Below are positions 1-57,256 of a stretch of DNA of 57,256 nt, one piece after another (within the stretch, counting starts at the first letter, position 1; each line of letters starts with the position of its first letter). Made by a program: the position numbers and the translations under genes. The stretch comes from Thermomicrobiales bacterium (lineage in GTDB: Bacteria; Chloroflexota; Chloroflexia; Thermomicrobiales; CFX8). Under the pieces are notes generated by a model that saw only the letters and a list, made by a program, of their open reading frames with translations, searched no databases and was not told the origin of the DNA. Where the stretch lies: the NCBI GenBank assembly GCA_023954495.1, contig JAMLIA010000014.1, positions 1 to 57,256 on the forward strand. The letters are read 5' to 3'.

Positions 1-516
1 GCTCTTCTGGTGATCGGCCCCCAGCCATTCATGGACGCCTTCGCCGGCTACGGTCACACGGCGCGAATCGCGCTGATCGTCGGCGCGATTGCGCTGATCG
101 CGATCGTTGTTCTCATCGGTCGCGAGCGCATGCGGCGTGGCATTGCGCGGATTCGTGAGGCATTCGCAGCCATCGGCTCGCGCATCGATCGACCGGCCGT
201 CGCCTGGTGCACGGCGACGCTCTGGCTGTTGCAGGCAGCGGTGATCGCCAGCCTGCTCTGGGCGCTCGGCATGAGCCTGTCGCTGACGGCCGTTCTCTCG
301 CTCTCGACGATCCCGCTCCTGCTCGGTCAGGTCGTGCCGCTTCCCGGTGGGCTGGGAGTCCGCGAGGCGGCGATGGTCGCACTGGCCGTGTCGGTCGGGA
401 TGAGCAGCGGCGAGCTACTTGGCTTCGCGATCTTGCAGCGCGTGCTGCTCGTTGTCGCGCTGCCGGTCGCACTGCTTGCGGTGCGCATCGCGCGGCGGAT
501 CGGAGTGGTTGCCTGA
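1..516 (+). CDS. Flippase-like (LPG synthase TM/UPF0104) membrane protein, 5'-truncated
   Basis: The reading frame is open from base 1, so the true start lies upstream; the first possible in-window start is a GTG at 10. The visible 171 residues are strongly hydrophobic and end in the block PLPGGLGVREAAM followed by two more membrane segments. This is characteristic of the C-terminal part of the lysylphosphatidylglycerol synthase transmembrane / UPF0104 family (COG0392), integral membrane proteins linked to lipid or glycolipid translocation. Its TGA overlaps the ATG of the next gene (TGATG), so the two are translationally coupled, and the following glycosyltransferase and methyltransferases support a role in surface glycolipid assembly. 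The substrate cannot be told from sequence. Confidence 0.8.
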   Translation, partial: ALLVIGPQPFMDAFAGYGHTARIALIVGAIALIAIVVLIGRERMRRGIARIREAFAAIGSRIDRPAVAWCTATLWLLQAAVIASLLWALGMSLSLTAVLSLSTIPLLLGQVVPLPGGLGVREAAMVALAVSVGMSSGELLGFAILQRVLLVVALPVALLAVRIARRIGVVA

Positions 517-3200
517 TGCTGCGCCACCTGCCGACCGACACGGCGACCCGCAGGCTGCTGACGCTGTTCCTCATCGGCGGGGCGATTCGCCTGCTGGTGA
601 TGCCGTTCACGCTGCACTTCGATGCCTATCAGATCTACTCGCGGGCTGCGGAGGCGGCGTATCAAAACCAGTGGTTCGGCTTCACCAGCCAGTTCCTGAT
701 TCAGGAGTTGCACAACGTCTGGCTGCTGCTGATCCGTCCGTTCCTGCCGGACAGCGCCGACATCTGGTCACCGACTGCATCCACGCTGGGCGTCGGCGCG
801 AGTCGGGCGGACTTCGAGCGTTTCCTGGCCTACGACCACCTGTTCCGACTCATCTTCCTGATGAAGCTGCCCTACGTCGTCGCCGACCTGACCTGCGCCT
901 GGCTGCTGACGCGCCTCGTCGCCCCGGCTCGCCGGGTGGCCGTCGCCGCGTTCTGGCTGCTGAACCCGATCGTCATCTTCTCGTCGGCGATCTACGGGCG
1001 CCACGACAGCATCGCGATCCTGCTGGTGCTGCTGTCGCTGCACGTCGTGCGTGGCGGATCGGACGCGCGGCGGGTGGCGGGACTCGGGCTGCTCGGCGCT
1101 GCGACGCTGATGCGCTTCTTTCCGATCGTCATCGTGCCGTTCTTCCTGCTGGCGTTCCGGCGCTCACAGCGGCAGTTGCTGCTCTTCCTCGGACTGCTGG
1201 CCGGCATGGTCGGGCTGGTCGAGATCGCCGGGTTGGCTACCTCCGGCAAGAGCACGATTCTGACGGTGTTGAACACCTACGAGCATCTGCAGTACTGGTT
1301 CGATGCCGGCTTTTACCTGCGCTTCGACGACTGGATCCTGCTCTTCCCGGTCGTCTTCGCCATCTTCGTCTTCTGGGCGTCCGAGCGCGGCGTGACGGCA
1401 GACGAGTACCCGCGCTTCGCCGCAGTGGCTTACCTGCTTGTCTTTGCCCTGACGTTCTTTCACCCGCACTACGCCATCTGGCTGGTGCCGTTCCTGGCCC
1501 TGACGATCGCCTGGACGCCGCGCATGGTCGTCTATCACGCGATACAGGTCGTCTGCGTGCTGGTCTATTCGGCGCAATGGGGCGCGTGGACGACCTGGAA
1601 TCTGCTGGAGCCACTGCTTGGGGATCGCGTCGCCAGCCTGCCTGATCCGGTCGAGGCGATCTCGGCGCAGATCGACCCGCGCATGTTCTTCGGCCTGTTT
1701 CGCTCGCTGCTGACTGCCGTGTCGCTCTGGATGGCCTGGCAGATTCTGCGCGGCCTGATACAAACATCAAACGGGCGCGGCAATGGCGTGCTGCGCCCGG
1801 ACCCGGAGCGGATCGCGAAGCGGTCGCTGATCGTGCCGGGGGTGCTGCTGCCGCTGGTGCTCGTGACATCCGGCTGCACAACGCAGGTGACAGGATTCAG
1901 CAGCCCGGTCGCGCACGACTACAGCGGCCTCGCCTGGCAGCCGCTGACGCAGTCGGTGGAGCAGCCATTCCTGGCCGGGTCCGGCATCGCGGCGGCGGTG
2001 GCTGACGATCCGAAGACAACGCCGGCTGAGCTGCAGGCACGACAGGCGGCGCTGCCGGAGGACGTACGTTCCGGCGATCTGACTGAGATGCGCGTTGCTC
2101 TGCGCCTGGCCGAGGACACCGGAGGCGCGTGGCAAACCGGCGCGCAACTGGCGCTGCGCTACGCTCCGGAGCGTGACGAGCGCTTTCCGGAGCGCGATTT
2201 CAGCGCCTGGGACGCCGACGACATCTGGCTGCCTGGCGATGGCTTCACCGTCAGCCAGTCGTTCGTCGCGCCGTACGACGGGCTTGATGGCGTGACTATT
2301 CGCGTCGCCACGTTCGGCGGCGACCTCGCGGCGGGTCCGGCGACCGTTGGCGCTGTGGATGCTGAGTTGCGCGCGCTGCCGATCGACGGCTCGCTGCTCG
2401 CGACGTTGCCGGGCGGTACCTCAGTCGAGGCGCTCGGTTCTGCCGAAGGTTGGGCGCGAGTCCGGATCGATGATGGCCGCGAGGGCTTCGTCTCGCTCGC
2501 TGCGCTGGCGACGTATCAGCCGCCACTCAGCCAACCAGTAGGTTCGCTTCACGCCACGTTGCTGGATGCTGACGGCGCAGTGGTCAGTGAGACCGAGATT
2601 TCGGCCAGTGACCTGCATGACAACAGCCATCTGACGATCCGATTCAATCCGGTTGAGGAGTCGGCGAACCAGACGTTCAGCATTCGGCTGGATGTGCCGC
2701 CCGGCGTGACAGTCCGCGCGACCGAAACGGATGTCTACGCAGACGGCGAACGGTCCGACGCAGCGGGTGATCTCATCTTCCGACCGGAGTTCGTTGAGCC
2801 GCCGCCGCTGGTGCAGGTGTCGGTTGATGCGCTGCCGCGCCGCGACGGCTGGCTGGTACTAGACGACACGCCGTCCGTCCGAGCCGGTACGATCCTCGCG
2901 CTGATCGTCAAACCGGGCGCTGGCCCGGACGCGGACATTTTGCAGATTGGCATCACCGCCGACCGCGCGCCGTACGGCGGCTGGGTCGCGGATGGTGTCG
3001 ATGGTGTCGGAGCGCTGGGCCTCCGGACGGTCTATGAGCGACCGATTGACGTCGGCGCGATCCTTGGCTCGGCGGGATCCGAGCTGCGCGCAGGAGCGCG
3101 TGCCGATCTGTTGTTTGCGGGCGTGTTCGTCCTGGCGTTGATTGGGCTAGCGGCGATGTCGACGCTGACCTTCCGTTCGTCCCTGAAGGGAGCGCGCTGA
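516..3200 (+). CDS. Membrane glycosyltransferase (GT87/DUF2029-like) fused to lipobox-SH3 extracellular module
   Basis: About 894 residues. The ATG at 516 overlaps the upstream stop; the frame is open further upstream, but that part only reads across the preceding gene. Residues 1 to about 420 are a polytopic membrane region resembling GT87/mannosyltransferase proteins, with GRHDSIAILLVLLSL and FHPHYAIWLVPF typical of polyprenyl-phosphate-sugar-dependent transferases. A basic stretch is then followed by a second signal-like segment ending in a lipobox-like LVTSGC at about base 1870. The rest is extracellular-like, with an SH3b-type stretch (LRALPIDGSLLATLPGG to GWARVRIDDGREGFVSLAAL, roughly bases 2370-2520) and a single C-terminal membrane helix before a basic tail. 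No stop or frame change separates the halves, so it is a natural fusion unless there is a base error. Function of the second half is unknown; a cell-wall role is inferred. Confidence 0.72.
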   Translation: MLRHLPTDTATRRLLTLFLIGGAIRLLVMPFTLHFDAYQIYSRAAEAAYQNQWFGFTSQFLIQELHNVWLLLIRPFLPDSADIWSPTASTLGVGASRADFERFLAYDHLFRLIFLMKLPYVVADLTCAWLLTRLVAPARRVAVAAFWLLNPIVIFSSAIYGRHDSIAILLVLLSLHVVRGGSDARRVAGLGLLGAATLMRFFPIVIVPFFLLAFRRSQRQLLLFLGLLAGMVGLVEIAGLATSGKSTILTVLNTYEHLQYWFDAGFYLRFDDWILLFPVVFAIFVFWASERGVTADEYPRFAAVAYLLVFALTFFHPHYAIWLVPFLALTIAWTPRMVVYHAIQVVCVLVYSAQWGAWTTWNLLEPLLGDRVASLPDPVEAISAQIDPRMFFGLFRSLLTAVSLWMAWQILRGLIQTSNGRGNGVLRPDPERIAKRSLIVPGVLLPLVLVTSGCTTQVTGFSSPVAHDYSGLAWQPLTQSVEQPFLAGSGIAAAVADDPKTTPAELQARQAALPEDVRSGDLTEMRVALRLAEDTGGAWQTGAQLALRYAPERDERFPERDFSAWDADDIWLPGDGFTVSQSFVAPYDGLDGVTIRVATFGGDLAAGPATVGAVDAELRALPIDGSLLATLPGGTSVEALGSAEGWARVRIDDGREGFVSLAALATYQPPLSQPVGSLHATLLDADGAVVSETEISASDLHDNSHLTIRFNPVEESANQTFSIRLDVPPGVTVRATETDVYADGERSDAAGDLIFRPEFVEPPPLVQVSVDALPRRDGWLVLDDTPSVRAGTILALIVKPGAGPDADILQIGITADRAPYGGWVADGVDGVGALGLRTVYERPIDVGAILGSAGSELRAGARADLLFAGVFVLALIGLAAMSTLTFRSSLKGAR

Positions 3201-3201
3201 C

Positions 3202-4014
3202 GTGGTTGTCGATCGATCCCGGCGGCGTTGCCTCCTCTGTGGAGTGTCTTTCGAGGGTCGCACGTTCCTCTGCCGCGCATGCTCCGACCGCTATCGTGGC
3301 CAGCCGGTGCCGCCCGAGGTGCGCAAGGCGTTCTACGAAGCGCTCGACCGTGAGTACCCGGCGCGCTCGAACACTTACGGCGCGTACAACGAGCCGACGG
3401 CGCTGCTGGCCGAGATCGAGCGGTTGCCGCGCGATGTCCGCATCCTTGAGCTCGGCGCAGGTGGCGGATTCCTGGCCTCCCGGCTGACCGCAAGTGGCTT
3501 CACGCGCCTGACGCTGAGCGACCTGACGGCGACCTCGCTAGCGGCCCTGCGCACCAACGCGCCGGACGCGCTCCTGGTCGGCGCGGATGCCGAGCAACTG
3601 CCGTTCGCCGACGCTGCATTCGACGTTGTCATCTCCAGCGACGTGATCGAGCATCTACCGGAGACTGAGCGGCACATCGTCGAGGTCGCCCGCGTGCTGG
3701 TTGTCGGCGGGCGTTACTATCTGAAGACGCCGAACCGCGTCATGGCCGATGCGTACTATCGCTTGCGCGGGCTGCACGATGCCTACTTCTGGCATCCCAG
3801 CATGTTCTCGCCGTCGGAGCTGCGCGACGACTTCGCGCGGCACGGCTTCGACGTGCGACTGCTGGCCCAGCCGCGGCTGACCGATGCGCAGCTCGCCAAG
3901 CTGCCGGGGCCGCGCGTGTTGCGGCCGATTGCGGGACGCGTCCCGCTGCGTTGGCTGCCGCCGATCCTGCGCCCGCACCTGGAGGCCGTCGCGACCAAGC
4001 GAAACATCGAGTGA
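3202..4014 (+). CDS. Class I SAM methyltransferase with N-terminal zinc ribbon
   Basis: 270 residues starting at a GTG one base after the upstream stop. The N-terminus carries two CxxC-type pairs (CLLCGVSF and CRAC, residues about 9-26), a probable zinc ribbon. The methyltransferase core follows: motif I ILELGAGGGFLASRL, acidic post-I region LTLSDLT, the DAEQLPFADAAFDVVISSDVIEHL block and RVLVVGGRYYLKTPN. This is the Methyltransf_11/25 pattern seen in enzymes acting on glycans, lipids or small metabolites. Tight spacing with the glycosyltransferase gene points to one operon and a part in glycan modification. The acceptor is not predictable. Confidence 0.8.
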   Translation: MVVDRSRRRCLLCGVSFEGRTFLCRACSDRYRGQPVPPEVRKAFYEALDREYPARSNTYGAYNEPTALLAEIERLPRDVRILELGAGGGFLASRLTASGFTRLTLSDLTATSLAALRTNAPDALLVGADAEQLPFADAAFDVVISSDVIEHLPETERHIVEVARVLVVGGRYYLKTPNRVMADAYYRLRGLHDAYFWHPSMFSPSELRDDFARHGFDVRLLAQPRLTDAQLAKLPGPRVLRPIAGRVPLRWLPPILRPHLEAVATKRNIE

Positions 4015-4030
4015 GCAGAGAGGCTCAGTC

Positions 4031-4963
4031 ATGCAGACAACAACCCAGTCGCTGTCTTTCTCCTGGCGCGATCTGTCGCTGGTCGGCACGCTGCATCTGC
4101 CGGAAGGCGATGAGCCTCACCCGGCGATCGTCATGCTGCAAGGCTCCGGCGAATCTGACCGTGACAGCTACGGCTACTTCCCGCCGATCCGAGACGCGCT
4201 GTTGCGTCGCGGCATCGCAGTCTATTCGTTCGACAAACCGGGCATTGGCGAGTCGAACGGCGACTGGCGTGGCTACGCGCTCTACGATCGCGCCGACCAG
4301 GGTATGGCGGCGATCGAGGCGGTGCGCGGCGCAGACGGGATCGATTCGCAGTGCGTCGGTGTCTGGGGTCACAGCCAGGGCGGCTGGATCGTCCAGATCC
4401 TTGCCGCCGACCATCCCGAGCTGCCGTTCGCAGTCGCCAGCGCCGGCCCCGGCATCGATGTCACTGCCCAGGACCTGTACGGCTGCGAGCAGCTGTTGCG
4501 TAAAGCGGGGTTGTCTGACGATGAGATCCAGCGTTCGCTGGCGGAGTTCGAGGCGGTCCACCATGCGGCCATGCGTGGCGACGACTTCACAACCGTCCAG
4601 CAGATGTTGCAGGGCGCGAAGGACGAGCTGTGGTATCAGTACCTGCCTATCGAGGATGCGGAATTCTGGCAGATGATGGTCGCCTTCACACAGGAGGCCT
4701 ACGACCCGCCTGCGACGCTGGCGCGCATTCAGGGCCCGTTCCTGGCGGTCTTCGGCTCGCTCGACCCACTCCTCCCGGCGCGCGAAAGCGCCCGCATCTG
4801 CTCCGAAGCGCTGGACGCGGCCGGCAACGCGAACGGGACGGTTGCGCTGTTCAGCGGCGCAAACCACCGGCTACTGATCGAGGAGACGGGCGAGTTTGCC
4901 GGTGGCTATCTCGATCTGCTGGGTGCCTGGGTGGCGCGCTTCGCGGGGGTGGCGGATTCGTGA
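4031..4963 (+). CDS. Alpha/beta hydrolase (serine hydrolase)
   Basis: 310 residues. The ATG at 4031 follows the previous gene by 16 bases, with an AGAGAGGCTC stretch as a weak ribosome site. An oxyanion region (VMLQGSGESDRDS), the nucleophile elbow GHSQGG, an acid in FGSLDPLLP and a histidine in SGANHRLL complete a plausible Ser-Asp-His triad. A helical cap region lies between the nucleophile and the acid. The family includes esterases and acyl-transferring hydrolases; no signal peptide is seen, so it should be cytosolic. The next gene starts inside its stop codon, suggesting co-translation. Confidence 0.82.
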   Translation: MQTTTQSLSFSWRDLSLVGTLHLPEGDEPHPAIVMLQGSGESDRDSYGYFPPIRDALLRRGIAVYSFDKPGIGESNGDWRGYALYDRADQGMAAIEAVRGADGIDSQCVGVWGHSQGGWIVQILAADHPELPFAVASAGPGIDVTAQDLYGCEQLLRKAGLSDDEIQRSLAEFEAVHHAAMRGDDFTTVQQMLQGAKDELWYQYLPIEDAEFWQMMVAFTQEAYDPPATLARIQGPFLAVFGSLDPLLPARESARICSEALDAAGNANGTVALFSGANHRLLIEETGEFAGGYLDLLGAWVARFAGVADS

Positions 4964-5778
4964 GCAGCATTGAGCGTACATCGAGCGGCGGCATGCGCTT
5001 CACCGGCGAGCGGGTCATCCCCGAGATGCCGGAGATGCGTGTCACGTTCATCCAGAGTCTCGCCGCCTATGAGTACGCGGTGACGATGGCCGACGATGCT
5101 CGCGTCATCGACGCTGGTTGCGGCGAGGGTTACGGGTCGGCGTTGCTTGCCGAGCGCGCGGCCTTCGTACTCGGGCTCGACCAGTCTGCCGAAGCGGCTG
5201 CCTGGGCGGCCGGGAAGTACGGCACGAGCGACCGGCTCGGCTTCGCCGCTGCGGACGTGACGGCGCTGCCGGTGGCCGATGGCGCAGTCGACCTCGTCTG
5301 CTGCTTCCAGGTCCTTGAGCATTTGCCTGACCCGGCTGCATTCTTGACCGAGGTGCGCCGAGCGCTGGCTCCCGGCGGCGCGCTGGTGCTGACGACGCCG
5401 AACCTGCTCGTAGCCGGGGCCCGGCCGAATCCGCACCACGTCCAGGACTTCAGCCCTGCCGCGCTGGAAGCCACGCTGCGCTCGGTCTTCGAGGATGTCG
5501 AGCTGCTGGGCGTCTTCGGCAGCGACTCCGTGGCTGCCTATCGCTCCAAGAACGACAGCGTCGTCAGCAAGATCGTCCGGCTGGATGTCCTCGGCCTGCA
5601 CCGCCGCATTCCCGCCCGCATCGCCGAGCCGATCCACGTCGGCCTGACCCGTATCGTGCGGCGCGTGCTGAATCGCGGCAACCGCGATCTCGTCTCGACG
5701 TTGACGACCGCCGATTTCCCGGTTCGCGGCGGAGACGTCAGCCGGGCGATCGATCTGCTGGCGGTCTGTCGACGCTAG
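4960..5778 (+). CDS. Class I SAM methyltransferase (FTGERVIP type)
   Basis: 272 residues from a GTG that overlaps the upstream TGA (GTGA). The N-terminal MRFTGERVIPE is a hallmark of methyltransferases found in polysaccharide and O-antigen clusters. Motif I is VIDAGCGEGYGSALL; then DVTALPVADGAVDLVCCFQVLEHL and LAPGGALVLTTPN follow. A C-terminal basic region of about 70 residues may bind an acidic or lipid-linked acceptor. It is the last gene of the forward glycan operon, and its stop overlaps that of the opposite-strand deacetylase gene by 4 bases. Confidence 0.82.
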   Translation: MSSIERTSSGGMRFTGERVIPEMPEMRVTFIQSLAAYEYAVTMADDARVIDAGCGEGYGSALLAERAAFVLGLDQSAEAAAWAAGKYGTSDRLGFAAADVTALPVADGAVDLVCCFQVLEHLPDPAAFLTEVRRALAPGGALVLTTPNLLVAGARPNPHHVQDFSPAALEATLRSVFEDVELLGVFGSDSVAAYRSKNDSVVSKIVRLDVLGLHRRIPARIAEPIHVGLTRIVRRVLNRGNRDLVSTLTTADFPVRGGDVSRAIDLLAVCRR

Positions 5779-6524
5779 TCCACCTTCAGGTACTTGAACG
5801 CCTCGGCGTACTCCATCGCATCAGCGCCGGGGAACGACTTGAAGCGCGCGAATGCCGCGGCATCGCGTGCCCAGCCGGTCAGGGCCGAACGGAAATCCCA
5901 GTCGCCCATTTGGCTCTTGTGCGCCGCAAGCGCATTGAGCTTGGTTTCAAGGTGCGCGCCGATATCGATGAACGTGTCGCATTTCGCCAGCGACGAACCG
6001 ATGTAGACCTCGCCGACCTTGTGTGGCTCCAGACCCTCGGCCAGCAGCTCCGGGAAGGTGAGGCGGTCGCGGGCAGACGGGAAGACCGCCGCCAGCGTGG
6101 CTTCGCCCATCGCCAGGTGGTCGGGATGCTGGATGTACTCGGAGCCCTCCCAGCGCGCCGTCGGGTCCTGACAGAAGACGACGTCTGGCCGCACCTGCCG
6201 GATGATGCGGGTGAGGTCGCGGCGCATCGCGAGATCCGGCACTAGCTCGGCATCGCGCATGCGCATGAAAACGATCTCGCTGACGCCGAGGGTGTCGGCG
6301 GCGACCTTCTGCTCGGCCTCGCGGGTTGCGACCAGCTGCTCGCCGGTCATGTTCGGGTCGTCGCTGCCCTTGTCGCCGCTGGTGCCCAGCACCAGGATGA
6401 TCTCGTCGCCTTCGGACGCCCAACGTGCCATCGTGCCGGCGCAGCCGAATTCGGCGTCGTCCGGGTGCGCCATCGCGACCATGACGCGGCGCGAGGTTCG
6501 TGGTTCGGTGTGTTCCTCAGTCAA
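5775..6524 (-). CDS. PIG-L/LmbE family zinc deacetylase
   Basis: 249 residues. The zinc-binding motif AHPDDAEFG (His20, Asp22, Asp23) and a later QHPDHLAMG block match the PIG-L (LmbE, COG2120) family. These metal-dependent enzymes remove N-acetyl groups from GlcNAc-type conjugates; bacterial members act in mycothiol/bacillithiol, antibiotic or glycan pathways. It ends convergently on the methyltransferase gene and lies 43 bases downstream of a same-strand sugar kinase gene. Together with the DinB-type gene at 35.0 kb a thiol-cofactor role can be imagined, but no MshA/BshA-like glycosyltransferase is in the window. Confidence 0.88.
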   Translation of the reverse strand: MTEEHTEPRTSRRVMVAMAHPDDAEFGCAGTMARWASEGDEIILVLGTSGDKGSDDPNMTGEQLVATREAEQKVAADTLGVSEIVFMRMRDAELVPDLAMRRDLTRIIRQVRPDVVFCQDPTARWEGSEYIQHPDHLAMGEATLAAVFPSARDRLTFPELLAEGLEPHKVGEVYIGSSLAKCDTFIDIGAHLETKLNALAAHKSQMGDWDFRSALTGWARDAAAFARFKSFPGADAMEYAEAFKYLKVD

Positions 6525-6567
6525 TCTGTGTCCTCCGTGTGTTGCTCGCGCCGTTGCTGGCGCGTGA

Positions 6568-7779
6568 CTAATTGAAAGCCGTCGCGCCGCGCGCGATGCG
6601 GCAGACGGCGAGTGGGCTTGCCGTGATGGTCTGCTCCAGCGTCGGCAGGGCCGAGCGTTCGATCAGCACGAGCGCCGCCCCGCCATCACCGCCACCCATC
6701 ATTCGCGCGCCATATACACCCGGCACCCTGCGCGCTGCTGCGACGAGCGCTTCTACCTTCGGATGGCTGATGTCGTAGAGCGCGGCCGAGGATTCGCCCG
6801 ACGAGTTCATGATCCGACCCAGCTCGACGAGGTCGCTCGCCGCAATCGCCGCCTCCGCTTGCTTGACGCGCTCGACCTCCTGCACGACATGCCGCAAACG
6901 CTGGTCAAGCGGAGCTGGCAAATGCGCGGCGGCAGCTTCCAGCTCCGACGGCGCCAGATCGGCCAGCGCGTTGATCTGATAATCGGCGTGCTGCAGGAGC
7001 TGGAGAGCCCGCGTGCATTCGGCAACCCTGGTCGGGTAGCGCGACGTTCGCAGCGAGTGTGGCACGCCCGAATCAATGACAACAAACACCGTGTCGCCCT
7101 GCGGTGGTGTGAGCCGTTTGATCTGTTCGCGCTGGTTCGAGAAGCGCAGCAGACCGCCAACGATCGATGTCACCTGATCGAGCAACCCAACCGGGATGCC
7201 GAGCCGATGCTCGCCGGCTTGCGCGATCTGCGCGATGCGGAACCTGCCGGAGTTCGACGCCGTGATCCGATCCAGCGCGCCGACGAGCGCGACGAACAGC
7301 GCCGATGACGACGCCAGCCCCAGCCCGAGCGGGATCGTTCCGCGGTAGTACAGCGCCGCACTGGTCAGCTGCATGCCGCCTTGCAGCGCAGCAGCCACGG
7401 CTGCACGCGGAAGCGCGTACCAGTCGGGCGAATCTGCCAAAGGGCTATCGGGCGCGTCCCGGATGCTTCCGAGCGGTTCGCTCATCGTCTCGCGACCAAC
7501 GTCGGGCGCGGCCACCGTCAGCATGCCGTCGTCGCGGCGTTGCGCCGCGACGGCGACCCAGCGATCGATCGCAGCCGAGACCACGTTGCCGCCGTTGTAA
7601 TCGACGTGGTTGCCGACGATCTCGATCCGACCGGGGGCCAGAATCGTCACGTCCGGCGCACTGCCCCAGATCGCCGTCGCTCGCCGACGCACGGGAATCG
7701 CAAGATTGGCATCGGCCGGGACGTAGCCGAAGCCATTGTCAGTCTCGATGTCGCCCTGTTCGCGGTTGTTCCCTGACAT
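6568..7779 (-). CDS. Galactokinase-like GHMP kinase
   Basis: 403 residues with the start placed at the ATG at 7779; upstream in-frame sequence lacks protein-like composition. Motif 1 is PGRIEIVGNHVDYNGG (residues 49-64), a variant of the galactokinase signature in which the usual sugar-binding Glu of GEHxDY is Asn. Motif 2 is IPLGLGLASSSAL (ATP phosphate loop) and motif 3 is ARMMGGGDGGAALVL. The enzyme should phosphorylate a sugar or sugar-like alcohol with ATP in the cytosol. The altered motif 1 makes galactose only a tentative substrate. It is probably transcribed with the downstream PIG-L gene. Confidence 0.8.
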   Translation of the reverse strand: MSGNNREQGDIETDNGFGYVPADANLAIPVRRRATAIWGSAPDVTILAPGRIEIVGNHVDYNGGNVVSAAIDRWVAVAAQRRDDGMLTVAAPDVGRETMSEPLGSIRDAPDSPLADSPDWYALPRAAVAAALQGGMQLTSAALYYRGTIPLGLGLASSSALFVALVGALDRITASNSGRFRIAQIAQAGEHRLGIPVGLLDQVTSIVGGLLRFSNQREQIKRLTPPQGDTVFVVIDSGVPHSLRTSRYPTRVAECTRALQLLQHADYQINALADLAPSELEAAAAHLPAPLDQRLRHVVQEVERVKQAEAAIAASDLVELGRIMNSSGESSAALYDISHPKVEALVAAARRVPGVYGARMMGGGDGGAALVLIERSALPTLEQTITASPLAVCRIARGATAFN

Positions 7780-7968
7780 GGGGCTGATATTAGCAGTTGC
7801 TGTGAGATGCGGGGGCGTTGTTGGGTGTGCATCGAGCAGTCGCAATCGTTCGTCCTCTGAGTCGGACTGCGTCGGGCGGGTGGGCCGACGCCGATACGTC
7901 CGTACGACGATGTCGGCGTCGGCTCTTTCATCTACGTGCTCTCCATGCTGGAGCTGTTGCGCCATTCA

Positions 7969-7995
7969 TCGACAACCAGCGTATTTCCCTATACT
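7969..7995 (+). promoter_or_regulatory. Candidate sigma70-type promoter for the helicase-associated-domain gene
   Basis: TCGACA at 7969-7974 and a perfect-looking TATACT at 7990-7995 are separated by 15 bases, slightly short. The predicted transcript would start near 8002, 45 bases before the ATG at 8047, which has a GAGGAGG ribosome site at 8033-8039. The 267-base gap between the divergent genes holds nothing else clear. Confidence 0.4.
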
Positions 7996-8046
7996 TCAGC
8001 ACACGCTGCTGTAACGCCGAGGCCATCGTGTTGAGGAGGGCTGACG

Positions 8047-10164
8047 ATGCGAAACCTGCTGGGTCGCTTGCTGCAACGCTCGTCGTCTGACCTCGAACGC
8101 ATCGCTGCGGCGTGGGCGGTTGAGCTGAGTGGTCATGAGCGTCACGCCGATGTCTCATTCCTCTACCGCACGATGACTGACATCTGGGCCTTCCGGGATG
8201 TCTGGGAGCGCGTCTCGCCGGTCGGCAAGCGGTTGTTGCAGGTGCTTGATGTCCACGATGGCGCAGCCTGTCCGCCGGATGAGCTGGCGCGCGAGGCGGG
8301 CATCGAGCGCGAGGCGGCGGCGCGTGAGCTGACGGTGCTCTACGACTGTGGACTGATCGCCGCCGAAGAGGCTTCCACCGACGCCGCGCGGGGAGAGCGA
8401 CCGGTCTTCCTGCCGCGTGAGACGGGCCTGATGATCGAGCGGATTGAGGCCGAGCAGGCTACCGATACGCGCTGGGATGCACCGCTCGATCAGTTGCTGG
8501 CGACCGTGCCCTACCCCGAGCTGGAGGAAGCGGCGACAGCCTGGGGGGCGCGCGTGATCCCCGCCATGCACGCGCGCGGCGAGCTGGTCGGGCTGTTGCA
8601 AGCGCAGCTGTCGCGGCCGGAGCGGGTCAGTCGTCAGATTTCCACGCTGTCGCAACCGGCCCGCAACATCTGGGCGCGGCTCAAGACGGCCGGCGGCACC
8701 GTGCCGCTGGATGAGCTGCTGGCCCCGGCGGACGTGCCGCTGCAGACACGGCGGCGCATCCTCCGTGAGTTGGCGGCGTCGTTGCTGGTCTGGCACAGCT
8801 ACGCGTCAGATGGGAGCCGGTTGGCGGTCGTGCCGTCAGCTATCCTCAATCCACCGCCGGTGGAACAGGAGCCGCCGCCCGATCTGCTCGTAGTCGACGA
8901 TGGCGATGTCGTCGAGCCGGAGTGGCTCTTTCCGTACGCGGCGACCTGGGATGTATTGACGATCCTGCGCGATGTTGCCAACGCCGCGCCGCGCTGGCGC
9001 GCGCTGGCTGACGGCGATCCTGCTATTCTGCGCCGCTTTCGTCGGCGGCTCTGGTGGGCGGATCGCGAGACGCACGACCTGCCGACTGGCTACGTCCCGT
9101 TCATCGTCCGTACTGCCGCGCTGGCCGGCATTGTCCGCGAAGATGATGGGCGCGCCGTCCTGGGTGAGGATGCTGGCGGCTGGCGGGAGCGCAGCTTTGC
9201 GGCAGCGAGCAAGCGGCTGGTTGCCGCCTGGTTGGTGGCAGAGGACTGGGTCGAGGGCCGCGAGCGCGTCGATGCCATGCTCTACGGTGCGTCGTGGCCC
9301 GCTTTCCGCGAGCGGCTCATTACTGCGCTCGGCGAGCTTGACGAAGGTCAGTGGTATGACCAGGAGCGCTTCATCGAGCGCCTGCTGAAAACGCACCCCG
9401 ACCTCCTGCGACAGGCATCGGTTGTTTCAGTCGGGTCGGTGCCGCGAGGCGGACGCGTCGATGGCGCGAACGCGATCCAGGACCGTCGCGAGCAGATCCT
9501 GACCCTCGTGACTGGCACGACCCTGGAAACTGCCTGTGTCTGGCTCGGCATCATTGAGCGTTCGACGATCCTGCAGGACCGTCGCGCTGTCCTGCGGCTG
9601 ACTCCGTTTGGGCGCTGGGTCGCCGGGAAGCGGGTTGAGCCGTCGGCACCGTCGATCGGCCCCGCGCCAATGGCGGTCGGTGCCAGTTTCCAGGTGCTGC
9701 TCTATCGTCCCACGCCGCGCCGCGTCTGGTCCCTCTCGGCGATAGCTGAATTGCAGTCGCTTGATCGCATCTCGACCTGGGGACTGACCGCCGAGGCGTT
9801 CACCGGAGCGCTCGCCGGTGGGCTGGTGCTGGCGCAGGTCGTCGCCTACCTGGAGCGCCAGAGCGGTGCGCCGCTGCCACAGAACGTCGGATTCACCCTG
9901 GCCGAGTGGGATCGCGGCTATCGGCGTATCTGGCTACGGCGTGCGGTGCTGCTGGTGTCGGAGGAGGGCGAAGAGGGCGAGCCGGTCGTCGCGGCGCTCA
10001 AGGAGGCCGGGCTGGAGCCGGAGCTGCTCGCAGATGGTCGCATTGCGTTGATCTATGACGAGCCGGACGCCGGCGAACGACTCTACGGCGCGGCAACCCG
10101 CGCCCTGCGCGAGCGCGGCTTCGCTCCGCTGGCCGATCCCAAGTCGGTGCCGCGAAAGCGCTAA
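8047..10164 (+). CDS. Helicase_C_3/XPB N-terminal-like winged-helix protein lacking a helicase motor
   Basis: 705 residues; the ATG has a strong ribosome site GAGGAGG 7 bases upstream. The C-terminal part (FQVLLYRPTPRRVWSL ... FTGALAGGLVLAQVVAYLERQ ... LPQNVGFTLAEWDRGY) resembles the helicase-associated XPB/Ssl2 N-terminal-like domain (PF13625 type) of actinobacterial and Chloroflexota proteins. N-terminal segments look like winged-helix repeats (GKRLLQVLDVHDGAACPPDELAREAG). No Walker A, DEAH or helicase motif VI is present, so it is a stand-alone accessory protein. The acidic EEGEEGEP block near residue 638 is a linker. DNA binding is inferred from the fold. It stands alone on the plus strand. 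Confidence 0.65.
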   Translation: MRNLLGRLLQRSSSDLERIAAAWAVELSGHERHADVSFLYRTMTDIWAFRDVWERVSPVGKRLLQVLDVHDGAACPPDELAREAGIEREAAARELTVLYDCGLIAAEEASTDAARGERPVFLPRETGLMIERIEAEQATDTRWDAPLDQLLATVPYPELEEAATAWGARVIPAMHARGELVGLLQAQLSRPERVSRQISTLSQPARNIWARLKTAGGTVPLDELLAPADVPLQTRRRILRELAASLLVWHSYASDGSRLAVVPSAILNPPPVEQEPPPDLLVVDDGDVVEPEWLFPYAATWDVLTILRDVANAAPRWRALADGDPAILRRFRRRLWWADRETHDLPTGYVPFIVRTAALAGIVREDDGRAVLGEDAGGWRERSFAAASKRLVAAWLVAEDWVEGRERVDAMLYGASWPAFRERLITALGELDEGQWYDQERFIERLLKTHPDLLRQASVVSVGSVPRGGRVDGANAIQDRREQILTLVTGTTLETACVWLGIIERSTILQDRRAVLRLTPFGRWVAGKRVEPSAPSIGPAPMAVGASFQVLLYRPTPRRVWSLSAIAELQSLDRISTWGLTAEAFTGALAGGLVLAQVVAYLERQSGAPLPQNVGFTLAEWDRGYRRIWLRRAVLLVSEEGEEGEPVVAALKEAGLEPELLADGRIALIYDEPDAGERLYGAATRALRERGFAPLADPKSVPRKR

Positions 10165-10213
10165 CGCGGACCCAAGTCGAGCGACTCTTCCGTCATCCAC
10201 CTGTGAACTTCCC

Positions 10214-10242
10214 TTGACTCCCCATGCTCGCTGAATTACCCT
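10214..10242 (+). promoter_or_regulatory. Candidate promoter upstream of the DUF3386 gene
   Basis: TTGACT at 10214-10219 and TACCCT at 10237-10242 lie 17 bases apart, a good sigma70-like arrangement, about 75 bases before the gene. An imperfect palindrome (TATCC-GATCA-GGATA, 10243-10259) sits around the expected transcription start and could be an operator. Confidence 0.45.
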
Positions 10243-10316
10243 ATATCCGATCAGGATAGTCGGGATTATGCCGTGCCTCCCAATGATGGTGAAGAGCGCT
10301 CGGCATCAATACAGGA

Positions 10317-11081
10317 ATGAGGGTGACGGTGGGCACGTCTGAAGCAGGAGTCCAGAACTCCGAACGCGCACATGAGCTGATGAGGCAGGCGCACGACTCG
10401 GGCTATCGATTCCCGGAGGGGTTCAACGGCTTCCGCGCGAAGCTGTCGTATCAGATCGGCATGACGGAGGCCGAGGCTGATCTGATTGTGCGGGGTCCGC
10501 ACATGATCGAGATCACCGCACCGGACGGCGTGGAAGTCAACCCGTGGGTTCGGCGCGAACTGATGTCGATGGCCGGACACCGCTGGCATCTCCCGTACGA
10601 GGAAGCCGACGGGAAGCACGTCCTGACGCTCGATCCGGATGGCGACGAGGACCCGCTCGGTCAGCGCATCGGTGTGCGCAACGACTCGTACGACTCCTCG
10701 TATCGTGTGGCCAACGGGCGCGTCGCGCAGGTCAATCGCAAGGTCGGGCCGATGCGCTTCTCGATCTGGATTCAGGGGCGAGTCGACACCGGCGATGGTC
10801 GCGAGCTGCCGAACTACTTCACGGTCAGCTACTGGGATGCCAAGTCCGGCAAGTTCCAGCGCAGCGACATCTACACCGATCGCTATGCGGATGTCGATGG
10901 CGTCTGGCTGCCATTCGAGCGCCGCATTGTCACGGCGGACGATGACGGCATGCGATCCCAGCGGCTCGCGCTGACCGATCACCAGTTGCTGACTGCTGAA
11001 GAGGCCGGAGCGGACGCGGAAGCGCCGTATCACCACGTCCATCAGGAGTCGGAAGCGGCGTCACAGCCCGGCGACGAGTAA
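10317..11081 (+). CDS. DUF3386 family protein
   Basis: 254 residues from the ATG at 10317. That ATG has AGGA directly abutting it, so the GTG at 10329, which has GAGG six bases upstream, may be the real start. The N-terminus AHELMRQAHDSGYRFPEGFNGFRAKLSYQ and the later VSYWDAKSGKFQRSDIYTD segment match the DUF3386 pattern, best known from cyanobacteria and plants, whose role is unknown. There is no signal peptide; the protein looks like a soluble beta-rich domain with an acidic C-terminal tail. Neighbours give no functional hint. Confidence 0.65.
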   Translation: MRVTVGTSEAGVQNSERAHELMRQAHDSGYRFPEGFNGFRAKLSYQIGMTEAEADLIVRGPHMIEITAPDGVEVNPWVRRELMSMAGHRWHLPYEEADGKHVLTLDPDGDEDPLGQRIGVRNDSYDSSYRVANGRVAQVNRKVGPMRFSIWIQGRVDTGDGRELPNYFTVSYWDAKSGKFQRSDIYTDRYADVDGVWLPFERRIVTADDDGMRSQRLALTDHQLLTAEEAGADAEAPYHHVHQESEAASQPGDE

Positions 11082-11137
11082 GTGAGACGGCGGCCGACAT
11101 GAGCCGACCGCCGCACGTGTGGAACAGCACCATGTTC

Positions 11138-11167
11138 GCAGGATGGCCGCTGCAACGGTCATCCTGC
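11138..11167 (+). other. Hairpin in the leader region of the hemin-uptake operon
   Basis: GCAGGATGGCCG (11138-11149) pairs with CGGTCATCCTGC (11156-11167) around a 6-base loop; the only non-Watson-Crick pair is G-U. A second, weaker hairpin (CGGCGGCCG / CGACCGCCG, 11088-11113) lies just after the DUF3386 stop. They may terminate that gene or form a leader structure before the operon at 11290. Neither has a clear T-tract. Confidence 0.4.
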
Positions 11168-11289
11168 TTAGCCACCAGCCGCCTCCGCGATGAAACGGAC
11201 GACGGCCATCGGCGTGATGCTGCGGTTCGAGTGTAGCACCCAATGCGGGAACCTCGGATCGGGCATTGTGCCGTCGAAAGGATGAGCAG

Positions 11290-12423
11290 ATGCTCGCGCG
11301 TCCCCTCCGGTTGATGCGCTCCCTCCTGGTATTGATCCTGATCGTCACGTTCGTCGCCGCCTGCGGTGGGGACGACGACGACAGCACTGCTGCCGCGACA
11401 GCGACGTCGCCGGCAGCTGCCGAGGCGACGTCGGCTCCGACCGAGCCGCCGGCCGAGCCGACCGAGACCGCCACGCCAGAGCCGCCTGAAGCGACGGCAA
11501 CAACGCCACCTGCCTCGCCAACAACCGCGCCGACGGCGACAGTCGAGCCGACAGTTGAGCCGACTGCCGCATCGGGCCAGTCGCTGCCGGTGACGGTTAC
11601 TGATGCCGACGGCGTCGAAGTGACCGTGACCGACACCAGCCGGATTGTTGTTCTGTCCGGTGACGTGGCTGAGATCGTCTGGGCAGTTGGCCTGGGTGAT
11701 TCGGTCGTCGGCACCGACATCAGCGCGACCTATCCGGAAGGGGCCGCTGCGCTGCAGAACATCGGCTACCAGCGCACACTGGCCGCCGAGGGTATTCTCT
11801 CGCTCGATCCAACGCTGATCATCGGTGGCGCGGCTGCCGGACCGCCCGAGGTCATCGAGCAGTTGCGCGCGACCGGTGTGCCGGTCGTGATCATCGCTGA
11901 CGCGACTGGCCTGGACGGTGTCGGCTCCCGCATCCGCTCGGTTGCCGAGGCGCTGGGTGTTGCGCCGGTCGGCGACGAGCTGGCGACGACCGTTGACGGT
12001 GAGATCGCGGACGCGCTGGCGCTGGCTGAGACGGCCGAGAGCGAGCCAACCGTCCTGTTCCTCTATGTGCGCGGCACATCGACGCAGATGATCGGTGGCA
12101 TCGGCACGACCGCTGACATCCTCATCGACGCCGCCGGTGGTATCGACGCCGGGTCGGCAGCCAACATCCAGGGCTATCAGCCACTCACCGCCGAATCGCT
12201 GGTGACGGCGAACCCCGATGTTCTCCTGCTCCTGACGGCCGGTCTGGAGTCGATCGGCGGCGTTGATGGCCTGATGCAGATCCCGGGCGTCGCCGAGACG
12301 CCAGCCGGTCAGAACGGCAACGTGCTCGACTTCGACGATCTCTACCTGCTGAGCATGGGCCCGCGCACCGGCCAGGTGCTGCACGACCTGATCCTCGGGC
12401 TGCATCCGGAGCTGGGGCAGTAG
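11290..12423 (+). CDS. hmuT: Hemin ABC transporter substrate-binding lipoprotein
   Basis: 377 residues from the ATG at 11290, which has AAAGGA eight bases upstream. A signal peptide ends in the lipobox VAAC (Cys near residue 20), followed by a long Thr/Pro/Glu-rich linker (to about residue 95) holding the binding domain off the membrane. The domain has the class III periplasmic-binding pattern with IGYQRTLAAEGILSLDPTLI and GPPEVIEQLRATGVPVVII, very like HmuT hemin-binding proteins. Permease and ATPase genes follow with 4- and 3-base gaps, forming a hemin importer. Cobalamin or siderophore as substrate is less likely but not excluded. Confidence 0.82.
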   Translation: MLARPLRLMRSLLVLILIVTFVAACGGDDDDSTAAATATSPAAAEATSAPTEPPAEPTETATPEPPEATATTPPASPTTAPTATVEPTVEPTAASGQSLPVTVTDADGVEVTVTDTSRIVVLSGDVAEIVWAVGLGDSVVGTDISATYPEGAAALQNIGYQRTLAAEGILSLDPTLIIGGAAAGPPEVIEQLRATGVPVVIIADATGLDGVGSRIRSVAEALGVAPVGDELATTVDGEIADALALAETAESEPTVLFLYVRGTSTQMIGGIGTTADILIDAAGGIDAGSAANIQGYQPLTAESLVTANPDVLLLLTAGLESIGGVDGLMQIPGVAETPAGQNGNVLDFDDLYLLSMGPRTGQVLHDLILGLHPELGQ

Positions 12424-12427
12424 GGTC

Positions 12428-13549
12428 ATGGTGGCAGGCACACACCAGCCCGCATCATCCACGAAAACGCCCGAACGGGCCGGCGATACCATCGTCGGCC
12501 CGCCGGCCAGCGCCCGTATGGCTGGTCGGCGAGCCATCGTGCTGGTCGGCAGCAGTGTCGCGCTATTGGTCGCCTTCCTGCTGAACGTCGGCGTCGGAGC
12601 GGTGTCGATCAGCCCGATTCAGGTCGTCGGTATCCTGCTGTCGCACGCCGGTATTCAGACGGACATCGCCTTCACTCAGCAGCAGGACGCGGTGCTCTGG
12701 GCGATTCGCCTGCCGCGAGTCACTCTGGGCCTGATGGTCGGTGGTGGGCTGGCGATCTCCGGTGCGGCGTTGCAGGGTGTCTTCCGCAACCCGCTCGCCG
12801 AGCCGGGACTCGTCGGCGTCACCAGCGGCGCGGCGGTCGGCGCGATCGGGATGATCCTGCTGGGTATCTCGCCGTTCGGACTGCTGACAATCCCGATGGC
12901 TGCGTTCGTTGGTGGGGCGATCGCCACTGGCGTCGTCTATCTGTTGGCGCGGCAGGGCGGCCGGACCGAGGTCGTTACGCTGATCCTGACCGGCATCGCC
13001 ATCAACGCGATCGCTGGTGCGGCAACCGGTTACCTCACCTTCCTGGCATCTGATCAGCAGTTGCGCTCGATCGTGTTCTGGTCGCTCGGCAGCCTCGGTG
13101 GCTCGACCTGGCCGGCGGTGCGCAGCATCGCGCCGTTCTTCATCATCGGTGTCCTGCTCATGCTGCGCCTGTCGGCCTCGCTGAACGTCCTCGTCCTCGG
13201 CGAGAGCGAGGCGCGTCATCTGGGCGTGAACACCGAGCGGGTTCGCATCGGGGTGATCGCGATCGCGGCGATGCTCTCGGGCGCGTCGGTCGCTGTTGCC
13301 GGCATCGTCGGCTTCATCGGGCTGGTGGTGCCGCATCTCATCCGCCTGATCGCCGGGCCGGACCATCGGCTGCTTGTACCGGTCTCCGCGATCGGTGGCG
13401 CGGCGCTGCTGATGATGGCCGATCTAGTCGCGCGCACGATCGTCATCCCGACCGAGCTGCCACTCGGCGTCGTGACGGCGACGATCGGCGGGCCGTTCTT
13501 CCTCTGGCTGTTGCACCGCACGCGGCGGGCGCAAGGTGGATGGGGGTAA
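12428..13549 (+). CDS. hmuU: Hemin ABC transporter permease (FecCD family)
   Basis: 373 residues. The frame has about 30 polar residues before MAGRRAIVLVGSSV, so the ATG 90 bases further in is an alternative start. The membrane core shows FecCD hallmarks: RLPRVTLGLMVGGGLAISGAALQGVFRNPLAEPGLVGV, and near the end VAGIVGFIGLVVPHLIRLIAGPDHR, which contacts the ATPase. About ten membrane segments are expected. It is the membrane channel of the importer encoded by its neighbours and follows the binding protein by 4 bases. Confidence 0.88.
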   Translation: MVAGTHQPASSTKTPERAGDTIVGPPASARMAGRRAIVLVGSSVALLVAFLLNVGVGAVSISPIQVVGILLSHAGIQTDIAFTQQQDAVLWAIRLPRVTLGLMVGGGLAISGAALQGVFRNPLAEPGLVGVTSGAAVGAIGMILLGISPFGLLTIPMAAFVGGAIATGVVYLLARQGGRTEVVTLILTGIAINAIAGAATGYLTFLASDQQLRSIVFWSLGSLGGSTWPAVRSIAPFFIIGVLLMLRLSASLNVLVLGESEARHLGVNTERVRIGVIAIAAMLSGASVAVAGIVGFIGLVVPHLIRLIAGPDHRLLVPVSAIGGAALLMMADLVARTIVIPTELPLGVVTATIGGPFFLWLLHRTRRAQGGWG

Positions 13550-13552
13550 GCA

Positions 13553-14407
13553 ATGCTGGATGAGAGCGTATCGGCAAACACCGCCGTGCTGAGCTGCGAG
13601 CACCTGTCCTACGCCATCCACGATCAGGTACTGGTGGACGATGTGCAGCTTGGCGTGTCGCCGGGTGAGGTCGTCGCGCTGGCCGGGCCGAACGGAGCCG
13701 GTAAGTCGACACTCCTGCGGCTGCTGGCCGGCGATCTCGCGCCGACGTCTGGCGTCGTCAGTCTCGGCGACGAACCGCTGCGCAACATGAGAATGCGCGA
13801 TCTGGCGCTGCGTCGCGCCGTGATGCCGCAGCAGCACGTCCTGCAATTCGCCTTCACCGCCTGGGATGTCGTCATGATGGGCCGCTCGCCGCACGGCACT
13901 CGCTCGGAGCCGCCCGGCGGCAGTGCAGACGTCGAGATCGTCGTCAACGCGATGCGCCGTACCGAGACGGACTATCTGGCGGAGCGGACCTATCCCAGCC
14001 TGTCGGGCGGCGAACAGGGCCGCGTCACGCTGGCGCGGGTGCTGGCGCAGGCCACGCCGATCCTGCTGCTTGATGAGCCGACGGCGGCACTCGATATCCG
14101 CCACCAACACCTCGTCATGGAGGTCGCGCGCGAGCTGGCCAACAAGGGTGCGGCGGTGCTGGCCGTGCTGCACGATCTGAATCTGGCCGCCGCCTATGCG
14201 GACCGGATCGCACTGCTGAATCACGGATGTGTCGCCGCCATTGGCTCGCCGTGGCATGTCCTGACCGCAGAGCGCCTGACTGAGGTCTTTGACTATCCGG
14301 TATCAGTGAGTTCGCACCCCACGCACGGCTGCCCGCTGGTGATAGCGTTGCCGGGCGATTCGGCACGGCAAAGAGACGTTGCGACACTGGCCGCGATGCG
14401 TGCCTAG
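13553..14407 (+). CDS. hmuV: Hemin ABC transporter ATP-binding protein
   Basis: 284 residues. Walker A is GPNGAGKST (about residues 46-54), the Q-loop region is VMPQQHVLQFAFTAWDVVMMGR, the signature is LSGGEQGRV and Walker B is ILLLDEPTAALD, with the switch His in VLHDLNLA. The QFAFTAWDVVMMGR region is characteristic of HmuV-type ATPases. It powers heme import with the two preceding genes. The stop overlaps the convergent permease gene by 4 bases. No heme oxygenase or Fur gene is nearby. Confidence 0.9.
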   Translation: MLDESVSANTAVLSCEHLSYAIHDQVLVDDVQLGVSPGEVVALAGPNGAGKSTLLRLLAGDLAPTSGVVSLGDEPLRNMRMRDLALRRAVMPQQHVLQFAFTAWDVVMMGRSPHGTRSEPPGGSADVEIVVNAMRRTETDYLAERTYPSLSGGEQGRVTLARVLAQATPILLLDEPTAALDIRHQHLVMEVARELANKGAAVLAVLHDLNLAAAYADRIALLNHGCVAAIGSPWHVLTAERLTEVFDYPVSVSSHPTHGCPLVIALPGDSARQRDVATLAAMRA

Positions 14408-15390
14408 ATCGATTTGGTGCGCGGGTCCAGATAGTCACGCAGGCCGTCGCCGATCAGGTTGAAGCCCAGCACGGTGATCGAGAGCGCGATACCGGGGAAG
14501 GTGATGTACCACCAGGCATCGCGGAAGAAGTTGCGACCGTCCGTGATCAGCCGCCCCCACTCGGGCGTCGGTGGTTGAGCGCCGAGTCCGATGAATGACA
14601 GCGACGAGGTCGCCAGAATCGCGTAGCCAATATCAAGCGTCATCTGAATGATTATCGGGCTGACCGAGTTGGGCATGATGTGCCGCACCAGCACGCGCCG
14701 ATCGGACGCACCGGACGCACGCGCCGCCTCGATGAAGTCGCGCGACCGGATCGTCAGCACCTGCGCGCGCACTAACCGCGCGTACCACGGCCAGTAGACC
14801 GCCGCGAGGGCGATGACCGCGTTGCGCAGGCTCGGGCCGAGAGACGCCGAGATGGCGATCGCCAGAATCAGCGCCGGGAAGGCGAGGAACATATCGGTGA
14901 AGCGCATCAGGATCTCGTCGACCATGCCGCCCGCATAGCCCGCAACCGCGCCGATGACTGTCCCGACGCTGACGGCGACAGCGAGGATGACGACGGCGAT
15001 GATGAGCGAGTACTTCGCGCCGGCGACGACGCGCGAGAAGACGTCGCGCCCGAGGTCGTCGGTCCCGAACCAGTGCCGCGCCGACGGCGGTTGAAACTTC
15101 TCCAGGATGCAGGAATTCGTCCCGCCGCACTTCGGCGCTGTCGGGTGATATTCCGGCCCGCGCGATTGCACCAGCGCCGTGCCGAAAATCGTCATCAGCA
15201 GGAACACGAGGATGATGACGGCCCCTGCGACGTTCAGCCATTTGCGACGGAAGAACAGCCGGTAGAACTTCTGCAGGCGCAACCGGAAGGTGGCTTCCTC
15301 CTGGAATGCCGCGCGCCGTTCGGCTGCTGACAATGGCTGCTTCGCGGGGTCGATGCTTCCGGGGCTGGACACCGAGTTGTCAATGCTCAT
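14404..15390 (-). CDS. Peptide/nickel-type ABC transporter permease (DppC-like)
   Basis: 328 residues. After a cytosolic N-terminus and a first membrane helix, the sequence has HWFGTDDLGRDVFSRVV, the DppC/OppC hallmark, then the EAARASGASDRRVLVRHIMPN coupling helix and SFIGLGAQPPTPEWG near the C-terminus. It is one of the two membrane subunits of an importer for peptides or similar solutes. Its ATG overlaps the stop of the DppB-like gene by 4 bases. No ATPase or solute-binding protein gene is adjacent, so these must be supplied from elsewhere. Confidence 0.9.
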   Translation of the reverse strand: MSIDNSVSSPGSIDPAKQPLSAAERRAAFQEEATFRLRLQKFYRLFFRRKWLNVAGAVIILVFLLMTIFGTALVQSRGPEYHPTAPKCGGTNSCILEKFQPPSARHWFGTDDLGRDVFSRVVAGAKYSLIIAVVILAVAVSVGTVIGAVAGYAGGMVDEILMRFTDMFLAFPALILAIAISASLGPSLRNAVIALAAVYWPWYARLVRAQVLTIRSRDFIEAARASGASDRRVLVRHIMPNSVSPIIIQMTLDIGYAILATSSLSFIGLGAQPPTPEWGRLITDGRNFFRDAWWYITFPGIALSITVLGFNLIGDGLRDYLDPRTKSI

Positions 15391-16397
15391 GAAAAATTGA
15401 TCCTCGGATCGATGACGACATACAGCACATCGACGACGAGATTCACGAGGACATACACCACCGCAATCAGTAGCGTCGTCCCCATGATCGCGTTGTAGTC
15501 GAACTGGTTTACGCCGGTCACAGCGTAGCGACCGAGCCCCGGCCAGGAGAAGACGATCTCCACCAGCACCGCGCCGCTGAGCAGGATGCCGATCTGAAGA
15601 CCGACGACCGTCAGTGTCGGCAGCAGCGCGTTCTTCAGTGCGTGGCGAACGATAACGGCGCGTTCCGCCAGTCCCTTCGCCCGGGCTGTGCGGATGTAGT
15701 CCTGCCCCAGGATCTCCAGCATGCCGCCACGGACCATGCGCGTCACGACCGCAAGCGATCCATAACCCAGGACAACAGCCGGCAGGAACAGGTGCTTGGC
15801 CGCCAGCCAGAAGAGGTGCAGATCGCCGTGCAGCAGCGCATCGACGGTGTAGAAGCTGGTGATCTGGCCGGGCGGGTCGACTCCAATTGGCAGCCGTTGA
15901 CCGTCCGGTAGCCAGCCGAGCTTGCTGAAGAACAGGAACTGGAGCATCAGCGCCAACCAGAACGACGGCATCGCCAGACCGCTGATCGAGACGAGCCGAC
16001 CGATGTTGTCAATGATGCTGTTTGGCCGGACTGCAGAGAGAACGCCAAGTGGCAGCCCGACGATTAGCGACAGGACGAACGCGGCGAACGCCAGCTCGGC
16101 GGTGGCCGGCAGGTACTGGCGCAGGTCGTCGGTGACCGGGCGGCGCGTGCTGGTGGAGTCGCCGAGATCAAGCGTCAGGATTCCGCGCATGTAGCGTACG
16201 TACTGCTCGGGGAGCGGGTCGTCGAACCCGTACTGCTTGCGGATCTTCGCGACCGATTCGGCGCTGGAGCGCGGCCCGGCGACGAGTCGCGCCGGGTCGC
16301 CGGGAATGACCCGTGACAGCCCGAACGTAATGAGCGACAGCCCAAACAGAACGAACACGAGAAATATGAGACGGCGAACGATGAGTCGGAGTACCAA
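15387..16397 (-). CDS. Peptide/nickel-type ABC transporter permease (DppB-like), TTG start
   Basis: 336 residues. The start is a TTG at 16397 with GAGGAG nine bases upstream and no nearby in-frame ATG or GTG. The N-terminus RRLIFLVFVLFGLSLITFGLSRVIPGDPA is typical of DppB/OppB, and the coupling loop DYIRTARAKGLAERAVIVRHALKNALLP and the ending VVIDPRINFS fit the family. Six membrane helices are expected. It forms the heterodimeric channel with the overlapping DppC-like gene. Confidence 0.9.
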   Translation of the reverse strand: MVLRLIVRRLIFLVFVLFGLSLITFGLSRVIPGDPARLVAGPRSSAESVAKIRKQYGFDDPLPEQYVRYMRGILTLDLGDSTSTRRPVTDDLRQYLPATAELAFAAFVLSLIVGLPLGVLSAVRPNSIIDNIGRLVSISGLAMPSFWLALMLQFLFFSKLGWLPDGQRLPIGVDPPGQITSFYTVDALLHGDLHLFWLAAKHLFLPAVVLGYGSLAVVTRMVRGGMLEILGQDYIRTARAKGLAERAVIVRHALKNALLPTLTVVGLQIGILLSGAVLVEIVFSWPGLGRYAVTGVNQFDYNAIMGTTLLIAVVYVLVNLVVDVLYVVIDPRINFS

Positions 16398-16530
16398 CTT
16401 GGCAGACTCCTCGCCATACGAGAGGCTCGCGTTGGAGCAATCGCTCCCCCGCAGGCTCCTGAATATTGGGATGGTTCGTTCTAACAGGTACGCGAAACGA
16501 GGTCAAGAGTCTACGACATCTGAGGAGGAG

Positions 16531-16562
16531 CCACCCGACGCATTGCGATTCGCGTCGGGTGG
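16531..16562 (-). terminator. Hairpin after the RidA-like gene (probable terminator)
   Basis: A perfect 11-bp inverted repeat (CCACCCGACGC / GCGTCGGGTGG) with a 10-base loop lies 18 bases past the stop of the minus-strand RidA-like gene. No T-tract follows, so it may act as a factor-dependent end or an mRNA stabiliser. The rest of the gap to 16397 shows no clear promoter. Confidence 0.5.
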
Positions 16563-16580
16563 TGCTGGAGTGATTACAGG

Positions 16581-16943
16581 CTAGTCGCCGGCGAGGGCGA
16601 TGCAGGCAAAGCCGCACTTTGCCTGAGTCGGCACACCGAAGCGTGCGGTGTGGCGGGCAGGCTTCCCGTTCGGAAAATGCTTCTTGTACTCCCGATTGAT
16701 CTCATCATAGTCGGCGGAGTTGGTAATCAGGAATGTGACCTGGATGACATGGTCCATCGTCGTGCCGGCTTCCTCCAGCACGGCCTTCATGTTGTCCAGC
16801 GCCGCGGCGGCCTCTTCGGTTGCCGTCCCGTGGATGCCGGCGGAGATACCCGACACGAACACCAGCCCGGCTGCCTTTGTCGCCCGTGAGAACGGACGCG
16901 CCTCATCCTCTGTCGGCTCGCCAAAGAATTCGATTCCGTGCAT
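16581..16943 (-). CDS. RidA/YjgF family protein with altered active site
   Basis: 120 residues, the usual Rid length. LVFVSGISAGIHGTATEEAAAAL and HVIQVTFLITNSADYDEINREYKKHF fit the family. The conserved substrate-binding Arg is present (PARHTARF), but the stretch matching E. coli RidA KIEIEAIA reads KCGFACIA, so the Glu used to position the catalytic water is missing. It may therefore not be an archetypal 2-aminoacrylate deaminase. The gene is divergent from the kinase-like gene and followed by a strong hairpin. Confidence 0.82.
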   Translation of the reverse strand: MHGIEFFGEPTEDEARPFSRATKAAGLVFVSGISAGIHGTATEEAAAALDNMKAVLEEAGTTMDHVIQVTFLITNSADYDEINREYKKHFPNGKPARHTARFGVPTQAKCGFACIALAGD

Positions 16944-17055
16944 CGAACACGACCCTTTCTTCCTGCGTTCGGTTGTGAGTAGTTGCCGCGCATCATGCCA
17001 GCCCGCTGGGGCGCAGGCAAGTCCGCAGCTAGAATCGCAGGCAGGTTGGAGCGAG

Positions 17056-17991
17056 ATGGAGTGTGAGCCGGTGAGTCGTGTCGCGTCGGAAGTCCTGGAA
17101 GCACTGCAGCGCCGCTACCCGCAGGCGGCGGTCGAGGCGCAACCTGACGGGGGCGTTGCCGTTGTCGATCGTGATGGTTTGGCTGCGAGATACCGGATCG
17201 TTTCGCCGGATGCGCTGGAGCAGGTAGAGCGCACGGCCCGCATCCTCCGGAGCGGAATTCTGCGGTCGCTGCCCAGGAGCGTGGCTTCCGGTGCGATCGA
17301 GGTGGTCTCAACCGCGTCTCGCGGCGACGTTTTGCTTGCGCTTGATGCCCCACGACTCTCGGAATCGAACATCGACGCAGCATCAATCCGGCAGATCCTC
17401 GGCGCGCTGGCCCGGATGCACGCGGTGTTTGCCGGATTCCCGGCGCGATTGACGAGCAGCCTCGGCCTGCTGCCACTCGGCCAATGGCTCTCGCTGGATC
17501 GGCCAACTGAGGAGTCGTCTGGAGCGGTCGTCGATGGCTGGCGACGCTGCGCGGAGCGGATCGGCGGCTCGTGGGCGCAGATAGACGCGCTGCTGGCCCG
17601 CCCGGCCCCGCTCGTTGAGGCGTTGCGCGATTGCCAGCCGACGATCGTCGTCGGCAATATCGTCCCAACCGAACTCTCTGTTGAAGACGAGCGCGTCGTC
17701 CTGCACGACTGGACGCTCGCCACGCGCGGCCCGGGTGCGCTTGATCTCGGACTGTTCGTCGCGGCGGCTTCCGGGCAATCACCGCTCTCCATCGCCGAGT
17801 GCGTCGAGGTCTACCGCGTCGAGCGTGCGGCGGCTGGCCGCCTGCCCGCTGACGGCGAGCGCTGGGAGCGCGAGCTTGCCCTCGGCTTGCTCGCGGGGTT
17901 CCTGCGCTGCGGCTGGCAGCTAAGCGCCGACGCGGACACGCTGGCTGAGTGGCAGATAATCGTTTCCAACGCTTGCGACGCGATTGGTTGA
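17056..17991 (+). CDS. Aminoglycoside-phosphotransferase-fold protein, probable pseudokinase
   Basis: 311 residues from the ATG at 17056, which has GGAGCG upstream. The C-terminal half aligns by eye with APH/choline-kinase-like enzymes: VVGNIVPTELSV sits where HGDLHPGNLLV is expected, and HDWTLATRGPGALDLGLF matches the IDWELAGRGPPALDLA region. The catalytic-loop His, Asp and Asn are replaced by Val, Asn and Glu, while the metal-binding Asp of the DFG-like motif is kept. No invariant Lys was recognised in the N-terminal lobe. A binding or scaffold function is inferred. It is divergent from the RidA-like gene and upstream of a peptidase gene. Confidence 0.6.
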   Translation: MECEPVSRVASEVLEALQRRYPQAAVEAQPDGGVAVVDRDGLAARYRIVSPDALEQVERTARILRSGILRSLPRSVASGAIEVVSTASRGDVLLALDAPRLSESNIDAASIRQILGALARMHAVFAGFPARLTSSLGLLPLGQWLSLDRPTEESSGAVVDGWRRCAERIGGSWAQIDALLARPAPLVEALRDCQPTIVVGNIVPTELSVEDERVVLHDWTLATRGPGALDLGLFVAAASGQSPLSIAECVEVYRVERAAAGRLPADGERWERELALGLLAGFLRCGWQLSADADTLAEWQIIVSNACDAIG

Positions 17992-18068
17992 CGCTCTGGT
18001 GGCGGCGCGTGCGGCGGACAGGTACGGTTTCAGTATGACGAATTGCGCCACGCCTGATCTTTTCAGAC

Positions 18069-18785
18069 ATGCCTGAGCCAACCTCGATACAGGTCGAGCT
18101 GAGTGGCCGATCTGTGCCGATCACACTGCGCGTCAGTCCGCGCGCGCGGCGACTGCGCATGCGCGTGCTGCCTGGTGTCGGCGTTGAGGTCGTGCTGCCG
18201 CGCGGCGTCAGTCCGGACGACGCGCTCCGCTTTGTGCGCGCCGAATCTGCCTGGGTGCTGCGTCAGGTCGATGCATTAGCAGCACGCCCGCCCCTGCTCC
18301 AAATTCGCGAAGGTGCGCAGATACCGTATCAGGGCGGGACGCTCGTGCTTGTCATGAGCGAGAGCAGGCGCATTCGCCGTGTTGGCAATTCGCTGCACAT
18401 CCCGTCTGGCAGCGATCACGCGGCGATCGAGCGCTGGTACCGCGCCCAGGCGCGGCGGATCTGCACCGAGCAGGCAACCGTCTTCGCGGCAACGCTGGGC
18501 GTCGGATTCGGGCGTATCGCCATCAAGGACACCAGCACACGCTGGGGTAGCTGCTCGACGAAGCGCAACCTCAACTTCTCGTGGCGTTTGCTGCTCGCGC
18601 CGCCCAAGGTGCTGCGCTACGTCGTCGCCCACGAAGTCGCCCACCTGCGCGAGATGAACCACTCGCCGCGATTCTGGGCCGTCGTCGAGACGCTCTGCCC
18701 GCAGTACCGGGAGCATCGCAGGTGGTTGCGGACGCACGGCGCTGATCTGGCAGCCTGGCCACGGGTGGCGCAAGAACACTCGTGA
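18069..18785 (+). CDS. YgjP-like metallopeptidase (DUF45)
   Basis: 238 residues. The zinc motif HEVAHLREMNHSPRFW supplies HExxH plus a downstream His, and it is preceded by KDTSTRWGSCSTKRNLNFSW, the fixed pair of blocks of the YgjP/DUF45 (WLM-related) family. The N-terminal half is a basic beta-rich region (SPRARRLRMRVLPGVGVEVVLP) usual for the family. There is no signal peptide, so it is cytosolic; the physiological substrate is unknown. The small membrane protein gene follows after 19 bases. Confidence 0.88.
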   Translation: MPEPTSIQVELSGRSVPITLRVSPRARRLRMRVLPGVGVEVVLPRGVSPDDALRFVRAESAWVLRQVDALAARPPLLQIREGAQIPYQGGTLVLVMSESRRIRRVGNSLHIPSGSDHAAIERWYRAQARRICTEQATVFAATLGVGFGRIAIKDTSTRWGSCSTKRNLNFSWRLLLAPPKVLRYVVAHEVAHLREMNHSPRFWAVVETLCPQYREHRRWLRTHGADLAAWPRVAQEHS

Positions 18786-18804
18786 ATGCACGAAAGGACA
18801 TCTC

Positions 18805-19017
18805 GTGATCGGTCGAATGCTCAGCCTGCCGTTCGTCATCCTCTGGAGGCTGATTTCGCTCGTTCTCAATCTCGCCGGCCGTCTGTTGACGATCCTGATC
18901 GGCCTCGTGCTGGTTGTCGTCGGCGTGCTGCTGTCGCTGACGATCATCGGCGCGATCGTCGGTGTGCCGCTGATCATCCTCGGCCTCAGGCTGGTCGTGC
19001 GCTCGTTGCTGCCTTAA
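18805..19017 (+). CDS. Small two-helix membrane protein
   Basis: 70 residues from a GTG with a GAAAGGA ribosome site eight bases upstream. Almost the whole protein is hydrophobic: one segment at about residues 8-24 and a longer one at about 28-62, with Arg residues at the ends. No known family or catalytic residues were recognised. Close spacing suggests co-expression with the peptidase gene. Confidence 0.65.
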   Translation: MIGRMLSLPFVILWRLISLVLNLAGRLLTILIGLVLVVVGVLLSLTIIGAIVGVPLIILGLRLVVRSLLP

Positions 19018-19116
19018 CGAGCAATCTGTTCGGTACCGCTTCAGTAGGTACCGCTTTGACAGGTACAATTCCGCCGACAACACTCGCTATGCGCAACGAC
19101 CCGCAGAGGAGCCATT

Positions 19117-20715
19117 GTGATGCAGGCTGAAGCCACCACCTCGTCGGCGACCAGTTCCCACGCTACGCCGACACAGGTCGATTCGGCGATCGTGATCGAC
19201 TTTGGCAGTCAGACAGCACAGGTCATCGTTCGCCGCGTTCGTGAGGCAAACGTCTATTGCGAGCTCGTTCCCTGGGACGCCGACGCGTCGGTGCTGGAAC
19301 GACTCCAGCCGAAGGGCATCATCCTCTCCGGCGGCCCCGAAAGCGTCTACGCCGAGGGCGCACCGCAGCTCCCGGAATGGGTGATCGACAGCGGCCTGCC
19401 GGTGCTGGGCATCTGCTACGGCATGCAGGCGTTGGCGCATGCGCTCGACGGCCGGGTTGCCGCGTCGGAGCATCGTGAGTTCGGGCCGGCGCGCGTCAGC
19501 CGCGTCGCCGATCATCCGTTCTTCCGCGACCTGCCGGAATCATTCGATGTCTGGATGAGTCACGGCGACCGGATCGAGGAGGCTCCGTCCGGATGGCAGC
19601 CGTTGGCTCAGAGCCCGAACTCGCCGATGGCGGCAATGGGCACTGAGACGCGGGTCGGCGTGCAGTTCCACCCCGAAGTCGCCCACACGCCGCTCGGACG
19701 GATGATGATCCGCAACTTCCTGTTCGACATCTGCGGTTGCACCGGCAACTGGTCGTCCGGCTCGTTCATCGAATCGACGATCGCCGGCATTCGCGAGCGA
19801 GTCGGCGAAGATCGCGTGCTGTTGGCGCTCTCCGGCGGTGTCGATTCTGCCGTCGCGGCTGCGCTGATCCACCGCGCTATCGGCGACCAGCTAACGCCCG
19901 TCTTCGTCAACAACGGCCTGTTGCGCGAGGGCGAGCCGGAGATGGTGCAGGAGGTCTTTGGCCGCCACTTCGGCATGAACCTCGTCTACGTCGATGCGAC
20001 CGACCGCTTCCTCGGTCGGCTGAAGGGCGTGAGCGACCCGGAGCAGAAGCGCAAGACGATCGGCGACGAGTTCATCCGCGTCTTCGAGCGCGCCGCCGTC
20101 GAGCAGAGTGGAACGCGACCATTCCGCTATCTCGCGCAGGGCACGCTCTATCCCGACGTCATCGAGTCGGCCACGCCCGACAACAAGTCCGCCCACAAGA
20201 TTAAGACGCATCACAACGTCGGCGGACTGCCCGAGGATCTGGCGTTCGACTTAATCGAGCCGCTGCGCTTCCTGTTCAAGGACGAGGTTCGCGAGGTCGG
20301 GCGTGCTTTGGGCCTGCCACGTGACATCGTCGAGCGACAGCCGTTCCCGGGGCCGGGGCTGGCTGTGCGGTTGCTCGGCGAGATCACCGCTGACGACCTC
20401 ACGATTCTGCGGCGAGCCGATGCGATCGTCCGGCAGGAGATCGAAGCTGCCGAGCTGGATGATGACGTCTGGCAGTACTTCGCCGTCCTCCTGCCGGTGC
20501 AGTCGACCGGCGTGATGGGCGACTACCGCACCTACGCCAAGGTCTGCGCAATTCGGGCCGTGACGAGCGAAGACGCGATGACGGCCGACTGGGCACGCTT
20601 ACCATACGATCTGTTGGCGCGGATGTCGTCGCGGATCATCAATGAGGTAAACGGCATCAATCGCGTTGTCTACGACATCTCCAGCAAGCCGCCGAGCACA
20701 ATCGAGTGGGAATAG
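19117..20715 (+). CDS. guaA: GMP synthase (glutamine-hydrolysing)
   Basis: 532 residues; GTG at 19117 or ATG at 19120 are both served by GAGGA at 19106-19110. It converts XMP to GMP with glutamine and ATP in the cytosol. The class I glutamine amidotransferase domain has [11 protein letters not shown] (Cys100) and FHPEV; the ATP pyrophosphatase domain has [11 protein letters not shown]; the C-terminal dimerisation domain ends in [12 protein letters not shown] as expected. purD follows 8 bases later, giving a small purine operon. Upstream (19031-19065) a GGTACCGCTT sequence occurs twice in tandem; its role is unclear. Confidence 0.97.
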
Positions 20716-20723
20716 TCGTGTCG

Positions 20724-21995
20724 ATGAATGTCCTGGTCGTCGGACCCGGCGCGCGTGAGCATGCGCTGATCTGGAAACTGGCTCAGAGCGACCGCGTCGA
20801 ACGCCTCTACGCCGCGCCCGGCAATGCCGGTACGCACGATCTCGCAGAGAATCTGCCGATTCCCGTCAGCGACATCGCCGGGATCGTCGACGCTGCGAAG
20901 ATGCACGCGATTGATCTCGTCGTCGTTGGGCCGGAAGCGCCGCTGGCCGACGGACTGGCTGACGCTCTGCGTGCTGAAGGGCTGGCTGTGTTTGGCCCCT
21001 CGGCGGCGGGTGCGCAGATCGAGAGCAGCAAGGCATGGGCGAAGGATCTCATGGTCGCCGAGGGCGTGCCGACGGCCCGCGCCGTCACCTGCGATTCGCT
21101 GGCGGCTGCGCTGACTGAGCTGGAGGAGATTCCCGGTCCGGTCGTCATCAAGGCGGACGGACTGGCTGCCGGGAAGGGCGTCATCGTCTGTACCGAACGC
21201 GACGAAGCAGTCGCCGCGGTGCGCGCGATGCTGATGGAGCACAGCCTCGGCGCGGCCGGCGCGCGTGTGCTGATCGAGGAGTGCCTGATCGGTCCCGAAG
21301 TCTCGCTGCTGGCGCTGACCGATGGAACGACGATCGTGCCGCTCGTTCCGGCCTGCGACTACAAGCGCGCGTTCGATGGTGACGACGGCCCGAACACCGG
21401 CGGCATGGGTGCCTACACGCCGACGTCGCTCGTCCCACCGGAGGTGGTCGACGAGTTGGTCGAGACGATCATCGCGCCGGTCGTGCGCGGCATGGCCGCC
21501 CGCGGCATCGAGTATCGCGGCGTCCTCTACGCCGGCCTGATGATGACACCCGACGGACCGCAGGTGATCGAGTTCAACTGCCGCTTCGGCGACCCCGAGA
21601 CGCAGGTGATCCTGCCGATGCTGGACGCCGACTTCGCCGATCTGTGCCTGGCGACGGCCGAGGGCCGCCTCGGCGACATCGCGCCGCCACGCTGGCACCC
21701 CGGTGCCTGCGTCGGGGTCGTCCTCGCAGCCGGTGGCTACCCTGGCGCGTACGCGAGCGGACGACCGATTCGCGGACTGGATGCGCTGCCGGACGGTGGC
21801 GTCGTTTTCCACGCCGGTACGTCGAGCCGCGATGGCGACACGGTCACAGCCGGTGGCCGGGTGCTGACTGCCGTTGCACGCGGCAAGGATATGGCGGCGG
21901 CCCGCGAGCGCGCCTACGCCGTCGCCGCCGCGATCAACTTCGACGACGCCTTCTATCGTCATGACATCGCTGCGCGCGAGGTTGCGGGGGACTAG
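20724..21995 (+). CDS. purD: Phosphoribosylamine-glycine ligase (GAR synthetase)
   Basis: 423 residues, the usual length. The ATG at 20724 gives MNVLVVGPGAREHALIWKL, the family N-terminus; a GTG two codons earlier is also possible. The ATP-grasp fold is shown by VVIKADGLAAGKGV, PNTGGMGAYTP and VIEFNCRFGDPETQV. It catalyses the second step of de novo purine synthesis. It lies just after guaA. Its stop overlaps the opposite-strand Nudix gene by 4 bases. Confidence 0.97.
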   Translation: MNVLVVGPGAREHALIWKLAQSDRVERLYAAPGNAGTHDLAENLPIPVSDIAGIVDAAKMHAIDLVVVGPEAPLADGLADALRAEGLAVFGPSAAGAQIESSKAWAKDLMVAEGVPTARAVTCDSLAAALTELEEIPGPVVIKADGLAAGKGVIVCTERDEAVAAVRAMLMEHSLGAAGARVLIEECLIGPEVSLLALTDGTTIVPLVPACDYKRAFDGDDGPNTGGMGAYTPTSLVPPEVVDELVETIIAPVVRGMAARGIEYRGVLYAGLMMTPDGPQVIEFNCRFGDPETQVILPMLDADFADLCLATAEGRLGDIAPPRWHPGACVGVVLAAGGYPGAYASGRPIRGLDALPDGGVVFHAGTSSRDGDTVTAGGRVLTAVARGKDMAAARERAYAVAAAINFDDAFYRHDIAAREVAGD

Positions 21996-22513
21996 CCGCG
22001 CAGGTGTGCGTAGATTGACGTAATCGTCTTGGCGTCGGCGATTTCACCCGAGGCGATCAGCGCCGGGACTTCGTCAGGCGTGACTTCCACGATCTCAATC
22101 TCTTCATCTTCTTCAGGAGTCGCGCCGATCTCGTGCAAACCTGTCGCTCGATAGGCAATCAGCTCTTCATTGCACCAGCCGGGGCTGACCAGAAAGCGCA
22201 CCAGCGGCTCGACACTGTCCGCCTGTAGCCCGACTTCCTCGTGCAGCTCGCGTACGGCGGTCGTCAGCGGGTCCTCGTTTGGCTCGCACGTACCGGCCGG
22301 TACCTCCAGCAGCGATCGCCCAATGGCGTAGCGAAACTGACGCACCAGCACCATGCGCCCGTCATCGCGGACCGGTAGAATCGCAACCGCGCCGGGATGC
22401 TCGACGACTTCGCGCGACCCGATGCGGCCGGAGGGGAGTTCGACGCGGTCGACACGCACGCGGATGAGCTTGCCATCGAACGCCAATTCAGACGAAATAC
22501 GCTTTTCGGTCAT
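21992..22513 (-). CDS. Nudix hydrolase, ADP-ribose pyrophosphatase-like
   Basis: 173 residues with the start at the ATG at 22513; an ATG at 22534 in the same frame is an alternative. The Nudix box GX5EX7REUXEEXGU is complete: G-TCEPN-E-DPLTTAV-REL-H-EE-V-GL. Sequence before it (VAILPVRDDGRMVLVRQFRYAIGRSLLEVPAG) is typical of the ADP-ribose/nucleoside-diphosphate-sugar subgroup. It probably hydrolyses ADP-ribose or a similar compound to AMP and a sugar phosphate. Confidence 0.88.
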   Translation of the reverse strand: MTEKRISSELAFDGKLIRVRVDRVELPSGRIGSREVVEHPGAVAILPVRDDGRMVLVRQFRYAIGRSLLEVPAGTCEPNEDPLTTAVRELHEEVGLQADSVEPLVRFLVSPGWCNEELIAYRATGLHEIGATPEEDEEIEIVEVTPDEVPALIASGEIADAKTITSIYAHLRG

Positions 22514-22742
22514 CGTCTCTGTATCTCCAGACATAGCGGGCAAAAGAACGTACGCATCGTATCGCGAATCTGAAAACGTGAGGCGATTCCGTGCCATTCG
22601 CGATATGGTTAACTACACTGGCCATGCGCGTCGGCAGCTCTTTGCGTTGTCGCGTCCGGTGCGCCCTGCTGCCGCCGTCGCTGAATTTGCACCCTGGCAG
22701 GGTGGGCATGATTTGTCGGTCGACGAGATACGGGAATCTAGA

Positions 22743-25157
22743 GTGAGTGTCGTAGAAGATCAGCAGCGTGCCGGTCTGTCGTGGCGTTTGCGGCTGGCGC
22801 AGGAGCGCCAAACCGCAGCGGCGCGCGATGAAAAGACCGGGCAACGAGCTCGCCACACCATACAGGCATTGTTGATTCTCGCTATTCCGGCGTTGTTGCT
22901 GCTGGTCAGCGGCGTGCTTGCCGGCCTCCCCGCTCGCGGAAGCGAAATCGAACGTGGCGTCCATGTTGGTGGCGCAGCGCTGCCCAATGGCGACCGCAGT
23001 GCGGTGATGGCCGAGCTGGACACACGCTTCGCCGCCTTTCTCGAACAGCCAGTCACCTTCCGCCTGGACGATCGCACGATTGAGACGACTCCCGCCGATC
23101 TGGGCGTGACCTTCGATACCGCGGCTACCTACGAACGCGTGCTGAATGTCGGACGCGGCAACGTGGTGAGCGCAGGAGCTGAGCGTCTGGCGGCACACAC
23201 CTGGGGCGTCGACGTTGCGCCAATCTATCGTTACGACTCCACCAAGCTCGCCAGCGTGCTTTCCAGCCTCGGCGAGGGTCGGGTCACCGCGCCGGTGAAC
23301 GCCACCTTCTTAATCCAGGGTAGTTCGCTGATTGTCAGCCCCTCTGCCGATGGAACCGGCATCAATTCGCGCGACGTTGAGCGCCAGTTGCGCAGCGCGA
23401 TCACGGGCCTCGCCGCCGGCGACATCAACGCAAGTGTCATCACCGTCAAGCCAACAACGACGACCGCCGCGCTGGAGTCGATTACCGATGAAGCGGTGCG
23501 GGCGCTGAGCAGCACGTTCTACCTGTCCGATGGCGGCGAGTACTGGCAGATTACTCCGCAGGCGCTCGCCTCGGCGATCGGTGTTCGCGACGGTCATCTG
23601 GCGCTGAACCCGCTGGTGATGGACCCGATGCTTGACACGCTGGCTCCGTCGATCAACCACGACTCGAAGGACGCCGAGATCCTGCTGCGGGAGGACGGCG
23701 TCTTCTATATCAATGACGAAGTGCCATCTCGCGCACTCGACTTGCGCGCCAGCCGCCTCGCGATTCAGCAGGCGCTGGCCTCCGACACTCACACGGCGGC
23801 GCTGGTCGTCAACGAAGAGCAACCCGCCATCACCACCGCGACGCTCGATCCACTGCTGGCGCGAGCAAACGACATCGTGTCGCGCGGCATGGTCGTGACC
23901 TGGCCGGACGGCGAGCAGGGCCTCGATGCCCACGCGTTCGCCGATACGCTGCGCATCGACCCCGTCGCGCAATCGGTGACGGTCGATGACGATGCAATGT
24001 TCAAAGTCATTGAGCCGATCGCGCGCTCGGTGAGTCGACCCGCTACCGGCTATCGTTGGAAGGACAACACGATTGTCGCGCCCGAAGGCGCGCTCCCTGG
24101 CCGGACAGTTGATATCGCCTCCAGCGTTCGCGCCGTGACGCGTAACACACTCGGCGGCGAGGGCCGTACGGCACTGGTCGTCGACGAGCAGCAGGATCCG
24201 GCCTCGGGCGATTCTGCCATCGTCATCAACGAAGTCCTCGGGTCGGCGTCGACCTACTATGGCAGTTCCAGTTACAACCGCCTGACGAATGTTGAGGTCG
24301 CAGCGGCGGCACTGGACGGCGCGCTGGTTGCGCCGGGCGGTACGTTCAGCTTTAACAACGCCATCGGCGGCACCGCGACACTCGATGACGGCTATCAGGT
24401 CGGCTTCGGCATCGTCGCCGGTGAGAATGGCGTGCCGCGCACGGTACCGTCTGTCGCCGGTGGCATCTGCCAGGTGTCGACGACGGTGTTCCAGTCCGCA
24501 TTCTGGGCCGGCATGCCGATCGGCACACGCAACTGGCACCTCTACTGGATTCCGAACTATGGCAACGGCCCCGGTGGCCTGACCGGCCTCGATGCGACCG
24601 TCGATCCGGACTATGGACTCGACTTCACCTTCTACAACCCGACCGATAGCTGGCTGGCGATTCGGGCGGTGGCCGATGGTGAGTGGCTGACGGTCGAGCT
24701 GTGGGGCACCGCGCAGGGCTGGCAGGTCGAGGTTGACGACCCGGTCATATCGAACGTCGTCCGCGCTGACCCGACGATGGTCTACCAGCCGAGCGATCAG
24801 CTGGGTTCGGGTGAGCAGATCTACGTCGAGCACGCCGAAGACGGCTTCAACGCCGCCATCCATCGCGTCGTCAAGGATCAGGACGGCAACGTCATCGACG
24901 ACACAACGTTCAATAGCTACTACCAGCCGTCGCGCAACGTGACGCTGGTTGGGCCGTCGGTCACGATCCCTTCGCCGGACACCTCAACACCTGAGGTTGA
25001 GGACACGCCGCCGGTCGTTGAGGAGCCGGTGGTCGAGGACGAGGAAGAGACCACGCCGGACGTCGAAGAGCCGGTCGCCCCGGAGACGACCGTTGAGGCC
25101 GTCCCAACCGAATCGTCCTATGACGATGGCAGCGAGGTTCCGGCCCCGGTCGAGTAG
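22743..25157 (+). CDS. VanW family protein with peptidoglycan-binding-like and G5-like domains
   Basis: 804 residues from a GTG at 22743; the frame is open upstream and an ATG at 22604 would add 46 residues. A cytosolic basic stretch precedes one membrane helix at about residues 40-62, so most of the protein is outside. Repeated extracellular PG_binding_4-like domains follow, then the VanW domain (LDGALVAPGGTFSFNNAIGG, PSVAGGICQVSTTVFQSAFW, YNPTDSWLAIRA), a G5-like segment (residues about 680-745, ending VTLVGP) and an acidic Pro/Glu/Val tail. VanW proteins are linked to cell-wall metabolism, but their activity is unproven. A palindromic repeat lies just after it. Confidence 0.85.
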   Translation: MSVVEDQQRAGLSWRLRLAQERQTAAARDEKTGQRARHTIQALLILAIPALLLLVSGVLAGLPARGSEIERGVHVGGAALPNGDRSAVMAELDTRFAAFLEQPVTFRLDDRTIETTPADLGVTFDTAATYERVLNVGRGNVVSAGAERLAAHTWGVDVAPIYRYDSTKLASVLSSLGEGRVTAPVNATFLIQGSSLIVSPSADGTGINSRDVERQLRSAITGLAAGDINASVITVKPTTTTAALESITDEAVRALSSTFYLSDGGEYWQITPQALASAIGVRDGHLALNPLVMDPMLDTLAPSINHDSKDAEILLREDGVFYINDEVPSRALDLRASRLAIQQALASDTHTAALVVNEEQPAITTATLDPLLARANDIVSRGMVVTWPDGEQGLDAHAFADTLRIDPVAQSVTVDDDAMFKVIEPIARSVSRPATGYRWKDNTIVAPEGALPGRTVDIASSVRAVTRNTLGGEGRTALVVDEQQDPASGDSAIVINEVLGSASTYYGSSSYNRLTNVEVAAAALDGALVAPGGTFSFNNAIGGTATLDDGYQVGFGIVAGENGVPRTVPSVAGGICQVSTTVFQSAFWAGMPIGTRNWHLYWIPNYGNGPGGLTGLDATVDPDYGLDFTFYNPTDSWLAIRAVADGEWLTVELWGTAQGWQVEVDDPVISNVVRADPTMVYQPSDQLGSGEQIYVEHAEDGFNAAIHRVVKDQDGNVIDDTTFNSYYQPSRNVTLVGPSVTIPSPDTSTPEVEDTPPVVEEPVVEDEEETTPDVEEPVAPETTVEAVPTESSYDDGSEVPAPVE

Positions 25158-25230
25158 CCCGTCGCGAGACACAGGACGCGCGAACTTGCGCGCGGTGAAG
25201 CTGCCGGCGGTGGTAGCCTCGTCCGCTCCT

Positions 25231-25466
25231 TGTCATTCCGAATGCATACGCGAGATCTCCCACCTGCATTGGAGCGAATCGAGCGGGTGGGAGATTCCTC
25301 ACTGCGGTTCGGAATGACAGGACAAGAGGGTGGCTGTCGGCCCGGACTTCTCGCCATTGCTGGCATTGCCGACCCGCTGGACTGGCATCCTCCATGTTCG
25401 CCTGTCATCTTGAGGTCGCAACCGAAAGATCTCCCACCCGTCCGACACAGTCCAACGCAGCGCAGG
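25231..25466. repeat. Palindromic dispersed repeat family A, copy 1
   Basis: The first 89 bases form a long hairpin: TGTCATTCCGAA (25231-25242) pairs with TTCGGAATGACA (25308-25319), and inner arms GAGATCTCCCACC and GGTGGGAGATTC pair as well. A spacer of about 80 bases follows, then a related half-unit starting TGTCATCTTGAGG near 25403 and including GATCTCCCACCCGTCCGACA. A homologous element is at about 29951-30165. This is a non-coding REP/MITE-like unit filling the 454-base gap after the VanW gene; no transposase is present. Confidence 0.8.
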
Positions 25467-25611
25467 AGACAGCCTGCGAACCCACTGAGCCACGCGGCAT
25501 ACATCAACGCGGCGACAATTCAGTGACGTTCCTCATAGACCGACGATGACGCGAGTCGTACGCTTCGGGATGGATTGAACGACGGACCTGAAATCTGAGG
25601 AAGAGATCGGG

Positions 25612-25971
25612 ATGGCGAATACAGAGAGCCTGCCGCAGCCGGGATCGATGCGCGAGCAGGTGTTCGGAACTCCGGCCGAGCGGCTGGAGCGGGCGAAGCG
25701 CCGCCTGCGGATTGTGCGCTGGTTTGCGCTGGCGGACCTGCTCCTGCTCGTGGTGCTGACCGCAGCATCGTTCGCCGGCAATCGCGAGCTGGTCGGCATT
25801 CTCGGGCCGATCCACGGCGCGAACTTCGTCCTGCTGCTGGTACTGGTCGGGACGGCCGCCGCTGACGGTCTCTGGAGCTGGTGGTTCCCGTTTGCGGTGC
25901 TCATCACCGGCGGACCTCCGGGCGCACTGATCGGCGAGTGGATCGTCGGTCGCCGATTGGGGCGGGCCTGA
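25612..25971 (+). CDS. Small integral membrane protein, DUF3817-like
   Basis: 119 residues. The polar N-terminus (about 34 residues) is followed by three hydrophobic segments with the motif LGPIHGANFVLLLVL and the ending PPGALIGEWIVGRRL. The HG motif and spacing recall DUF3817 membrane proteins, but the match is only by eye. A GAGGAAGAGATCGGG stretch precedes the ATG. Its TGA overlaps the ATG of the next membrane protein gene, so the two are translationally coupled and may act together. Confidence 0.55.
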   Translation: MANTESLPQPGSMREQVFGTPAERLERAKRRLRIVRWFALADLLLLVVLTAASFAGNRELVGILGPIHGANFVLLLVLVGTAAADGLWSWWFPFAVLITGGPPGALIGEWIVGRRLGRA

Positions 25972-26420
25972 TGGATCTGGATACGACGCTCACCTGGCTT
26001 GTTCGCTACGGACACGTCGTCTTCGCAGCCGGTTGGCTGGGGGGATACGCCGCGCTCGCGCTAGCCATCGTCCCGCTGCTGGAGCGTGACCGGAGCGCTG
26101 GTCTGGCGCGTCTGGCAGTCGGGGCGGCACGGACGCTGACCTACGTCGGCGCAGTCACGATGTTCTTCGGTGTCTTTCTGGTCACGCGCACGCGCGGACT
26201 GGAGAACCTGATCGGTGGCGAGTGGGGCACGATCGTTATCGCTTGCATCGTCATCGCTGTCGGGCTGGTCGGCATCGGCGACGGGCCGCTGCGTCAGGGG
26301 CTCGTCACGCTGGTCGATACCGGCGATGGCACCGCGGCGCGGCGCTGGGCGATGGTTGGCTTCGTGCTGACCGTCATCGCGATTGGCCTGATGACCCGCG
26401 CGGTCTACGCCTCAACCTAG
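25971..26420 (+). CDS. Four-helix membrane protein, CopD/DUF2269-like
   Basis: 149 residues from the ATG overlapping the upstream stop (TGATG). Four hydrophobic segments are visible, the first containing LVRYGHVVFAAGWLGGYAAL, whose His and Gly/Trp pattern resembles CopD or DUF2269 membrane proteins. No other catalytic motif is seen. The stop lies one base from the convergent ubiE-type gene. The assignment is tentative; an alternative is an unnamed respiratory or metal-associated membrane protein. Confidence 0.5.
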   Translation: MDLDTTLTWLVRYGHVVFAAGWLGGYAALALAIVPLLERDRSAGLARLAVGAARTLTYVGAVTMFFGVFLVTRTRGLENLIGGEWGTIVIACIVIAVGLVGIGDGPLRQGLVTLVDTGDGTAARRWAMVGFVLTVIAIGLMTRAVYAST

Positions 26421-26421
26421 C

Positions 26422-27150
26422 TCAGGCCGGGCGGCGCGCGCGGTGGATCGCGATCAGGCCAAGGCCGAAGGTGCGGTACTGGATGTCGGTGAATCCGGCC
26501 CGACGCATCGTCGCCGCCAGCTCCTTCGGGCTGGCGAACGCCGCCGCAGACTCCGGCAGGTACGAATAGGCGTCGCGATCCCCGGCGACCACCTGTCCGA
26601 GGATGCGCGCGACAACGCCGAATCCGGCGCTGAGGACGCGCCCGATGACGCCATCGCGTCGCGCCGCCTCCAGGCAAACGACTCGCCCGCCCGGAACCAG
26701 CACCCGCAGCATCTCGCTGAACGCCCGCTCCTGATCAACCACGTTGCGCACGAGGAAGCCGCTAGTGACGCAGTCGAACGACTCGTCGGCGAACGGCAGC
26801 GCCAGCGCATCGGCCACCGCGAAGCGCATGTTCGTGATGCCCTCGCGCTCGGCGCGCGCCTCGGCACCGGCCAGCATCTCCGGGACGAAGTCGGCGGCGA
26901 CGACTTCGGTCGCGCCGAGCCGCTGCAGCGCGAAGGCGATGTCGCCGGTGCCCGACCCGAGGTCGAGCGCGATCGCGCCAGTTGGGTTGGCCGCACGCGC
27001 CGTCACGCGCTTCCAGTAGCGGTGCCGACCGGCCGTCATCAGGTCGTTCAGCAGGTCGTAGCGCCCGGCGATGCGTGCGAACATCGAGCGCACGTAGGCG
27101 GCCTTTTGCTCGGGCGGCGGCAGGTGTGCTCCGGATTGCGTGGAAGACAT
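26422..27150 (-). CDS. ubiE: Demethylmenaquinone methyltransferase (UbiE/MenG family)
   Basis: 242 residues from the ATG at 27150. Features are YVRSMFARIAGRYDLLNDLMTAG near the N-terminus, the SAM motif ALDLGSGTGDIA, and the block DALALPFADESFDCVTSGFLVRNV, diagnostic of UbiE/MenG. It should methylate demethylmenaquinone in the last step of menaquinone synthesis. It lies 26 bases after menA on the same strand, which makes the assignment to menaquinone rather than ubiquinone likely. Confidence 0.92.
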   Translation of the reverse strand: MSSTQSGAHLPPPEQKAAYVRSMFARIAGRYDLLNDLMTAGRHRYWKRVTARAANPTGAIALDLGSGTGDIAFALQRLGATEVVAADFVPEMLAGAEARAEREGITNMRFAVADALALPFADESFDCVTSGFLVRNVVDQERAFSEMLRVLVPGGRVVCLEAARRDGVIGRVLSAGFGVVARILGQVVAGDRDAYSYLPESAAAFASPKELAATMRRAGFTDIQYRTFGLGLIAIHRARRPA

Positions 27151-27176
27151 GTTCGCGCGGTCTCCTGTTCGGAATC

Positions 27177-28070
27177 TCAGCCGATGGTCGCCAGTGCGAT
27201 CCCGACCGCGTAGAGGCAGCCGAGGACCAGGTGCAGACGGGCGATGCCTTTCACAGCGGGGTGCAATGCGGCCGGCACCGTCGTCGTCTGAAAACGCCGG
27301 ATGATGCCGGGCGCGAGTGGCAGGGAGAGCAGCGCCAGCAACGCAGTCCACGGCACGACGCCGGCGAACGCCGCCGTAACGATCACAACGTACGCCCCGC
27401 CCAGCAACGCCGCCAGTACGCCGATGCCAACACGCCGACCGGCGACGATGACGAGCGTACGGCGGCCCTTCGCCGCATCACCGACCATGTCGCGGATGTT
27501 GTTACCCAGCAGGATCGCGGCGACGAGGAACGACACCGGCAGGGCCGCAACAATGACCTGCGCAGTAATCGTCTCCATGTGGACATAATAGCCAAGTCCG
27601 ACGAGCAGCAGCCCCATCAGCACAAACACCTGCGCCTCACCGAACGGCGTCCAGGCGACCGCCTTTGGTCCACCGGAGTAGAGGAACGCGCCCAGCACCG
27701 ACACCGCGCCGACAGCCAGCAACCACGGCGTCACGGTGACGACGAGATATAGCCCACAGAGCAGCGCCAGCGCGAGCGTAACCAGCGCGCCGCGCAACAC
27801 AGCGCGGTCGGTCAGATGGCCAAACACGATGCTGCCGGAGTTGCCGACCGATTCGTGCGTATCGAGGCCACGATGGTAGTCCTCATACTCATTGAGCATG
27901 TTCGTCGCCGCCTGAATCAGGATCGAGCAAATGAGCATCGCCGCGAATCGATCGGCGTAGAATGTGCCGTCCCAGGCCGCCAGCGCCGCGCCAACCAGCA
28001 CCGGCACAGCGCCGGCCGTCAGCGTGAACGGGCGAATCAGCGGAAACCAGTTGGCGATGTGTTGACGCAC
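27177..28070 (-). CDS. menA: 1,4-dihydroxy-2-naphthoate polyprenyltransferase
   Basis: 297 residues with eight to nine membrane helices. The first prenyl-diphosphate-binding region is NMLNEYEDYHRGLDT and the second is NNIRDMVGDAAKGRRTL, as expected for MenA of the UbiA superfamily. It attaches the isoprenoid chain to dihydroxynaphthoate at the membrane; the downstream UbiE/MenG then methylates the product. Other men genes are not in the window. Confidence 0.93.
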   Translation of the reverse strand: MRQHIANWFPLIRPFTLTAGAVPVLVGAALAAWDGTFYADRFAAMLICSILIQAATNMLNEYEDYHRGLDTHESVGNSGSIVFGHLTDRAVLRGALVTLALALLCGLYLVVTVTPWLLAVGAVSVLGAFLYSGGPKAVAWTPFGEAQVFVLMGLLLVGLGYYVHMETITAQVIVAALPVSFLVAAILLGNNIRDMVGDAAKGRRTLVIVAGRRVGIGVLAALLGGAYVVIVTAAFAGVVPWTALLALLSLPLAPGIIRRFQTTTVPAALHPAVKGIARLHLVLGCLYAVGIALATIG

Positions 28071-28191
28071 TCGCGTGTCCCTTGTAGCGTGCTGCCACGA
28101 CAGGTCCGGCCGGCCGCGCGAGCGACCCCGACCTCCACCAGCGTAGAGTATGGCCCGTCGCGATCGTGAGTGGCGAGGAAGTGTGAGTTCA

Positions 28192-28893
28192 ATGGCGAGC
28201 GAGATCCTGCGCGAACAGCAGGACTATTACAACAAACGGTCGAGTGAATACGACGAGTGGTGGCTGCGGCAGGGGCGCTACGACCGCGGCGAGGATGAAA
28301 ACACCGTCTGGTTCGGCGAACAGGCGGAGGTTCGCGAGGCGTTCGCCGCACTGCCGTGGGCGGGCGATGTCGTCGAGCTGGCCGGCGGCACCGGCATCTG
28401 GACGCTCTGGCTCGCCCCGCGCGTTCGCCACATCACCGTGCTGGACGGCTCGCTGGAGATGATCGCGATCAATTCGGCGCGGCTGGAAGCGGAGGGTCAC
28501 ACTGGCCGCGTGTCGTATCGCCAGGTTGATTTGTTCAACTGGCACCCGGAGCGCCAATACGACGGCCTGTTCGTCGGCTACTTCCTCTCGCACGTCCCGG
28601 AAGCGATGTTCGACGAGTTCCTGGGCAAGCTCGCCGCAGCGCTGAAGCCGGGCGGCTACTTTGCGATGATTGACGGACGTCGAGACGAGCGCTCATCGTC
28701 GCCGGACCAGCCACCGCCGCCCCCGGAGACGGAGGTGATGACGCGCCGCCTGAACAGCGGCGAGACCTTCCAGATCATCAAACGCTACGACGAGCCGGAA
28801 CCGTTCACCACAGCGCTGGATCAGGTCGGCATCGACGCCGATGTGCGCACGACCGCGACGCACTTCATCTATGCCACCGGTCGCAAGCGCTAG
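28192..28893 (+). CDS. Class I SAM methyltransferase
   Basis: 233 residues from the ATG at 28192; a GTG three codons earlier with GAGGA just upstream is an alternative start. After QQDYYNKRSSEYDEWWL comes motif I DVVELAGGTGIWTLWLA, then the acidic position in VLDGSLEMIAINSARL and FVGYFLSHVPEAMFDEFL. GGTGIW replaces the common GxGxG. The central insert SSSPDQPPPPPETEV is a flexible loop. It is divergent from menA by 121 bases; a substrate is not indicated. Confidence 0.78.
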   Translation: MASEILREQQDYYNKRSSEYDEWWLRQGRYDRGEDENTVWFGEQAEVREAFAALPWAGDVVELAGGTGIWTLWLAPRVRHITVLDGSLEMIAINSARLEAEGHTGRVSYRQVDLFNWHPERQYDGLFVGYFLSHVPEAMFDEFLGKLAAALKPGGYFAMIDGRRDERSSSPDQPPPPPETEVMTRRLNSGETFQIIKRYDEPEPFTTALDQVGIDADVRTTATHFIYATGRKR

Positions 28894-29046
28894 CCACTAT
28901 CGCTCCTTTCATAACAGGAGTATGCTGGCGACAGACGCATCATTGGCATGAGAAGAGAACGCGAGAAAGGGGAGAGCGGCTCAATTCATTGACCATAGTC
29001 TTGCCTTGCATCACACACCTGCACACATCCGAAGGAGAGGCAGACC

Positions 29047-29550
29047 ATGACCACCACCGCCAGGCAGGGCGACCTCGCCCTCCTGAACGACACGATCGCC
29101 CAGCAGCTCCTCCAGTCGCTGAACCCAGCCCGTCTCGCCTACATCTGGCACGACGGCACACCTCGCGTGACGCCGATCTGGTTCCACTGGGACGGCGAGA
29201 CCATAGCAGTCGCCGGCCCGCCCGACGCCCCGAAGCTTGAGGCCATCCGCGCCCACCCACAGGTCGCACTGACGATCGACGATGCATCCAGCTGGCCGTA
29301 CCGCGTACTGTCAATCCGCGGGACCGCAACCGTGGACCTCGTCGACGGCGTCGCGCCGGAGTACGACGCCGCTGCCCGGCGCTATTTCGGCGAAGAGCAG
29401 GGCAGCGGCTGGGTTCAGATGATCACCCAGATGATGTCGCAAACTGGCCGCGTGCGCATTCAGCCAACCTGGGTTGGTATCCTCGATTTCGAAGCGCGCT
29501 TCCCCGAAGCCATCGCCCGACGCATGCCACAACCGGGAGCGGAAGCATGA
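29047..29550 (+). CDS. PPOX-class flavin/F420-dependent oxidoreductase fold protein
   Basis: 167 residues; ATG with a GAAGGAGAGG ribosome site. The beta-barrel pattern LNPARLAYIWHDGTPRVTPIWFHWDGETI, then PKLEAIRAHPQVALTIDD and the VLSIRGTATV strand, fits the pyridoxamine-5'-phosphate-oxidase-like family, whose actinobacterial and Chloroflexota members often bind FMN, F420 or heme. The cofactor cannot be chosen from sequence alone. It overlaps the next gene by 4 bases (ATGA). Confidence 0.82.
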   Translation: MTTTARQGDLALLNDTIAQQLLQSLNPARLAYIWHDGTPRVTPIWFHWDGETIAVAGPPDAPKLEAIRAHPQVALTIDDASSWPYRVLSIRGTATVDLVDGVAPEYDAAARRYFGEEQGSGWVQMITQMMSQTGRVRIQPTWVGILDFEARFPEAIARRMPQPGAEA

Positions 29551-29906
29551 GCGACGAGACCAGCGCAGCAACCCTCGCGACGATCGAGCGCTTCAACGAA
29601 GCGTTCAACCGCCACGATGTTGACGCCGTGATGGCGCTGTTCACCGACGATTGCATCTTCGAGAACACGTCGCCGACACCGGACGGCGAGCGCTATGTCG
29701 GGCAGGACGCTGTGCGCGCATTCTGGGAGCAGTTCTTCGCCTCGTCCCCGCAGGCGCACTTCACCGCCGAAGACATCTTCGCCGGCGGCGATCGCGCCTG
29801 CGTCCGCTGGCGCTACGACTGGGGCGCTGGCCACGTGCGCGGCGTCGACGTCTTCCGCGTCGTCGATGGCCGCGTCTCCGAGAAGCTGGCCTACGTCAAG
29901 GGTTAG
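29547..29906 (+). CDS. SnoaL-like/NTF2-fold protein
   Basis: 119 residues, ATG overlapping the upstream stop. The pattern ATIERFNEAFNRHDVDAVMALFTDDCIFEN, GQDAVRAFWEQFF and a final VRGVDVFRVVDGRVSEKLAYVKG is typical of SnoaL-like cystatin/NTF2-fold proteins, a single cone-shaped domain that binds or isomerises small molecules. Coupling to the PPOX-fold gene suggests a shared small-molecule pathway. A palindromic repeat follows. Confidence 0.85.
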   Translation: MSDETSAATLATIERFNEAFNRHDVDAVMALFTDDCIFENTSPTPDGERYVGQDAVRAFWEQFFASSPQAHFTAEDIFAGGDRACVRWRYDWGAGHVRGVDVFRVVDGRVSEKLAYVKG

Positions 29907-29950
29907 ATGCGCAGCCTGTCGCTTTCATTTCACGCCCAGGGTTAACGGCT

Positions 29951-30165
29951 CAGCCGAGAGATCTCTTCTCTGTTGGACTGCGTCCGGCGGGTGGGAGATC
30001 TCTCACTGCGGTTCGAGATGACAGGACAAGTAGGAGGTTGCCAAACCAGGTGCTCGTCATTGCCGGCAATGGTGAGCACAGCGACCCGACAGCCACCCAC
30101 GTCCTCTGTCATTTCAAGGCCGCAGCAGAGAAATCTCCCACCCGTCCGACATAGCCCCACGCAGA
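29951..30165. repeat. Palindromic dispersed repeat family A, copy 2
   Basis: Homologous to the element at 25231-25466. The left half ends GGTTCGAGATGACAGGACAAG and contains GGGTGGGAGATCTCTCACTGC; the right half begins CTGTCATTTCAAGG and contains AATCTCCCACCCGTCCGACA, pairing with the left half across a spacer of about 80 bases. The spacer holds its own palindrome ATTGCCGGCAAT (30059-30070), matched by ATTGCTGGCAT in copy 1. It lies after the SnoaL-like gene, in a 563-base gap. Confidence 0.78.
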
Positions 30166-30469
30166 AGAGCGTCCTCGCATGCGCGCTCAATAGCTTGACG
30201 CAGTGTTTTTGTCAGGCGAGTGAGCCGCCGCCGATACTTTCGTAGGGACAGCGCTGGCGCTGGCAGACTGAGCGCCGCCACCTACGTACTATGCGCAATC
30301 ACCATGACATAAACAATCCGACAGAAATACGTAACGTGTGCATTCTAGACTTGCGAAACGCGTAATACATTCACGTACTCTATACGATTTGAAACAATCC
30401 TTGTGCTCCTAGTCTTTGAAGTGCGGGGGATTCCCGCACAGCGAAGCAGCGAAAGACAGGAGCACCACA
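30166..30469. other. AT-richer untranslated stretch before the anchored repeat-motif gene
   Basis: This roughly 300-base region contains no convincing gene. It looks clearly less GC-rich than its surroundings between about 30300 and 30410 (ATAAACAATCC, TAATACATTCACG, CTCTATACGATTT). A TTGCGA at 30351 and TATACG at 30381 are promoter-like but too far apart. An AGACAGGAGC ribosome site immediately precedes the next gene. Confidence 0.4.
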
Positions 30470-31132
30470 ATGGCAACTCGATCGACGGCAAACCACCCGG
30501 TGCAAGGCGGCTTCCACGATCTCGGAATCCTTGCAGCAATCGTCGTCACGTTCCTGATCGGCATGGCGCTCGGCAATGCCGTCCGACCCGTCAGCATCTC
30601 GAGCTGGTTTGATGATGACTCCGCCACCGTCAGCACAACCAAGCCCATTGCGGCACACGTACCGGACCTGGCTGGCGAGGGCGTCATTCAGGCGCAGCAG
30701 GAAGGCGTTGCCGCCGTCCAGTCGCAGCCCATCGAACGTCGCCAGGGGCCGGCTGCACTCGATGACGACCCGATCGTCGCCCACACGCCAGAGTTCGCCG
30801 GTGAGGGTATTCTCCAGGCGCAGCGTGAGGGCGTCGCCGCTCCACTGCCAATGGACAGCTACGAAGCGAAGCTGCAGCGCCAGCAGAAGCTCTACACGGA
30901 CAACGGTCAACTCTATCCGCCGGTCGTAACGACCAATGCCACGGATACGGCGGCCCCGTTCAGCGACCCAATGTTCATGAACCAGAACCTCTACCTGCCG
31001 GGAACAACGACGACCGCGACGGAGAATTCCGTTTCGCCACATGACTTCCGCTTCATTGAGGAAAACGTCTATCTGCCAACGTCAGGCTCGGTGAATGCCG
31101 GAGGCGGGCGATTGACCGGACAACTCCGCTAG
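30470..31132 (+). CDS. Membrane-anchored protein with duplicated AHxPxxAGEGxxQAQxEGVAA motif, unknown function
   Basis: 220 residues; ATG with AGGAG nine bases upstream. One membrane helix at residues about 18-36 follows a short N-terminus, so the rest is likely outside the cell. Residues 60-82 and 102-124 are two copies of a 23-residue motif (AHVPDLAGEGVIQAQQEGVA and AHTPEFAGEGILQAQREGVA). Near the C-terminus a second pair occurs, MNQNLYLPG and IEENVYLPT. The region between is polar and low in Cys. No known family was recognised. It stands alone between an AT-rich leader and a strong hairpin. Confidence 0.75.
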   Translation: MATRSTANHPVQGGFHDLGILAAIVVTFLIGMALGNAVRPVSISSWFDDDSATVSTTKPIAAHVPDLAGEGVIQAQQEGVAAVQSQPIERRQGPAALDDDPIVAHTPEFAGEGILQAQREGVAAPLPMDSYEAKLQRQQKLYTDNGQLYPPVVTTNATDTAAPFSDPMFMNQNLYLPGTTTTATENSVSPHDFRFIEENVYLPTSGSVNAGGGRLTGQLR

Positions 31133-31174
31133 TCATCGTCAGACTCGGGGCAACGACGGCCCAAGATTCACCAG

Positions 31175-31208
31175 AAGCGCCGACGATCAACGACGATCGT
31201 CGGCGCTT
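31175..31208 (+). terminator. Strong intrinsic-type hairpin
   Basis: Perfect 14-bp stem AAGCGCCGACGATC / GATCGTCGGCGCTT with a 6-base loop, 42 bases after the stop of the anchored protein gene, followed by GTGCTTGTTGACTTTC, moderately T-rich. It probably ends that transcript and separates it from the OsmC gene. Confidence 0.75.
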
Positions 31209-31313
31209 GTGCTTGTTGACTTTCACAACGCTTGCGTTGCGAATCGTCGGATTGTTCGATACCCTGCCCATAGCGAAGACGCGTTTGAATGACCCGACAT
31301 AAGGAGGACTGGG

Positions 31314-31751
31314 ATGGCCGGAGCTACCAAGACCGCAAATGTCAGCTGGAGCGGCAGCCTGATGGATGGCAAGGGCACCATCAACAGCGTCGGCAGCGGC
31401 GCGATCTCGAATCTCGGCGTGACCTGGAAGAACCGCGCCGAGGCCGAGGAGGGCACCAGCCCCGAGGAGCTGATCGCCGCCGCCAACGCCGCCTGCTTCG
31501 CGATGGCTCTCTCGGCCGGCCTGGCCGGTGGCGGCCACGCGCCGGAGAAGCTCGACGTCACCGCGAAGTGCACCTTCTCGCTCGATGGCGGACCGAAGAT
31601 CACGACGATGGATCTGCACGTCGTCGGCACCGTCCCCGGCATGAGCGCCGAGGAGTTCAAGGCGGCCGCCGACGGCGCAGGTGTTAACTGCCCGGTGTCC
31701 AGCGCACTCAAGGGCAACGTGACGTTCAACGTCACCGCCGAGCTCGCCTAG
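31314..31751 (+). CDS. OsmC-family peroxiredoxin
   Basis: 145 residues; ATG with an AAGGAGG ribosome site. The two catalytic cysteines are in NAACFAMAL (Cys61) and NCPVSSAL (Cys126), the arrangement of OsmC/Ohr thiol peroxidases that reduce organic hydroperoxides. GTSPEELIAAANAACFAMAL is a family hallmark and the spacing fits OsmC. It is a single-gene unit bounded by hairpins. Confidence 0.93.
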   Translation: MAGATKTANVSWSGSLMDGKGTINSVGSGAISNLGVTWKNRAEAEEGTSPEELIAAANAACFAMALSAGLAGGGHAPEKLDVTAKCTFSLDGGPKITTMDLHVVGTVPGMSAEEFKAAADGAGVNCPVSSALKGNVTFNVTAELA

Positions 31752-31758
31752 CAATTTC

Positions 31759-31790
31759 ACGGAGGGCGATCCGCTCGGGCCGCCCTCCGT
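31759..31790 (+). terminator. Hairpin terminator after osmC-type gene
   Basis: Perfect 10-bp stem ACGGAGGGCG / CGCCCTCCGT with a 12-base loop starts 8 bases after the stop codon and is followed by a pyrimidine-rich run. It fits a terminator in a GC-rich genome. Confidence 0.65.
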
Positions 31791-31898
31791 CCCTCCCGCC
31801 CGTTCTCATCTTCCTCACCACACCCGATTGTCCGCAGGTATCGGCTATCATCGCGCCGACCAATCGTGGGCATCTGATGGATGAAGTGGGCGAACGCC

Positions 31899-33635
31899 AT
31901 GACACAACCAAACTTCACAGAATTGCATTACCTTGCGACGTCCGCCGAGTGGCGTCCCGATCGCTACTACACCTGGGATCTGCTCACTGAGCTGCTGAAC
32001 GAGTGGGTCAGCGCATATCCCAATCTGGCAACCTGCTCCAGCATCGGCCGCAGTGGGGAGGGTCGCGACATCTGGGTCGTCACGCTGACCAATCAGGCGA
32101 CCGGCCCCGATCTGGAGAAGCCTGCCTACTACATCGACGCCAACATCCACGCCGCCGAGGTCATGACGTCGTCGGTCGCGCTGGCAACGATCCACTATTT
32201 GCTGACCCGCTACGACTCCGACCCGGTCGTCCGTCGGCTACTGGATGACACGGCGCTCTACGTCATCCCGCGCATTGCCGTCGACGGTAGCGACCAGTTC
32301 CTGACCAGCAGCGCCGCCGAGCGCTCGGTCGCCCGACCATTCCCTCATGGCCTGCCCGACTCCACCTGGGACGGGTTGCAACCGCAGGATATCGACGGCG
32401 ACGGGCTGATCGGCTCGATGCGGATCAAGGACCCGTCCGGGCCGTGGAAGATCTCGGCGCGCGACGACCGCATCATGCGACCACGCAAGCCGAGCGAATA
32501 CGGCGGTGAGTACTACTTCGTGCTACCGGAGGGGTTCATTCGCAACTGGAAGGGCGGCGCGATCAACCTCGCGCCGTCGCAGTCAGCACTCGACTTCAAC
32601 CGCAACTTTCCAGCCGACTGGCAGCCGCACTGGCAGCAGCCAGGCTCAGGTCCGCACCCGCTCAGCGAGCCAGAGACGCAAGCGGTCGCCGACTTCCTGC
32701 AATCACACCCCAACATCCACGGCGCACAACTGCACCACACCGCCGCCGGCATGATCCTGCGCGCCTCCGCGAACTACGCCGACGACCAGATCCCGCGCTT
32801 CGACCGCCGCGCCTACGACGCGATCGGCGCGATGGGCGAGGCAACCACCGGCTTCCGCTGTTACTCGCCATTCCACAGCAACCCATACCAGCCCGGCAAG
32901 CCATCCTATGGCGTCGAAAGCGACTGGCTCTACGACCACCTCGGCATCCTGTCGTTCATGACCGAGCTCTGGGGCCTCGCCCACCGCGCCGGTGTCCGCA
33001 GCGACAACTTCCTCGACCTGGAGGAGAAGCGCACCGTGGAGCAGGACCTGCAGATCCTGCGCTTGCTCGACGAGGAAGCTGATGGACGTGGCGTGGCGGC
33101 CTGGAAACCCTTCGACCACCCACAGCTCGGCCCGGTTGAGCTGGGGGGCCTCGAAGTGAAATTCGGGCTGATGAACCCGCCCGGGCCACTGCTGGCCGAG
33201 GAGATGGAACGCGCCGTGCCGTTCGCCATCGAAGCGATGGGCACCGCACCACGCCTGCGCGTCATCGACGCCGGAGCCGAGCAGGTCGCGCCGGGCACGT
33301 ACCGCGTCTGGCTGACGATCGGCAACGACGGCTTCCTGCCGACCTGCGGCAGCGAACGCCACCGCACCTCCGGCGCAGGACGTCCGCTGCTCGTCGAGCT
33401 CGCGCTGCCAGACGGAGCGGCGTTGCTGCCGGGCAGCCCACCTGCCGCCCAGGAGCGCGAGCACCTCGCCGGGCGTGTCAGCCAGTACACCAGCCTGCAC
33501 CTCGGCGGTGGCTACCCAAACATGAGCCGCGATCACATCGAATGGCTCGTCACCGCGCCCAAAGGCACAACGCTCGCCATCACCGCCCGCGCCGAAAAGG
33601 CCGGCGTCTGCCGCACCACGGTTGTCGTTGGCTAG
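31899..33635 (+). CDS. M14 family zinc carboxypeptidase
   Basis: 578 residues from the ATG at 31899 (an ATG six codons earlier is possible). Zinc ligands are in NIHAAEVMTSS (His84, Glu87) and the later QLHHTAAG His; the catalytic Glu is in LSFMTELWG. SIGRSGEGRDIWVVTLTN and LNRNFP-like DFNRNFPADW are M14 landmarks. The C-terminal region of about 170 residues after the catalytic domain is beta-rich and of unclear role. No signal peptide is seen, so it may act in the cytosol on peptides or amino-acid conjugates. A palindromic repeat follows. Confidence 0.88.
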   Translation: MTQPNFTELHYLATSAEWRPDRYYTWDLLTELLNEWVSAYPNLATCSSIGRSGEGRDIWVVTLTNQATGPDLEKPAYYIDANIHAAEVMTSSVALATIHYLLTRYDSDPVVRRLLDDTALYVIPRIAVDGSDQFLTSSAAERSVARPFPHGLPDSTWDGLQPQDIDGDGLIGSMRIKDPSGPWKISARDDRIMRPRKPSEYGGEYYFVLPEGFIRNWKGGAINLAPSQSALDFNRNFPADWQPHWQQPGSGPHPLSEPETQAVADFLQSHPNIHGAQLHHTAAGMILRASANYADDQIPRFDRRAYDAIGAMGEATTGFRCYSPFHSNPYQPGKPSYGVESDWLYDHLGILSFMTELWGLAHRAGVRSDNFLDLEEKRTVEQDLQILRLLDEEADGRGVAAWKPFDHPQLGPVELGGLEVKFGLMNPPGPLLAEEMERAVPFAIEAMGTAPRLRVIDAGAEQVAPGTYRVWLTIGNDGFLPTCGSERHRTSGAGRPLLVELALPDGAALLPGSPPAAQEREHLAGRVSQYTSLHLGGGYPNMSRDHIEWLVTAPKGTTLAITARAEKAGVCRTTVVVG

Positions 33636-33658
33636 AGAGACGGCCGCGAACCCCGTAC

Positions 33659-33959
33659 GGACAGGACCTGGCCTGTCCTCGCCGTGAGGCGACTCTCCCG
33701 CGTCGAATGCTCGTGTCTCGGCGCATCGCCACCGCGTCACCCTGGTACCGGGGCGTATCGCATACGCCCGTTTGGCCGACTGATCCGAACCGATCGGCAG
33801 CCACGATGTCCGGGTGCATCTGCTAGCTGGTCGTGTTTCTGGCCGGGCGTATGCGATACGCCCCTACATTTTGGGGCCGATGCGGTGGTGATACACCGAG
33901 CCCCCCCACCAACCAGGTGCAAGGTCGCCTCACGGCGAAGGACAGGCCGGGTCCTGTCC
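33659..33959. repeat. Nested-palindrome repeat family B, copy 1
   Basis: About 300 bases filling the gap between convergent genes. Outer arms of about 35 bases at 33659-33693 and 33924-33959 pair almost perfectly, including GGACAGGACCTGGCCTGTCC and its complement. Inner arms at 33750-33770 and 33844-33864 pair over 21 bases; each is itself palindromic around GGGCGTATCGCATACGCCC. The same inner units recur at about 42.3 kb. There is no coding capacity or transposase, so it is a non-autonomous or structural repeat. Confidence 0.85.
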
Positions 33960-34003
33960 GAACCCATTGGCGGCCGTGCTCCACTTCGTATCGCCCCATT
34001 TGC

Positions 34004-34930
34004 CTACTTGAACTGCGGCATCACGTCGCTGATGAAGACCTCAAGGGCGGCCCAGTCCACCGGCGGGCGGAAGGCGATGTTGAGGGCGGTGACGCCGACC
34101 TCCTGATACTTCGCGATGCGCTCTGCAACTTCGGCCGGGCTGCCGGAGAGTTGGCCGGACGGCGTCTGATGCGGCGTCTTGCGCTTCATCTCTTCCTCGG
34201 CGGCACGCATGACCTCGGGGTCGTCTGACGCGGCCATGAAGAACCCAAGCTGCGTCGCCATCTTGATCTCCGCCGGGTCACGCCCTTCCTTCTCGCACCA
34301 GTTGGCCAGCACCTCGGCCTTGTGCTTGAACGCGCCGGGACCGACGTAGGGAATGTTCCAGCCATCGGCGTAGCGCGCTGCGATGCGGGCCGTTCGCTTC
34401 TCACCCAGGCCGCCGATCCAGAGCGGGATCGTGCCGTTCACTGGCCGTGGGTTGATGTAGGCGTTGGTGAAGTCAAAGTGAGCGCCGTGGTGATCGGTCA
34501 CTTCCTCGTTGAGGAAGCTGCGCATGACCTGCATGCCCTCTTCGACCAGATCAAGCCGTTCCTTCGGCGAACCGAACTCGTAGTTGAACGCCTCGAACTC
34601 CGGCACGTGCCAACCGGCACCGAGCCCGAACTCGAACCGGCCGCCGGAGAGATGGTCGATCGTCACCGCGGACTTCGCCAGCAGGCCGAGATTGCGGAAC
34701 TGCGTCGCGAAGACCATGCAGCCAAGCTGGAGATTCTTCGTCTCCGACGCCAGCGCGCCGAGCAGCGCGACAGCTTCGAAGTGCGGGTCGGCATCACTCG
34801 TCGCGCAGTAGAAGTGATCCCAGATCGAGAGCCAGCCGAAGCCGTTCTCGTCCGCCAGCGTCCAGAGCCGCCGCATATCATCGATTGAGATGTTCTGCTG
34901 CCCGACATGAATTCCGAAGGTAAGTCCCAC
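34004..34930 (-). CDS. LLM-class (F420-dependent type) oxidoreductase
   Basis: 308 residues from a GTG with GGAGAGGA seven bases upstream. The luciferase-like pattern is clear: WTLADENGFGWLSIWDHF, LGCMVFATQFRNLGLLAKSAVTIDHLSGGRFEFGLGAGWH and IPLWIGGLGEKRTARIAARYADGWN. The size and GLGAGWH motif are usual for F420-dependent enzymes, though an FMN-dependent one is possible. The electron donor system is not in the window. It is preceded on the same strand by the DinB-fold gene. Confidence 0.88.
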   Translation of the reverse strand: MGLTFGIHVGQQNISIDDMRRLWTLADENGFGWLSIWDHFYCATSDADPHFEAVALLGALASETKNLQLGCMVFATQFRNLGLLAKSAVTIDHLSGGRFEFGLGAGWHVPEFEAFNYEFGSPKERLDLVEEGMQVMRSFLNEEVTDHHGAHFDFTNAYINPRPVNGTIPLWIGGLGEKRTARIAARYADGWNIPYVGPGAFKHKAEVLANWCEKEGRDPAEIKMATQLGFFMAASDDPEVMRAAEEEMKRKTPHQTPSGQLSGSPAEVAERIAKYQEVGVTALNIAFRPPVDWAALEVFISDVMPQFK

Positions 34931-35022
34931 AGGCCGATCCTCTCCATATCACGTCCATCGTTCGGGCATCGTAGCCGCGTCGGTGCCGATGTCAACGCCA
35001 GCAGCGCGCAGCCACCAGCGGG

Positions 35023-35535
35023 CTATTCGGTAAGAACGAGCCATTGCCGCCTATCGATCAGCTCGCGTACGACGTCCAGATGGCCGGTGTGCGCCGCGGT
35101 CTCAGTCATGACATGCAGGATGATCTCGCGCACCGTGTCCAGCCGGAAATCGCCGAACAGGTCGCCCGGCCACCAGGCCGGTGGCGCGTCCGGAACGGTG
35201 CACTCGATGATGGCGTTGGCCAGCGCAATCTCGTTGCGATAGGTCTCGAAGACTGATTCGGTCGAAACGCTCTGGTCGACCTCCCACGGGTTCGGCGTGG
35301 CTTGCAGCTGGTCGATGACATCCTGCTCACCGGCAACGACCGCGCGAAACCAGAAGCGCTCAACATCGAGCGCCAGGTGATTCACCAGCCCCAGGCTGGT
35401 CCAGCCAGATGGCAGCATCGGACGACGCAGCGCGTCATCGTCCAGCCCATTCAGAATCTCGATCACGTGGTGGCGTTGGCCTTCCAGGTAGGCCAGCAAC
35501 GCGCGGACTTCGGCATCTGGTGATGTCTGAACCAT
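35023..35535 (-). CDS. DinB-fold protein (DUF664-like)
   Basis: 170 residues from the ATG at 35535. The four-helix pattern with ALLAYLEGQRHHVIEILNGL, SGWTSLGLVNHLALDVERFWF and the final VMTETAAHTGHLDVVRELID fits DinB/DUF664. The His in NHLALD and the two in TAAHTGHLD make a plausible three-His metal site. Relatives include thiol-S-transferases using mycothiol or bacillithiol. A substrate cannot be named. It probably shares a transcript with the LLM oxidoreductase gene. Confidence 0.82.
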   Translation of the reverse strand: MVQTSPDAEVRALLAYLEGQRHHVIEILNGLDDDALRRPMLPSGWTSLGLVNHLALDVERFWFRAVVAGEQDVIDQLQATPNPWEVDQSVSTESVFETYRNEIALANAIIECTVPDAPPAWWPGDLFGDFRLDTVREIILHVMTETAAHTGHLDVVRELIDRRQWLVLTE

Positions 35536-35662
35536 GATCCGCCTTTGCATGCGTAACGGGTACAACTCTCTTCATATACCACGTTGCTCACACACGCTTC
35601 GGTTGTGTGAAAATCGCGGAACGCTGATGCCAGGATGGCCCACGGTCGAACAGGATGGTCGG

Positions 35663-35677
35663 TATACTCGCAGTGTG
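35663..35677 (+). promoter_or_regulatory. TATACT -10 element 6 bases before an in-frame GTG
   Basis: A consensus-like TATACT at 35663-35668 would start transcription at about 35674-35676. An in-frame GTG of the histidine kinase gene begins at 35675, so a leaderless mRNA is possible. No good -35 hexamer is seen at 16-18 bases. Confidence 0.4.
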
Positions 35678-35698
35678 AGGAAACACAACGGGCCGGTG

Positions 35699-36760
35699 AT
35701 GAGTCAGGCGTGGCAAACCATGCCGACGGACACAGACTCAATCTATGATCTGGCGACGGCGCTGCTGGCGACAACGAGCGTCGATGACGTGTTGGCCATT
35801 GCCCCGCCGCTCCTCGCTTGTGCGCTCGGATTACAGACTCCACCGCAGATCGACCTCGATACATCCACACGACCGAACGCTGGTCAGATCGCACTGATCG
35901 CCGACGGCAGCCATATCGGCTCGCTGACGATCGCGGGCGGGGACACGCCCGACCCGCAGCACGCTGCCGCAATCGCCAACCTGCTGGCGACGACGATTGC
36001 CGCGCATCGCAGGACGCTCGCCGATACCGAGCGGCAGATACAGGAGGCGTCGGCGCTGAAGCTCGATCTGGTGTCAATGCTCTCTCACGAGATGCGCACC
36101 CCGCTGGCATCAATCAAGGGATTTGCCTCGGCGTTGCGCATTGAGGGCGCTGGTTGGGACGGAGCAACCCGGGACGAGTTCCTGCGCACGATCGAAGACG
36201 AAGCCGACCACATGACCCGTCTCGTCGAAGACATCCTCGAATCAGCGGCGATCGACGCCGGTCTGTTGCGCGTCACGATCAGGCCGATCCAGATCCCACC
36301 AATCGCTCGCCGGGTCATCGACCGCATTAGCATCCAGAGTGATCGCCATCGCTTCGTCCAGATGTTTTCCAATACATTTCCAATCGTCGAAGCCGACGCC
36401 GGCCGGATCGAGCAGGTGCTCACCAACCTGATTGATAACGCGGTCAAGTACTCGCCGGATGGTGGGCTGATCGTCGTTCGCGGTGAACGCCGCGCCTCCG
36501 AAGTCATCATCAGCGTCGTCGATCAGGGCATGGGCATCGCTCCCGAGCACCTCAATAAGCTATTCGAGCGCTTCTATCGCGCCTCGCCCGAGCACCGTCA
36601 ACACATCATCGGCACCGGCCTGGGACTGCCGATCAGCGAATCAATCGTGCGTGCGCACGGCGGGCGGATCTGGGCGGAGAGTGTTGTCGGCAGCGGCACG
36701 ACGTTGTCATTCACCCTGCCGATACATAGCGCGGCAGCCGCAGGTACCGGTAATGCCTAA
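35699..36760 (+). CDS. Cytosolic sensor histidine kinase
   Basis: 353 residues from the ATG at 35699; an in-frame GTG at 35675 sits where transcription may begin and could be the true start. There is no membrane helix. The first 110 residues look like a degenerate GAF-type sensor. The kinase core is complete: H-box SMLSHEMRTPLASIKG (His130), N-box LIDNAVKYSPDGG, G1 DQGMGI, F-box LFERFYR and G2 GTGLGLPIS. It should autophosphorylate and pass phosphate to the overlapping response regulator. The signal is intracellular or sensed through a partner. Confidence 0.88.
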   Translation: MSQAWQTMPTDTDSIYDLATALLATTSVDDVLAIAPPLLACALGLQTPPQIDLDTSTRPNAGQIALIADGSHIGSLTIAGGDTPDPQHAAAIANLLATTIAAHRRTLADTERQIQEASALKLDLVSMLSHEMRTPLASIKGFASALRIEGAGWDGATRDEFLRTIEDEADHMTRLVEDILESAAIDAGLLRVTIRPIQIPPIARRVIDRISIQSDRHRFVQMFSNTFPIVEADAGRIEQVLTNLIDNAVKYSPDGGLIVVRGERRASEVIISVVDQGMGIAPEHLNKLFERFYRASPEHRQHIIGTGLGLPISESIVRAHGGRIWAESVVGSGTTLSFTLPIHSAAAAGTGNA

Positions 36761-37511
36761 TATGCTGCCTGATCCATCCGCGATGCTGCAGGCACCGGCG
36801 GGCGCACGCATCCTGGTGGTTGAGGATGAACCGGCGCTCGTGCGCCTGCTGCGCTCGATCCTCGAAGCAGCGCATTATCACGTCCGTGTTGTCCCGGAAG
36901 GCGAGCGCGCGCTGGAGCAGATCACACTCGATCCGCCCGACATCGTCCTGCTCGATCTGCTGCTGCCCGGTAACCTGGATGGCTACGATGTCTGTCGCCG
37001 CATCCGCGAATTCTCGATGGTGCCGATCATCATCGTCTCCGCACGCACCCACGAAGACGAAAAGATCCTCGGCTTCGAGGTCGGCGCAGACGACTACATC
37101 ACCAAGCCGTTCAGCGCCCGCGAGCTGCTCGCCAGGGTCAAGGCAGTGCTGCGGAGGACGCGCGTCTCAGCTGCCATGCCGCCGCGCATTCACATCGGCG
37201 ACATTGAGGTGGACATCGCCAGCCATCAGGTCGTCAGCAGCGCCGCGCCGATCCATCTCACGCCAACCGAGCTGAAGTTGCTGGTCGTGCTGGCGCGCAA
37301 CGCCAACAAGGTCGTGCCGCACTCAATCCTGCTGACCGAGGTGTGGGGGCCGGAATACCGCGACGAGGTCGATTACCTGCGCACATACGTCCGCTACCTG
37401 CGCCAGAAGCTGGAACCCGACCCGACAGCTCCGCGCTATCTCGTGACAACGCCGGGCGTCGGCTACCAGCTCATGACCAATAGCGAAAGCAGCTCCCCAC
37501 TGCGATCGTGA
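36753..37511 (+). CDS. OmpR/PhoB-family response regulator
   Basis: 252 residues; the ATG lies 8 bases inside the kinase gene, so the two are coupled. The receiver has acidic VVEDEP, phosphoacceptor Asp68 in IVLLDLLLPG and Lys118 in DDYITKPF. The C-terminal winged helix reads IHLTPTELKLLVVLARNANKVV ... YLRTYVRYLRQKLEPDP ... TTPGVGYQL, typical of the OmpR/KdpE group, which bind tandem direct repeats. Such a repeat is found 211 bases downstream of its stop, ahead of the glutamate dehydrogenase gene. Confidence 0.92.
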   Translation: MPNMLPDPSAMLQAPAGARILVVEDEPALVRLLRSILEAAHYHVRVVPEGERALEQITLDPPDIVLLDLLLPGNLDGYDVCRRIREFSMVPIIIVSARTHEDEKILGFEVGADDYITKPFSARELLARVKAVLRRTRVSAAMPPRIHIGDIEVDIASHQVVSSAAPIHLTPTELKLLVVLARNANKVVPHSILLTEVWGPEYRDEVDYLRTYVRYLRQKLEPDPTAPRYLVTTPGVGYQLMTNSESSSPLRS

Positions 37512-37689
37512 CACGCTGGCACATAGCAATGCGGAACTTGCGGCACACACACTGCCCGACATTGCTGCGGCAGCCCACCTACTGCACGGTTTATTGCGTA
37601 TTGCGCAATGCTCGCCGCTGCATGCCCGACCGACGGAAACTGTGGGAAACAGAGAGATTCATGCGATTCTGACAAGCATGTTGGCAAAT

Positions 37690-37739
37690 TCTCATGGTTT
37701 TCCCATATCTCGCGCCGGGAATCTCATGCGGCTCTCATG
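37690..37739 (+). promoter_or_regulatory. Three TCTCATG direct repeats, candidate response-regulator box
   Basis: TCTCATG occurs at 37690-37696, 37722-37728 and 37733-37739; the last two start 11 bases apart, one helical turn, as in PhoB/OmpR-type sites. The pair ends about 70 bases before the gdhA ATG, and an AAGATA stretch at 37751 could be a -10. The rest of the 298-base gap contains an ATTGCGCAAT palindrome at about 37600 and nothing else clear. Confidence 0.45.
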
Positions 37740-37809
37740 ACGCTTTGCGCAAGATAGGAACAGCGCCATCTGAACGTGGCGCGCCGTTAGCGACGAATGA
37801 GAGAGAGAC

Positions 37810-39120
37810 ATGCAGACAACCACCGCCGACAGGTCCACCGTCGCCCATCAATCCGCCGGATCAAGCCTGCTGCACGATGCCATGGCGCAGGTCCGCGCGG
37901 CTGGAGAACGTCTCGGCATTTCCGCCGGGATGCTCAAGCTTCTGGAAACGCCTGAGCGTGAGCTGGCGATCTCCATGCCGATCGAGATGGATGACGGGCG
38001 GCTGGAGGTCTTTCAGGGCTACCGCGTGCAGCACTCGCGGCTTCGCGGTCCCGCCAAGGGCGGTGTTCGCTACCATCCCAATGTAGACCTTGACGAGGTA
38101 CGTGGCCTCGCCAGCCTGATGACCTGGAAGTGCGCGCTGCTGGACCTGCCCTACGGCGGTGCCAAGGGCGGCGTGACCGTCGATCCGGGCAAGCTGTCGA
38201 AGCGTGAGCTGATCGAGCTGACCCGCGCCTACGCCGCCGGTCTGACGCCGGTCATCGGCCCTCACGTCGACATCCCCGCGCCGGACGTCAACACCAACGA
38301 CGCCACGATGGGCTGGTTCGTTGACGAGTACGAGCGCCAGGTCGGCAAGTTCGAGCCGGCGGTCGTCACTGGCAAGCCGATCGCACTCGGCGGCAGCGAA
38401 GGTCGCGGCGAATCCACTGGTCGTGGCGTCGCCCACGTCGCGCGCCAGGCGATGGAGCGGCTCGGCATCACGGTTGAAGGCGCAACCATCGTTGTCCAGG
38501 GCTACGGTAAGGTCGGCTCCGACACCGTCCGCTTCCTGAACGAGATGGGCGTCAAGATCATCGCGATTAGCGACGTCAGCGGCGGACTGTACAACGCCGA
38601 AGGTCTGGACATCGCCCGCATCAATGCCCACGTCGCCAACCATCCGAAGCACCTGCTGGAGGGCTACCCCGGCGAAGACGCCGAGCAGATCACCAACGAT
38701 CAGATTCTCACGCTCAGTTGCGATGTCCTGATCCCGGCTGCCCTCGAAGGCCAGCTCACGATCGACAACGCGCACGACGTCAAGGCCCGCCTGATCGTTG
38801 AGGGTGCCAACGGCCCCACCACGCAGGAGGCCGCTGCCATCCTCGCCGAGCGCGGCATCAAGGCTGTGCCGGACATCCTGGCCAACGCCGGCGGTGTCGT
38901 CGTCTCCTACTTCGAGTGGCTGCAGGGCCTGCAGGGCGAGCGCTGGAAGCTTGATGATGTCCGCACCCGCCTCGACGATCGCATGCGCACCGCCGTGGAG
39001 CAGGTCTTTGAGCGCGCCGATGCGGAGAGCGTCACCTTGCGTGAAGCCGCATTTCTGATCGCAGTTGAGCGGGTTGTCGGCGCAGCCAAGCTGCGTGGAT
39101 ATTCCAGCGCGGAGTCCTGA
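37810..39120 (+). CDS. gdhA: Glu/Leu/Phe/Val-family glutamate dehydrogenase
   Basis: 436 residues; ATG with GAGAGAGA upstream. RLRGPAKGGVRYHP, the catalytic Lys119 in LPYGGAKGGV and GPHVDIPAPDVNT define the substrate-binding part; VVQGYGKVGSDTVRFL with ISDVSGG is the Rossmann NAD(P) site. Length and ANAGGVVVSYFEWLQ match hexameric GDHs. It interconverts glutamate and 2-oxoglutarate plus ammonia. The tandem repeat just upstream suggests control by the neighbouring two-component system. The next gene follows after 2 bases. Confidence 0.94.
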   Translation: MQTTTADRSTVAHQSAGSSLLHDAMAQVRAAGERLGISAGMLKLLETPERELAISMPIEMDDGRLEVFQGYRVQHSRLRGPAKGGVRYHPNVDLDEVRGLASLMTWKCALLDLPYGGAKGGVTVDPGKLSKRELIELTRAYAAGLTPVIGPHVDIPAPDVNTNDATMGWFVDEYERQVGKFEPAVVTGKPIALGGSEGRGESTGRGVAHVARQAMERLGITVEGATIVVQGYGKVGSDTVRFLNEMGVKIIAISDVSGGLYNAEGLDIARINAHVANHPKHLLEGYPGEDAEQITNDQILTLSCDVLIPAALEGQLTIDNAHDVKARLIVEGANGPTTQEAAAILAERGIKAVPDILANAGGVVVSYFEWLQGLQGERWKLDDVRTRLDDRMRTAVEQVFERADAESVTLREAAFLIAVERVVGAAKLRGYSSAES

Positions 39121-39122
39121 GC

Positions 39123-39656
39123 ATGGCCGGCCGGGAGTACCTGACTGTCGATCTGGTAGACACGACCAACAACATGATCGACGCTGCGACAGCGGTAACG
39201 ACCGGCCGACTGCACCTGAGCGCCGCGCGCGATACCCGCGCGCGGCTGCTCAAGGGCGATGCTCTTGCACTGGGCTACTTTCGCTTCGAGCTCGGGCGAC
39301 AGATCGCGGCGGCATTGCTGTCGATGGACGCGCACGTCATCGCCGTCTATGAAGAGCAGGACGTGCCCGAAGCCGAAGACGTTCTCCCGGAGAGCGTGCC
39401 GCTCGATGAGCCGCTGCGCCTGTTCATCGAGGTCGAGCACGAAACCCCCGTACTCCGGACAGTGATCGACGCGCTGAACGAGGCCCTGAGCCAGACGATC
39501 GGTGAGCTGCTCCCGCAGCCGTCCGACGGCTACATCGCAGCAATCGTCATCGACGATCACAATCGACGGCTCTTGCGTCCGCACACGAACGGCTATCGAC
39601 CGGCCCCGATCCTCCTCGATTCACGCGCGCTGCGAGCCGAGGAGATCACCAGCTAA
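39123..39656 (+). CDS. Unknown protein co-transcribed with gdhA
   Basis: 177 residues, ATG 2 bases after the gdhA stop. I do not recognise a family. The sequence is soluble, acidic in the middle (EEQDVPEAEDVLPESVPLDEP has no obvious fold) and mixes helix- and strand-like stretches (RLFIEVEHETPVLRTVIDALNEAL, YIAAIVIDDHNRRLLRP). No cysteines or known catalytic motifs are visible. The tight spacing suggests a role tied to glutamate dehydrogenase. Confidence 0.65.
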   Translation: MAGREYLTVDLVDTTNNMIDAATAVTTGRLHLSAARDTRARLLKGDALALGYFRFELGRQIAAALLSMDAHVIAVYEEQDVPEAEDVLPESVPLDEPLRLFIEVEHETPVLRTVIDALNEALSQTIGELLPQPSDGYIAAIVIDDHNRRLLRPHTNGYRPAPILLDSRALRAEEITS

Positions 39657-39740
39657 CTTCTGACCGATCTGACCGCTTGACCCCCTGCGTTCATCGGCTC
39701 CCCATTGACGCCACACCCATTCGCTGCGACCCTTGCCAGT

Positions 39741-39761
39741 CTGACGGGCACGAACCGTCAG
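39741..39761 (+). other. Hairpin directly upstream of the amine oxidase ribosome site
   Basis: CTGACGG and CCGTCAG form a perfect 7-bp stem with a 7-base loop, and the GAGGGGGAGGG ribosome site of the next gene begins at its foot. It could end the previous transcript or modulate translation of the oxidase gene. Confidence 0.4.
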
Positions 39762-39775
39762 AGGGGGAGGGATGA

Positions 39776-40948
39776 ATGAACACCACGACGTCAACGTACC
39801 CGTCGTCGGTCTCGGTTGTCGTTGTTGGCGGCGGTGTCGCCGGCACGGCTGCCGCCTGGCAGTTGGCCCGTCGCGGCATCGATGTCGCGCTCTTCGAGCA
39901 GGAACATCTCGCCTGGGGAGCGACGGGCCGCAACGGCGGTCAGACCGGCGTCGAAGCCAACTACGGCAGCGGCATCGTCGAACATCGGCTGCGCTCGCTC
40001 GAGATCCTGCGCGAGGCTGAGCGCGAGCTTGGGGAGTTTGAATACGATCAGTGCGGTCGCCTGCGCCTCTGGCTCGGCGCGCCCGGAGAGCGCGACCTGC
40101 CGACGCCGGAGCAATTCGCGGCGACGGATCATCCGCTCGGTGACAAATACCTGACCGGCGATCAGGCGCGCGACCTGCTGCCACTGCTTTCCGATGAGGT
40201 GCTGGCAGCGCGCTGGGTGCCGACGAGTGGCCGCCTCTGGCCATTCAAGCTCGTCCATCGCTTCGCCGAGGGCGCAACGCGCCACGGCGCACGCATCTTC
40301 ACTGGCGCGACGGTCGAGCGGCTCGTAATCGCCGATGGTCGCGTGCAGGGCGTTGTCGTGGACGGGCAGACGGTCCGCGCCGAATGGGTGGTCAATGCTA
40401 CGAACGCCTGGTCGGGGCCGCTGGCTGCAACCGCCGGGCTGAACCTGCCGGTCATGCCCTGGCGTGGCCAGATCGTCGTGACCGAACCGCTCCCGCCAAT
40501 GCTCAATTTCACGATGGGGCACTTCGTCTACAACAGCTCAAATTACTGGCAGCAAACACGCGACGGGAAGTTCGTCATCGGCGGCTCGCGTGTCCTCGAC
40601 ACGGTCGGCCGCGATAATCTGCACGATCGCAGCGTGACCCCCGACATTCTGCACAAGACACTCGCGATGCTCGTCACGGCGCTTCCATCACTGCGTGGTG
40701 CTCGCATCGTCCGTGCCTGGGGCGGAACCATGGGCTTCACACCGGACGGCAACCCTTATATTGGTGAGACCGAGCTGCGGCGCGGCCTGCTGCTGACCTG
40801 CGGATTTAGCGGTTCAGGCCTCAGTTGGGCACCGGTTGCCGGAGAGATCCTGGCGCAGATCGTCGCACGGGAGCCGATGACGCTCTCGCTCGACCCGATC
40901 CACCCGGATCGCGCCACCGGCAATCTGGTCGAAAGCTCCGCCGCATGA
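39776..40948 (+). CDS. FAD-dependent amine oxidase, DAO/sarcosine-oxidase-beta-like
   Basis: 390 residues. The ATG has a purine-rich GGGGGAGGG ribosome site. The FAD-binding fold is VVVVGGGVAGTAAAWQLARRGIDVALFE, followed by GATGRNGGQTG, where such enzymes often hold flavin, and ending GFSGSGLSWAPVAGEILAQIV. The family oxidises secondary or primary amines such as glycine, sarcosine or D-amino acids. It overlaps the MFS transporter gene by 4 bases, suggesting uptake and oxidation of the same amine or amino acid. Confidence 0.85.
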   Translation: MNTTTSTYPSSVSVVVVGGGVAGTAAAWQLARRGIDVALFEQEHLAWGATGRNGGQTGVEANYGSGIVEHRLRSLEILREAERELGEFEYDQCGRLRLWLGAPGERDLPTPEQFAATDHPLGDKYLTGDQARDLLPLLSDEVLAARWVPTSGRLWPFKLVHRFAEGATRHGARIFTGATVERLVIADGRVQGVVVDGQTVRAEWVVNATNAWSGPLAATAGLNLPVMPWRGQIVVTEPLPPMLNFTMGHFVYNSSNYWQQTRDGKFVIGGSRVLDTVGRDNLHDRSVTPDILHKTLAMLVTALPSLRGARIVRAWGGTMGFTPDGNPYIGETELRRGLLLTCGFSGSGLSWAPVAGEILAQIVAREPMTLSLDPIHPDRATGNLVESSAA

Positions 40949-42243
40949 ACGCGAAACCAAAGACACGCTCCAAGCCGGCCAAGGTCTTCTATGGTTGGTG
41001 GATCGTGGTCGCCTCTGCCGGCGTCCAGATGTTGCAAGCCGGTCTGTTGCAGCAGGCCTACGGCGCGTACGTCTCAGTGCTGCTGAACGAATTCGGCTGG
41101 AGTAAGACGGCGCTCTCGTTCGGCTACTCGCTCCAGCCGGTGCAGAGCGGACTGCTCGGCCCGATACAGGGCTGGATGATCGACCACTGGGGACCGCGAC
41201 GAGTCATGCGCATCGGCATGCTCATGTTCGGCTGCGGGTTCATCCTCTTCAGCCGGATCGACTCGCTGATCGAGTTCTACGGTGTCTTCGTCATGATGGC
41301 CGTCGGCTCCAGCCTGGCCGGGTTCATGTCGATCACGACGACGCTGGTGCAATGGTTCGAGCGTCGCCGCGCGACGGCAATGAGCCTGTCCCAGACCGGC
41401 ATGAGCATCGGCGGCATGCTCGTGCCGATTGTCGCCTGGTCGCTGGCAACCTACGGCTGGCGGCAGACGGCATTCATCTCGGGCATCATCATCATCGCTG
41501 TCGGCCTGCCCCTCGCTCAGGTCATGCGCACCAGCCCGGAGCAGCACGGGTTGCGACCGGACGGCGCGGTCGACGACGACCTGTCTCCCGCCGGTGCAGC
41601 CGTGACGACCTCGACCGGCGACATCGCGACCCGCATCGACTTCACCGCCCGCGAGGCAATCCATACACGCGCGTTCTGGCTCATCTCGTTTGGCCACGCT
41701 TCGGCGCTGCTGGTCGTCTCGGCCGTGATGGTCCATCTGATCCTGTATCTGGAGCAAACCCGCGGACTCTCACTCGGCTCGGCAGCGACAATCGTGGCCG
41801 TGTTGACGCTGATTACGGCGATCGGGCAGATCGTTGGTGGTCTGCTGGGTGATCGCTTCCAGAAGCGCAAGATCGCGGCGCTGGCGATGTTCGGCCACTC
41901 TGCCGGCCTACTGGCGCTGGCCTGGGGCGACGCTTTCGCCTGGGTCATCGTCTTCACGCTGGCACACGGCGTCGCCTGGGGCATGCGCGGGCCACTGATG
42001 CAGGCGATGCGTGCCGACTACTTCGGCCGCCGCAACTTCGGGACGATCATGGGCTTCTCCAGCCTCGTCATCAACGTCGGCATGGTCTCCGGCCCGCTGA
42101 TCGCCGGTGGCATGGCCGACCACTTCGGCAATTACGAATACGGCTTCACCGTGCTGGCCATCTTCGCCGCACTCGGCTCGATCTTCTTCGTCTTCGCCAC
42201 ACCACCGCCACCACCAGAGCGCTCAAACGGAGGCCTCGTATAG
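40945..42243 (+). CDS. MFS transporter (monocarboxylate/OFA-like)
   Basis: 432 residues from the ATG overlapping the oxidase stop (ATGA). Twelve membrane segments are evident. The opening KVFYGWWIVVASAGVQMLQAG and the loop WFERRRATAMSLSQTGMSIGGML resemble the monocarboxylate and oxalate:formate antiporter branches of the major facilitator family. Coupling to the oxidase points to a carboxylate or amino-acid substrate. A family B repeat lies after its stop. Confidence 0.85.
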   Translation: MNAKPKTRSKPAKVFYGWWIVVASAGVQMLQAGLLQQAYGAYVSVLLNEFGWSKTALSFGYSLQPVQSGLLGPIQGWMIDHWGPRRVMRIGMLMFGCGFILFSRIDSLIEFYGVFVMMAVGSSLAGFMSITTTLVQWFERRRATAMSLSQTGMSIGGMLVPIVAWSLATYGWRQTAFISGIIIIAVGLPLAQVMRTSPEQHGLRPDGAVDDDLSPAGAAVTTSTGDIATRIDFTAREAIHTRAFWLISFGHASALLVVSAVMVHLILYLEQTRGLSLGSAATIVAVLTLITAIGQIVGGLLGDRFQKRKIAALAMFGHSAGLLALAWGDAFAWVIVFTLAHGVAWGMRGPLMQAMRADYFGRRNFGTIMGFSSLVINVGMVSGPLIAGGMADHFGNYEYGFTVLAIFAALGSIFFVFATPPPPPERSNGGLV

Positions 42244-42284
42244 GGATAACGCTCACGCTGTCTCCCGGCGTAAGGCGATACTCC

Positions 42285-42510
42285 CCTCCTGGATGACGGC
42301 GGTCTTGGCACATCACAACTGCGTCGGTTGCGATATGTAGGGGCGTATTGCATACGCCCGGCCAGCAACACGACCATCCAGCATGGGCACCCGTACACCG
42401 TGGATGCCGTTCGGAGCGGGCCGAGGTGCCAAACGGGCGTATGCAATACGCCCCTACACACCGGGGCCGATGGAGGGGGTGAAACGCCAAGACCGCCGTC
42501 ATCCAGGAGG
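42285..42510. repeat. Nested-palindrome repeat family B, copy 2
   Basis: Outer arms at 42285-42309 and 42486-42510 are perfect 25-bp inverted repeats (CCTCCTGGATGACGGCGGTC and its complement). Inner arms at 42338-42360 and 42434-42458 contain GGGGCGTATTGCATACGCCC and its complement. A tail to about 42580 has CGCCATGGCCC and ACCCCGCGAGGACAGG, also seen at 44.8 kb. It shares the inner unit with the copy at 33.7 kb but has different outer arms. The frame of the next gene is open across it, by chance I think. Confidence 0.85.
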
Positions 42511-42650
42511 ACAGAGCCGCCATGGCCCGGGTGTCCCTTGGGCGCTGGCACCCCGCGAGGACAGGATCCGGCCTGCCCGTTCGGAAAGATCACATTGTCG
42601 CCGCTGGCCAAACGACCATACGCTCCTCACTCCACTGTCTGGCACGCGAC

Positions 42651-44771
42651 ATGCAACCGCAACGCGACATGGAGACGCCACGGGTAAGCACGCGGTGGTC
42701 CAAGCTTTTTGGCTGGTCGGCAGCTATTCTCGTGCTGCTCGGGCTGGCATTGGCAACCGTCTGGCCAGCGCCGATCGACAGCGGCAAGCTACCCGGCGTC
42801 TATCTCGCCAGCGACCTGCAGCTCAGCCACTGGTCCAGCGCGCTGACGATCAAGCAGGCGTTCGCACGCGGCGACATCCCGCTCTGGAACGATCATTACG
42901 GCGGTGGGCGTCCACTCTCCGGCGATCCGCTCGCGGCGCTGTGGTATCCGCCGACACAGCTCTTGCGGCTGTTCTCCGTCCGCGACTATCTGCTGCTGAC
43001 GGTCATCGGCCACCTGCTGCTGGCTGGGGTCGGGATGCTGCTGCTGGCGCGATTCGCGTTCGGCATGCCGAAGCTTCCGGCGCTGTTCGCCGCCGTCGCC
43101 TGGCAGGCGACGCCGCGGCTCGTCGCGCACCTCGGTGCTGGTCACCTGACGATGGTGCAGGCCGTCGGCTGGCTCCCCTGGGTCGCGCTCACGGCCTGGC
43201 TGGCGGTCAGGAATCCCGTCCGCTGGGCACCGGCGCTGGCCGCCTGCCTGACCATGCTCATCCTCGCCGGTCATCCGCAGATCACCTACTACGGACTGCT
43301 GATGCTGGCCGGCGTCTGCGCCCGGCTCGTCATCCAGCGCTGGTGCACGGCCGGGCGGGGCGACGCCCTACGCTCGGCTGCCGGACTCTTCGCAGCCGGC
43401 GTCATTGCGGCGCTGATCGCCAGCGTCCATCTGGTGCCGATGCTCGAATTCACCCGCCACTCCACCCGCGAGGGCGCGGTCGGGACGACGGACGCGACGA
43501 CCGTCTGGCCGGCACTCAAGGCACTCGCCGGTTTCTGGATGCCCTCCGGCGTGCCGCATGAGGCGATGTTCGATCCGGGGCGGGCGGTGTTGATCCTGGC
43601 GCTCATCGGCCTCGTCGTCGCGGGGCGACGGATTGCACTACCGTTCCTGCTCGGCCTCGCTATCATCTTCGGGCTTGCAATCGGCGTCGATTCGCCAGTC
43701 TTCAAGGTCGCTCGCCACATCCTGCCCGAACTCGCCAGCTTCCGCGGCGTCGCGCGGGTCTGGTTCCTCGGGTTGCTCGGCATCGCCATCCTTGCCGGCT
43801 TCGGCGTCGCTGCGATCCTGCGGCGCGTCGACAACACCTCGCCAACGGCGGCTCGTGTGCTCGGTGTAGTCGGGCTGATGGCATTGGCAGGTAATCTCGT
43901 CTGGACAACCCACCACCTGACAAACGTCGCTGAGATCGGCCCGTACGTGACCCCCGACGATGCCGAGATTGCCATCGCAGCGGCAGCCGATGGCGGCCGC
44001 ATCTACGGCGCGCAGCGCAACGTCCGCCAGCCGGTCGCCGTCGCGCTCGGACTGGAAACGCTCGATGGTCAGGACCCGCTGCTGATCGAGACGCACGTCC
44101 GGTTGATGAGCCAGGCCGGCGACTACCGCTGGAAGGGCTACGAGCTGTCGGTTCCACCGTTCCAGGTCTATGAGCCGGACTACTCGACCTACCAATACCC
44201 CGACCCGGACCCTCAACTCCTCGCCCTGCTCGGCGTGACCATCGTCGCGTCGTGGTTCCCGATCGATAACCCGCACCTGCAGGAGGTCGCCTACGTCGAC
44301 AACACACACATCTACCGCATCACGCTCGACAGCACGCCGGCGCGCCTCTATCGCCCACTCGTGGAGGGCGAACCGCTTCGCCGCAGCGGCATGCAACGGC
44401 TCGACACGTCGATCAACGTGGTATCGCAGGAGAGCGAGCGCAGTGTCTTCACCTGGACGACGACGGAAGAAGGCTGGCTCATCCTCGGTTGGCCGGCTTA
44501 CCCAGGCTGGCACGCCGAGCTGGATGGCAAACGCGTCGAGGTCGAGACAGTCGATGGCACGCTACCCGCCGTCTGGTCACCCCGCGGCGTGCACCGGCTG
44601 GAGTGGGTCTACGACCCCGCGTCAGTCCGCTTGGGCGGGGCGTTGTCCATCGTCGGGCTAGTAGTGCTGCTCTGTTGGACTGCTGCCATCCTCTGGCCGT
44701 TCAAACGCGTCCAACGCCAACTGCACCCATCTCCCACCCACCACCTCGAAGGTAACCGCGTCGGTGAGTGA
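42651..44771 (+). CDS. YfhO-like polytopic membrane protein
   Basis: 706 residues from the ATG at 42651 (or the ATG six codons later). The open frame extends upstream to 42522 but that part is repeat DNA. About 11-12 membrane helices span roughly residues 20-430. The stretch RGDIPLWNDHYGGGRPLSGDPLAALWYPPTQLL matches the YfhO pattern (PLWNPYxxGGxPLxADPQ), and the C-terminal extracellular part with WPAYPGWHAELDGKRV and RLEWVYDP is also typical. YfhO proteins are linked to glycosylation of wall polymers such as lipoteichoic acid. A last helix lies near the C-terminus. Confidence 0.82.
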   Translation: MQPQRDMETPRVSTRWSKLFGWSAAILVLLGLALATVWPAPIDSGKLPGVYLASDLQLSHWSSALTIKQAFARGDIPLWNDHYGGGRPLSGDPLAALWYPPTQLLRLFSVRDYLLLTVIGHLLLAGVGMLLLARFAFGMPKLPALFAAVAWQATPRLVAHLGAGHLTMVQAVGWLPWVALTAWLAVRNPVRWAPALAACLTMLILAGHPQITYYGLLMLAGVCARLVIQRWCTAGRGDALRSAAGLFAAGVIAALIASVHLVPMLEFTRHSTREGAVGTTDATTVWPALKALAGFWMPSGVPHEAMFDPGRAVLILALIGLVVAGRRIALPFLLGLAIIFGLAIGVDSPVFKVARHILPELASFRGVARVWFLGLLGIAILAGFGVAAILRRVDNTSPTAARVLGVVGLMALAGNLVWTTHHLTNVAEIGPYVTPDDAEIAIAAAADGGRIYGAQRNVRQPVAVALGLETLDGQDPLLIETHVRLMSQAGDYRWKGYELSVPPFQVYEPDYSTYQYPDPDPQLLALLGVTIVASWFPIDNPHLQEVAYVDNTHIYRITLDSTPARLYRPLVEGEPLRRSGMQRLDTSINVVSQESERSVFTWTTTEEGWLILGWPAYPGWHAELDGKRVEVETVDGTLPAVWSPRGVHRLEWVYDPASVRLGGALSIVGLVVLLCWTAAILWPFKRVQRQLHPSPTHHLEGNRVGE

Positions 44772-44814
44772 AGGGGATCCAACGCGTTCGCTTGCTACCA
44801 GTCGCAGGAGCGTC

Positions 44815-44866
44815 GCCATGGCCCAGAGGGCACCCCGCGAGGACAGGTCGGGCCTGTCCCTACGGA
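44815..44866. repeat. Solo end of repeat family B
   Basis: CGCCATGGCCC, then GGCACCCCGCGAGGACAGG and the palindrome GGACAGGTCGGGCCTGTCC (44841-44859) match the tail of the element at 42.5 kb, but no inner arms are present. It lies in the 180-base gap between the convergent YfhO-like and argF genes, which holds nothing else. Confidence 0.6.
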
Positions 44867-44951
44867 GCGAAACGGGCCGCGTAGATAGCGCCACATCCCG
44901 CGCGCCAGAGTGGCGGCGGGGAAATGCGCGGTGCGGGTTGGCGCAGATGGT

Positions 44952-45944
44952 CTAGTCGGCGGCGACCTTGTGCTCGGCGGTGGCGGCTGAGGGCAGCGAC
45001 GGCTGAGCCGCGCTGCCCTTCAGCTGTCCCTTGAGCAGTGCATAGAGAACGGCGTGCGAGGTGTGCAGGCGGTTTTCAGCCTGGTCGAAGACGATCGACT
45101 GCGGACCGTCGATGACCTCGGCGGTTACTTCCTCACCGCGATGGACCGGCAGGCAGTGCATGAACACGGCGTCGTGGTTCGGCAGGTCGGTCATCAGGCC
45201 CTGAGTGACGCGATAGGGCGTCAGGTCGGCGTAGGCCTTGGCCCGCGTCTCCTCGCTGTCGCCCATCGAGAACCAGGTGTCGGTGTAGACGGCGTCCGCC
45301 TCCCAGACTGCCTGGTAGGGATCGGTGGTCAGTTCGACGGTCGCGCCGGTGATCTTGGCGATCTCCTTGGCGTTGGCGGCGATCATCGGATCAGGGCCGT
45401 AGCCGTCGGGGGTCGCAGCGGTGATCGACAGTCCGGCCATCGCCGAGACCTCAAGCAGGCTGTTCAGGACGTTGTTGAACGCGCCGACGTAGGCGAGCTT
45501 CTTGCCCTTGAGCGTGCCCCACTTTTCCTTGAGCGTCATGATGTCGGCCAGGCTCTGCATCGGATGATGCAGGTCAGTCAGCGCATTGATGACCGGAATC
45601 GATGCCTTCTCAGCCACCAGCTTGACATCGTCGTCAGCGTACGTGCGGATGACGAACGCGGAAGCGTAGCGACTGACAACCATAGCCGTGTCTTCGAGCG
45701 TCTCGCCACGACCGATCTGCAGATCAGCGGAGTTGACCGACGACGGGATGCCGCCCAGACGCGCAACAGCCGTCTCGAACGAGAACCGGGTGCGGGTCGA
45801 TGGCTTGGCGAAGTAGAGCACCACAGTCTGGCCAGTCAGCAGACCGTGATGCTTCATGGGGTCCTTCTTCAGCTCGGAAGCGAGGTCGAGCACCAGGTTC
45901 ATATCGTCAATCGAGAGGTCCGAGGTTCGCAGCAGGTCTTTCAT
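44952..45944 (-). CDS. argF: Ornithine carbamoyltransferase
   Basis: 330 residues. The carbamoyl-phosphate site STRTRFSFE (residues 49-57), HHPMQSLADIMTL, the FSMGD ornithine loop and HCLPVHRGEEV are all present. It makes citrulline from ornithine and carbamoyl phosphate in arginine synthesis; the SMG loop favours ornithine over acetylornithine. The C-terminus is extended by a Ser/Ala-rich tail of about 20 residues. The gene stands alone with a 470-base upstream gap holding two palindromes. Confidence 0.96.
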   Translation of the reverse strand: MKDLLRTSDLSIDDMNLVLDLASELKKDPMKHHGLLTGQTVVLYFAKPSTRTRFSFETAVARLGGIPSSVNSADLQIGRGETLEDTAMVVSRYASAFVIRTYADDDVKLVAEKASIPVINALTDLHHPMQSLADIMTLKEKWGTLKGKKLAYVGAFNNVLNSLLEVSAMAGLSITAATPDGYGPDPMIAANAKEIAKITGATVELTTDPYQAVWEADAVYTDTWFSMGDSEETRAKAYADLTPYRVTQGLMTDLPNHDAVFMHCLPVHRGEEVTAEVIDGPQSIVFDQAENRLHTSHAVLYALLKGQLKGSAAQPSLPSAATAEHKVAAD

Positions 45945-45991
45945 CAGTATCTCCGGTAGCTCCAGGCATCAGTGCGAGTGACAGATCGTCA

Positions 45992-46076
45992 GCCATGAGT
46001 CATGGCATCCTCTGCCTGAGTCGCCTGGCGGAAACCGGAAACAGACCGGGGTGCCGGGCGTCAGGCGTAGCGCCTG
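45992..46076 (-). promoter_or_regulatory. Two palindromes in the argF leader
   Basis: GCCATGAGTCATGGC (45992-46006) is a 15-base perfect palindrome 48 bases before the argF ATG, and CAGGCGTAGCGCCTG (46062-46076) is a perfect 6-bp stem-loop inside a larger GTGCC/GGCAC pairing. They could be an operator and a leader hairpin. No typical ArgR box (TGAAT-N4-ATTCA) is seen. The rest of the gap to 46417 has no recognisable gene. Confidence 0.35.
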
Positions 46077-46314
46077 CACCTGATGGCACACGCACCCGTC
46101 ACATGTGTTGATGTGATGAAAGCCTGCGTTGTGGAGAAGATAGTGTACGTTGGGTTCATGACCGGCTCCAGACGAATCGAAACGGACGACGAAAACAACA
46201 GCTCGCGGTTACGCGCGCCTGCTTCGCCTCGTCCTTGATTCGCGGAACGTCAAAGTCACGAAATCCCCTCCCATGGCATCGCGCCATGAACGACACCGAA
46301 CGACTGTATCACCA

Positions 46315-46336
46315 CATCGACCACGAGTCAACACCC
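46315..46336. repeat. Direct repeat, distal copy of the pair flanking the subtilase segment
   Basis: A 22-bp sequence (core ATCGACCACGAGTCAACACC) identical to 49539-49560, in the same orientation, 3224 bases apart. This copy lies in non-coding DNA beyond the subtilase stop. Confidence 0.85.
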
Positions 46337-46417
46337 GCAACCTTGCCAGTGATTCCACGGCAACGTCGCCGTTCGGCTTCCTTGCTGGGCAAACGCTGCC
46401 CGATCAGCGAGGCAGCA

Positions 46418-49270
46418 TCAGCGCATCGTGAAGTTGATCGTGGTTCCGTCGCTATCGCCATCCGGGTCGTGGTTCCCGGACGCGTCATACGCCAGTGTCG
46501 CGTGTGTCACCGAATCGACGCTGAAGCTCGCGGCCCTCGTGCTCGACGGCAGCGTGCCCGACGAAAGCGTGCAGATCCCGGCCGTGCCGGTGATGCATGA
46601 CACACGGGTCGACCACGCCCCCTGCCGGAATGTCCCACTGACAGTGCCGTTTGCGACCGCGCCGCCGTCGCTTGTCTCGACTCGGACGCTGACGGTCAGG
46701 CTCGCCCAGAACCAGAAGCGGGAATAGGCGCCGTCCAGATCGCCGATACGCATCGTCGCCGCCGGTGCGGCCACATTGACCGTTTGGCTGGTTTGCGTGC
46801 TCGCGCCTGCGTTGTCCGTTACGGCGAGCGTCACGGTATAGCTTCCCGCGCTGGAGTACGTGTGATTGGCGGTTACGCCGCTGCCGGTCGAACTATCACC
46901 GAACGTCCAGTCATACCTCGTTATCGAGCCGTCGGGATCTCGCGAGCCGCTCGCATTGAAGGCGCAGGAAAGTCCGTCGCACGTCGCCGTGAAAACCGCC
47001 TCTGGCGACGAGTTGATGTTCTTGACGTCCACCGTGATGGCCGCACTCGTTGTCGACTGATTGGCGGTATCGGTTGCCGTCGCCGTCAGAACATGTGCCC
47101 CATCGCCGACACTGCTCGAGGTCCATGAGACACCCCAGCCATCACTGCCGTTCGTATCGACACCAATTGAGGCATTGTCGACGAAGAACGCGACCTTCGT
47201 GACGCCGACATCATCGCCAGCGGTTGCCGAGATGTTGACCGAGCCAGCGACTGTCGTTGCCCCCGCCGGGCTGACTATCGCAACACTCGGCGGAGTATCA
47301 ATAGCAACAGCGGACTCGACACTGACGGAATTGAGATTGAAGAGATAGCCGGGATTCGAGCCGCTATAGCCGAAGACAAGCTTGACTGTGTGCGACCCGG
47401 CCGGCAGAGCCACTGCACTGCTCATCGAATTTGCCCACGTCTGCCAGCCACCGGTGCTTGAGATCGCGATCTGTCCGGACACGTCAGCATCATCGACCAG
47501 CACACGAACCGTCGCGTTCGAATTCGGTGTGGCGACGCGGAACGAGAACGTGTAGTTGCCGGCCTCGGCGACCGTCGCGGCGTAAGAAAGCCATTCACCT
47601 GACTCGATCCAGCCGACATCGAAGCAGGCGGAGCCGTCGGAGCAGGCCTCCTTGTCGACATCATCGTCCCAGTACGCGCCACCTGAATTTCCGGTCGTGC
47701 TGTCGAAGAAGCCGCCATAGTCCTCGGCCTGGAATAAACCCGGCAACACGACCGGTCGAACGATCCTGACGTTCGTTGGGTCAGTGATCGTGCTGTCGTT
47801 GGTGGCATTGACTGCGCGCGCACGGATCGCGTGTGGCCCGGTGGCTGCGGCGCTGGTGTTCCAACTCAACTCGTATCGTGAACTGGACGCGTTCCAGGCA
47901 GCCGTGTTCCAGGTGCCTCCGTCAATGCTGATCGAGACGGAAAGTGACCCAGCCGACGCCGTCACATCATTCGCTGCAACCTGGACGAGGAGCGGAGCAC
48001 CCGGATTCGTGACGATGCTGCCGCTCACAGGGCTGGCGATCATAACAGTAGGACCAGTCGTCGCCTGATCGCAGCTCCCTCCGACGGCCTTGCAGACGTT
48101 GATCCGCCCATTCGCCCAGCGGCTACCGGTCCCCGAGATCTTGTCGGCAGTAGATTCAAGTCGGCTGCGAACCGCTGTTTTGCTCGTTCCATACGGTGTC
48201 GACCAGAGTAGGCCAGCCAACCCGGAGACAAACGGCGCTGCCATCGACGTGCCACTCATCAGGCCATAGGTGCTGCCCATTGTCGTGGAGAGAATACTCT
48301 GGCCCGGTGCGGCAACATCCACCCAACTGCCAAAGTTCGAGAAGCTTGCCTTCTGGTCCTGGCTTGTGGTCGCGGCAACCGCGATTGTACTGCTGTAATA
48401 GGCCGGATAGAACGGCCTCGATGTGTTGCTGTTGCCTGCCGCAGCGACGATAACGACCCCCTTGCTCCAAGCGTAATTAATCGACGACTGCACTGCGTAC
48501 GAACCGGATGATCCGCCAAGACTGAGGTTGATGACTTTGGCCCCGTTGTCGAGTGCCCAGTTGATCCCGGTGGTGATGTCCCCCCACGAGCCATTGCCGT
48601 CATCACCCAGCACCTTGACGTTGTAGAGCACACATGCTGGACACGTCCCGGCGACACCCAGACCATTACCCGTCGTCGCTGCCACAATGCCTGCAACGTG
48701 GGTACCATGTCCGTAGCGATCCTCGGCCGTCGAGCTGCTGGAGAAATTGACCGACTTCACGACCTTGCCGGCCAGGTCGGCATGGCTTGAGTCGATGCCT
48801 GTGTCGACGATGGCAACGGCCACACTTGGGCTGCCCTGCGTAACGTCCCACGCTGCGAACGCATCTATATCGGCATCCGCAGTGCCGCCAGTCTGGCCCG
48901 TATTCTCATATTGCCACTGCTCGCCAACGCGCGGGTCGTTTGGCATCGCGACAGCGCTATAGATGCCATTCAGTTCGGCATATTCAACCAGCGGGTTGCG
49001 CCGAAGTTGTTCCAGTCGCGAATTTTCGGTGCCACGCGACACCGATACAACCTGAACATCGACGCCGCGAACAGTCTTCCGAATCCGACCTCCCGAGTCG
49101 CGAAGAATACTGGCCATGTCCGACGACTGAACACCAGTCCGGAATTTCACCAGGAGCTCGCCCGGCACGAAGCCCGAGGCGGTGTCTGGCCTGGCGATGG
49201 CCGGAGTGGGCGCGGCGAACGTTACAAGCGCTGAGAGGAGGAACAACATCAGAGAGATCCGACGCAGCAT
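46418..49270 (-). CDS. Secreted subtilisin-like protease with CBM6-like, Ig-like and PKD domains
   Basis: 950 residues. A signal peptide (residues 1-26, ending PAIA) is followed by a fervidolysin-type propeptide to about 110. The S8 domain has Asp156 (IVDTGID), His188 (YGHGTHVAG), Asn280 (AAAGN) and Ser342 (MSGTSMAAP). Then come an Ig-like region (about 405-505), a CBM6-like region (FQAEDYGG to about 665), a second Ig-like region, a PKD domain (YDWTFGDSSTGSG ... HTYSSAGSYTVTLAVTDNAG) and a terminal beta domain without a wall anchor. It should be a secreted protease that binds carbohydrate or surfaces. Codon and base use look less GC-rich than the neighbours, and the gene is bounded by direct repeats. 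Confidence 0.93.
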   Translation of the reverse strand: MLRRISLMLFLLSALVTFAAPTPAIARPDTASGFVPGELLVKFRTGVQSSDMASILRDSGGRIRKTVRGVDVQVVSVSRGTENSRLEQLRRNPLVEYAELNGIYSAVAMPNDPRVGEQWQYENTGQTGGTADADIDAFAAWDVTQGSPSVAVAIVDTGIDSSHADLAGKVVKSVNFSSSSTAEDRYGHGTHVAGIVAATTGNGLGVAGTCPACVLYNVKVLGDDGNGSWGDITTGINWALDNGAKVINLSLGGSSGSYAVQSSINYAWSKGVVIVAAAGNSNTSRPFYPAYYSSTIAVAATTSQDQKASFSNFGSWVDVAAPGQSILSTTMGSTYGLMSGTSMAAPFVSGLAGLLWSTPYGTSKTAVRSRLESTADKISGTGSRWANGRINVCKAVGGSCDQATTGPTVMIASPVSGSIVTNPGAPLLVQVAANDVTASAGSLSVSISIDGGTWNTAAWNASSSRYELSWNTSAAATGPHAIRARAVNATNDSTITDPTNVRIVRPVVLPGLFQAEDYGGFFDSTTGNSGGAYWDDDVDKEACSDGSACFDVGWIESGEWLSYAATVAEAGNYTFSFRVATPNSNATVRVLVDDADVSGQIAISSTGGWQTWANSMSSAVALPAGSHTVKLVFGYSGSNPGYLFNLNSVSVESAVAIDTPPSVAIVSPAGATTVAGSVNISATAGDDVGVTKVAFFVDNASIGVDTNGSDGWGVSWTSSSVGDGAHVLTATATDTANQSTTSAAITVDVKNINSSPEAVFTATCDGLSCAFNASGSRDPDGSITRYDWTFGDSSTGSGVTANHTYSSAGSYTVTLAVTDNAGASTQTSQTVNVAAPAATMRIGDLDGAYSRFWFWASLTVSVRVETSDGGAVANGTVSGTFRQGAWSTRVSCITGTAGICTLSSGTLPSSTRAASFSVDSVTHATLAYDASGNHDPDGDSDGTTINFTMR

Positions 49271-49538
49271 CTGGCTGTCCTGACGCTATGGAGGATGGAT
49301 GCTCGCGCGACGCGGGAGTAACGCGACGTGGTGCAGATCCGTCCGGGACGTTTCGGGCGACGCATCTCAGGATCTGAGCCCTGTCGAGTGGGGACATCCG
49401 TCCACATGCTCCAACCGGCCCGATGGATACGTCAGTGATACGCAGAAGTTACCTGCATCATAGAGTCGAATACCGCGTTTGTATAGCGTGTCACGAGCGA
49501 CCAATTGATCCAGTCCGGGGCCTCGGACCAGGACTCAT
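49271..49538. other. Subtilase leader region, no gene seen
   Basis: This 268-base stretch upstream of the subtilase has no convincing coding frame. On the minus strand it contains TCAGATCCTGA and other short inverted repeats and a GGAGGATGGATGC stretch near the gene. Some of the segment is AT-richer (GAATACCGCGTTTGTATAGC). A promoter for the protease should lie here, but no hexamer pair stands out. Confidence 0.3.
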
Positions 49539-49560
49539 CATCGACCACGAGTCAACACCC
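49539..49560. repeat. Direct repeat, copy overlapping the 3' end of the phosphatase gene
   Basis: The 22-bp partner of 46315-46336. It covers the last two sense codons and TGA of the inositol-monophosphatase-family gene plus 13 bases beyond, the position typical of attachment sites used by integrating elements. Confidence 0.85.
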
Positions 49561-50394
49561 ACCGATGTCTGATCCAGAAGTTGCGAACGAAGGCAGCAAG
49601 GCATCACGGGCGTTTCGCCATGTTTCACGCGAAATAGCCGTCATGAGACCCATCTGGCCGTCGAACGGTCGCCAGCGGCTGCCATCGTAGCGCAGGGCCA
49701 CACCGCCGGCCTCCTCGACCAGCAGGCAGCCCGGTGCGTGATCCCACGGCAGCGTCCGATAGTAGAGCGTGAGTTCGAGGACGCCTCGGGCGACATCGGT
49801 GTGATCCCAGGCAGCCGAACCGCAGGCCGCAGTCGCGGCGAACCGTGGTCGCGCGGCGTCGGCCACGCTGCGCATTGGCTCCGGCAGCATGCGCGTTTCA
49901 ATCGCGCCACGCATCACCGCCAGCGGACGCTGCTCTGCGACGCTCACGCTGACGCCACCGAGCCGCGCACCGGCACCACGCTCTGCCGTCGCCAGCCAGC
50001 CGGCCACCGGCGCGTAGATCCACGACGCCACCGTCTCGCCACGCTGGATCAATGCGATCATCATGCCGAACTGCTCGTTGCCGCTGACAAACGCGCGGGT
50101 TCCGTCGAGCGGATCGATCGTCCAGACGAGGTGGTCGTTGAGTACCTGCACATCTGAAATTGGGTTGGTTGCCGACGACTCCTCGCCGTAGATCAGGGCT
50201 TCCGGCAGCAGATCGGACAACCGCGCGGCCAGCAGGCGCTCGGCATCGATGTCGGCGACGGTGACCAGCTCTCCAGCCGACTTCTCGCTGACATCCTCAT
50301 CGGTCAGGTGTCGAAAGCGCGGCAGGATTGCTACGTCCGCGACCTCGCGCAGGAGATCGGCTACGTCGTCAATCAGCCCGTCGGGGATCAGCAC
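49552..50394 (-). CDS. Inositol monophosphatase family protein
   Basis: 280 residues. Metal-binding motifs are Glu71 in YGEES, Asp94 and Asp97 in WTIDPLDGTRAFV and an Asp in LPWDHAPG. These define the FIG/IMPase phosphatase superfamily, which also includes histidinol-phosphate and 3'-phosphoadenosine 5'-phosphate phosphatases, so the substrate is open. The stop and last codons lie inside a 22-bp repeat duplicated beyond the subtilase gene. No operon partner is evident. Confidence 0.88.
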   Translation of the reverse strand: MLIPDGLIDDVADLLREVADVAILPRFRHLTDEDVSEKSAGELVTVADIDAERLLAARLSDLLPEALIYGEESSATNPISDVQVLNDHLVWTIDPLDGTRAFVSGNEQFGMMIALIQRGETVASWIYAPVAGWLATAERGAGARLGGVSVSVAEQRPLAVMRGAIETRMLPEPMRSVADAARPRFAATAACGSAAWDHTDVARGVLELTLYYRTLPWDHAPGCLLVEEAGGVALRYDGSRWRPFDGQMGLMTAISRETWRNARDALLPSFATSGSDIGGC

Positions 50395-50454
50395 GACTCC
50401 TCCGTCACGTTACGACGAACTCGACAGGCCAGTATCGCACACTATGGGGGATGG

Positions 50455-51093
50455 CTACTTGGTCGGTGCGCTGCTCAGCTGGAAGCAGCAGCGCGGCGGG
50501 TCGCTGGTCCGATCGCAACACTCACAGACCTGCAGGCCGGTGGCAGTGGCGAGCAGCGACTGCGCTAGCAGGCAGGCGTCGGGCGACTGGCTGACGACAT
50601 CAGCCAGCGGGCAGGCACGCCCACGCAGCATGACAACGTCGCCGTCCGCTTCAACCTCTGCCAGACCACCGAGCGCGTCGATCGCCTGGACGGCCAGCGC
50701 CACCCGCTCATCGACGCTCGCATCGGCGGCAGGCGGGGCGGCCAATCGCTCCCCGGCGCTGAGCAGCATCTGGCGCGTCTCATCATCGCCGCGTTCTTCG
50801 CGGACAACATCGACGACGGCTGTCAGCACCGACGCGTACGCCTTCGGGAACAGCTCCTCGGCGGCGGGGGAGAGCTCGTAGGCATACGAAGGCTTCCCTG
50901 CGCCACGCCGCAAACCCTCCTGCTGCACGAGGCCGTCGCGCTCCAGCGTCGTCAGGTGCGCGCGGACGGCGTTGTCGGTCAGATCCAGCTCACCAGCAAG
51001 CTCGTTGACCGTGTGCGCCGATCGGCGTAGCAGCATCACGACGCGTCCCTGCGTGCTCGCGAAAAAACGCTGATCCCATCGCTGCCTGGCCAT
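50455..51093 (-). CDS. SufR/COG2345-like winged-helix regulator with Cys-rich C-terminus
   Basis: 212 residues from the ATG at 51093, chosen because GAGG lies six bases upstream; the frame extends to 51192 but across the operator. The N-terminal HTH (STQGRVVMLLRRSAHTVNELAGELDLTDNAVRAHLTTLERDGLVQ) is of the DeoR/ArsR type. The C-terminal part has Cys161, 174, 190, 192, 193, 202 and 203; the C-x12-C spacing and later Cys pair resemble SufR-type Fe-S sensors. It probably binds the palindrome in front of its own gene and controls both itself and the divergent cupredoxin cluster. Confidence 0.72.
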   Translation of the reverse strand: MARQRWDQRFFASTQGRVVMLLRRSAHTVNELAGELDLTDNAVRAHLTTLERDGLVQQEGLRRGAGKPSYAYELSPAAEELFPKAYASVLTAVVDVVREERGDDETRQMLLSAGERLAAPPAADASVDERVALAVQAIDALGGLAEVEADGDVVMLRGRACPLADVVSQSPDACLLAQSLLATATGLQVCECCDRTSDPPRCCFQLSSAPTK

Positions 51094-51146
51094 CGTCCGC
51101 CTCACTCTCGTCCTCATCGCTATCGTCAATGCCGTGTCTGCCGACT

Positions 51147-51221
51147 GGTATACGAAGAATGTCGCATTTTCGTCAAGTAAGTCAACAAACATCTTGACTT
51201 ATTGTATTACGCGCCTATGCT
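51147..51221. promoter_or_regulatory. Divergent promoters overlapping a perfect palindromic operator
   Basis: TAAGTCAA-N8-TTGACTTA at 51178-51201 is a perfect palindrome with 8-base arms. On the plus strand its right arm contains TTGACT (51194-51199), 16 bases before TATGCT (51216-51221), a good promoter for the cluster starting at 51285. On the minus strand TTGACG (51176-51171) lies 18 bases before TATACC (51152-51147), a promoter for the regulator gene. A bound regulator would cover the plus -35 and sit against the minus one. Confidence 0.75.
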
Positions 51222-51284
51222 GAGACCAACATCGATTATCGCGAGGCCATCGGAAGTTCCGGCCGATGGCCCAGGAGAAAGGAT

Positions 51285-51599
51285 ATGCATGTGCAGCGGC
51301 ACGTGGTTGGAGACAGACCGGCATCGTGGCCGGCGTGGCTTTTCCGGATTGGGCTACTGATTTTCGCCCTCGGCGCCGCGGGTGATTTCCTCCACCACCT
51401 GCTGCCCGGCATCGCCGCCCAGATGACATTCGTGCTGGGCAGCGAAGGCGAACGCGCGCACCTGATCACGCTGGTCGGGATGCTGGTGGTCGCCGCCGCG
51501 CTCTTCGCACTGGCCGCCAACGACCGCGCTGCGACGGCGGCACGGCGCGCACGCCGGTCGCCGGGCGACCCATATTCCAGCAACTCACGTACTCACTAG
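51285..51599 (+). CDS. Small membrane protein of the cupredoxin cluster
   Basis: 104 residues; ATG with AGGAGAAAGGA upstream. Two hydrophobic segments (about residues 17-35 and 60-78) are separated by a loop containing GDFLHHLLPG and a polar part, with a basic C-terminus. The His pair could bind metal, but no family is recognised. It is the first gene after the divergent operator, so it should be controlled by the SufR-like regulator. Confidence 0.6.
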   Translation: MHVQRHVVGDRPASWPAWLFRIGLLIFALGAAGDFLHHLLPGIAAQMTFVLGSEGERAHLITLVGMLVVAAALFALAANDRAATAARRARRSPGDPYSSNSRTH

Positions 51600-51670
51600 C
51601 CAAATGAGAGAGGAGATCTTCCGATGCCGTATGGCAATGCCTGTAAACAGTTTCCCCGGCTTCTCTTTGT

Positions 51671-51934
51671 ATGGCTGCGCACCTCACCGCGTTTCTGATC
51701 GGCGCGTTCTTCGCCCGCAAGGCATTGAGCGCCGGTCTGGCACCGATCGGCTGGGGCTTCGCGCTCTTCGCCGTCGCCGAGATCGTCTACATGACCTACC
51801 ACCTCGACTGGACGATCTTCCTGTTCGCCCACACCGTCGCCGAAGTGCTCGACCTGAGCGCCTTCATCCTCATCTTCGCCGGCGTCCTGCAACTGGGCGG
51901 CCTGAGCCTTGGACGGGAAGAGACGCACGCATGA
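51671..51934 (+). CDS. Small three-helix membrane protein of the cupredoxin cluster
   Basis: 87 residues, mostly hydrophobic, with His residues in YMTYHLDW and FAHTVAEV. The ATG at 51671 lacks a ribosome site, while a well-placed GAGGAG serves an ATG at 51624 in another frame whose 24-codon frame ends inside this gene (51698). A frameshift, natural or from sequencing, may hide the real start. The end overlaps the cupredoxin start by 4 bases. No known family. Confidence 0.55.
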   Translation: MAAHLTAFLIGAFFARKALSAGLAPIGWGFALFAVAEIVYMTYHLDWTIFLFAHTVAEVLDLSAFILIFAGVLQLGGLSLGREETHA

Positions 51935-52284
51935 ACCGCCTGACGTTCATGGTCGCGCTGGCCACAGCGTGCGTGCTTGCCCTGGTTCTCTCCGCTTGCG
52001 GAGGCGATGCCAGCGGCAAGGAGCCGGTCGCGACCAACCAGATCAATCTGCCGCCCAGCTATCGCTTCGATCCCGAGGTCATTACCGTCGCGGCCGGAAC
52101 AACGGTCACCTGGACCAACAACGATCACTTCACCCACAACGTGCAGGTCGAGGACGGCGAGGTCATGATCATGAAGCCCGGCGACAGCGTCACTTTCACC
52201 TTCGACACACCCGGTACCTACGACTTCACCTGCACCTATCACCCCCACGATATGCAGGGCCAGGTCATCGTAACGACGTCGTGA
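51931..52284 (+). CDS. Cupredoxin (plastocyanin/azurin-like) lipoprotein
   Basis: 117 residues. The signal peptide ends in the lipobox VLSAC, so the mature protein is membrane-anchored outside the cell. Type 1 copper ligands are His69 in HFTHNV and Cys101, His104 and Met108 in FTCTYHPHDMQG. ITVAAGTTVTWTNNDHFTHNV is the family core. It should carry electrons or bind copper. The ATG overlaps the upstream stop (ATGA). Confidence 0.9.
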   Translation: MNRLTFMVALATACVLALVLSACGGDASGKEPVATNQINLPPSYRFDPEVITVAAGTTVTWTNNDHFTHNVQVEDGEVMIMKPGDSVTFTFDTPGTYDFTCTYHPHDMQGQVIVTTS

Positions 52285-52347
52285 TACGCAGCCTGCTGCG
52301 CGAGGTGGACCAGCGATCTCCACCTCGCACACCGGAAGGAACCTGAC

Positions 52348-52665
52348 ATGTTCGACCAGACATTCTTCGGCGCGATCCTGCCGCGCGAGGCGACCCGGTT
52401 CGCCACCGAGCATCCTGATTCCGTCCCGGTCGTCTCCGTCCTGCTCACCGACACGACGCAGCTCGATGTCTGCCGCGTGCTGGGCCTGTCGGACCAGTGG
52501 GTTGCGCTGGCGCGCTTCCGCCAGCCGAGCATCTGCGACGATGTCGACATCGTCTTCGTGCCCTACCCGACGATCGCCAGAGTCACTATCGCCGTGCCGC
52601 ACATCTCGGAACGGCAGATCGGCTTCGCGGCGACTGCGGCACTCGGCGAGCACGTGTCGGCATGA
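52348..52665 (+). CDS. Small protein of unknown function after the cupredoxin gene
   Basis: 105 residues; ATG with GGAAGGAAC upstream. It looks soluble and alpha/beta (VVSVLLTDTTQLDVCRVLGL, DVDIVFVPYPTIARVTIAV, RQIGFAATAAL). No family is recognised. It lies 63 bases after the cupredoxin gene in the same direction and is probably the last gene of that cluster. Confidence 0.6.
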   Translation: MFDQTFFGAILPREATRFATEHPDSVPVVSVLLTDTTQLDVCRVLGLSDQWVALARFRQPSICDDVDIVFVPYPTIARVTIAVPHISERQIGFAATAALGEHVSA

Positions 52666-52718
52666 ACCCCACTCGACGGGCAAGCGACCGGCAGGCGCTG
52701 GTCGCGTTCCCCCGTTCG

Positions 52719-54368
52719 TCAGGCAGCGTGCGTCATCCGGCAGTAGCACGACGCGCGGATCGGGATATCGGCGCGCGCAGCGGCGAGATCCAGCCGCTGG
52801 CGGATCATCGCCGCCAGTGCGTGCTTGCCCTGCCGGACCAGACATTCGTGGTAGCCGTGCAGGCTCCAGACATTCTCGGGGTGCTGATAGGCACGCGGCA
52901 GCGAGCCGTCCAGCCCGAGGTCGGCGCAATAGACCGCCTCGGCCTCCTCGACGTGGCCCTGCTCCAGCAGCAACGCACCGTAGGCGTGGCGCGTCGGCTG
53001 CATCCAGCCCCACGGCTCGTCGTACACCAGCCCGTCCTCCAGCTCAATCGAGCGCCGCAGGTGCGCGTAAGCGACGTCGTAATTCCCGCGCCGATATTCC
53101 AGCTCACCGGCCAGCATCTCGGCCGCGATCGCCAGGATGTCCTGGCAGGTGTTGTTGAACAGCGTGCGGGTCTCCGGGACGCGCGCAACGGCGTCATGGA
53201 ACAGGCGCTGCTGCTCTTCGGCCTCAGCAACCTGGCCGGTCGCCGAGAAGGCCACGCCCTTGGCGTAGTGGTAAAGCGCCGTCGTCGTGCAGAACAGCTC
53301 GGGATCGTCCGGCAGCGGCGCGTCGATGATCTCTTGCCAGCGCCCGAAGCGGATCAGGACGTGCATCTTGACCGCCATGAAGCCCTCCAGCCAGTCGGCC
53401 ATCGGCGGGGCTTCCATCTGCAGCAACTCAAGCGGGATCGTCTCGACCACCTCATCGGCAGTGCGCAGGGCGATTTCCGACTGGCCAATGAACATCGCGC
53501 CGTAGAGCTTGAAGTGGAAGTTGTGGACGCGGTAGAGCGTGTAGAAGTTCATTGCACCCTCACGCTCGCGGTACTTCTCGTCGGCAATGACCGCGTCGTG
53601 GTTCGAGGCGACGACCTGATAGTAGTGGCCGCAGAGCACGTCGATGTGAGTCGGCATGTGGCGCAGGTGGCCGGCATCCGGCACCAGATCGCGCAGCCAG
53701 TCTCCGGCGCGCAGAGCCAGCTCGGGGAACGGCGACATCTCCATCAGATGGATGTACATGTGCAGTACACCCGGGTGGACGCGGCACTCCGACGTCTCCA
53801 GCGCGCGCTCCAGGATCGCGCGCGCCTCGTTCGTGTCGGCACCCTCGGCGACATCGCCGCTGGCCAGATCCCAGAGCGCCCAGGGCGTGCGGTTCATCAG
53901 CGCCTCGGCGGTCAGCGCTGCGACATCCAGATCGTCGGGATAGGCGGCGTAGACCGCGCGCATCGCAGCCGCGTAATCGTCGGTCCAACTGGTGAAGTCT
54001 TCGACCGGCGTGTCGGACTGATAGCGCTGCTGCAGCGCCTCGATCAGCGCTCGCTCGACCGGCTGGACGCCATCCAGCAGGGCGGCAGCCTGGCGGGCAG
54101 CGGTGTGCGTGCGCTCGACCGTCTTCGGCAGTTCCGACGGGTCGTACATGTCCCAGGTCTTGTTTTAGTGCGGACCTCCGGCGTAGGCGACGCCCCAGTA
54201 GGCCATCGCACAGGACGGGTCGGCCCTGATCGCGCGCTTGAAGCAGCGCAGCGCCTCGCCGTGGTTAAAGCCATAGGTCCAGATCAGACCACGATCGAAC
54301 CAGCGTTGCGCCTCGGGAGACGTCGTCGTGATCGAGCGAGAGTGGCTGCCAAGGTCATAGTAGTCAGT
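52719..54368 (-). pseudogene. TPR-type protein gene interrupted by one in-frame TAA
   Basis: Read from an ATG at 54368 (GAGGAG eight bases upstream), the frame matches the adjacent paralogue over its whole length, 550 codons, but codon 68 is TAA at 54167-54165. The paralogue has GPNYNYDWD where this copy reads GPH-stop-NKTWD, so a Tyr codon TAC or TAT has become TAA. No base is gained or lost. The downstream part (from an ATG at 54149) keeps all motifs, such as LHMYIHLMEMSPFPE, HLRHMPTHIDVLCG and EPWGWMQPTRHAYGALLLEQG. It is a recent pseudogene, a two-part gene or a sequencing error. Confidence 0.7.
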
Positions 54369-54404
54369 CATCGTGATCACTCCTCTATGAAGTGCCGCTG
54401 CGGC

Positions 54405-56057
54405 TCATGCCGCAGATACGGACCTGCAGAAGCAGGACGATTCGACCGGCACGTCGGCCAGGCCACGGGCGGCATCAAGACGCTCGAGAATCGCGGCGGC
54501 CTCGTCAAGCTTGCCCTGTCGTACCAGACATTCGTGGTAGCCGTGCAACGCCCAGACGTTGTCCGGGTGCTGGTGGGCGCGGGGCAGCGAATCATCCAGC
54601 CCCAGATCGGCCCGGTAGACGTCAGCGGCCTCATCGACCTGGCCCTGCTCCAACAGGAGCGCGCCGAGCGCGTGGCGCGGCGGCTGCATCCAGGCCCACG
54701 GCTCGGAGTAGAGCAGTCCGTCGGAGCGCTCGACCGAGCGGCGCAGATGGTCAAACGCCAGATCGTAGTTGCCCTTGCGGTACTCCAGCTCACCGGCCAG
54801 CATTTCGGCGGAAATGCCGAGGATGTCCCGGCAGGTGTTGTTCTGGAAGACGCGCGTCTCCGGGACGCGAGCGTAGGCGGCCTCGAACAGCCGCCGCTGC
54901 TCTTCGGCCTCGGCGACGACCCCGGTCGCGGCGAACGCAACACCGCGCGCGTAGTGAACCATCGCAGTCGAGACGCAGTAGAGCGTCGGATCGTCCGGCA
55001 ACGGTGTGTCGATAATCTCCTGCCAGCGACCAAAGCGGATCAGCGCGTGCAGCTTCATCGAAAAGCGCGCTTCCAGCCGGTCGGCCATCGGCGGCGTCTG
55101 GACATGCATCAGCTCAATCGGGATCGCGTTGACCATCCCCTCGGCGGCCTCAATCGCCACGTCCGACTGGCCGAGGAACATCGCGCCATACAGCTTGAAA
55201 TGGTAGTTGTGCGTCCGGTAGAGGGTATAGACATTCATCGCCCCCTCCCGCTCACGGTACTTCTCGTCGGCGACGATGGCCGCGCTATTGGAATCGACCA
55301 CCGCCTGGTAGTCGCCGCAGAGCATGTCGATGTGGGTCGGCATGTGATGGAGATGACCGGCGTCCGGCACCAGACCGCGCAGCGCATCCGCCGCTGCCGC
55401 AGCCTTCTCCGGGAACGGCGACATCTCCATCAGGTGGATGTACATGTGCAGCACACCGGGATGGCGCATCCCGTCCGGCGTGGTCATGGCGCGCTCCAGC
55501 ACCTGCCGCGCCTCGACGGCGCTCGAGTTGTGCGCCGGCTCACCGGTCGGGAGATCCCACAAGCGCCACGGTGTGCGGTTGATCAACGCCTCCGCGAACA
55601 GCGCCACCACGTCGAGGTCGTCCGGGAAGGCGGCGTAGACTGCGCGCATCGCGTCGGCGTAGGCGTCGCTCCAGACCCACAGATCGTCGGGCACCGTCGT
55701 CGACTGGTAGCGCGCCGCGATGGCCTCAATCAGCGCACGCTCGACCGGGCTGGTGGGTGGTGCGAGGGCGCTGGCCTGCTCGACGGCCGCGCCGGTCGTT
55801 GCCAGCATCTTAACCAGCGTCTCCAGATCGATGTGGTCCCAGTCGTAGTTGTAGTTCGGGCCCGCCGCGTAGGCGATGCCCCACTGCGCCATCGCGCAAC
55901 GCGGGTCGGCATCGAGCGCGCGCCGGAAGCAGCGCACAGCCTCCTCATGATTGAAGCCGTAGGTCCAGATCAGACCGCGATCGAACCAGCGTTGCGCCTC
56001 TGGAGACGACGTCGTGATCGATCGGGAGTGGCTACCGAGGTCAAAGTAATCAGGCAT
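54405..56057 (-). CDS. Tetratricopeptide-repeat-like protein, intact paralogue
   Basis: 550 residues from the ATG at 56057 with AAGGAGA six bases upstream. Helical repeat segments of TPR type run through it (AEEQRRLFEAAYARVPETRVF, YDLAFDHLRRSVERSDGLL, ALLLEQGQVDEAADVYRADL). Conserved blocks shared with the upstream-broken copy include LHMYIHLMEMSPFPE and HLHHMPTHIDMLCGDY, rich in His and perhaps metal-binding, and a C-terminal SSCFCR. No signal peptide or enzyme motif is seen. Its function is unknown. The divergent gene is a ferredoxin-reductase-like enzyme. Confidence 0.75.
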   Translation of the reverse strand: MPDYFDLGSHSRSITTSSPEAQRWFDRGLIWTYGFNHEEAVRCFRRALDADPRCAMAQWGIAYAAGPNYNYDWDHIDLETLVKMLATTGAAVEQASALAPPTSPVERALIEAIAARYQSTTVPDDLWVWSDAYADAMRAVYAAFPDDLDVVALFAEALINRTPWRLWDLPTGEPAHNSSAVEARQVLERAMTTPDGMRHPGVLHMYIHLMEMSPFPEKAAAAADALRGLVPDAGHLHHMPTHIDMLCGDYQAVVDSNSAAIVADEKYREREGAMNVYTLYRTHNYHFKLYGAMFLGQSDVAIEAAEGMVNAIPIELMHVQTPPMADRLEARFSMKLHALIRFGRWQEIIDTPLPDDPTLYCVSTAMVHYARGVAFAATGVVAEAEEQRRLFEAAYARVPETRVFQNNTCRDILGISAEMLAGELEYRKGNYDLAFDHLRRSVERSDGLLYSEPWAWMQPPRHALGALLLEQGQVDEAADVYRADLGLDDSLPRAHQHPDNVWALHGYHECLVRQGKLDEAAAILERLDAARGLADVPVESSCFCRSVSAA

Positions 56058-56274
56058 CGGGTCTCTCCTTTGAAGCAGCGCAGTGTTGCGGCTGGGAAGG
56101 GCAATCGAACCATATGGATAGCCGTATAGTGACGGAGGAAGCCTGGATTGTCTACCGAGGGCCACCAATCGGGCCGAAAAAACGGTGTTGGTGGCATACC
56201 GTCTGCATGACATAAGGTGCCCGGTTCTGACTGAAGATGAGCGACCGGGAGACGCGAGAGGAAGCATCGACAGG

Positions 56275-57256
56275 ATGAGTAGATCGATCGTGGTGGTCGG
56301 GGGAAATATCGCTGGTGGCAGGGCCGTCGAGGCGCTGCGCAAGGAAGGGTTCGACGGAGCAATCACGTTGATCGGCGCTGAATCCGATCTGCCGTATGAG
56401 CGCCCGCCACTCTCCAAGGGGTACCTGACCGGCGAGGTGAGTGACGGCGAATTCAGCGTCGCGACGACGGAGGGCTACGCCGAGCAGCAGATTGATGCTC
56501 GTCTGGGCGTACGGGCCACCAGCCTGCAGCCGGACGTGCAGACGGTGACGCTCGACGACGGCTCGACCGTGCACTACGACCAGCTGCTGATCGCGACCGG
56601 CGCATCGCCGCGACACCTGAACGTCCCCGGCAGCGACCTGCCCGGCATCCACTATCTGCGCACCGTCGCGGATTCGCGCAGCATCCGCGAGGATCTGGCG
56701 AAGGCGGAGCGGGTCGGCATCGTCGGCATGGGCTTCATCGGTGCCGAGGTGGCAGCGTCGGCCCGCTCGCTGGGTAAGCAGGTGACGATCGTTGAGTACA
56801 TCGCCCATCCGCTCGTCCCGGCGCTCGGCGTGGAAGTCGCGGCGCGCATGGTTGATATCCATCGCGGCCACGGCGTCGCGATTCACAGCGGCGTGGCGGT
56901 CGTGCGCTTCGAGGGCGACCAGCGAGTTGAGCGGATCGTCGCGGCGGATGGCACGGTCATCGACTGCGACATGGCGATCGTCGCCGTCGGCGTCACGCCA
57001 AACACCGCCTGGCTGGAGAGCTCGGGCATCGCGCTGGACAACGGCGTCCTCGTGAACGAGTACTCGCGGACGAACCTGCCCAACGTCTACGCCGCCGGGG
57101 ATGTGGCGAACCGGCAGAGCACACGCTACGGACGCCGACTGCGGGTAGAGCACTTCGACAACGCCAGCAACCATGCCGTCTCGGCAGTGCGGGTGATGCT
57201 CGGTCAGGACAAGCCGTACGACCCGGTGCCGTACTTCTGGTCGGACCAGTACGACG
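56275..57256 (+). CDS. Ferredoxin-reductase-like FAD/NAD(P)H oxidoreductase, 3'-truncated
   Basis: 327 complete codons, open to the window edge. The ATG at 56275 has GAGGAAG upstream. FAD site: SIVVVGGNIAGGRAVEALRKEG; YERPPLSKGYLTGE is the signature of rhodocoxin/putidaredoxin reductases. The NAD site is VGIVGMGFIGAEVAASARSLGKQVTIVE, and NVYAAGDVANRQS binds FAD again. These enzymes pass electrons from NAD(P)H to a ferredoxin or similar carrier for oxygenases. Its gene is divergent from the TPR-like gene; a partner may lie beyond the edge. Confidence 0.9.
   Translation, partial: MSRSIVVVGGNIAGGRAVEALRKEGFDGAITLIGAESDLPYERPPLSKGYLTGEVSDGEFSVATTEGYAEQQIDARLGVRATSLQPDVQTVTLDDGSTVHYDQLLIATGASPRHLNVPGSDLPGIHYLRTVADSRSIREDLAKAERVGIVGMGFIGAEVAASARSLGKQVTIVEYIAHPLVPALGVEVAARMVDIHRGHGVAIHSGVAVVRFEGDQRVERIVAADGTVIDCDMAIVAVGVTPNTAWLESSGIALDNGVLVNEYSRTNLPNVYAAGDVANRQSTRYGRRLRVEHFDNASNHAVSAVRVMLGQDKPYDPVPYFWSDQYD

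Follow-up and report, generated by a model that had tools for sequence, protein, structure and literature searches.

A subtilase gene between two copies of a 22 bp argF promoter sequence in a Thermomicrobiales genome: probable relocation of a native transcription unit

In the 57,256 nt window (the whole stretch of DNA analysed), a subtilase transcription unit occupying 46337–49538 is flanked on both sides by a 22 bp duplication of the argF promoter, and this segment is absent between argF and a TPR-protein gene on a single contig of the closest relative. We consider it moderately probable that a native subtilase unit, promoter included, was relocated or copied into the argF promoter from a locus behind a nitroreductase gene, duplicating a 22 bp target. 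Comparisons within the genus are with one other genome, G001, and both genomes are draft MAGs.

The repeat pair and the argF promoter

The repeat, CATCGACCACGAGTCAACACCC, is present in direct orientation at 46315–46336 (copy 1) and 49539–49560 (copy 2), and the copies are 100% identical. The earlier note had reported these identical sequences and their enclosure of the protease gene with its leader; the identity proves exact, the genome holds these two copies only, and the sole ORF between them is the subtilase, with a further 80 nt downstream. No third copy with up to three mismatches was found in the window (where shuffled sequences lead us to expect none) or across the whole 3.36 Mb genome. 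The other long repeats near the pair trace to tandem TPR paralogues or to a dispersed palindromic family, and the 22 bp pair is therefore not part of this background.

Copy 1 lies upstream of argF, a minus-strand gene (44952–45944; Pfam OTCace/OTCace_N) encoding a 330-residue ornithine carbamoyltransferase with an orthologue in G001 (84% aa identity). A consensus scan together with conservation in G001 identifies a predicted promoter, TTGACT-17-TACAGT (46303–46331, minus strand), 359 nt upstream of argF, and copy 1, which reads GGGTGTTGACTCGTGGTCGATG on the minus strand, supplies its -35 hexamer. The G001 argF gene (contig C88) has TTGACT-17-TAGAGT at the orthologous place, and the counterpart of copy 1 there (L095:3330–3351) is identical at 18 of 22 positions, with no phosphatase gene nearby. 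A blastn alignment of the two argF upstream regions runs up to 46336, exactly where copy 1 stops, and no homology to G001 was detected beyond it (P 0.85, shuffle test); a 12 nt resemblance in that region in a MAFFT alignment did not survive the shuffle test. Copy 2 (minus strand) lacks a -10 hexamer at promoter spacing.

Because G001 has the orthologous argF promoter, with homology ending exactly at the repeat edge, and because argF and the TPR gene flank both loci, we judge copy 1 to be the ancestral copy in its original position and copy 2 to be the derived one. Each of the window copies differs from G001 at 4 of 22 positions but matches the other throughout, so the duplication should be younger than the split from G001. 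The G001 subtilase locus lacks the repeat, its best match having 8 mismatches, which argues that the inserted element did not bring the repeat with it.

The argF leader (45945–46302, about 360 nt) is well conserved, argF plus leader aligning with G001 at 77% identity. It contains a hairpin, CAGGCG-TAG-CGCCTG, in which the stem is kept and the loop is changed relative to G001. The leader has no match in Rfam, and the hairpin is a possible attenuator.

The phosphatase gene end and the locus in G001

Copy 2 overlaps the end of a 280-residue inositol-monophosphatase-family gene (Inositol_P; 49552–50394, minus strand) and spans its last two sense codons and its stop, GGG TGT TGA. The overlap had been recognised in the earlier note, which missed that copy 1 belongs to the argF promoter and regarded the phosphatase 3' end as an integration site; the latter proposal falls, the ancestral copy being the argF -35 region, which G001 has in the absence of a neighbouring phosphatase. 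No phosphatase orthologue was detected in G001, and a homologue search across the order returned one distant match (42% aa identity, in G035) that does not adjoin argF. This homologue ends about 10 aa earlier, the window frame running about 10 aa farther into the TGA of the repeat. The phosphatase, as far as its reading frame tells, merely borrows its stop codon from argF-promoter repeat DNA.

The order on one contig of G001 is argF, an NRAMP gene and the TPR gene, whereas in the window the subtilase, phosphatase, HTH and cupredoxin genes lie between argF and the TPR gene; the repeats mark both borders of the segment that is missing at argF in this closest relative. Neither G001 nor the search for phosphatase homologues in the order yielded an empty site, in which the phosphatase would adjoin argF directly. 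Such a site would have the layout IMPase-GGGTGTTGACTCGTGGTCGATG-TGGTGATACAGT-argF without the subtilase, and when the flanks are joined in silico the phosphatase stop falls inside the -35 hexamer and the argF promoter is intact.

The window departs from G001 and carries repeated sequences at several other places. The phosphatase, ArsR-like HTH and cupredoxin genes (49561–52700) stand where G001 has the NRAMP gene (Pfam), whose closest homologue in this genome is distant (28%, contig C43). A gene for a 749-residue YfhO-like membrane protein (42285–44900) lies between an MFS gene and argF, which are adjacent in G001, and is bordered by dispersed non-coding repeats that include a 19 bp direct pair at 42547 and 44829; this pair was considered as a second case and rejected as belonging to those repeats. 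An element of paired inverted repeats (GGGGCGTATYGCATACGCCC ... reverse complement, the two starts separated by about 95 nt) is present at 33750–33864 and 42336–42458, with 99 half-sites in this genome and none in the same-genus G001 (a reversed control gave 0 matches), and looks like a recent REPIN/MITE-like expansion. Another 19 bp direct pair (25429–25447 and 30133–30151) lies inside a longer imperfect repeat (TGTCATNTNNAGG...ATCTCCCACCCGTCCGACA) and is apparently a further dispersed element. Tandem duplicated TPR-protein genes (52719–56100), 1686 bp apart, explain most of the remaining long direct repeats.

The subtilase and its native origin

The inserted gene encodes a 950-residue secreted S8 subtilase (46418–49270, minus strand) with a Fervidolysin-type prodomain followed by Peptidase_S8, CBM6/35, Big_7 and PKD domains. 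It matches PF00082 (E 9e-50) and the PF22148 prodomain and contains the D/H/S motifs of peptidase family S8 as VDTGID, GHGTHVAG and GTSMAAP. It has its own predicted promoter, TATACA-17-TATGAT (49457–49485, minus strand), whose layout is conserved in an orthologue on contig C15 of G001 and in a paralogue on contig C2 of the present genome (G000:C2), with the TATGAT and the 17 nt spacing identical in all three. The G001 orthologue is 74% identical over 947 aa and 85% identical in the catalytic domain, and the argF, MFS and TPR neighbours are 84%, 84% and 81% identical to their G001 counterparts. We take the subtilase to be native, a genus-level orthologue that has diverged as its housekeeping neighbours have. 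A scan of genome contigs for the subtilase gave no match, and an argF scan matched only the family member G002 and remote taxa. Further subtilases of the genus with the same CBM6/Big_7/PKD-type tail are encoded at L097:6945–9824 and L098:3736–5337, at different loci in the two genomes.

The G001 orthologue sits behind a nitroreductase gene on C15. The syntenic region of the present genome is G000:C2, where the subtilase paralogue (56% aa identity) sits behind the same nitroreductase (72% identical to that of G001). Leader homology between the window and G001:C15 extends from the conserved promoter to approximately 49523, about 15 nt short of copy 2 (0 of 500 shuffles reach as far). No match in either relative was obtained for the 80 nt downstream of the subtilase stop, which therefore give no position for the donor's 3' border.

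The GC content of 46337–49538 is 61.0%, against about 65% in the flanks, and the earlier note was correct in calling the enclosed DNA less GC-rich than its surroundings. Against a genome background of 16 other stretches, the paralogue locus and the window, however, the segment is normal: stretches of 3.2 kb average 62.8% (sd 2.0), and 17.5% of them have a GC content no higher than that of the segment, so it is the flanks that are GC-rich. Of 40 ORFs, few are closer in codon usage to the rest of the window than the subtilase (distance B = 0.192), and a foreign origin by composition was rejected after the genome GC sampling and codon bias. Vertical phylogeny and matching composition, which the earlier note had itself named as evidence against island cargo, are thus what was found. 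It had offered passive cargo, a decayed island or a recombination product as alternatives; the inserted segment and the recombination product stand, while the island and its foreignness do not. Its statement that no integrase is present also stands, the ORFs of the segment and its neighbours being the subtilase, argF, phosphatase, HTH and cupredoxin genes. Three Phage_integrase genes are encoded elsewhere in the genome, on contigs C22, C40 and C41, none of them within or adjacent to the segment. Neither a transposase nor terminal inverted repeats were found for the segment, and no tRNA or known RNA at its borders.

A proposed route and its alternatives

A 14 nt sequence at 49538–49551 (minus strand) matches the 3' end of the G001:C15 nitroreductase gene (CTCGTGGTCGATGA / CTCGTGTTCGACGA; 12 of 14 positions) and is colinear with the subtilase leader. 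It consists of 13 bases of copy 2 and one base beyond (post-hoc null P 0.0046; an equally good match arises in 0.46% of random genomic replacements). Because 13 of the 14 nt also belong to the argF repeat, the match looks like junction microhomology, and it is suggestive of a microhomology used at the junction.

From this arrangement we infer an empty site, a mechanism and the sequence in which events took place. In the simplest order the phosphatase gene would have come to adjoin argF upstream, since GGG TGT TGA is read from argF-promoter DNA and the frame extends beyond that of the homologue by about 10 residues; the subtilase unit would then have been pasted into the argF promoter with the 22 bp target duplication. 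The route was most likely illegitimate recombination during repair or replication, in which a strand extending from the phosphatase through the argF -35 region would switch to the donor at approximately 13 bp of microhomology with the nitroreductase 3' end, copy the subtilase unit, and rejoin the target 22 bp behind its exit point. Such a switch and rejoining would account for the duplicated 22 bp, for borders that are exact and for the footprint of the donor, and through the duplication argF retains an intact promoter and the phosphatase its stop codon. Priming by microhomology would predict CTCGTGGTCGATG, or a near match, at the nitroreductase end of an ancestor-like donor.

The 22 bp duplication is also compatible with the filling of a staggered break or with a mobile element since lost, and staggered-break filling is the main alternative to the strand switch. 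A duplication made by transposition or by the filling of a staggered double-strand break, with no microhomology priming, would leave the nitroreductase match to chance; the duplication does bracket the inserted unit exactly at both ends, as insertion sequences duplicate their target on both sides of the inserted DNA, and the match is only 14 nt long. The segment nevertheless lacks the transposase and terminal inverted repeats of such elements, and 22 bp is long for most insertion-sequence target duplications, and we regard this origin of the duplication as unlikely. That the segment is instead what remains of a site-specific island or of an integrative element, with the repeats as attL and attR at the phosphatase end and the integrase lost or acting in trans, seems very unlikely and is already largely refuted. 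The perfect direct repeats at both ends, one of them over a gene end, resemble those of tyrosine-recombinase islands at gene 3' ends, and the three Phage_integrase genes on other contigs could be cited in its favour; in contrast to such islands, there is no integrase within or adjacent to the segment, the cargo is native in composition and phylogeny, the source locus in G001 has no att copy, and the original repeat is the promoter of the other neighbour rather than a site in a gene with a rebuilt end.

Two further explanations concern the repeats themselves. If the 22-mers were shared regulatory sites, bound by one factor at both genes, their identity would be functional; copy 1 is indeed a conserved promoter element, copy 2 lies upstream of the subtilase, and the 22-mer has a weak dyad (TTGAC-TCGTG-GTCGA). 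We find this scarcely credible given that the 22-mer is missing upstream of the G001 subtilase, that copy 2 has no -10 and a separate predicted promoter serves the subtilase, and that a factor site would need fewer than 22 identical bases; a wider regulon or operator family was rejected, as the genome has no third site within three mismatches. A misjoin at a short repeat is conceivable in a draft metagenome assembly of 152 contigs, yet final k-mer sizes are usually far above 22 bp, the reading frame of the phosphatase comes to a sensible end inside the repeat, and both borders would have to be wrong, which makes an artefact highly improbable.

Relocation of the native unit into the argF promoter, as we prefer to read the locus, finds its closest parallels among the variable segments of bacterial species comparisons, 10–18% of which are flanked by direct repeats, mostly <30 bp, and for many of which illegitimate recombination has been proposed (PMC2884548). 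As in those, the segment here is short, has repeats of <30 bp at its base and no mobility gene, differs in content between relatives, and probably arose by illegitimate recombination; unlike those, a donor locus and an ancestral target copy can be named, and a complete transcription unit appears to have moved within the genus. Spontaneous rearrangements in Salmonella have junction microhomologies of >10 bp (PMC3411829), and the putative microhomology at the junction here would likewise exceed 10 bp, although those rearrangements are mainly deletions, duplications and inversions whereas here a templated insertion would be involved. The subtilase insertion is a known kind of variable segment with an unusually readable history. 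We give little credence to the broader idea that the genus repeatedly moves promoter-plus-gene units by templated paste at 10–20 bp microhomologies, duplicating about 20 bp and sparing the promoters and stops of neighbours. If it were true, an active process would have produced, among other things, the exchange of the subtilase between the loci of argF and the nitroreductase. For the present locus the donor side and the ancestral target are both identifiable, which makes the order of steps (microhomology, target duplication, promoter sparing) testable in one strain set. The locus illustrates that two perfect repeats at the end of a gene can give the relocation of a native gene the look of an island, and it serves as a warning that GC-poor repeat-bounded segments may be miscalled as foreign when local flanks are the sole yardstick.
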